Assembly: GCA_944385575.1 (NCBI GenBank)
Contig: CALWXT010000018.1
Coordinates: 1-32,741 of the forward strand
From: an uncultured Flavonifractor sp.
GTDB taxonomy: Bacteria; Bacillota; Clostridia; Oscillospirales; Oscillospiraceae
Direction: 5' to 3'
Length of the DNA: 32,741 bases
This document shows positions 1 to 32,741 of the stretch, one piece after another; positions within the stretch are counted from its first letter, which is position 1, and each line of letters opens with the position of its first letter. The notes under the pieces were generated by a model. The model saw only the letters and a program-made list of their open reading frames with translations. It was not told where the DNA came from and did no database searches. The position numbers were made by a program, and so were the translations under genes.

Positions 1-1296
<1,296 letters not shown>

Positions 1297-1308
1297 AGCT
1301 GCCTCCCC

Positions 1309-2751
1309 CTAAAAGCTGAACCCATACAGGAAGTCCTGGGGGTCGTAGCCCGCTCCGTAGCTGCCGAAAACAAGGCAGCCAAACAGCAGCACCCACAGCA
1401 CACACCAACGGACGGGCCGGGGCAGTTCCAGATAATCGGCCGTCAGATCCCGCTTCCTGCTCAACAGATCCACCAGCAGCAGAAGCAGCAGGCCGCCCGC
1501 CGCGATCAGCAGCTCCCAGCGATCCAGCCCCATGCTCAGCCCCACCCAGGCGGGCCCACGGCACATACCGGAAAGCACCGCCCAGGCGTTGGACATCGAA
1601 CTGGCCTTGAAAAACACCCAGGTCACCGCTATCAAAAGAAAGGTAATCACCGTCTGAACACCACGGCGCAGCGCGCCGTCCGGCTGAAGCCCTGTTCGGG
1701 CCCAGCATCTGTCCCGCAGCGGGGCGGTCATCTGCCCGACCACCTGATACAGGCCGTTGAGCAGCCCCCATACCACGAAGGTCAGCGCCGAACCGTGCCA
1801 CAGACCGCTGAGCGTAAAGACGATCAGGATGTTCAGATACTTCCGGGCCGTCCCACGCCGGGAGCCACCCAGTGGGATGTAAAGGTAGTCCCGGAACCAG
1901 GAGGTCAGGGACATATGCCACCGCCGCCAGAATTCCGCCACGGAACGGGCGAAATAAGGCATCCGGAAGTTTTCACGCAGGGTGAAGCCCATACTGTCCG
2001 CCACACCTAAGGCCATATGGGTGTAGGCGGAAAAGTCACAATAGATCTGGAACGCGAATGCCACCGCCGCGCCGATCAGCTGGACAGAACCATAGGACTC
2101 CGGCGCGCCGAATACCGTGTTGACCAGCACCGCCAGCCGGTCGGCCAGCACAACCTTTAAAAAGGCGCCCCACAAAAACCGGATCAGTCCACGGCGGAAG
2201 CGGTCGTAGTCAAAGGGATTGGGCCGGAGGAACTGGGGAACCAACTCGTCCGCCCGCCCGATAGGGCCGGAAACCACCTGAGGAAAAAACGACAAAAACA
2301 GCGCGTGGATCAGGAAGCTCCGCTGGGCCCGCACCTTACCCCGCCACACGTCCAGGACATAGCCCATGGCCTGAAAGAGATAGAACGAGAGGCCAACCGG
2401 CAACACCAGCGTCAGCGCGGGGGCTTGCCAGGCGATCCCCAGTCCATTCAGCGCCTGGGCCGCCAGCGACAGGGCAAAATTGACATATTTAAAGAGAAAC
2501 AGCAGAATGATCGCGCCCACCAGAAACAGGGCCAGCATTCCTTTGCTGCGGCGGCGCTCAAGCGCCAGCCCGGCCCCGTAAGAGGTCAGGATCACAAACA
2601 GCAGCAGGCTCAGGTAGACCGGCTGGGCACACAGGTAGAAAAACCAGCTGGCCAGCAGCAGCCATCCGTTTTTCAGCCGCCGGGGCAGCAGGAAATAGAG
2701 CAGGGCTGTTACGGGGAAAAAGCACAGGAATGGAAGCGACAGAAAATTCAA
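1309..2751 (-). CDS. MBOAT family membrane O-acyltransferase (AlgI/DltB-like)
   Basis: A 480-aa polytopic membrane protein that moves acyl groups across the membrane for surface polymer modification. It carries MBOAT hallmarks: the opening SLPFLCFF and LLPRRLKNGWLLLASWFFY region, FRMPYFARSVAEFWRRWHMS around residues 262-281, SWFRDYLYIPLGGSRRG at 284-300, and the catalytic His319 in LSGLWHGSALTFVVWG. Length matches the AlgI family. The reading frame opens with TTG at 2749-2751 behind a GAGGGGG site; the only nearby ATG is out of frame and hits a stop at once. It lies 37 bases downstream of hprK and 12 bases before the SGNH gene, so all three are probably co-transcribed. Confidence 0.9.
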   Translation of the reverse strand: MNFLSLPFLCFFPVTALLYFLLPRRLKNGWLLLASWFFYLCAQPVYLSLLLFVILTSYGAGLALERRRSKGMLALFLVGAIILLFLFKYVNFALSLAAQALNGLGIAWQAPALTLVLPVGLSFYLFQAMGYVLDVWRGKVRAQRSFLIHALFLSFFPQVVSGPIGRADELVPQFLRPNPFDYDRFRRGLIRFLWGAFLKVVLADRLAVLVNTVFGAPESYGSVQLIGAAVAFAFQIYCDFSAYTHMALGVADSMGFTLRENFRMPYFARSVAEFWRRWHMSLTSWFRDYLYIPLGGSRRGTARKYLNILIVFTLSGLWHGSALTFVVWGLLNGLYQVVGQMTAPLRDRCWARTGLQPDGALRRGVQTVITFLLIAVTWVFFKASSMSNAWAVLSGMCRGPAWVGLSMGLDRWELLIAAGGLLLLLLVDLLSRKRDLTADYLELPRPVRWCVLWVLLFGCLVFGSYGAGYDPQDFLYGFSF

Positions 2752-2788
2752 GCGTCCATTCCCCCTCTCCGATGCCGGAATTTCATCA

Positions 2789-3745
2789 TCAGCTGTTCTG
2801 CATCTGGGCGCTCATGGCCTGGTCGAAGTGCTCGTTGATCTGCTTGGTGAACTCCAGCGCGGCGTTGTAGCCCATTTTCTTGTGGCGGTTGTTCATGGCA
2901 GCCACCTCAATGATGACGGCCAGATTCCGTCCCGGCTTCACCGGCACGGTGAGGGAGGGCACCTGCACATCCAGAATGGTGGTATACAGGTTTTCCAGAC
3001 CCAGGCGGTCGTACATGGCCCCATCTTTCCACTGCTCCAGGTTGATGACCATGTCAATCTCCGCTTCTTCCTTGACGGCGCTCATACCGAACAGGCGGCG
3101 CACGTCGATGACACCAATGCCCCGCAGCTCGATATAGTGGCGGATCAGCTCGGGGGCGGTGCCCACCAGACCGCCGGTAACGGTCTGCTTGATCTCCACT
3201 GCATCGTCGGCAATGAGGCGGTGGCCGCGCTTGACCAGCTCGATAGCCGTCTCGCTCTTGCCCACGCCAGACTCGCCCAGCAGCAGCACGCCTTCGCCAT
3301 ACACCTCCACCAGCACGCCGTGGCGGGTAATACGGGGGGCCAGATAGGATTTCAGCGAGGCGATGATGGTACTCATCAGCACGCTGGTGGTGTCCTGGCT
3401 GCGGAGCACCGTCCGGTCATATTTCTCCGCCATCTCCATGCACTCAGGGAAGGGGTCAATACCCCGGGAAATGATGAGGGCGGGGATGTCCTGGCTGAGC
3501 AACTGCTCAAAGCTCTCCCGCCGCTGGTCCGACGTCAGGCCCTCCAGATAGGTGGCCTCAACCCGGCCGATGACCTGGAGCCGCTTGGGATCAAAATAGT
3601 CAAAAAAGCCCGTGAGCTGCAAGCCCGGCCGGTTTACATCCTCGGTGCGGATCGGCAGATCCTCGTACCCCGCGCCGCCACGCAATACCTCCAGCTTGAA
3701 CTGCTTGATCAGCTCTCCCAATTTCACGCTGTACAGACTTTCCAT
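2789..3745 (-). CDS. hprK: HPr kinase/phosphorylase
   Basis: HprK phosphorylates HPr on Ser46 using ATP or PPi and also removes that phosphate, setting carbon catabolite repression in Firmicutes. The Walker A motif GESGVGKS lies at residues 157-164 of the 318-aa protein, followed by the conserved IADDAVEI region, the family signature ELRGIGVIDVRRLFG and the C-terminal NNRHKKMGYNAALEF. I start it at MESLYSVKLGEL (ATG at 3743-3745) because a GGGAGGAG site lies six bases upstream and this gives the usual length; an in-frame ATG 36 bases further upstream would place that site inside the gene. HPr itself is not in the window. Confidence 0.95.
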   Translation of the reverse strand: MESLYSVKLGELIKQFKLEVLRGGAGYEDLPIRTEDVNRPGLQLTGFFDYFDPKRLQVIGRVEATYLEGLTSDQRRESFEQLLSQDIPALIISRGIDPFPECMEMAEKYDRTVLRSQDTTSVLMSTIIASLKSYLAPRITRHGVLVEVYGEGVLLLGESGVGKSETAIELVKRGHRLIADDAVEIKQTVTGGLVGTAPELIRHYIELRGIGVIDVRRLFGMSAVKEEAEIDMVINLEQWKDGAMYDRLGLENLYTTILDVQVPSLTVPVKPGRNLAVIIEVAAMNNRHKKMGYNAALEFTKQINEHFDQAMSAQMQNS

Positions 3746-3779
3746 AACCTGCTCCTCCCTGCATGTTTTCTTAACTTGC

Positions 3780-3809
3780 ATTATACCATTTTCTACCCGG
3801 AAAATGCAA
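3780..3809 (-). promoter_or_regulatory. hprK promoter
   Basis: Reverse-strand -35 TTGCAT (3804-3809) and a perfect -10 TATAAT (3780-3785) with an 18-base spacer. It lies back to back with the BlaI-controlled promoter, whose first operator begins only 14 bases away. Confidence 0.8.
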
Positions 3810-3822
3810 CCAGGCCGTTATT

Positions 3823-3834
3823 CTACAAATGTAG
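3823..3834. promoter_or_regulatory. BlaI-type operator 1
   Basis: CTACAAATGTAG: five-base inverted arms around a two-base centre, matching the TACAnnTGTA core recognised by BlaI/MecI repressors. It abuts the -35 box of the downstream gene. Confidence 0.8.
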
Positions 3835-3863
3835 TTGACTTCTATATTCTACTATTGTAGAAT
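3835..3863 (+). promoter_or_regulatory. Promoter of the BlaI/M56 operon
   Basis: A -35 TTGACT (3835-3840) and -10 TAGAAT (3858-3863) are spaced 17 bases apart. Operator 1 touches the -35 and operator 2 covers the spacer and the -10, so repressor binding would block RNA polymerase. An AAAGGAGG ribosome binding site follows at 3869-3876. Confidence 0.85.
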
Positions 3864-3867
3864 ATAG
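3842..3867. promoter_or_regulatory. BlaI-type operator 2
   Basis: A 26-base inverted repeat with perfect 11-base arms (CTATATTCTAC and GTAGAATATAG) around the centre TATT. It contains the same CTAC/GTAG half-sites as operator 1 but with wider spacing, and it overlaps the -10 box. Confidence 0.8.
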
Positions 3868-3884
3868 TCAAAGGAGGTGTCTCT

Positions 3885-4262
3885 ATGAAGAACCCCATGC
3901 GCCGGCTCCCCGATGCGGAGCTGGGGGTGATGCAGGCTCTTTGGCGGTGTGAGCCTCCCGCCTCCCGTGCTGATGTGGCTGCCGCCCTGCCCCTGGAACA
4001 CCCCATGGCAGCTACCACGCTGCTTACCCTGCTCACCCGGCTGGGCGAAAAGGGCTTCCTCCGGACGGACAAAGAGGGCCGCCGGAGCCTGTATACCCCT
4101 CTCGTCTCCCAGGCCGACTATCTGGCCGCCCAGAGCCGCACCTTTGTACAAAAGGTATGCGGAGGCAGCCTGCCCGCCTTTGCGGCGGCCTTGTGTGACA
4201 GCGGCCTGACCCGCGAGGAGCTGGAGCAGCTGAGGGCCCTGTTGGAGGAGGGACAGCTATGA
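3885..4262 (+). CDS. BlaI/MecI/CopY family transcriptional repressor
   Basis: A 125-aa winged-helix repressor expected to bind as a dimer to the two palindromes just upstream and so repress itself and the M56 gene. The N-terminal half (LPDAELGVMQALWRCEPPAS, then TTLLTLLTRLGEKGFL and EGRRSLYTPLV) follows the BlaI/MecI DNA-binding domain closely; the C-terminal part is the dimerisation helix region, where family members are cleaved after signalling. Length is typical. Its stop codon overlaps the start of the peptidase gene in an ATGA junction, so the two are translationally coupled. The inducer is unknown and need not be a beta-lactam. Confidence 0.92.
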   Translation: MKNPMRRLPDAELGVMQALWRCEPPASRADVAAALPLEHPMAATTLLTLLTRLGEKGFLRTDKEGRRSLYTPLVSQADYLAAQSRTFVQKVCGGSLPAFAAALCDSGLTREELEQLRALLEEGQL

Positions 4263-5722
4263 ACGGCAGCTGGCTGTTTTATCGTCTGTTCCTGGGGCTG
4301 CTTTTAGGAGGGGTTATCACCTGGGCACTCTACCGGGAACCGCCGGAGCCATCGTCCGCCCCGGCCGGTAAGACGCGGGCCCGATATGCCCCCTTCTTCT
4401 GGTACGGCCTTCTTCCCATGTATTTTCTCCTTCTTCTGATCCTTTTTCCCATTCTGCTGCGTCAGGGCAACGGAAACGCCCTGCTGGGCACTCTGTTCCA
4501 GGTCTTTTTGCAGCTGGCCCTGTACGACGGGCTGATGCTGCTGTTACTCCCCCTGCTCCGGCGGTTCGTTCGACCTCAGACCTGCGTGTTCCTGTGGCTG
4601 CTGCCCAATTACCTTTACCTGACCCAGCAGAGTTCCCTGATGCAGCTGCCCCGCCCGCTGGTGATAATTCCCGTTCCCGGCCGAGCTATGCCGGCTCTCT
4701 GCCTGATCTGGCTGGCGGGTTTTGTGGGCGTGCTGGGGTGGAAGATCATCTCCCATCTGCGGTTCCGGCGATGTATTTTAAAGGATGCCCAGCTTGTCAC
4801 CGAGCCCACCGCTTCCAGACTGTGGCAGGATCTGAGAGATTGGGCAGGTGTAAGCAGAAAAAAATATCCCCTTGTTACCTCGCCTCATGTTACTTCTCCC
4901 CTGTCCATCGGGCTGTTTGCCTCCACCATCCGGGTGGTCCTGCCGGACAAGGCATACACCCAGGACGAGCTGGCCCTCATCCTGCGGCATGAGCTGATCC
5001 ACATTGGGCGGCAGGATAACGTAGCCAAGTTCTTCCTCGCCTTCTGCTCCGCCTTGTGCTGGTTCAATCCCCTGGCATGGGCAGCCATGAGGCGGGGCGC
5101 GGAGGAATTGGAGCTGAGCTGTGACCAGGAGGTGATGGACTGGACGGGAGACGCCGGGCGGGAACCCTACGCCCGTCTGCTGCTGCGCACCGCTGGAGAA
5201 CAGGCCGGCTTTACCACCTGCCTGTCCGCCTCGGCATCTTCCCTGCGCTACCGACTGAGCCATGTACTCCATCCCACCTTCCGCGGCATACGGGGCGGTC
5301 TGGCGGGACTGGCTTTCTTTTTCCTCATCCTGTCCAGCGGCTGGGTCACGCTGGCCTACGGCGCCGGAACCGGACAGGAGCTGCTGTTTCCTGCCCCGTC
5401 CGCAGAACCATATGAGGTCGCAGACCTCTATCGTTTTCATGACAGAAGCGGGTATGAGTGCCAGCTCACCGACCAGGACGCTCTGCTGTACTACCTGGAA
5501 AATTTGGAGCTGCGGGCGATCACCGGCGCCTACGATTATCCCTCCGGCGGCGAGGAACTGTGGCTGGACATTCCGGGAGAGGACTATGTCTTTCACCGTC
5601 TGACCATACAGGATGATATGATACACACCCACCTGATCAACCAGCCCTCCTTTACGCAATCCTACCAAGTTGTGGGCGGCGTAGACTGGGAATATCTGGA
5701 CACACTGTTGGTTCCCCAGTGA
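4259..5722 (+). CDS. M56 family membrane metallopeptidase (BlaR1/MecR1-like) without penicillin-binding domain
   Basis: A 487-aa membrane zinc protease of the BlaR1/MecR1 group, expected to sense an outside signal and trigger inactivation of the BlaI-like repressor. Several membrane segments fill residues 5-165. The zinc motif HELIH is at 244-248, with the downstream glutamate ligand in AEELELSCD (about 281-289). A last membrane segment (about 346-366) is followed by only some 120 extracytoplasmic residues. BlaR1 and MecR1 are near 585-600 aa and end in a penicillin-binding sensor domain; that domain and its SxxK motif are absent here. So the family assignment is firm, but the signal is probably not direct beta-lactam acylation. 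Confidence 0.9.
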   Translation: MNGSWLFYRLFLGLLLGGVITWALYREPPEPSSAPAGKTRARYAPFFWYGLLPMYFLLLLILFPILLRQGNGNALLGTLFQVFLQLALYDGLMLLLLPLLRRFVRPQTCVFLWLLPNYLYLTQQSSLMQLPRPLVIIPVPGRAMPALCLIWLAGFVGVLGWKIISHLRFRRCILKDAQLVTEPTASRLWQDLRDWAGVSRKKYPLVTSPHVTSPLSIGLFASTIRVVLPDKAYTQDELALILRHELIHIGRQDNVAKFFLAFCSALCWFNPLAWAAMRRGAEELELSCDQEVMDWTGDAGREPYARLLLRTAGEQAGFTTCLSASASSLRYRLSHVLHPTFRGIRGGLAGLAFFFLILSSGWVTLAYGAGTGQELLFPAPSAEPYEVADLYRFHDRSGYECQLTDQDALLYYLENLELRAITGAYDYPSGGEELWLDIPGEDYVFHRLTIQDDMIHTHLINQPSFTQSYQVVGGVDWEYLDTLLVPQ

Positions 5723-5757
5723 GCTGAAAAAAAGACTTTGGATTTTGAAAAAAATGC

Positions 5758-5786
5758 TTGCATTTTTCGTCAGGCTCTGCTATTAT
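5758..5786 (+). promoter_or_regulatory. rpmB promoter
   Basis: A -35 TTGCAT (5758-5763) and -10 TATTAT (5781-5786) with a 17-base spacer, giving a leader of about 45 bases before rpmB. No convincing terminator separates it from the M56 gene, so some read-through is possible. Confidence 0.8.
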
Positions 5787-5840
5787 ATCATTCGATGCTT
5801 TATTAAAAGCGTATCCTGACGAGCGAGGAGGTATAAGCGA

Positions 5841-6029
5841 ATGGCCAAATGTGAATTTTGCGACAAGGGCGTTGTGTTCGGCATCCAGGTTTCCCACTCT
5901 CACCGCCGCTCCAACCGCCCCTGGAAGCCCAATGTGAAGCGCGTCAAGGCGATTGTCAACGGCACGCCCAAGCACGTCTATGTGTGCACCAGATGCCTCC
6001 GTTCGGGTAAGGTCACCCGCGCTGTGTAA
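5841..6029 (+). CDS. rpmB: 50S ribosomal protein L28
   Basis: A 62-aa protein of the large ribosomal subunit. It begins MAKCEFCDKG and contains the conserved SHSHRRSNRPWKPNVKRV segment and the C-terminal CTRCLRSGKV. Two CxxC pairs (Cys4/Cys7 and Cys49/Cys52) make it the zinc-ribbon form of L28. An AGGAGG site lies nine bases before the ATG. It is a stand-alone gene with its own promoter and a strong terminator; rpmB is usually monocistronic in Firmicutes. Confidence 0.97.
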   Translation: MAKCEFCDKGVVFGIQVSHSHRRSNRPWKPNVKRVKAIVNGTPKHVYVCTRCLRSGKVTRAV

Positions 6030-6042
6030 TTGCATAGATCAG

Positions 6043-6073
6043 AAAGAGGTCAGCCTTTCGGCTGACCTCTTTT
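6043..6073. terminator. Bidirectional terminator between rpmB and the DUF3048 gene
   Basis: A 13-base perfect stem (6043-6055 with 6060-6072) closes on the loop TTTC. A T run follows on the plus strand and an A-rich flank gives the equivalent on the minus strand, so it can end both convergent genes. Confidence 0.92.
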
Positions 6074-6083
6074 GATTTGCTGT

Positions 6084-7178
6084 TTAGGAAAAACTCACTG
6101 TGCGGTCTGTGGGCACGACGCACACATAGGTGCGTCCCACACCGAAGGTGATGGGGTTGCCGTCCAGATCCTTGTAATACAGCTGCCCGTCCGGGTAACT
6201 CTTGCTCCAGGTCAGATCAATGACCTTCCCGCCGCAGGCAAAATAGCCGGTGCCGCCGCTGGACAGATCCACCGTAATGTGGCCCAGTTTGTCTCCCGTG
6301 TTCCGGCAGGCTGTCTTGATGATCACCACATTGGTGACCCCCACCTGCTCCCCGGTGTTGCCATCTATGTAGGCCTTGCCGTACTCCTCCGCCAGGTAGA
6401 GGCCGCTTCCGACGTCATAGGTGAACAGGCCTGTCTTGTAATTGGAGAAGGGCACCTCAATCTGGGACGCAGGAGAGCCGCCCGCAGGGGTCCCGTCCTC
6501 TGCGAAGGCCATATCGTAGACATAGCCCTCCCTGTGCTCCTGCCGCAGATTGGTGTACCCGGCAAAGCGCTGGATGATGGATTCCCCGGTAGTGACCACG
6601 GTATGCTCCAGGCTGTAGGACTTTTTCCGTTCCGGGTCCCGCCACATCAGGTTGCCGTTTTCCGAATTGCTCATGTAGGGACCCCGCACACCGTCCAGAG
6701 CGGCCACGCCCCACTGGGCGATTTTGGAATAGGCGTCCTCGCTGCCGCCGGCGTGGATGAATATGGCGTCATGGCCCAGGGCAAGCTCCAGATAATAGGG
6801 CCGGGCGGAGCGGATGGAACCGATCTTGCCCACGCCATCCAGGGACTGATACACGCCCAGCATGCGGGTGATGCCCCCCTCGGCAGGCACCTCATAGATG
6901 ATATCCGCCTGGGACTGACCCATCTGGGGCAAGGCCTCCTTTAGGTTGTTGAGCATAATGGCCACCGGGCGGCGGTTCACCCACTCCTCCCCGATGGGAA
7001 GGCCGCTGAGGGGGCTCACCGGGCCGTCATAGGGCGTGGGGGTGGGTTCTGGCGTCAGCTCCGCCACAGGAGTTGGCGAAGCGGAGGGCGTCTCCTCCAC
7101 AGGCGGTTCCTCCTTCCCTCCGCAGGAAGACAGAAGCAGAAGGAGAACAAGACACAGTGGCAGCAGCTTTCGGCGCAT
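6084..7178 (-). CDS. DUF3048 domain lipoprotein (YerB-like)
   Basis: A 364-aa exported lipoprotein of unknown function. A signal peptide runs to the lipobox LSSC (lipidated Cys19), followed by a Pro/Thr/Glu-rich linker to about residue 48 and then the DUF3048 fold: NRRPVAIMLNN, then QADIIYEVPAEGGITRM, SIRSARPYYLELA and HAGGS, and the C-terminal GKVIDLTWSK and DRTVSF. Bacillus subtilis YerB belongs to this family. The GGGAGG site before the ATG fits. It is convergent with rpmB and divergent from the DUF4364 gene; neither neighbour explains its role. Confidence 0.9.
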   Translation of the reverse strand: MRRKLLPLCLVLLLLLSSCGGKEEPPVEETPSASPTPVAELTPEPTPTPYDGPVSPLSGLPIGEEWVNRRPVAIMLNNLKEALPQMGQSQADIIYEVPAEGGITRMLGVYQSLDGVGKIGSIRSARPYYLELALGHDAIFIHAGGSEDAYSKIAQWGVAALDGVRGPYMSNSENGNLMWRDPERKKSYSLEHTVVTTGESIIQRFAGYTNLRQEHREGYVYDMAFAEDGTPAGGSPASQIEVPFSNYKTGLFTYDVGSGLYLAEEYGKAYIDGNTGEQVGVTNVVIIKTACRNTGDKLGHITVDLSSGGTGYFACGGKVIDLTWSKSYPDGQLYYKDLDGNPITFGVGRTYVCVVPTDRTVSFS

Positions 7179-7210
7179 GGCAGACCCTCCCGTTCATTTC
7201 TGTTTCTTCT

Positions 7211-7240
7211 ATGATACTCTACCGGAAGCGCCCCCGTCAA
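7211..7240 (-). promoter_or_regulatory. Promoter of the DUF3048 gene
   Basis: Reverse-strand -35 TTGACG (7235-7240) and -10 TATCAT (7211-7216) with an 18-base spacer, about 35 bases before the start codon. Confidence 0.7.
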
Positions 7241-7256
7241 GGGCAGGAAAAATCCC

Positions 7257-7285
7257 TTGAGATTTCATCCGATGTCCGGTATAAT
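7257..7285 (+). promoter_or_regulatory. Promoter of the DUF4364 gene
   Basis: A -35 TTGAGA (7257-7262) and perfect -10 TATAAT (7280-7285) with a 17-base spacer. It diverges from the DUF3048 promoter, with 16 bases between the two -35 boxes. Confidence 0.8.
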
Positions 7286-7351
7286 AAACATAGCCGAGGA
7301 AATGGCCGTCTGACGGCACATCATCTCACCCCCTCGGAAAGGAGAGCCTCT

Positions 7352-7879
7352 ATGCCCCGTTATGGTTTCATCCACGACAAATTGGAAATCAAATTCCTGA
7401 TTCTCTATCTCATGGCCCGGGTAGCTGCACCCATCGACTTTCCCACCCTGACCGACCTGACCATGTGCGACGACGGGATCGACTATTTTGAATTTGCCGA
7501 GGCGGCGGCCGAACTGGTGGAGTCAGGCCACCTGACCTTGGAAAATGACCGCTATTCCATCACGGACAAAGGCAGGGAAAACGGCGCCGCCTGCGAGAGC
7601 AGCCTGCCCTATACGGTCAAGCGTAAATGCGCCGCCAATCTCTCCAAAGTAAACGGCGTCCTCCGCCGCAACGCCCAGGTACGGGCTGAGATCCTCCCCC
7701 GTCCAGAGGGCGGGCTTACCGTCCGGATGGTACTGGACGATGACAATGGAAATCTCTTTACACTCGAGCTGCTGTGCGGCTCTCAGGAGCAGGCCGACCG
7801 GCTGGCCGCCCACTTCAAGGAGCGGCCGGACCACATCTACAATCAGGTGCTGGAGGCTCTGCTGGAGGAGCCGGAATAA
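7352..7879 (+). CDS. DUF4364 family protein
   Basis: A 175-aa cytoplasmic protein matching the DUF4364 family of Clostridia. It opens MPRYGFIHDKLEIKFLILYL, the family's typical N-terminus, followed by a winged-helix-like region (AAPIDFPTLTDLTMC, then EAAAELVESGHLTLENDRYSITDKGRE), which suggests DNA binding, and a beta-rich C-terminal half. The ATG at 7352 is chosen over upstream in-frame starts because it follows an AAAGGAG site and lies downstream of the TATAAT promoter. The function is unknown; a regulatory role is inferred only from the winged-helix appearance. Confidence 0.85.
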   Translation: MPRYGFIHDKLEIKFLILYLMARVAAPIDFPTLTDLTMCDDGIDYFEFAEAAAELVESGHLTLENDRYSITDKGRENGAACESSLPYTVKRKCAANLSKVNGVLRRNAQVRAEILPRPEGGLTVRMVLDDDNGNLFTLELLCGSQEQADRLAAHFKERPDHIYNQVLEALLEEPE

Positions 7880-7892
7880 AGCAAAATAGAAA

Positions 7893-7922
7893 AAGCCGCC
7901 GTCCCAAAAGGGACGGCGGCTT
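7893..7922. terminator. Bidirectional terminator between the DUF4364 and GLUG genes
   Basis: A 13-base perfect GC-rich stem (7893-7905 with 7910-7922) with loop AAAA. T-rich sequence follows on the plus strand and A-rich sequence precedes it, so it serves both converging genes. Confidence 0.92.
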
Positions 7923-7925
7923 CTT

Positions 7926-10900
7926 TTATGCCCGAATCTTGGTACGGCGGCGACGAATCACAAGCTGGAGCACCACAGCCGCCAGGGCCAAAAGCAGCAG
8001 GCCCAGCAGAAGCTGCATCACAGGGAACGGCTGGGGCAGGACACAGAATTCTGTCGTTTCCCCTGTTCCCTTCAGGAGCAGATAGCTGCCATCCACCGTG
8101 CTGTCCTGCTTCTGCCATCCGTCTGCACCCCGCACCCAGAGCTGCCAGCGCCCGCCCTGCTCAGGCAGACGATAGTGGATGGTATAGGACACCTCATCCA
8201 GTTCCGGGTCGGTCACGGTGACCGACCAGACCGTACCCTGGTGCGTCTTCCCCTCCTGGTCAGTCCAGCTTGTGTCCTGGCTGGTGTGGGAAACCTGGGC
8301 GCCGCTGCTGAAACTGCCGTCCACCAAAATCTCCGGCAGTTCACCGCCGCCACTCAGCGCTGAGGTATAAGGTGTGTAAACCGCTTCTACCGTACAACTT
8401 GCCGTGATTCTGCTGTAGTCCAGCTCAGGCCAAGCGGCGGAGCAGCCCTCTTTGGCCGGGATATCCGGCAGGGACGACAGCCCCTCCCCGTATGGGACAT
8501 CAAGGACGGCCACCGTCTCCCCGTCTGCCGTAAATGTCAGGGTTAGGCGGGCAAAATCCGCCGGCGCGTCCGGAAGGGTACACAGTGTCTCAAAATCCGC
8601 AGGCTCCGCCTTCCCGGCGTAGCTGATGCCGTCAATGGCCGCCATGGTATCACTTGTAAAGAGATTTCCGTTTACAGTCCCGTTGCTCTCAACATTCCCG
8701 GCCACCGCGCCCAGATAGGCGCCTCCACGGGAGAGCTCCACCGCTGCGCGGCAATCTGTCAGTGTACTGCCCTGGCCGGCAATGCCGCCCACATAGTGGC
8801 TGCCCGCCAGTGTGCATCTGCTCCAGCAGTTTCGGATTACGGCCGAGGAGAGACCGGCCACACCGCCCACATAGCTGCCGTCAGTACTGGTCACATCCCC
8901 GTAGTTCTCGCAGCGCTCGATCCGTCCCAGATCCATCCGGCCGGCAATGCCGCCGGAATTGTCCTTCTTGCCGGTAACCAAGCCGGAATTGATGCAGTCG
9001 AACACGGACGCTCTGGCCTGCACCAGGAAATCGGCAGAGCGCTCCCCCTGCTTGGTCAGGTCGTCCTCCGGATCGAATTCCAAATCGATGGCCATGGCAC
9101 CAACGATCCCGGCCACATCCACGTCACCATCCACACTGCCCTCATTCCGGCAGGCAGACACCCGGCCGGTAGACTGGTTCTCCAGCGCCTGCTGGCCGGA
9201 GACATCCTGGATGCGGTCCTCCAGCTGGGTCTCCCCCATCCGCTTGCCTTCATCCCGCACCAGGTCGCTGATGACGCCCAGCTGGGCGTTGATAGCCTTC
9301 AGATCATCCAGCAGGGTGTCGGTGGAGTTGGCAATGAGGGTATTTAAATCGTCCGCACCCTCCATCAACCCGGAGAAGGCGCTGCTGAGCGCGCCGCTCT
9401 GCCCACTTACCGCGGCATCCAGAGATGGCAGCTGAAAATCCGCTCCGTCAGCCAGTTCCCGGACGACCTGATGGAACCGTCCGGCGCTGCTTGCCAGATC
9501 ATCCAGCACATCCGACAGGCTCTGCCCGGCCTTTGCCAGGTTCCGCAGGGAGCTATCCAGGGTCGCTCCGCCATCTTCCAGATACCCCAGGCCATCGGCC
9601 AGATGCTTTCCGCTCCGGGCCAGCAGAGTCAGGGCACGGCTGGCTTCAGACGCCGCCTCACGCAGATGTTCCAGCGCTTTCCGCACCGCTCCAGCCGGAT
9701 CACCCAGCCCGTTTTTCAGCGCGTCCAGGGCGGAAGACACATGCTCCCTGGCATTCCGGAGGGCCTGCGCTCCGTCTGAAGCGTCGGTCACGGCCTGCCG
9801 CAGCTCCCCGGCCATATCACTGGTGATTGTGCCAAGTTGGGCGGCTTTGTCCACCGCGCTGGAAAACTGATCTGCTGCCTTACTCAGAGCGGTCAGCTGG
9901 TCATCCATATCGTCCAGGATAGGCGTAAGATCGTCCAGCGCCTGGGAGAGTCGTGCCGAGAGGTCGTTGACCTGGCCGATGCTCTCGTCCGTCCAGTCCA
10001 CCATGGCGTCAGACAGTCCCTCCACTGCGTTTTTGGCTGCCTGAGTCTGGCCGGAGAGCTGGCTCAGCTGGGCGGACAAGCTGTTTGAAGCTCCGCCCGC
10101 ATCGGTCAGCAGGCCGTCCATACGGTTTTGCAGGACGTCCAGTTCTCCTCCCAGCCGCTCAAGAAAGTCCTTCTGGTAAAGAAGGGTCACCGACGGCTCC
10201 AGCTGGCCCACGATACCGCCCACGTCTTTTCGGCCCTGAATGGCGCCGGTATTCACACAGCCGTCCAAAAAGCCGTTCTGCCGCCCGGCAATGCCGCCCA
10301 CGTTATAACCTACATGTGGATAGCCCACCGCGCCCTGATTGCTGCAGTCCTGCAGGATGCCGGTGGACAAGCCTGCCACACCGCCTACATCTGTCCAGCC
10401 GGACAGATCCGTCGCTGCGTCGGTGACAGATTCCTCCTGAAGGATGGTCTGGGGGTCGGCAGGGGTCTCCAGTTCAGTGGTGTTTACCCCGCTCTGGTTG
10501 GTACACTGGATCACACTGCCCTGGTTTTGGCCCACGATGCCGCCGGTGTGCAGCTCGCCGCTGACAGAACCGGATGCCGTACAGCCGATGATCTGTCCCC
10601 CGGCCCGGTTGCAGCCGGCGATCCCGCCCACATCTGTCTTGCCGGAGACAGAGCCCCGGAAGGTACATCGGAGGATCTGGCCCTGGTTATCGCCCACGAT
10701 GCCGCCTATCGTGTCCCGGAAATCTGTAGGTGCCAGGTTCCCTTTCACATTCAGATCCCGGACCGTTCCGCCGGGCTGAAGATAGCGGAACAGGCCCTGT
10801 GTATTGCCGCTGCCGGTAAGATACAGGCCGGATATGGTATGCCCGCCGCCGTCAAAGGTACCGCCAAAGGTTGGGATGGCCTGAAAATCCGTGCCGGTCA

Positions 10901-11099
10901 GGTCGATATCCGCCGCCAGGCAGACGGTTTTATCCTGGGACCAGCTGTCCAGCGCGCAGTTTCGGGAGAGCTGGACCAACTCCTCCGCCGTATGAATGGT
11001 GATAGTGTCCCCTTCCGCTGCCCACGCCATGGGCGCCAGAAGCTGGATCAGTATGACTGCCGCCAGGACGGCGGAAAGCCCTTTATTCCTGTGTCTCAT
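7926..11099 (-). CDS. Secreted, C-terminally anchored GLUG-repeat / long-helical protein
   Basis: A 1057-aa envelope protein and the last gene of the MMPL operon. A signal peptide (to about residue 28) leads to beta-helix repeats of the GLUG kind (GGIVGDNQG, GGIAGCN, GGIVGQNQG, GGVAGLS, GGIAGRQNG, GGIVGQL) at about 130-300. A long helical region (305-640), rich in heptad-like Leu/Ala/Asp patterns, follows; then a second GLUG block (645-800), a beta-rich segment, and one membrane helix (1026-1048) with the basic tail RRRRTKIRA. So nearly all of it lies outside the membrane. The ATG overlaps the end of the MMPL gene by 17 bases, with AGGAGG inside that gene. No enzyme motif is seen; I infer an accessory role to the exporter. 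Confidence 0.8.
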   Translation of the reverse strand: MRHRNKGLSAVLAAVILIQLLAPMAWAAEGDTITIHTAEELVQLSRNCALDSWSQDKTVCLAADIDLTGTDFQAIPTFGGTFDGGGHTISGLYLTGSGNTQGLFRYLQPGGTVRDLNVKGNLAPTDFRDTIGGIVGDNQGQILRCTFRGSVSGKTDVGGIAGCNRAGGQIIGCTASGSVSGELHTGGIVGQNQGSVIQCTNQSGVNTTELETPADPQTILQEESVTDAATDLSGWTDVGGVAGLSTGILQDCSNQGAVGYPHVGYNVGGIAGRQNGFLDGCVNTGAIQGRKDVGGIVGQLEPSVTLLYQKDFLERLGGELDVLQNRMDGLLTDAGGASNSLSAQLSQLSGQTQAAKNAVEGLSDAMVDWTDESIGQVNDLSARLSQALDDLTPILDDMDDQLTALSKAADQFSSAVDKAAQLGTITSDMAGELRQAVTDASDGAQALRNAREHVSSALDALKNGLGDPAGAVRKALEHLREAASEASRALTLLARSGKHLADGLGYLEDGGATLDSSLRNLAKAGQSLSDVLDDLASSAGRFHQVVRELADGADFQLPSLDAAVSGQSGALSSAFSGLMEGADDLNTLIANSTDTLLDDLKAINAQLGVISDLVRDEGKRMGETQLEDRIQDVSGQQALENQSTGRVSACRNEGSVDGDVDVAGIVGAMAIDLEFDPEDDLTKQGERSADFLVQARASVFDCINSGLVTGKKDNSGGIAGRMDLGRIERCENYGDVTSTDGSYVGGVAGLSSAVIRNCWSRCTLAGSHYVGGIAGQGSTLTDCRAAVELSRGGAYLGAVAGNVESNGTVNGNLFTSDTMAAIDGISYAGKAEPADFETLCTLPDAPADFARLTLTFTADGETVAVLDVPYGEGLSSLPDIPAKEGCSAAWPELDYSRITASCTVEAVYTPYTSALSGGGELPEILVDGSFSSGAQVSHTSQDTSWTDQEGKTHQGTVWSVTVTDPELDEVSYTIHYRLPEQGGRWQLWVRGADGWQKQDSTVDGSYLLLKGTGETTEFCVLPQPFPVMQLLLGLLLLALAAVVLQLVIRRRRTKIRA

Positions 11100-13560
11100 G
11101 TTCTTCCTCCTTGGCTGCGCCCTCTCCCGACTCCACCAGAGCGGCCAGCTCTCCGTGGATCACGCCGTGGATATTGGCGTCGATGGTGCCACTGACCCGG
11201 CCCCGCACCCGTCCGCTGACGTAGATGACGCCGCTGCTCCGGGTGATCCGCTCATGCTCCGGGAATTTCAGGTTGAACCGGGTCCGTTCCACAATCTTGT
11301 CGCCCAGCAGCAGAAGCTGGGGCAGGATGAACATGACCAGGAACATGGAGATCAGCGTACCCCGGCACAGGCACTGCCCGATACCCACAATACTGGGCTC
11401 AGTGGTGATGCGGCCGATCAGGAAGGCCGCCACCGACAGGATGCTGCCCGATGTGAGCACGGTGGGGAAAGCCAGACTGAGGGCCTTGACGATGGCCTGC
11501 CGCCGGGGCATAGAGGCCTTCAGCTCATTGAACCAGGAGGAGATGACGATTGCATAGTCGATGTTGGCGCCCATCTGGATGGCGGTGACGATCAGATAGC
11601 TCATAAAGAAGATAGGCTGTCCCATCAGTCCGGGGATGGCGAAGTTGAGCCAGATGCTGCCCTGGATCACCAGGATCAGCAGGATGGGCAGCCCCACGGA
11701 CAGGAAGGTGAACAGCAGCACCAGGATCACGAACACCACAGTCAGGATGCTGATGAGGATGTTGTCCCTGGCAAAGGATGTCGACAGGTCATAATCGCTG
11801 GTGGACTCGCCCACCAGATAAACGCTGTCGGCGTCATAGTACCGCTCCGCCTCGGCGTGGATGGTCTTGAGGAAGTTAAAGGTCTCCTCCCCCTCCTCCG
11901 GCAGATCCAGCTGCAGCACCAGCCGGGAATAGTTCTCCCCTAACATCTGGGCGCGGGCGTCGGTAAGCTGGTCATACAGCGAGTCGATCTCCTCATCCAT
12001 CCCGGCGTCCAGAGTGATATAGCCGTCTGCCTTCATGTCGTGGATGAACAAAAAGAGGTCCATCAGGGGAATGGCATAGTCGTCCACACCGCCCACAATT
12101 CGTCCGTATTCCTCCTGATCCGCGGCGTAGGCGGCATAGAGCAGCTTGGCCTGTTCATAGTCCAGATCGATGAGCTCGGAAAACTGACGGGGCGACAGCG
12201 CGTCGGTCAGGGTATAGCCGTCCATGGCCTCAATGTTGGCAAGGCCCAGGGCGTTCTCCACCTCGTCATAGGCTGACAGGCGGTTGAGCAGGGCTTTCTC
12301 GCTCTCATAGTCTCCGCGGGGCACCAGCAGGGCGGCGGTATTCTGGGTCCCGAAAGTCTCATTGATGGTCTCCGCCGCAATCTGCGCTTCATTCTGGCTG
12401 ATGGTGTGGATCTGGCTGTAGCCATAAACGTAAGGACATTGATTGGAAAAATAAAAGGCCGCCACCAGGCACAGGGCGAACACCGGCGCACCCACAAACC
12501 GCAGCTTCACCACCAGTTTGCCCCAGCCGTCGATTGAGGGGATGAAACTCTTGTGCTGGGTGCGCTCCATAGCCTTGCAGAAGATCATCAGCAGGCCCGG
12601 CATCAGGGTGAACACCGACAGCATGCTGATGCAGATGGCCTTGATGAGCACCATGCCCATATCAAAGCCGATACGGAACTCCATAAACATCATGGCCGCC
12701 AGGCCGGAAATGGTGGTCAGGCTGCTGGCCGAGATGGACGGGATGGAAGCGCTGAGGGCAGCGATACAGGCCCGCCGGTCGTCAAAATGCTCCCGCTCCT
12801 CCAGGAAGCGATGGAGCAGAATGATGGCATAGTCGATGGCCAGTGCCAGCTGCAAAATCACCGTCACGGAGTTGGAAACGAAGGAGATCTCTCCAAACAG
12901 GAAATTGGTGCCCAGATTGAGCAGGGCGGCCGCCCCGAAGGTGAGCACCAACACCGGGATCTCCGCGTAGGATCTGGAAGTAAGCAACAGCACCAGCAGA
13001 ATGACCGCCGCTGCGATGACCAGGATGACCCCCATCTCCGACTGAAGGGTGTCGGAGGTGTCGTTGCCCACAGCGGTATCGATATAGCTGTCGTACGGCT
13101 CCAGCAGCTGACGCAGTTGATCCACCGCCTCACGGCTTACCGGGTCGGTCTCCTCCCCGGCGAAGGTGACGGTGATCAGTACGTCCGCCCCCTTACAGTA
13201 ATCGGCAGCCTCCTCGTCCCCGCCGCCGGTCTGACCGCTTCCCAGTACAGCGGAGGTGATACCGTCCAGCTCCTCCATCCGCCCGGCCAGATCGCGGGCC
13301 ATATCCACTGTAGCGTTGGACACCATGACCCGTGCAGTGGCAAAGGTGGTGAACTCATCCTCCATAATGTTGAGACCCTGACGGGTCTCGGTGGTAGCGG
13401 GCAGATACTGGGTGATGTCGCTGCACACCGACACCCAGTTCCGGGAAAAGAGGGAAAAGATGGCCGCACAGATATACAGGAAAAAGATCAGATTACGCTT
13501 GTCTACGATAAGGGTAGCCAGGCGCTCAAAAAAAGATGGCTTGTCAGGGTTTTTACTCAC
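11083..13560 (-). CDS. MMPL/RND family exporter
   Basis: An 825-aa transporter of the MMPL branch of the RND superfamily, which uses the proton gradient to move lipids or hydrophobic compounds. Two homologous halves are seen, each with a membrane helix, an outside domain and a membrane bundle. The proton-relay motif occurs in both: ALAIDYAIILLHRFLEER in the first and ANIDYAIVISSWF in the second. The start is GTG at 13558-13560, behind GAGGAG, and overlaps the upstream 110-aa gene by eight bases. The last 54 residues include an unusual Val/Ile-Gly alternating tail. Substrate is unknown; a divergent TetR gene suggests induction by a toxic or lipid-like ligand. Confidence 0.92.
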   Translation of the reverse strand: MSKNPDKPSFFERLATLIVDKRNLIFFLYICAAIFSLFSRNWVSVCSDITQYLPATTETRQGLNIMEDEFTTFATARVMVSNATVDMARDLAGRMEELDGITSAVLGSGQTGGGDEEAADYCKGADVLITVTFAGEETDPVSREAVDQLRQLLEPYDSYIDTAVGNDTSDTLQSEMGVILVIAAAVILLVLLLTSRSYAEIPVLVLTFGAAALLNLGTNFLFGEISFVSNSVTVILQLALAIDYAIILLHRFLEEREHFDDRRACIAALSASIPSISASSLTTISGLAAMMFMEFRIGFDMGMVLIKAICISMLSVFTLMPGLLMIFCKAMERTQHKSFIPSIDGWGKLVVKLRFVGAPVFALCLVAAFYFSNQCPYVYGYSQIHTISQNEAQIAAETINETFGTQNTAALLVPRGDYESEKALLNRLSAYDEVENALGLANIEAMDGYTLTDALSPRQFSELIDLDYEQAKLLYAAYAADQEEYGRIVGGVDDYAIPLMDLFLFIHDMKADGYITLDAGMDEEIDSLYDQLTDARAQMLGENYSRLVLQLDLPEEGEETFNFLKTIHAEAERYYDADSVYLVGESTSDYDLSTSFARDNILISILTVVFVILVLLFTFLSVGLPILLILVIQGSIWLNFAIPGLMGQPIFFMSYLIVTAIQMGANIDYAIVISSWFNELKASMPRRQAIVKALSLAFPTVLTSGSILSVAAFLIGRITTEPSIVGIGQCLCRGTLISMFLVMFILPQLLLLGDKIVERTRFNLKFPEHERITRSSGVIYVSGRVRGRVSGTIDANIHGVIHGELAALVESGEGAAKEEEHETQE

Positions 13561-13885
13561 GGCTGCTCTCCTCTGTCTGTTCTTCCGTCATGGGCGTACC
13601 GAACCACTTCATCCGGTACCCGTCCAGTTCCGCGGTGCCACGCAGCTCCTCCCCTTCCAGGTGAAGCACGGAACGGCAGGCATGATCCCCCACCGCAGTG
13701 CGCAGGCTGTGGGTCAGTGTGAGCACACCCGCCCCGTCCCACGCTCCGCGCACGGGATTGTCATATCCGGCCAGAGAAAGGGTGCCCCATACGCTGCCGT
13801 CTCCATCCCGGTGCAGAAAAAGGCATCCTTCTCTGGGACCCATCTGGCTATATAAGGTAAGCTGATAGTGCTGCTTCATATCCAT
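13553..13885 (-). CDS. 110-aa unknown protein, first gene of the MMPL operon
   Basis: I do not recognise this family with confidence. It is a small soluble protein with no signal peptide and no membrane segment, beginning MDMKQHYQLTLYSQMGP. Strands alternate with turns throughout (GSVWGTLSLAGYDNPVRG, then LHLEGEELRGTAELDG), suggesting a small beta-barrel or sandwich, perhaps binding a ligand. The start at 13883-13885 follows GGAGGGAG by six bases and lies downstream of a good promoter; a longer upstream frame runs through the promoter and palindrome and is unlikely. Being first in the operon, it may be a cytoplasmic partner or ligand-binding accessory of the exporter, which is inference only. 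Confidence 0.7.
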   Translation of the reverse strand: MDMKQHYQLTLYSQMGPREGCLFLHRDGDGSVWGTLSLAGYDNPVRGAWDGAGVLTLTHSLRTAVGDHACRSVLHLEGEELRGTAELDGYRMKWFGTPMTEEQTEESSRE

Positions 13886-13909
13886 GATCTCCCTCCGGTC
13901 TTTTTTCTC

Positions 13910-13938
13910 AGCATACGTTCCCGCCTGCCCGGTTACAA
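13910..13938 (-). promoter_or_regulatory. Promoter of the MMPL operon
   Basis: Reverse-strand -35 TTGTAA (13933-13938) and -10 TATGCT (13910-13915) with a 17-base spacer. The 50-base palindrome begins one base upstream of the -35 box. Confidence 0.65.
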
Positions 13939-13939
13939 C

Positions 13940-13989
13940 ATGCAAAATGGCCGGTGTGTCAGAATTCTGACACACCGGCCATTTTGCAT
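13940..13989. promoter_or_regulatory. Perfect 50-bp palindrome, likely TetR operator region
   Basis: Both 25-base arms are exact reverse complements, centred between 13964 and 13965 with no spacer; the core is GTGTCAGAATTCTGACAC. It lies between the MMPL-operon promoter and the tetR promoter. TetR-family repressors commonly bind palindromes of 15-30 bases in such divergent regions, so the core is the likely operator. The full length is greater than one dimer needs and could hold two dimers or form a cruciform. Confidence 0.8.
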
Positions 13990-14011
13990 ATGGGAAAACA
14001 CCTCTTTCCGG

Positions 14012-14020
14012 TGGTATACT
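14012..14020 (+). promoter_or_regulatory. Extended -10 promoter of the tetR gene
   Basis: TGGTATACT at 14012-14020 is an extended -10 element (TGn plus TATACT). No good -35 is seen at 17 bases. The gene starts 35 bases downstream. Confidence 0.55.
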
Positions 14021-14054
14021 GAAGCCACAATATTCCACCGGAGGCTCTGTACCT

Positions 14055-14663
14055 ATGAAGCATCGATCCTATGAATCCTCCCACGCCACCAAGCAGGCGA
14101 TCAGCGCCTCTCTCAAGGCTCTGATGGTCCAGAAGCCGCTGGATAAGATCACCGTCAGCGAGATCATGGATCATTGCGGCATGGTGCGCCAGCATTTCTA
14201 TTACCATTTTGAAGATATCTACGACCTGGTGCGCTGGATGTTTCAGGAGGAGGCCGTCTCCCTGCTCCAGCGTCAGGAGGGCGTACTGCTGTGGCAGGAG
14301 GGCCTGCTGCAGCTGTTTCAGTACCTTCAGGAAAACCGGGCTGTCTGCCTGTGCGCACTTAATTCCCTGAGCCGCAACCACCTGAAGCATCTCTTCTATA
14401 CGGACCTCTACGCCATCATCCGCCACACCGTCATTACTGTGGCCGATGAGGTTGGACTTGCCTCCGACGAAGATGGTGATCTGGAGCTGTTTACCCATTT
14501 CTATGTCATTGCTCTGGCAGGGCTGGTGGAGAGCTGGCTGCTGGGTGAAATTGATAAGACGCCGGAGGAGCTGATCCATTTCACAGACAAGCTTCTTCGG
14601 GACCAGATGCGGGGCAGCGTGCTCCGGCAAACACAACTGGACGGAAAAGAGGATGTGCTATGA
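14055..14663 (+). CDS. TetR/AcrR family transcriptional regulator
   Basis: A 202-aa regulator with the TetR helix-turn-helix at about residues 10-56: AISASLKALMVQKPLDKITV, then EIMDHCGMVRQHFYYHFEDIYDLV. The remaining helices form the ligand-binding and dimer domain, resembling the DhaS-like / TetR_C group common in Firmicutes. It most likely represses the divergent exporter operon, and itself, through the palindrome between them. A GGAGG site lies ten bases before the ATG. Its stop overlaps the next gene in an ATGA junction, so it is coupled to the kinase-like gene. Confidence 0.9.
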   Translation: MKHRSYESSHATKQAISASLKALMVQKPLDKITVSEIMDHCGMVRQHFYYHFEDIYDLVRWMFQEEAVSLLQRQEGVLLWQEGLLQLFQYLQENRAVCLCALNSLSRNHLKHLFYTDLYAIIRHTVITVADEVGLASDEDGDLELFTHFYVIALAGLVESWLLGEIDKTPEELIHFTDKLLRDQMRGSVLRQTQLDGKEDVL

Positions 14664-15274
14664 GTATGCCGGTCATCGCTTTGGGCAGACAGTTTGGCAG
14701 CGGCGGACGGGAGATCGGCCGAAAGCTGGCCGAACAGCTGACCTGTCCCTTTTATGACCGTGAGCTCATCTCCCTGGCCGCCAAACGGGCGGAGGTGCGG
14801 GAGGAGCTCTTTGCCGGCAAGGACGAAAAGGCGGGCAATCCCTGGCTGTTTACCAGCGTGTACGAAGGCGGTTCCCTGGTGCGCCGGGGCAGAAGTGCCG
14901 AGGATATCCTGTTTGAGATGCAGAGCCAGGTAATCCTGGAACTGGCTGAACAGGGCCCCTGCATCATCGTGGGACGCTGTGCCGACCACGTTCTGCGGCA
15001 GGCCGGGGTTCCGGTGTGCAGCCTGTTCCTCTGTGCTCCCTTCACCTGGCGGGTGGCCCACCGGATGGAGATTGAGGGCATATCGGAAGCTCAGGCCGCA
15101 GACACGGTGCGTAGGCTGGACAAGCAGCGGAGAAAATACTACACCACATACACCGGCCGGGACTGGGGTCTTCCGGAAAACTACGATCTGTGCATCAACA
15201 CCTCGGTACTGGGCATTGAAGGTACGGCCCAGGCTCTGCGGGAGCATTTGACAGGCAGCCGAATGTTTTCATAA
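14660..15274 (+). CDS. Cytidylate kinase-like family protein
   Basis: A 204-aa P-loop protein of the cytidylate-kinase-like family, common in Clostridia and distinct from the essential Cmk. The nucleotide-binding segment ALGRQFGSGGREIGRKLAEQ is at residues 7-26, followed by FYDRELISLAAKR, the central CIIVGRCADHVLRQ and a lid-like VRRLDKQRRKYYTTYTGRDW. The natural substrate of this family is not established; a nucleoside or nucleotide monophosphate is the usual assumption. It is coupled to the TetR gene by an ATGA overlap and ends shortly before a strong terminator. Why such a kinase should be co-expressed with an exporter regulator is unclear. Confidence 0.85.
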   Translation: MSMPVIALGRQFGSGGREIGRKLAEQLTCPFYDRELISLAAKRAEVREELFAGKDEKAGNPWLFTSVYEGGSLVRRGRSAEDILFEMQSQVILELAEQGPCIIVGRCADHVLRQAGVPVCSLFLCAPFTWRVAHRMEIEGISEAQAADTVRRLDKQRRKYYTTYTGRDWGLPENYDLCINTSVLGIEGTAQALREHLTGSRMFS

Positions 15275-15297
15275 ACCGCGTCTTTGATCTTTCCTTT

Positions 15298-15340
15298 AAA
15301 ACAAGCCCCTCTGAGGCAGTGCCTCAGGGGGGCTTGTTTC
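15298..15340. terminator. Bidirectional terminator
   Basis: A stem of about 19-20 bases (15299-15318 with 15320-15339) with one G-T wobble and a very short loop. It ends in T runs on both strands and serves the kinase-like gene (plus) and the LRR gene (minus). The stop codon of the LRR gene abuts it. Confidence 0.85.
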
Positions 15341-18300
15341 TTATTCCGTTTCCACGGCACCGGACCAGGCGGGCAGAATGGGCCTGCTCTCTCCGTCCAA
15401 AACAAAGACCTTGGCGGTAAGGCCCTGGGCAGAAGGCACAGCCAGCTCCGCTGCCACAGCCTTCTCGCCGGCCGCCACTGTAATGGGTTCAGTGGCAGAC
15501 ACCTCAACCATACGGCCGTTTTCGTCATACAACGCAACGTAGTAGCAGGCCGTCACAGTTTCGGCGCTGTTGTTCTCAGCGCTGACTACCACACTGACCT
15601 GTCCGTCTTCCGCGGCAGCACTGGCGTAAATATGGAATTGCGTGTCCGCCTCATTCACGCCGCTCTGGACTACGGCGAAACCAATGTTGTTGGTCAACAG
15701 GTTTTCCCGGACCTGCTGTTCCTCCGTCAAATCAGCCACAGCATAGACCAGCGTACCGCTCGTCAGAACACTGGCATCACTGGTAAAGGACAGGGTGGCC
15801 ACATCGCCGGGGGCCAGGGTCTGGATGGTCTGGCTGTCCGCTACTGCCGTTCCGTCCTCGGAGCCAGCATGCAGGGAAATCGGAATATTGGTCAGGATAT
15901 CCTGTCCCCGGTTCACCACCCGCACTAACGTCTCCACGTAACCGTCGCCCAGGTCTGTAGAGGAGATCTCCTCCACAGATACGTCAGACAGCCGCAGGGT
16001 CAGTTCCGCGCTGTTGTCTGCCATATTTACGTCGTCGGCCAGCAGAGAGGTCACCTTGACGGTGACTGCCGCAGGCAGGCTCTCAGGCAGAGGCAAGTCT
16101 GCCGTCAGCAGCGCGCTGCCGCCGGGGGCCAGGGTCTCCTGCACGTAGGCGGTGCCCAATAGGGCGGCACCATCATACAGTTCGATCTGGAACAGGGAAA
16201 CGGTCTCAGTACCCTGGTTGGCCAGCTGGAGCTTTACATTCAGCATCTCGCCAGGGATCAGGGTGGTACCATCGTAGATCACATCGGTGACTGCCACATC
16301 CATGCCCGGCGTCACCTCATAGTACATCAGGTCGGCCTGCGTAATGTCATAGTCCTCACCCATGATCTGCCGGTTGGCCAGGATGGCCAGCTTCCCGCTT
16401 TTTGCGGAGACAGCGGCGGACACGTCGCTGAGATAGCCGTCCGCCTCCAGCAGGGGGAGCAGCTGGCCCCAACCGCCGTCCCTGACACTGAGATAGAGGG
16501 TGGTACTGCTGCTGTCCTCGGTGGTACCCCGGAACAGCACAGCCTCCTTGCCGCCGAAGTTCAGGGGCAGGAACCAGTCGGAGCCCTCCACCGCGGGGAC
16601 CTGGTCGCCGCCGGTGCTGCGCACCACGCCGTTGTCGTACCACCACAGCTTGCCGCAGGCGGAGACCGGCTTGCCACCGCTGCCCACCGTCTCAGAACCG
16701 GAGGCAGTCAGACGGCAAAGGGTCTGTCCGTCCTTCGTACCCACACTGTAATAGAGAACGCCGCTGCCGTCGGCGGTAAGGGCATCAACGCCGGAAATGC
16801 CTTCGGCCAGCTTGGTATACGCTTTTGTCGCCTCAGAGTACACCCAGATCTCCTGTCCGCCCTCAAAGGGACCGTTGGGGCAGTGCACAAAGGCAATCTT
16901 GATCCCCTCGCCGTCCTTCCACAGAGTAGGCAGCATATCCATGCCGTCGGCAATTCCGATGGTCTGGTACGTGTCGGCCCCCAGAATACCGTAGGCGATA
17001 TCCATGTGGCTGGCCGTCGTGTTCATATCAGCGCCGCTTTCCAGGATGTCGTCCGCTTTCATCCACAGGGCCATTGGCTGGCCGTCCACCACCTGGAGGG
17101 CGGGGGTAAAGTCAGCCGTATCGCTCCCGGTGGGAAGCAGGGCAGGCGTGCTCCAAGTGGACCCGCTGCAAATGCTGTAATAAAGGCCCGTGCGGTTCTC
17201 GTCGGTGCGGCCGGACACATCCTCCAGCCAGACAGCCGCCGTCTTTTCACCGGTGGAATCGGAGTAGGTCACCACCTGAGGCACGGTGTAGGGGTAGACA
17301 TTCCTCTTGAAGAGATTGTCGGTAATCTTGCCGTCATCCACCGTCTGCAGGGAGACAGCGTCGTTGGCCAAAAACTCGGAGGGCGCCTCCAGATAGTCCC
17401 GGCCCGCCTGGACCCACTCCACATCCGCCAGATCCAGCACCGCCATGGTAGAGAGATTGGAATTGGGCAGCAGCTGACCATCCTGATAGAGGACCAGCTC
17501 CTTGCTGTTCCAGAAAACCCACTTGCCGCTCTCATAGCCCAGGAGGCTGCCCACAAAGGCAGCGGAGGCAGTGAGGCTCCACTTGGTGTCATCGCTCTCA
17601 TAGGGGAAATTGAACTGCACCTTCAGGTTGCCGGTGCCCTGTAGTCCGCCGGAGAGGATCTTGGGATTGCCCAGCCCGTTTTCCACGGAGATGCCCAAGG
17701 TGAAGGACTGGGAATAAACACCGGGCAGAGAGGTATCCTGCGTGGTCAGCAGTCCCTCCTCATTCATCCAGGCCTGGAGCGTGCTCTGCAGGGAGGCCTT
17801 GAGGGATGCGGTGAAATACATGGGGGCGGCGCCGGCGTAATAGTTCTGGGTGTAAGACGCGCTGCCGGTGAACACCACGACGACTTTGGCAGAGGAGACC
17901 TCCGGCTTCCACTTCTCATCCAGATAGCCCTCAAAGGTACCCAGGATCTGGAACGAACCGGAGATACCCACGTTCACCTCCGTGGCCTCGGTAAGAATTC
18001 CTTTTGCCTCCGCGTCCTTAATGAAGACGTCCATGGCCGCGTTCTTGAAGTCCTTGTTGTATGTGCCGAAGGAGAGCAGGGCGTCGTTGAGGGCGTTATA
18101 GGTGTCCATGGAAAAGCCGGTGCTGTCTTCCTTGCCCTGGGCCTTGATGCCGATGGTACCCTTGATGGTGCCATCCTCCTTCAGCTCATAGCTGATGGGC
18201 AGATGTCCGTTTATCAGCTTGGTCATATCGAGGCTCAGAGTCTGGTTGTCTACCACATCCACCGTTTCGCCGCCGGGGTCCCGGATGATGGACTCGGTCT

Positions 18301-20431
18301 TGTTGCTGCCCAGATCCATACCCACAGAGGGCTGGACATCGTACTGGACAAAGATCTTGAGGGGCTGCTCCGTCACAGCGCCGTCTGCCGCCACCAGCTT
18401 GAGGTAAACGGGAATGCCCGCCTTAGGCCCCCAAAAGAAGCTGACGTCCTCGTTATAGCCCTCATGCAGCTCCTGGCTCCAGCCAGTGGACTGGCACAGC
18501 CAGGCCTGTCCTTCCCCGTGGCCGTTCCAGTCCACGCTCAGGTAGACGGTCCGGTTATGCCACCGCTCGGTGTTGACGGTGACCAGCTCCGACTCCAGCA
18601 TCAGGTTGGAATAGCAGATAAAGCTGCCCGAAGATTTATCCAACAGGGCAGCCTGGACGATGGGGCCATCCTGCTCCGAGCGGTAGAGGTAGACGTTGTT
18701 GCTGGCGCCGATCTGGTTTCCGGGGAGCACATAGGTGCGATAGCCGGCCTTGGAGATGGTGACATCGGGGGGATTTTCTTTGTCAATCTCCAGGGTAATG
18801 TAGTTTTTACCTTCGGTGTTGTAAGTCTTTCCATTTACCTCCACCGTAAAGCCGGTGGGGATGGGATATTCCTTGTTATCCGGGTCGAAGATGCGGATGG
18901 TACGCTTGACGGTTGTACTCTCGTACACCGGCTTCTCCCCCGTGGGCGGATGGTTGAAGCCCAGGCAGTGGAGGTTCGCGTTGCTCAGGGTCTGCTTGCT
19001 GGTTGAACCGGGGATCTTCTCCCAGTCCTCCTCGCTGCCCTCATAGTAGACATGGGCGATCTTCCTGCAGCCGGAAAAGGCATAATTATCAATCGTAGTG
19101 ACCGACGCAGGGATGTAGACGAAGGTCAGCTTGCTGCTGCTGAACGCATAATTGGGAATATGCGTCACGCCGTCGGGAACCACCGCCTTGGAAATATAGC
19201 TGCCGTCAAACATACTTGAGGCGTTGTCCCCCATCGCTCCGCCGGGGAGGGTGCCGGTGCCGGTGAGACCCTCGCACATCGCATAGATGGAACTGCCCAC
19301 CTCCTCCAGGCTGGAGGGCCAGGCGGGCTGGCTGGTAAGACCGCTGGCCAGGAACACGCCGTCGCTCAGCTTCCGCAGGCCGTCCGGTAGCGTCACCTGG
19401 GTCAGGGACGTGCACTCCATAAAGGCCCGGTTGCCGATCCACTCCAGTCCGGCGGGGAAGCTCACCGACGAAAGGGCGCTGCAATAGGCAAAGGAATATT
19501 CGCCGATCTCTTTGATGCCGGCGGGGATGGTGACGCTGGTCAAATTCCGACAGTATTGAAACGTCTTGTCTGGAATGGTCGTCCAGCTCTCCGGGATCTT
19601 CACGCTGGTGACGTCCAGCCCACTAAAAACCCCATAGCCTACATCGGTCAGGCTCTCGGGCAGGATCAGGCTGCCTGTGAACGCGCAGTCGGAGAATGCT
19701 TCGTCCCCTACCGACTTCAGGCCATCCGGCAGGGAAAGCCCACCCTGAAACCGACAGCCGTAAAAGGCCCGGTTGGTGATCTGGGTGGTGCCGGCGGGGA
19801 CAGTCAGACCATGACGGAAAAAATTGCCGCCGAAGGCCCGCTCCCCCATAGACGGCCAGCGGGCAGGCAGGGTCAGGGTGCCGTAGAGTTCCTGACTGGT
19901 GTCCATATCGCCGTTCACAAAGCCGGTTTTCTGGCAGGCATAATAAAAGGCACAGGTGCCCACGCTGGTTACCCCGCTGGGAATGGTAATATTCTCTATC
20001 TTGTAGGTCGAGGCAAAGGCATAGTCGCCGATGGACTCCAGCTTGCTGGGCAGGTTTACCTCAGCGATGTACACGTCGTTGCAGGGCTGGAACATCCGGT
20101 AAAACGCATAGCTGCCGATGTGGGTTATGTCATCGCTGAGTACCAGCGTCTTGATGGCATAATTATATTGATTCCATTCCGGCAGCTTGGAGGTACTGTA
20201 ATCGAACATCTCTCCCGCGCCGCTGATAGTGAGCACGCCATCTGTGCTCAGCGTCCAGGTAAGGTTGGTACCGCACAGGCCGCTCATCTCCTCCGGGATC
20301 GAGGCGGCCTGAAGCTGGACCTCCTCTCCGGTAGATTTCTCCGCCGGCTCCAGTGCCAGAGCCGGGGCCGGCAGCAGCCCCAGCAGTAAACACAGGATCA
20401 GGAAACCCGCCGCAAATCTTCTCTTCTTCAC
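15341..20431 (-). CDS. Large secreted BspA-type LRR / CARDB surface protein
   Basis: A 1696-aa secreted protein. After a signal peptide (to about residue 27) comes an N-terminal cap with GTNLTWTLSTDGVLTISGAG, then many BspA-type leucine-rich repeats (about 95-470) of the form IGSYAFYR, SVGTCAFYY, IGNRAFMEC and LPDGLRKLSDGVF. A carboxypeptidase-regulatory-like segment (about 500-590), a long middle region with propeller-like repeats (about 1050-1350), two CARDB-like domains (about 1377-1580) and a final Ig-like domain follow. No LPXTG motif, SLH domain or C-terminal membrane helix is present, so it may be released or held non-covalently. It starts with GTG behind AGAGGAG. BspA-type proteins are known for host or extracellular matrix binding; a role in adhesion is inferred. 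Confidence 0.85.
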   Translation of the reverse strand: MKKRRFAAGFLILCLLLGLLPAPALALEPAEKSTGEEVQLQAASIPEEMSGLCGTNLTWTLSTDGVLTISGAGEMFDYSTSKLPEWNQYNYAIKTLVLSDDITHIGSYAFYRMFQPCNDVYIAEVNLPSKLESIGDYAFASTYKIENITIPSGVTSVGTCAFYYACQKTGFVNGDMDTSQELYGTLTLPARWPSMGERAFGGNFFRHGLTVPAGTTQITNRAFYGCRFQGGLSLPDGLKSVGDEAFSDCAFTGSLILPESLTDVGYGVFSGLDVTSVKIPESWTTIPDKTFQYCRNLTSVTIPAGIKEIGEYSFAYCSALSSVSFPAGLEWIGNRAFMECTSLTQVTLPDGLRKLSDGVFLASGLTSQPAWPSSLEEVGSSIYAMCEGLTGTGTLPGGAMGDNASSMFDGSYISKAVVPDGVTHIPNYAFSSSKLTFVYIPASVTTIDNYAFSGCRKIAHVYYEGSEEDWEKIPGSTSKQTLSNANLHCLGFNHPPTGEKPVYESTTVKRTIRIFDPDNKEYPIPTGFTVEVNGKTYNTEGKNYITLEIDKENPPDVTISKAGYRTYVLPGNQIGASNNVYLYRSEQDGPIVQAALLDKSSGSFICYSNLMLESELVTVNTERWHNRTVYLSVDWNGHGEGQAWLCQSTGWSQELHEGYNEDVSFFWGPKAGIPVYLKLVAADGAVTEQPLKIFVQYDVQPSVGMDLGSNKTESIIRDPGGETVDVVDNQTLSLDMTKLINGHLPISYELKEDGTIKGTIGIKAQGKEDSTGFSMDTYNALNDALLSFGTYNKDFKNAAMDVFIKDAEAKGILTEATEVNVGISGSFQILGTFEGYLDEKWKPEVSSAKVVVVFTGSASYTQNYYAGAAPMYFTASLKASLQSTLQAWMNEEGLLTTQDTSLPGVYSQSFTLGISVENGLGNPKILSGGLQGTGNLKVQFNFPYESDDTKWSLTASAAFVGSLLGYESGKWVFWNSKELVLYQDGQLLPNSNLSTMAVLDLADVEWVQAGRDYLEAPSEFLANDAVSLQTVDDGKITDNLFKRNVYPYTVPQVVTYSDSTGEKTAAVWLEDVSGRTDENRTGLYYSICSGSTWSTPALLPTGSDTADFTPALQVVDGQPMALWMKADDILESGADMNTTASHMDIAYGILGADTYQTIGIADGMDMLPTLWKDGEGIKIAFVHCPNGPFEGGQEIWVYSEATKAYTKLAEGISGVDALTADGSGVLYYSVGTKDGQTLCRLTASGSETVGSGGKPVSACGKLWWYDNGVVRSTGGDQVPAVEGSDWFLPLNFGGKEAVLFRGTTEDSSSTTLYLSVRDGGWGQLLPLLEADGYLSDVSAAVSAKSGKLAILANRQIMGEDYDITQADLMYYEVTPGMDVAVTDVIYDGTTLIPGEMLNVKLQLANQGTETVSLFQIELYDGAALLGTAYVQETLAPGGSALLTADLPLPESLPAAVTVKVTSLLADDVNMADNSAELTLRLSDVSVEEISSTDLGDGYVETLVRVVNRGQDILTNIPISLHAGSEDGTAVADSQTIQTLAPGDVATLSFTSDASVLTSGTLVYAVADLTEEQQVRENLLTNNIGFAVVQSGVNEADTQFHIYASAAAEDGQVSVVVSAENNSAETVTACYYVALYDENGRMVEVSATEPITVAAGEKAVAAELAVPSAQGLTAKVFVLDGESRPILPAWSGAVETE

Positions 20432-20473
20432 AACGCGTCATCTCCTCTGTATGCTTCGGCTTACGTTGATTTT

Positions 20474-20502
20474 ATCCTATCACCCTTTTACATAAAATGC
20501 AA
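20474..20502 (-). promoter_or_regulatory. Promoter of the LRR/CARDB gene
   Basis: Reverse-strand -35 TTGCAT (20497-20502) and -10 TAGGAT (20474-20479) with a 17-base spacer, in an AT-rich stretch. Confidence 0.65.
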
Positions 20503-20542
20503 ATTTATCTAGTTCTTATTTTTAGCGGAAATGATAACCGAT

Positions 20543-20582
20543 AAAAAACAGGATGGAAATCTTCGTTTCCATCCTGTTTTTT
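20543..20582 (-). terminator. Terminator of the uppP-ftsK operon
   Basis: A 17-base perfect stem (20543-20559 with 20566-20582) with a 6-base loop, ending in a run of T on the reverse strand directly after the ftsK stop codon. Confidence 0.92.
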
Positions 20583-20587
20583 GATCA

Positions 20588-23290
20588 TCAGGAATCCATA
20601 TCAAAGGGCGGAAGATCCCGGCTCTGGGGAATGGCGTCCCCCTCGAATTCCAGCTCGTCAGGAACGGGCTCAGAGACACCGGCAGCCATGTCCTGTTTGA
20701 ACTGCATCTCCTGCCACTGCTCCTTGGTAATGAGCACCTGGCGGGGCTTGGAACCCTCAAAGGGGCCTACCACACCCTTCTCCTCCATCTGGTCTACCAG
20801 GCGGGCGGCGCGGGAATAGCCCAGCTTCAGGCGGCGCTGGAGCATGGACACCGAAGCCATACCGGTCTCCACCACCACCTCGATGGCAGAGGGCAACAGC
20901 TCGTCATAGTCATCGCCCACTTCCTCAGGGGCAGAACCTCCCACACCCTTGCTCCCCTTCTCTTTCTCGGCAGCGTGCTGCTCGATGTCGTGGATGATCT
21001 CCTGATCGTACTCGGCGGTGCCGCTGTTCTGTTTGATAAAGCCCACCACGGCAGCCACCTCCTCGTCAGAGATGAGGCAGCCCTGGACACGCTGGGGCTT
21101 GCCGGTACCCAGGGGGAAATAGAGCATGTCGCCCCGGCCAACCAGCTTTTCCGCACCGGTGGTGTCCAGGATGATACGTGACTCCAGAGAGGAGGCCACG
21201 GCAAAGGCGATGCGGCTGGGGATATTGGCCTTCATCAGGCCGGTGATGACGTCGGCAGAAGGCCGCTGGGTGGCAATGATCAGGTGCATACCAGCGGCAC
21301 GGCCCATCTGTGCCACGCGGCAGATGGATTCCTCCACCTCTTTGGCAGCCACCAGCATCAGGTCGGCCAGCTCGTCGATGACCACCACGATCTGGGGCAT
21401 CTTCTCCATGCCCTCGGTTTTGGCAGCGTGGGCGTTGTAGCTGGCCAGATCCCGGACGCCCACCTCGGAGAAAGCCCGGTAGCGCTTCATCATCTCCACC
21501 ACCGCCCACTGGAGGGCGCCCGCAGCCTTCTTGGGGTCGGTGACTACAGGGATGAGCAGATGAGGGATGCCGTTATAAATGCCCAGCTCCACCATTTTAG
21601 GGTCCACCATGATGAGGCGGACTTCCTCCGGCGTGGCCTTGTACAGCAGAGAGATGATGAGGGAGTTGGTACACACCGACTTACCGGAGCCGGTGGTGCC
21701 GGCGATGAGCAGATGGGGCAGCTTGGCGATGTTGCCCACGATATTGTTGTTGCCGATATCCCGGCCCACAGCAAAGGACACCTTGGATGGGTTGTCCCGG
21801 AACTCCCGGGAATCGATCACGTCGTGGATATGCACCGGAGAGACCAGCTTATTGGGCACCTCGATACCCACCATGGAGATCTTGTCCGGAATGGGTGCGA
21901 TGCGCACGCCGGTGGCGCCCAGGGCCAGAGCGATGTCATCGGCCAGATTGGTCAGCTTGTTCAGGCGCACACCCTGATCCAGCTCCACCTCATACCGGGT
22001 GACCGAGGGGCCCCGGGTGACGTTGACAATGGCGGCGTCGATGCCAAAGGAGCGGATGGTGTCGGACAGACGGGTCTGGTTGGCCCGCAGCTCCCCTGCC
22101 ACGTCGGCGCCGGAGACACCGTCTCCCTCCTCCAGCAGAGACACAGGAGGATAATGGTAAACCGGGGTGCTCTCCCCCATGCTCCGCTCGATATCCTGGG
22201 CCACCTCGGCGGCGGCCTGGGCGGTCTCCTCCCGCCGGGCTTTGGCAGAGGACACCGCCGGCTCCCGCTGGATTTCTGGCATGGGCGGTACAGGCTTCGG
22301 CGGCTCGACAGGCGCGGGGGCGGGCGTCTCCACCTCCGCTGCCGGCTCGGCAGGAATGGGTTCCACCGGGGCGGGCTGCTCCAGAACAGGCTCCGCCGCC
22401 GGAGCGGCAGGCTCCTCCTGCCCGCTCACACCGTTCACCCCGGCCAGCACCTGATCGGGGGAAGGCACGGAGGCCTTGCGATTGAAAAAGTGAGCTTTCT
22501 TCTCCACCGGCTTGGGCTCCGTCCGCTTGCCCACCAGAGGACCATCATCCACCGGAATATCGATCTGGGGCGTCTCCTGCCGTCTGGGGGCAGGAGTGGC
22601 AGGCTCAGGCTCGGGGGCGGGACGGCGCTTCTCCCGGGGACGGGGCTCAGGCAGTTCCTCTTCCTCATACTCCACCCGGGGACGGGAGCGGAGCTGATCC
22701 ACAATGGTCACCGGAGAGACCCGGAAGGCCACCATCAGCATGATAAGGGCGGCCAGGACAAGAATGATCCCCGCCCCGATCTTGCTGAATACCGCCGTCA
22801 GAGCCAGGGCCGTGACGCCGCTGACCACGCCGCCGCTCCGGAGTGCCTCACCCTGCGTCCACAGTGTCTTGACCAGCTCCAGATTCCAGGCATAGGGTCC
22901 TTTGGCCAGGATCAGATGGAGCAGACAGCCAAAAAAGACCGGAGTAAGCAGCGCACAGCACACCCGGAAACGCACCGGGCGGCCCCGGTGGAACAGCAGG
23001 ATGCCGCTGGCTACCAGCAGCATGGGCGGCAGCAGCCAGTAGCCATAGCCGATGAGTCCTTTGACCAGGCCGCAGAAGAAGTCAATGAAAATTGCCTGGA
23101 TATGAAAGTAGCCGAAAGCGGAAAAGATGGCCAGCAGCAGGCACACCACCGCTCCCACCTCCCGGCGGACCGGCTTGGGGGCAGGCGCCTTCTTGCGGCT
23201 GCCGGAAGAGCGGGATGAGGACGCCGTCGTGCGTCCTTTCCCGGACGCGGCTCGCTTCCCGCCCGTATTCTTCTTGGGTGCTGTGGCCAA
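20588..23290 (-). CDS. ftsK: FtsK/SpoIIIE family DNA translocase
   Basis: A 900-aa septal DNA pump that clears chromosomal DNA from the closing division septum or into the forespore. The basic N-terminus is followed by membrane segments at about 45-190, a Pro/Glu/Ala-rich linker (205-345), the alpha/beta motor with Walker A GTTGSGKS at 531-538 and Walker B region VVVIDELADLMLVA, and a C-terminal gamma winged helix (from about 825; MASVSMLQRRLKLGYSRAAR) that reads KOPS/SRS-type sequences. Length is normal. It starts with TTG at 23288-23290 behind AAAGGA; the start could lie elsewhere. It lies 38 bases after uppP. SpoIIIE and FtsK (SftA) roles cannot be separated here, but the membrane segments favour SpoIIIE-type. 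Confidence 0.93.
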   Translation of the reverse strand: MATAPKKNTGGKRAASGKGRTTASSSRSSGSRKKAPAPKPVRREVGAVVCLLLAIFSAFGYFHIQAIFIDFFCGLVKGLIGYGYWLLPPMLLVASGILLFHRGRPVRFRVCCALLTPVFFGCLLHLILAKGPYAWNLELVKTLWTQGEALRSGGVVSGVTALALTAVFSKIGAGIILVLAALIMLMVAFRVSPVTIVDQLRSRPRVEYEEEELPEPRPREKRRPAPEPEPATPAPRRQETPQIDIPVDDGPLVGKRTEPKPVEKKAHFFNRKASVPSPDQVLAGVNGVSGQEEPAAPAAEPVLEQPAPVEPIPAEPAAEVETPAPAPVEPPKPVPPMPEIQREPAVSSAKARREETAQAAAEVAQDIERSMGESTPVYHYPPVSLLEEGDGVSGADVAGELRANQTRLSDTIRSFGIDAAIVNVTRGPSVTRYEVELDQGVRLNKLTNLADDIALALGATGVRIAPIPDKISMVGIEVPNKLVSPVHIHDVIDSREFRDNPSKVSFAVGRDIGNNNIVGNIAKLPHLLIAGTTGSGKSVCTNSLIISLLYKATPEEVRLIMVDPKMVELGIYNGIPHLLIPVVTDPKKAAGALQWAVVEMMKRYRAFSEVGVRDLASYNAHAAKTEGMEKMPQIVVVIDELADLMLVAAKEVEESICRVAQMGRAAGMHLIIATQRPSADVITGLMKANIPSRIAFAVASSLESRIILDTTGAEKLVGRGDMLYFPLGTGKPQRVQGCLISDEEVAAVVGFIKQNSGTAEYDQEIIHDIEQHAAEKEKGSKGVGGSAPEEVGDDYDELLPSAIEVVVETGMASVSMLQRRLKLGYSRAARLVDQMEEKGVVGPFEGSKPRQVLITKEQWQEMQFKQDMAAGVSEPVPDELEFEGDAIPQSRDLPPFDMDS

Positions 23291-23328
23291 CTCGATCAGA
23301 TCCTTTCAGGGTATTTCTTACGTAACGA

Positions 23329-24177
23329 TCAGCCCATCGCCATCTTTACGATGCCGGCGATCAGGCTGCCCAGGCCCACGGCCCAGCAGTAGTAGGCGAA
23401 CTTGCCGAACTTGCCCTTGTCAGACAGGCTCTTGACCAGCCGGATGGCAAAGTAACCCACCACGGCAGCCACAACCACGCCTACAATGTACATGGGCAGT
23501 TCCTCCATGTTGATACCCGCGTCCACCGCGTCCTTGATCTCCAGGATATTGGCACCCAGGATGGCGGGCAGGGACATAAGGAAGGAGAAGCGCACGGCAA
23601 AGGAGCGGTCAAAGCCCCGCAGCATGCCCACGGAAATGGTGGTGCCCGAGCGGGACAGGCCGGGAATCACCGCCAGCGCCTGGCCGCAACCCACAATGAG
23701 GGCATCCACAAGGGTGGCGTTTCGGACCGTTTTATGCCCCTTGGCCAGCCGGTCGGAGAAAAACAGGATAAAGCCGGTGGCCATCAGCGCGCAGGACACC
23801 ATGATGGAATTGGAGAACAGTTTGTTCACCGCATCCTGAAGCAGCACCATGACAAACAGGGGCAGAGTGGCAATGATAATGAGCATCACCATCCGCCGGG
23901 CGGGCGGCGGCGTTACGCCGGTATCCTTCTTCCCTGCCAGGGCCGCGATCCCAAGAAAGAATTCCCGGATCATATCCAAGATATCCCGCCAGTAAACCAC
24001 ACACACCGAGATAAAGGTACCAAAGTGGAGCAGGACCGTAAAGAACATGTACTTTTCCTCTACGTTCTCCATGCCAAAGAATGTCTGAAACAAGGCCAGG
24101 TGGCCGGAGCTGGAGATGGGCAGGAACTCCGCCACGCCCTGGATAATCCCCATTAGGATGGACAGCAGATAAGTCAA
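23329..24177 (-). CDS. uppP: Undecaprenyl-diphosphatase
   Basis: UppP (BacA) is a membrane phosphatase that converts undecaprenyl diphosphate to the monophosphate carrier lipid used for cell-wall synthesis, and gives some bacitracin resistance. The two active-site signatures are present: QGVAEFLPISSSGHL near the N-terminus and VIPGLSRSGTTISVGML in the middle, among about eight membrane segments. I place the start at the TTG at 24175-24177 because GGAGG lies eight bases upstream and the protein then begins just before the first helix, as in relatives (282 aa). An in-frame ATG at 24210 would give 293 aa but has no ribosome binding site. It is probably co-transcribed with ftsK. Confidence 0.93.
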   Translation of the reverse strand: MTYLLSILMGIIQGVAEFLPISSSGHLALFQTFFGMENVEEKYMFFTVLLHFGTFISVCVVYWRDILDMIREFFLGIAALAGKKDTGVTPPPARRMVMLIIIATLPLFVMVLLQDAVNKLFSNSIMVSCALMATGFILFFSDRLAKGHKTVRNATLVDALIVGCGQALAVIPGLSRSGTTISVGMLRGFDRSFAVRFSFLMSLPAILGANILEIKDAVDAGINMEELPMYIVGVVVAAVVGYFAIRLVKSLSDKGKFGKFAYYCWAVGLGSLIAGIVKMAMG

Positions 24178-24294
24178 TGTAATTCCCTCCATGACGATAC
24201 TTTTGGACATACATATTTATATTACCATACCCTGCGGGATATTTCCATCCTTTTCTTTTATGTCAACAGAACTGACCGGTTTTCCCCCGTTCTA

Positions 24295-24322
24295 TTGACA
24301 CGATACCCTGTTCCGTTATAAT
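24295..24322 (+). promoter_or_regulatory. Phosphoketolase promoter
   Basis: Perfect -35 TTGACA (24295-24300) and -10 TATAAT (24317-24322) with a 16-base spacer: the strongest promoter in the window. No operator such as a cre site is evident next to it. Confidence 0.9.
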
Positions 24323-24357
24323 GAAAGTACCATTTCTGCCATAAGGAGGCCGTCAGT

Positions 24358-26775
24358 GTGGCAAAGGTACCCAACGAAAAAAACAAGGTGGTAATCAAGA
24401 CCTCCACCCGCATGTCGAAAAAAGGCCCGCTCACCCCAGATATGCTGCGGAAAATCGACGCCTATTGGCGGGCGGCCAACTACCTGGCCGCCGGGCAGCT
24501 CTACCTGCGGGACAACCCTCTGCTCCGCCAGCCGCTGCGCCCCGCCCATCTGAAGCCCACCCCTGTGGGCCACTGGGGTACGGTGCCGGGCCTTAACTTT
24601 ATCTATACCCACCTCAACCGCGTCATCACCAAATACGACCTGAACATGATCTATGTCTGCGGCCCGGGCCACGGCGGCAGCGCGGTAGTAGCTCAGGCCT
24701 ATCTGGAGGGAACGTACAGTGAGGTCTACCCCAACGTGAGCCAGGACGAGGAGGGCATGCGCAAGCTGTTCCGGCAGTTCTCCTTCCCCGGCGGCATCGG
24801 CAGCCACTGCGCCCCCAACACCCCCGGCTCCATCAACGAGGGCGGTGAGCTGGGCTATTCTCTGGCCCACGCCTTCGGCGCGGTGATGGACAACCCCACC
24901 CTCATCGCCGCCTGCGTGGTGGGCGACGGCGAGGCGGAGACCGCACCGCTGGCCACTGCATGGCACTCCAACAAGTTCCTCAATCCGGTGGATGACGGAG
25001 CTGTGCTCCCCATCCTCCATCTCAACGGCTACAAAAACGGCACTCCCTCCCTCTTTGCCCGCATCAGCACTGAGGAAGTGGAGGACTTCTTCAAGGGCTG
25101 CGGCTGGACCCCCCGTTTCGTGGAGGGGGACGACCCAGCCCAAATGCACCAGAAGATGGCTGCCGCCCTGGACTGGGCGGTGCGTGAGATCCAGCGCATC
25201 CAGCAGGGCGCCCGGGAGCTGGGCGAAAAGGAGCGGCCCCGCTGGCCCATGGTGGTCTTCCGCTCCCCCAAGGGCTGGACCGGCCCCCTCCAGCCGGACG
25301 GCACCTGCCGGGTGCATCAGCTGCCCCTGGCACTGGACGGCCAGCACCCGGAGCAGCTGGAACAGCTGGAAGCCTGGTTGCGGAGCTACCGGCCCGAGGA
25401 ACTGTTCGACGAAGCGGGCGCCCCGGCGGCCACCTTGCGGGCGCTGGCTCCCCAGGGAGAGCGGCGGATGGCCGCCAACCCCCATGCCAACGGCGGCTTG
25501 TTCCTGCGGGATCTGCGCACCCCCAATTTTTCCAAATACGCAGTGGAGGTCCCCTCCCCCGGCGCAGTGGAAGCCGAGGACATGGCGGAGCTGGCCAAAT
25601 ATGTCCGGGATGTGCTCAAGCTCAACCAGAAGTCCAAGAACTTCCGTATCTTCATCCCTGACGAGGCCATGAGCAACAAGCTCCGGGCCGCCTTTGAGGC
25701 TACCAACCGCCGCTGGAACGCCTCCGTCCTCCCCACGGACGAAGCTCTGGCCCCCGACGGCCGGATCATGGACGGCATGCTCTCCGAGCATATGTGCCAG
25801 GGCTGGCTGGAGGGTTATCTGCTCACCGGCCGCCACGGCTTCCTCAACAGCTACGAGGCCTTTATCCGCATCGTGGACTCTATGGTGAGCCAGCACGCCA
25901 AGTGGCTGAAGGTGGCGGGACAGCTTCCCTGGCGGCAGGACATCGCTTCCCTCAACTATGTGCTCTCCTCCAATGTGTGGCAGCAGGATCAGAACGGCTT
26001 CACCCACCAGGACCCCGGCTTTTTGGACCATGTGGCCAACAAGAAGGCCGACGTGGTGCGGCTCTATCTCCCGCCCGACGCCAACTGCCTGCTCTCCTGT
26101 TTCGATCACTGCATCAAGAGCCGGAACTATATCAACGTGATGGTCACCTCCAAGCACATGCGTCCCCAATGGCTCACCATGGACGAGGCCATCAAGCACT
26201 GTACCCACGGCATTGGTATCTGGCAGTGGGCCTCCAACGACCAGGGGGCCGAACCCGACGCGGTGCTGGCCTGCTGCGGCGAGACCCCCACGCTGGAAAC
26301 CCTGGCAGCCGTCACCATTCTGCGCCGTTACCTGCCCGAGCTGAAGGTGCGGGTCATCAACGTGGTGGACCTGATGAAGCTCCAGCCCCACACCGAGCAT
26401 CCCCACGGCCTGACGGACGAGGATTACGACGTGCTCTTTACCCGGGACAAGCCCATCATCTTCGCCTTCCACGGCTACCCCTCCCTGGTCCATGAGCTGA
26501 CCTACCGCCGCCGGAACAAAAATCTCCATGTCCGGGGCTATATCGAGGAGGGCACCATTACCACCCCCTTCGACATGCGGGTGCAGAACTGCATCGACCG
26601 CTTCGACCTGGTCATCGACGTGGTCAAGCGCCTTCCCCAGCTGGGTAACCGGGGCGCTTTCCTCATCCAGCTGATGAAGGACAAGCTGGTGGAGCACAAC
26701 CAGTATATCACTGCCCATGGCTGCGACCTGCCGGAAATCCGCGAATGGAAGTGGAACGACGGCAACGGCATCTGA
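24358..26775 (+). CDS. xfp: Phosphoketolase (xylulose-5-phosphate / fructose-6-phosphate)
   Basis: An 805-aa thiamine-diphosphate enzyme that splits xylulose 5-phosphate (and possibly fructose 6-phosphate) with phosphate into acetyl phosphate plus glyceraldehyde 3-phosphate (or erythrose 4-phosphate). Visible family marks are [45 protein letters not shown], the TPP-binding [11 protein letters not shown] (Gly189 onward), [10 protein letters not shown] and, late in the protein, [13 protein letters not shown]. Length is normal (about 790-825). It starts with GTG eight bases after AAGGAGG and has a near-perfect promoter, so high expression is likely. It is monocistronic; no acetate kinase is next to it. 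Whether it prefers X5P or F6P cannot be told. Confidence 0.96.
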
Positions 26776-26787
26776 GCAAAATAAAGC

Positions 26788-26832
26788 AGAGGCGCTGCCC
26801 GATCCTCCCGGATCGGACAGCGCCTCTTGTTT
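26788..26832. terminator. Terminator after phosphoketolase, likely bidirectional
   Basis: A long stem (26788-26805 with 26810-26827, one small internal mismatch) with a short loop is followed by TTGTTTTTT on the plus strand. It ends xfp and, from the other side, the SUFU-domain gene whose stop codon is two bases away. Confidence 0.88.
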
Positions 26833-26833
26833 T

Positions 26834-29800
26834 TTAATCCCACCAGAAATACCATACCCGTGATTTGCTCAGGCCATCGGCCAGAGCCTCCGGGCTGTCT
26901 ATGTTCTGATCCAGGTCGGGGCAGAAGGCATACTGCTCCACCGCCAAACCGGGCGCGGCCTCCCGCGGCACCGGCTCAGGCAGTGCGAATTCCAGCTCAT
27001 CATGGCTGAGGGCCGCGGGCACGGCGCCGTACCGCTCATACCAATATTTCGCCGCCGCCATCAGCTCCTCCGTGCCCGGGCAGTCGTTCCACCCGCCGAA
27101 CGGTAGCCAGGCAAAGACCTGCCAGGGCTCCCGGACCGGGATCTGCGCCAGGATCAGCGGCGCGGTCATCTGAGTCTCATAGTCCCAATAGGACTGGATA
27201 TCCTGATTCTCCTCGCCGCCCGACAGGTACTCCGGCATTTCCGGCGCCTCATCACCGCCCAGCGCCGCCAGCATCGCTCTGCCGTCCTGCACCGGTCGTG
27301 CCAGGAGCCGCTGGCGGTATGCCCGCACGCGGTCCATATTGAAACCATAGTCTACTCCGTCCGCGCTGTCCGGGTCGGAATTGAGCAGCAAGCTCTCCCA
27401 CAAGGTCTCGTCCACCTTGACCAGCACGGGGACAAAGCCCTCCCGCACCCCCAGGCGCCGGGCATAGCCCAGGGCTGCGCTGATGGGGTCGTCATCCTTC
27501 ATGGGCGGGAAGTACCTGCACTCGCAGTCCAGATAGTCCATCAGCGCACGGGCCAGCGGACCAGGCTCCTCCTGCTCCGCCTCCTGCCGCTGCCAGCACT
27601 CCCATCGCTGCCCGATCAGCCCAGCCATAGCCTGATAATAGGACTCGTCAAAGGGAATGAACAGGTAGGCCTCATCCCGAAACTCATCGGAGTGGTAGCG
27701 GGCCGGGCCGAAATAGCGCAGGGCGTAATCGTCCACGTCCGAGGGGAAATAGGGTGCATCCCCGTCGCCATAATAGTAGTGGGCAAAGGCCTGACCCTGC
27801 TCGTCAAAGAAGTCATACCGCAGAACACCCTCCAGCTCATCCCGAATCATGGGGCGCAGATCAGTATGAAGAGGGTCGGCCTGGAAGTGCTGGACAGCAT
27901 CCCAGTGTCGCTCCAGAAAACTCAGGCTCATCAGGTCATGCTCCAGGCACCAGCGCAGGTAAATGGCCATGTGGTTGAAGGCGGTCAGCTCATCTACCTG
28001 CAGCCCCTTTTCCCGGATGGTCTGCAGGTGCCACGCGCCGTCATCCATCGCGTCTCCGGCACAGGGGGACAGGGCACTGGGTCGGCCGGGCTGCACCACA
28101 AAGCTGACCTGGGACATTCGGTCCAGCAGCTCGTCGGCGCCGTGGGCCAGCTTGAAGTCCAGTTCCTCCTGGCAAAGGGGGATCACCTGATAGAAATTGA
28201 CCTCCTCGCCGTTGGGCAGGGTGCACACCTCACCGCCCTCCTCTGCACCCTGGGGGCTGATGAGAATGGCGGCGCACAGGGCGGTGTCTTCCGCAAAAGG
28301 CCCATCATGGCCTGTGGTATGGCCCCAGCCAAGCCAGGTATTGCCGTCCCCCGGCAGACGGGCCAGGGACTTCAGCAGCCGCACGGGCCAATACCACTTC
28401 TCCTGCTCCATGGAGTCATGGTCCAGCTTCCAGTCTTTGGGCAGGGCAATGGCCAGCTCCGCCCGTTCCAGTCTGTACTCCGCCAGTTCCTCGGGCACGT
28501 TCATCTTATGGGCGCCCATACCCATGGTGACGAGGGTATAGTAGTCCCGCTCCCCCTCCGGCGGGATCATGCAGATGTCCACATGGATGTCCGGGGAGAC
28601 CAGCTCATGGAACACCTGCTCAAAGGCGCCGAAGTGAGTCTGGATGTGGCGCTCGACAGCCTCCATCTCCTCCTCGGTATAGATCTCCAGCGCATCACCC
28701 TCCTCCTGCTCCGCCATCTCATAGCCGGTAGGCAGGCCGTCCTCATCCAGGTCTACCTGAAAGCGCCGGCTGTCCTTCCGGATCTGGTAGCGCAGGGAGA
28801 TCCTATAATCCAGGCCCACAAGGACCGTTTCCAGCCTTCCCTCCCCTTCCTGCACGGTATGGGTCAGCCAGCGTCCGCTGTCCAGGTCGGCCTTCAGGCT
28901 GGTCAGCCAGTCCGGCTTTAACTTGGAGAGCCCCGCTTCATTCATCCGGAACACCAGCGACACCCCGCGGCCCTGAATGGGATAGCGGAAGCCGCAATAG
29001 GGGGCATCCTTCTGGATGGTGGCCGGGTCTGGCTGGAAGATCTCATAAAACCGGTCCAGGCCCGCCTGATCCTTGGTAATACAGGAAATAGCCCGCAGCT
29101 TGGCCTGGGCATCCGGGTCCAGGCCGTCCTGTAAACGGAGGTCACACTCCGGATCAATCCAGTGGAATTCCATCTGTTCCAGCGTGGCTCCCGCCTGGAT
29201 CTCCTGGAACAGAGTCAGAAATTCATGGTCGCCGGGCACCAGGTCCAGGCCCCGCGCCACAGCTTCCAAAGCGCCCTGTTCGTCCCCGTTGTGACAGCGG
29301 AGCTTGGCCACCTGGAGCCAGATCCAGGGGTAGTCCGGCTCCTCCTGCGCCCCCTGCTCGGCATAGCGGGCGGCTTCCTCCAATCTTCCGCAGTACATCA
29401 GCGCCGCGGAATAGCGGTAATACCACATGCCGCAGCCCTTGGCCTTGCGCTCGGAGGCCGGCATCCACCGGGCTGCCCGGTCGCAAAACTCATACTCGTC
29501 GATATTGTTGCAGGCAAAGGCATACCAAAGGGCGATCTGCAGATCGGCCCGGGCCTGCCGCTCGGTAAACCGGCCCGCCTCGATTCCGGAGCTGATGAAT
29601 TGATGCAGATAGTCCAGCATCCTGTAAAAATAGCCGCTGCGTCCATTATCAAAGGATTCCAGCTGTTCGATATCCGCCCGGGACAGCAGGGAGCCGGTCT
29701 CGGGATCTACCTCCGGCTCCTCCCGGTCCAGCAGCCGAACGGTGGGTACCACACGGCGGAAGCTGTGGAAGCTGGCCCAGTCCAGCCCGCTCTGCTCAAC

Positions 29801-31189
29801 GTACTCCACCGCCGCGTCCAGCACCGGGCGCAGGTCCCAGGCGATAAAATCCAGGTACCCGCAATGTACGCCGCTGGCCCCGCCCAGGAAGGTAACGGCG
29901 TCATCGCCGGCCCGTTCCAAAATAGCCGCTTCCAGCCCGTCCCGGAAATCTAATGCTTCCCGCGCCTTGTCCACACCATCAAAGCTGTCCAGCGGATAGC
30001 AGAGGAAGCCCGCTGCCACGCCGTCCCTGTGGTACAGGTCCATGACCGTGTTCTCATTACGGAGGTACTCCTGGATTAGCACCGGCAGACGGGTGGAGCC
30101 GGTATAGACGTCCAGACGCCAGTCGGACTCGGGGTCCCGGTCCGGCTCCATTTGATAGGCCAGATAGCTGCTTTCCAGATAGTTCTCCGGATCACTACAC
30201 GGAATGAGGCCCATGGCTTCCAGCGTCTCGGGCAGCTCTTCCAGAGAAACGGAGGGCTCCGGCCCTGGCTTGTCTGTCACCGCAAAGCTGTGGATCAGGG
30301 ACATGGCCGCCACCTCTCCCAGCGTCTGGTCGGTGAGGCTGGAGAGCATCCACCAAGCCTTATTCTCATTCTCCTTCAGCAGGGCGTTCAGCTTTTCACA
30401 GCAGAGCGTCAGGGCCGCCCCGTTCTCCTCCGTCTTTTCCGCCCAAACCCGCACATCCCGGGCGGACACCTCACAGTCATCCATCCGCAGACTGAAGCCG
30501 TGGATGGGCTGCCGGCCTACCCAGATGTTCCACCGCTCCAGGACAGAGGCCGGCGCACGGCGGCGGAAGTACACCAGCTCGAACAGCCGGGCCTTATCCC
30601 CTTCCGGCGTAAGGATGAGCTCATATTTCTCCCCGTTGAAGCCCAGCTCAAAGGCCACATCGGAGAGAGCGGGGTACAGGATGCGGCCGCAGCGCTCCAG
30701 CAGTTCTTCCCCAACGGCCTGCCGGTCCTTCTGGTCCAGCAGGCGGCGCAACTCGCCCTCCTCCTGCTGGAAGGCTGTCCACACCTCCTCCGTCCGTACA
30801 CGGAAGGGCTTGGTAAACCGGGGCAGCGCCAGACGGCTGCGGCAGTCCTCGATCAGCTCCTGGGTATCTCTGTCACCCGGCCGGGCCGCCAGCGCCTGCT
30901 CAAAATAGTGCAGGGCGGGCCCCTCCTCATCCAGGTAATAGTAAGCGTAGCCCATGCGGAAGTTCCAGTTGTGGTCGCCGGCAAAATAGTCCTCATGGGG
31001 CTTGAGCAGCGCGATGGCCTTCTCAAACAGCGTCCGGTCGCCGGGCTCAGCCGCGTTATTGTATGCCCTGGCCAGTTCGCTGTCCAGTTCCGGCGTACGC
31101 TCTCCCGCTGGAACTGCCTCAATGGCGTCTATAATCTTTTGATATTCGTCATTCTCATGCCAGATCTGACACTGCTCCAATAAGGTCAT
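26834..31189 (-). CDS. Giant TPR / SUFU / DUF4253 multidomain protein
   Basis: A 1451-aa cytoplasmic protein with no signal peptide or membrane segment. In order: N-terminal TPR-like helices (about 1-115); an unnamed region (115-560); more TPR-like helices (about 580-670); a mixed region; a suppressor-of-fused (SUFU) domain (about 855-1050, with TLVTMGMGAHKMNVPEEL and LPNGEEVNFYQVIPLCQEEL); and a C-terminal DUF4253-type domain (about 1225-1451, with PWQVFAWLPFGGWNDCPGTE, EQYAFCPDL and the closing VWYFWWD). In bacteria, SUFU domains are known as immunity proteins in toxin systems, sometimes fused in series. A matching toxin is not visible here. An AAAGGAGGGG site precedes the ATG. The SUFU and DUF4253 calls are good; the overall function is inferred. 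Confidence 0.82.
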   Translation of the reverse strand: MTLLEQCQIWHENDEYQKIIDAIEAVPAGERTPELDSELARAYNNAAEPGDRTLFEKAIALLKPHEDYFAGDHNWNFRMGYAYYYLDEEGPALHYFEQALAARPGDRDTQELIEDCRSRLALPRFTKPFRVRTEEVWTAFQQEEGELRRLLDQKDRQAVGEELLERCGRILYPALSDVAFELGFNGEKYELILTPEGDKARLFELVYFRRRAPASVLERWNIWVGRQPIHGFSLRMDDCEVSARDVRVWAEKTEENGAALTLCCEKLNALLKENENKAWWMLSSLTDQTLGEVAAMSLIHSFAVTDKPGPEPSVSLEELPETLEAMGLIPCSDPENYLESSYLAYQMEPDRDPESDWRLDVYTGSTRLPVLIQEYLRNENTVMDLYHRDGVAAGFLCYPLDSFDGVDKAREALDFRDGLEAAILERAGDDAVTFLGGASGVHCGYLDFIAWDLRPVLDAAVEYVEQSGLDWASFHSFRRVVPTVRLLDREEPEVDPETGSLLSRADIEQLESFDNGRSGYFYRMLDYLHQFISSGIEAGRFTERQARADLQIALWYAFACNNIDEYEFCDRAARWMPASERKAKGCGMWYYRYSAALMYCGRLEEAARYAEQGAQEEPDYPWIWLQVAKLRCHNGDEQGALEAVARGLDLVPGDHEFLTLFQEIQAGATLEQMEFHWIDPECDLRLQDGLDPDAQAKLRAISCITKDQAGLDRFYEIFQPDPATIQKDAPYCGFRYPIQGRGVSLVFRMNEAGLSKLKPDWLTSLKADLDSGRWLTHTVQEGEGRLETVLVGLDYRISLRYQIRKDSRRFQVDLDEDGLPTGYEMAEQEEGDALEIYTEEEMEAVERHIQTHFGAFEQVFHELVSPDIHVDICMIPPEGERDYYTLVTMGMGAHKMNVPEELAEYRLERAELAIALPKDWKLDHDSMEQEKWYWPVRLLKSLARLPGDGNTWLGWGHTTGHDGPFAEDTALCAAILISPQGAEEGGEVCTLPNGEEVNFYQVIPLCQEELDFKLAHGADELLDRMSQVSFVVQPGRPSALSPCAGDAMDDGAWHLQTIREKGLQVDELTAFNHMAIYLRWCLEHDLMSLSFLERHWDAVQHFQADPLHTDLRPMIRDELEGVLRYDFFDEQGQAFAHYYYGDGDAPYFPSDVDDYALRYFGPARYHSDEFRDEAYLFIPFDESYYQAMAGLIGQRWECWQRQEAEQEEPGPLARALMDYLDCECRYFPPMKDDDPISAALGYARRLGVREGFVPVLVKVDETLWESLLLNSDPDSADGVDYGFNMDRVRAYRQRLLARPVQDGRAMLAALGGDEAPEMPEYLSGGEENQDIQSYWDYETQMTAPLILAQIPVREPWQVFAWLPFGGWNDCPGTEELMAAAKYWYERYGAVPAALSHDELEFALPEPVPREAAPGLAVEQYAFCPDLDQNIDSPEALADGLSKSRVWYFWWD

Positions 31190-31240
31190 GGGCGCCCCCT
31201 CCTTTCAGGCCGAAAACGATTCAAAGCCTGTCTGGTTTCC

Positions 31241-31269
31241 ATCATACCGGCAGCTGCTGCGAAAGGCAA
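31241..31269 (-). promoter_or_regulatory. Promoter of the SUFU/DUF4253 gene
   Basis: Reverse-strand -35 TTGCCT (31264-31269) and -10 TATGAT (31241-31246) with a 17-base spacer, about 50 bases before the start codon. Confidence 0.65.
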
Positions 31270-31305
31270 GAGGCAGATCATTAACTTTTTATGACGGCTA
31301 CCCAC

Positions 31306-31672
31306 TCACGCCTCATGGGCGTTTTGGTAGGCTTTCTGAATATCCTGAGGCAGGCGGTCCGGGATCAGCGACCGGACACGCTCCTCATTGGCTCCAGGCC
31401 GATGGGGAATGCTCTCGGCGTTGTCGATGAAGACCGGCATCGTCGTGCCCCAGTGGGCCGCTAGGGCCCCGATGATCTCCAGACCAGCATTGATACGGGC
31501 TGCGTTATTGGCGAAGGCGTAGGGCACCAGAACTCCCTCGGAGGTGGGAACCAGAACCTCGCAGTCATCTTTTACCCCGCCGTTCACCTGTTCCTGGAAC
31601 AGTCTGAACCGAACAGAGCGGAACTTGCTGTTGATGCGCTCGGTAAGCATATCGACCTTACTTAGTAAGGCA
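31306..31672 (-). pseudogene. 3' fragment of a phage/ICE-type SMC-like ATPase gene
   Basis: The reverse strand encodes the C-terminal ATPase lobe of an AAA/SMC-like protein found in Firmicutes phages and integrative elements: KVDMLTERINSKFRSVRF, then VNGGVKDDCEVLVPTSEGV, NNAARINAGLEIIGALA and the Walker B-like MPVFIDNAES. Only this end remains; upstream of about 31672 the frame continues only as antisense of the plus-strand repressor fragment. The last 30 or so residues after IDNAES do not look like the usual family ending, so further damage is possible. The exact left border of the homology is approximate. Confidence 0.65.
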
Positions 31673-31900
31673 GGGAGCCTAAGCGAAGATGACCGGAAAA
31701 TACTTGTCGATTGTGCAGTTGACACAGAATCTCTGAAATTTATAAGGGAATTCCAGTCGCTGTCCAAAAAGTCAAAGCGGAAAGCTGTTGACTATTTAGA
31801 CCTCCTGAAGCTGGATGAAGCGCACAGATCTGGTAAGGGCGCAGAAGAGCGCCCTGAAGGAGCCGCTGGCGGAAATGATGATACCAAGCAGGGGAAATAA
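31656..31900 (+). pseudogene. 3' fragment of a phage-type repressor gene
   Basis: The plus-strand frame ending at 31900 carries GSLSEDDRKILVDCAVDTES, then FIREFQSLSKKSKRKAVDYL and LKLDEAHRSGKG, which looks like the C-terminal tail of an XRE-type element repressor. The helix-turn-helix part is missing; upstream of about 31656 the frame is antisense to the ATPase fragment. It is followed by a terminator and then the integrase, the usual repressor-integrase order of small integrative elements. Family naming is tentative because only the tail is left. Confidence 0.5.
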
Positions 31901-31904
31901 AACG

Positions 31905-31932
31905 AGGCCCTGGCCGTCGGGCCAGGGCCTTT
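31905..31932 (+). terminator. Terminator between the repressor remnant and the integrase
   Basis: An 11-base perfect stem (31905-31915 with 31920-31930) with loop GTCG, ending in TTT. It follows the repressor-fragment stop codon by four bases. Confidence 0.7.
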
Positions 31933-31952
31933 GATATGGGGTGAGATTTTCG

Positions 31953-32741
31953 GTGCCTGCCTATAAATACAAAACGAAAAGCGGTTCGGTAAAATGGATG
32001 GCTGCCTTTTGGTTTGAGGATTGGACTGGTAAGCGAAAGAAAAAGAAAAGAGAAGGCTTTGATACCAGAAGCGCAGCTCTGGCGTATGAGAGAGAATTTC
32101 TCCTGAAGAATAGCCGGAGCTGTGATATGTCTTTCGCTTCGCTGATAGAGCTGTATCGGGAAGACGCGGATCATCGCGTCAGGGGAACAACCAGGGGGAC
32201 GCAGGATAGTATTATTGATACCTGGCTGCTCCCGTTCTTCGGCTCCCTTCAGGTCGATAAAATTGATGCCGTAACAATTCGGAAATGGCAAAACGAGTTA
32301 ATGTCCAAAATAAATCCCAGAACGGGGAAAAAATATGCACCAACCTATCTTCGGACTATTAACAGCCGGCTTTATGGGGAAAAAGAAAGCTGGCCGCATG
32401 AAGTTCTGGACGACGGCAGAGTTTGATGCTGCGCTTGCCCAGGTTGAAAAGCCGGCCTTCCGGATCGCCTTTATGCTCTTGTACTGGCTTGGGCTTCATG
32501 TGGGGGAATGCCTGGCTCTCACCCCAGCAGACATACTTCCCTCCCATACCTGCCGAATAGATAAAACCCATCACCGCAAAAACGGAGAGGATGACGCCGG
32601 GCCTCCGAAGAGCGATAATAGTATCAGGGATGTCTCCATGCCCAGCTTCCTATATGATGAGGTTGAGGCCTATATCCAGGCCCTATATGAAATCCGGCCA
32701 GATGATCGCATCTTCTACTTCACACACGGAACATTGAACCG
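31953..32741 (+). pseudogene. Broken tyrosine integrase, runs off the right edge
   Basis: This is a Tn916/phage-type tyrosine recombinase split by a deletion. From the GTG at 31953 (behind GGGGTGAG), the frame gives an intact arm-binding and core-binding N-terminus (VPAYKYKTKSGSVKW, then FWFEDWTGKRKKKKREGF and PTYLRTINSRL), then derails and stops at 32424-32426. The catalytic domain resumes in the +1 frame from about 32374 (MGKKKAGRMKFWTTAEFDAA) and stays open to 32741. Relatives have roughly 20-25 residues between these points, which are lost here. In addition, the first catalytic arginine, normally GLRxGE, is His (GLHVGE, codon 32497-32499). The tyrosine would lie beyond the window. It is almost certainly inactive. 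Confidence 0.85.

Follow-up and report, generated by a model that had tools for sequence, protein, structure and literature searches.

The window, meaning the whole 32,741-nt stretch of DNA that was analyzed, covers positions 1 to 32,741 of contig CALWXT010000018.1 of an uncultured Flavonifractor sp. It carries an operon of three minus-strand genes, each overlapping the next. In the direction of transcription, these encode a 110-aa protein, a pump of the MMPL/RND type, and a long exported protein that combines GLUG-type beta structure with long helices, hereafter the partner (Table 1). An earlier note, made by reading the sequence, had proposed that the three form an export complex; the gene boundaries and both overlaps that it gave were found again. 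The divergent gene encodes a TetR-family protein, which is probably the regulator of the pump operon, and the adjacent perfect palindrome is its putative operator, again as a probable assignment.

Table 1. Features of the pump–partner locus. Coordinates are positions in the window.
Feature	Coordinates	Strand	Basis or remark
110-aa protein gene	13553..13885	minus	optional accessory
MMPL/RND pump gene, 825 aa, GTG start	11083..13560	minus	PF03176
GLUG/helical partner gene, 1057 aa, exported outside protein	7926..11099	minus	Glug match + structure model
Overlap, 110-aa gene/pump gene	13553..13560	minus	8 nt
Overlap, pump gene/partner gene	11083..11099	minus	17 nt
Partner, first GLUG beta part, residues 28–308	10176..11018	minus	model + alignment
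Partner, helical (stalk) region, residues 309–629	9213..10175	minus	model + alignment
Partner, second beta part, residues 630–840	8580..9212	minus	model + alignment
Partner, C-terminal membrane anchor helix, residues 1027–1056	7932..8021	minus	model + hydropathy
Perfect palindrome, 50 bp, core TGTCAGAATTCTGACA	13940..13989	none	
TetR-family regulator, TetR_C_8, divergent from operon	14055..14663	plus	Pfam/NCBIfam

The pump matches the MMPL domain in two stretches (Pfam, E = 1.3e-43). Its hydropathy profile has 14 peaks, with wide gaps at about residues 36–175 and 368–600 and one peak (488–506) within the second gap; transporters of the MMPL/RND type are expected to have twelve membrane helices and two large outside loops. 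The presumed second outside loop is about 230 residues long and, judged by eye, has no long heptad stretch. Two Asp-Tyr pairs, D243 Y244 and D668 Y669, are invariant across an alignment of 11 sequences, and we presume that they serve in proton coupling, as in MmpL3. Among solved structures, MmpL5 and MmpL4 come closest by sequence, with matches covering about 200 positions. A repeated G-x-V pattern had raised the suspicion of a bactofilin-like C-terminal tail, which was rejected for lack of a Pfam match at E ≤ 5. MMPL matches at E ≤ 1e-50 occur in 88 of 200 genomes of the family, counting the best two to five candidates per genome. To our knowledge, no function has been assigned to the MMPL pumps of this family.

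The AlphaFold2 model of the partner has a mean pLDDT of 84.1 and a pTM of 0.64. From the N-terminus, the order is a signal sequence, a GLUG beta-solenoid, a helical region, a second beta-solenoid-like part, C-terminal beta domains and a membrane helix. The N-terminus is a hydrophobic stretch resembling a signal peptide, and the modelled C-terminal helix falls on a strong hydrophobic peak. The single membrane anchor of the earlier note is thus right for the mature protein, and the precursor has the signal sequence as well. A Glug domain is recognized in the first beta part (Pfam, E = 4.9e-8). In the model, helices occupy residues 312–629, the longest one spanning 339–421.

Conservation was followed in an alignment of the window's protein with 69 of 70 collected sequences (L052 was left out, and 10 of the 80 source loci were skipped as partial). 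The first beta part is the best-conserved region, with a median identity of 49%, and the second has 42%. The helical region has a median of 20% identity to the window's protein and ranges from 191 to 634 residues among the 70 aligned sequences, while the flanking beta parts stay constant in length.

A Foldseek search of the partner model against the PDB gave no match at E ≤ 0.001 (best E 9.7e-3), and therefore the geometry of a tube is without support. No wall-binding family scored above its cut-off in Pfam or NCBIfam. Weak PADLOC matches to ZorA, Jet and Dru are located within or near the helical region and were rejected as evidence of homology. The same was done with matches to SMC, Rad50, apolipoprotein and MCE proteins, which lie in or around that region, the curated ones far below their cut-offs. 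The helical conduits of the MCE type stay as an analogy to the partner.

The 110-aa protein has no family in Pfam (E ≤ 0.01) or NCBIfam (E ≤ 1). Lacking any hydrophobic stretch (the highest mean over 19 residues is 0.51), it is probably cytoplasmic. Its model has eight strands (pLDDT 90.1). The single Foldseek match at E ≤ 0.001 is a designed beta barrel (4.8e-4, TM 0.65), followed by FABPs at E ≥ 3.3e-3 and TM of about 0.4–0.55; other barrels (NHBA, an amine dehydrogenase domain) reach TM 0.59–0.70. The protein is tentatively predicted to be a small eight-stranded calycin-like barrel. A homologue is encoded immediately before the pump in 12 of the best 80 of 469 GTDB loci (about 13 of these 80 are too short upstream or differ in gene order); within the genus, this holds for 4 of 20 genomes. 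The 110-aa protein is therefore an optional accessory, and its proposed place in the core of the complex has to be given up.

The pump and the partner are paired in nearly every place where the partner is found. Among the hosts of the system is the commensal Butyrivibrio proteoclasticus (L095). When GTDB was searched with the GLUG profile alone, an MMPL gene lay directly upstream, in the same strand or frame, in 76 of the best 80 of 469 loci. Two of these loci (L057 and L125) have MMPL and GLUG in the same frame. In three others the contig starts at or inside the GLUG gene, and one (L105) has the order GLUG-GLUG-MMPL. The start of the partner gene overlaps the end of the pump gene by 1–23 nt in 70 of 74 loci (three of 77, namely L057, L105 and L125, were excluded as fused, broken or differently ordered), and the flanking genes vary between loci while this overlap is kept. 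In four genomes of one genus, the only one with known fusions, pump and partner form a single open frame of 1912, 1921, 2003 or 1913 aa; a fifth fusion is split by contig ends.

The earlier note asked whether the genes co-occur, and named homologues lying mostly away from MMPL genes as an outcome against it. Counting the best two to five candidates per genome throughout, the MMPL pump (E ≤ 1e-150) is present in 45 of 391 genomes of the class and the GLUG/helical protein (E ≤ 1e-40) in the identical 45. As read by eye from the tables, in 44 of these 45 pairs the two genes share contig and strand and their match ends are separated by no more than about 550 nt; the remaining pair is spread over two contigs. 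Among 249 genomes of the phylum, both proteins occur in the identical five and are adjacent in all five. The MMPL cut-off of E ≤ 1e-150 selects the pump clade of the window, so this co-occurrence partly restates that clade. In 200 family genomes, 43 of 45 long GLUG matches lie directly behind MMPL, against 0 of 35 matches confined to the N-terminal GLUG part. These counts were made against 49 MMPL rows; the remaining rows were compared by eye with the 35 N-terminal-only matches, and none was near. The homologues are thus not mostly away from MMPL. In one genome (G022), the GLUG protein is full-length but no MMPL adjoins it. Tree distances of pump and partner correlate with r = 0.753 over the 62 pairs in which both proteins were usable (maximum 0.168 in 1000 shuffles), which may reflect host descent alone.

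Within the window's pump clade, some loci have another helical exported protein in place of the GLUG protein. A coiled-coil-like gene follows the pump in two genomes, and a third (G170) has a fused tail of this kind; these were judged by eye, and the two separate genes are broken by a frame change (G186) or cut by a contig end (G120). On a tree of 88 hand-picked pumps (the window's, those of 32 loci with a separate GLUG gene and two of the four fused ones among them; L193 was left out), partner type requires 9 changes where the least possible is 6, on a topology in which long branches meet (L146 with L159 and L161). Two GLUG-linked pumps, L135 and L136, branch apart from the others.

More distant clostridial MMPL genes adjoin a different secreted helical protein in 44 of 55 loci (best two to five candidates per genome). 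The 55 are drawn from 59 distant places in the 200 family genomes, those in G117, G135, G199 and G200 being left out; the 44 include three loci cut inside the partner (L176, L191 and L203) and two with the partner upstream (L192 and L197). For five distant MMPLs, the stretch examined shows no helical neighbour and the pump has no enlarged loop. The TIGR03057 heptad family is matched at E ≤ 0.01 by 25 of 35 secreted neighbours. A weak secreted-partner match in G041 (L212) was rejected as a permease-like protein of 1185 aa. From the GLUG pairing, the coiled-coil replacements and the 44 distant loci, we conclude that pumps of this family commonly have an outside partner. The premise that Gram-positive MMPL pumps act alone is therefore not safe, and mycobacterial MmpL5 requires MmpS5 (PMC12501195).

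Since pump and partner are nearly always adjacent and are fused in one group, they very likely belong to one machine. For physical contact between the two, the natural fusions speak indirectly. We put the probability at roughly three in four that they are the two halves of one export machine, encoded by overlapping genes, in the envelope of gut Clostridia, as judged from sequence. Of the earlier three-gene proposal, this keeps the pump and its outside helical partner, paired by adjacency, overlap and fusion, and drops the 110-aa protein as a fixed member.

The co-inheritance and the overlapping genes would equally fit a carrier or acceptor, in which a lipid or glycolipid flipped by the pump is picked up by the GLUG protein and brought to the wall or surface with no permanent complex. 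The better conservation of the beta parts over the helical part also suits a carrier, but the C-terminal membrane helix would hold such a carrier at the membrane and the fused forms are one to one with the pump; we regard this explanation as doubtful. The partner may instead position or regulate the pump, its stalk and GLUG parts binding wall polymers or a neighbour and leaving the substrate path untouched. The threefold range of stalk length between constant beta parts is spacer-like, and related pumps are served by several different helical partners, but the window's partner lacks a recognized wall-binding family, and we think this role rather improbable. That a surface protein and a pump merely answer the same TetR signal is very improbable: the operon is apparently TetR-controlled and the GLUG protein of G022 stands alone, but single-frame fusions, an overlap kept among differing flanking genes and the near-constant adjacency to MMPL all argue against it.

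If pump and partner do form one export machine, the MMPL protein, driven by the proton gradient, would extract an amphiphilic or lipid-like substrate from the membrane. Anchored beside the pump, the partner would present its coiled-coil stalk and beta-solenoid at the outer face, take over the substrate and lead it into or through the wall. By analogy to MmpL5, which has its coiled-coil tube in cis, a conduit or stalk through the wall supplied in trans is plausible. The 110-aa protein might be an optional cytoplasmic small-ligand barrel that carries or senses the substrate. Control of the operon would lie with the divergent TetR protein, acting through the palindrome. In a one-membrane cell, an outer membrane channel is not expected, unlike in the Gram-negative tripartite RND pumps.

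A broader reading, which we offer tentatively and rate at somewhat below an even chance, joins the clostridial observations. First, an MMPL pump with a dedicated outside helical partner would be a general, undescribed class of export machine across the thick wall. Second, at least three partner types (the GLUG solenoid-stalk, a plain membrane coiled coil and a secreted X-X-X-Leu-X-X-Gly protein) would have been separately recruited or fused in. Third, a subset of the pumps would instead bear helical repeats in an outside loop of their own. Finally, the partner would be an oligomeric conduit through peptidoglycan, solving the problem that mycobacteria solve with the MmpL needle. Should MMPL pumps prove to be machines of two parts, each of their unnamed neighbours could be tested as a subunit, and structure work would have a ready single-chain target in the natural fusion. 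Stalked RND exporters that span the wall would then be an idea extending beyond mycobacteria to ordinary Gram-positive bacteria. In the open-access literature, we found no paper on the pairing of MMPL with a GLUG/helical protein.

Among known proteins, GLUG-motif surface proteins share that motif with the first beta part of the partner; those matching its N-terminal GLUG part only differ in that none of the 35 in family genomes adjoins an MMPL. The X-X-X-Leu-X-X-Gly heptad proteins (TIGR03057) are shared with the neighbours of distant MMPLs and not with the window's partner, which has no match to that family at E ≤ 1 (NCBIfam). An adaptor of the AcrA/HlyD type was considered and rejected, there being no match to a lipoyl, hairpin or beta-barrel domain (Pfam E ≤ 0.01, NCBIfam E ≤ 1). 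The Gram-negative tripartite pumps (PMC8277102) are alike in combining an RND pump with a separate outside protein that has long helices.

The mycobacterial systems are described in three papers: MmpL5 is a trimer with a coiled-coil tube (PMC12501195), AcpM, MmpL5 and MmpS5 form a complex (PMC12346298), and MmpL10 has a coiled coil in a 255-residue helical stretch at 480–734 (PMC12183618). MmpS5-MmpL5, MmpL4 and MmpL10 resemble the present locus in that an MMPL/RND pump goes with a membrane-anchored partner and with long helices on the outer face. MmpS is a single helix plus an Ig-like domain, whereas the partner here, at 1057 aa, is built of GLUG beta parts and long helices and has no match to MmpS in Pfam or NCBIfam. 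The optional cytoplasmic protein here is a predicted barrel, where the MmpL5 complex has an acyl carrier protein (PMC12346298). The window's pump, with 825 aa and a second loop of the length given above, is without an insert like the helical stretch of MmpL10 (PMC12183618). In mycobacterial MmpL proteins, the coiled coil is inserted in the pump, whereas here it sits between the GLUG beta parts of a second protein that is rarely fused to the pump.

Pump and partner are encoded together here and almost everywhere else that the partner was found. The window makes up an entire contig (C18) of a 2.65-Mb genome, and within it the genes for the 110-aa protein, the MMPL pump and the exported GLUG/helical partner overlap successively by 8 nt and 17 nt.

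Features of the locus, in window positions
Feature	Position	Strand	Remark
110-aa protein gene	13885-13553	-	
MMPL pump gene	13560-11083	-	825 aa
Pump C-terminal tail	11086-11271		pump residues 764-825
GLUG/helical protein gene	11099-7926	-	1057 aa
Perfect palindrome	13940-13989		50 bp; between TetR gene and 110-aa gene
TetR gene	14055-14663		divergent from the three-gene set
BspA-type leucine-rich-repeat protein	15341-20431		1696 aa, with CARDB domain

The GTDB genomes were searched with the GLUG profile alone, and the best 80 of 469 loci were taken; their record titles include Oscillospiraceae, Lachnospiraceae, Clostridiaceae and Vallitalea. In 76 of these 80, the gene just upstream on that strand is an MMPL, or MMPL and GLUG share a frame (L057, L125). 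Three more begin, as contigs, at or within the GLUG gene, and the last (L105) has the order GLUG-GLUG-MMPL. Across 200 family genomes, MMPL directly precedes 43 of 45 long GLUG/helical matches and adjoins 0 of 35 matches that cover only the N-terminal GLUG part. One of the two long matches lacking it is at a contig end (G041); the other (G022) is a genuine exception, preceded by a DegV-like gene. This protein, L129 (G022:C17:130835-133972), is full length, and a potassium-uptake-like gene also lies ahead of it. With the best few candidates scored per genome, pump (E<=1e-150, a cut-off that picks out one pump clade) and partner (E<=1e-40) are found in the identical 45 of 391 class genomes and the identical 5 of 249 phylum genomes. 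The pump is present in 14 of 20 genus genomes, where strong partner matches (E<=1e-50) adjoin it. With partner starts chosen by our own scoring rule, the pump and partner genes share 1-23 nt in 70 of 74 loci; in the remaining 4 the partner start lies 0-15 nt from the pump stop. Over 62 pairs, the distances in the pump tree and the partner tree are correlated (r=0.753), the highest value among 1000 shuffles being 0.168; this shows joint inheritance and not contact.

As for fusions and REPLACEMENTS, pump and partner form one open frame in four genomes (L149-L152; genus g180, family f55), of 1912, 1921, 2003 and 1913 aa, with the pump end joined to the signal-like sequence of the partner. In a fifth g180 genome, also seen as L125, contig ends cut through this same fusion. 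The fusion-like frame of L057 was left uncounted because the pump within it is broken. GLUG is absent from 6 of 49 pump rows in the family-genome adjacency set. The pump at G212:C57 stops at a contig edge, as probably does that at G166:C376, and the G111 pump, without a partner, falls on the opposite side of the pump tree. Judged by eye, the pumps of G186 and G120 adjoin a gene that is coiled-coil-like and has a hydrophobic segment at its N-terminus; a frame change interrupts it in G186, and the contig end cuts it in G120. The G170 pump, also by eye, carries a coiled-coil-like tail between membrane helices. A FastTree of 88 pumps places GLUG, coiled-coil and fused pumps on one side and other partner types opposite, with 9 changes of partner type in total; the GLUG-linked pumps of L135 and L136 branch away from the rest.

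The partner begins with a signal-like N-terminus. Its predicted model (mean pLDDT 84.1, pTM 0.64, from an alignment of 70 sequences) has a first beta part at residues 28-308, helices spanning 312-629, a second beta part at about 630-840, more beta strands as far as about 1022 and, at 1027-1056, a C-terminal membrane helix. Among the 70 sequences, the helical part is anywhere between 191 and 634 residues long, against a steady 260-305 and 205-266 for the beta parts; relative to the window's partner, median identity is 20% in the helical part versus 49% and 42% in the beta parts. The helical part, variable in length and poorly conserved between constant beta parts, thus behaves like a spacer or stalk. 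The GLUG protein had no PDB match, either by Foldseek at E<=0.001 or by phmmer at E<=0.01.

Pumps outside the GLUG-linked clade were also examined, as 55 of the 59 distant MMPL loci from the same family-genome search. In 44 of the 55, the pump has a different type of secreted helical protein as its neighbour (42 downstream, 2 upstream). The earlier note had proposed a complex of pump, anchored GLUG/helical partner and small cytoplasmic protein; its general idea of a pump with an outside partner is therefore broader, in this group, than it was stated. TIGR03057, a model of X-X-X-Leu-X-X-Gly heptads, is matched by 25 of 35 such neighbours. Those at L160-L208 share a conserved N-terminal part as well as the heptads, and many end in an amphipathic FWxxLLxLFG-like tail; the first 230 residues of the L163 protein, the sole member listed in full, have no Pfam match. 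In a reverse search, the secreted partner turned up in 18 of 59 genomes: 14 matches adjoin MMPLs already in the family search, 2 adjoin MMPLs seen on fetching and 1 is at a contig edge. The remaining match, a weak one, hit a permease-like protein that is unrelated and was rejected.

The pump itself is enlarged in 6 of the 11 distant loci without a secreted neighbour, and 5 of the 55 have neither feature within the fetched stretch. Units with a repeat length of about 80-87 residues lie in the second outside loop of L144, L145, L132 and L189, and L146 has a weaker repeat there, near 70. L193 was called enlarged from its length alone, and both it and L189 have an interrupted frame. These six pumps are about 1080-1510 aa long, with helical-looking loop units, which residues 440-545 of the window pump weakly match (E 0.002 and 0.018).

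The 110-aa protein is found less widely. Homologues occur in 13 of the best 80 of 469 GTDB loci, about 13 of the 80 having upstream sequence too short or a different gene order. Twelve lie directly upstream of the pump, and 11 of these have a divergent TetR much like the window's (E<=4e-57), the twelfth (L050) starting too close to judge. Four of 20 genus genomes have a homologue (E<=1.1e-19), each adjoining the pump, and a further match (E=0.077) is located elsewhere. Among the family genomes, 11 of 200 have a match, 7 directly upstream of an MMPL (two distant MMPLs included) and 4 not. In L163 and L171, the homologue precedes a distant MMPL that has the other secreted partner, so the three-gene order exists also with a different outside protein. 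In its model (pLDDT 90.1) the protein forms a barrel of eight strands that most resembles a designed beta barrel, with FABP-type and other barrels as weaker matches. It might carry or sense the substrate, though this is a guess.

Allowing up to two mismatches, the core of the palindrome, TGTCAGAAWTCTGACA, occurs once in the window, against 0.01 expected. The core, or a copy with one base changed, is also present in L049, L055, L071, L091 and L101, and a copy with two bases changed in L054; none was found in the searched stretches of L056, L057, L062, L070, L098, L119 and L163. The outer arms in L049 differ in sequence, yet are again self-complementary over 50 bp, which suggests that palindrome length, besides the putative operator core, may matter.

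MMPL proteins use protons to drive the export of lipids or amphiphiles. The pump has Asp-Tyr pairs, which we take to serve proton coupling, and these are invariant in the 11 aligned pumps. A glycine/valine pattern repeats in the C-terminal tail of the pump; it is conserved in the 11 aligned pumps and apparently absent from some others, and the tail has no Pfam match. Pump and partner are co-inherited, their genes overlap and are in places fused, and other helical proteins replace the partner. We infer that the partner would stand on the outer face of the pump, where it would carry or guide substrate into the wall.

Searches of an open-access library, on themes such as accessory proteins of clostridial MMPL, YhgE with MMPL and Firmicutes MMPL coiled coils, turned up no paper on the GLUG-MMPL pairing. 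The closest solved structures to the pump by sequence are MmpL5 and MmpL4, over about 200 positions. The nearest models for pump and partner are MmpL5 and MmpL10. MmpL5 is trimeric, bears a coiled-coil tube and requires MmpS5 (PMC12501195; PMC12346298), and MmpL10 oligomer formation is driven by its coiled coil (PMC12183618). The helical part here, in contrast, is a separate protein, so pump and partner are no member of that type, but may work like it.
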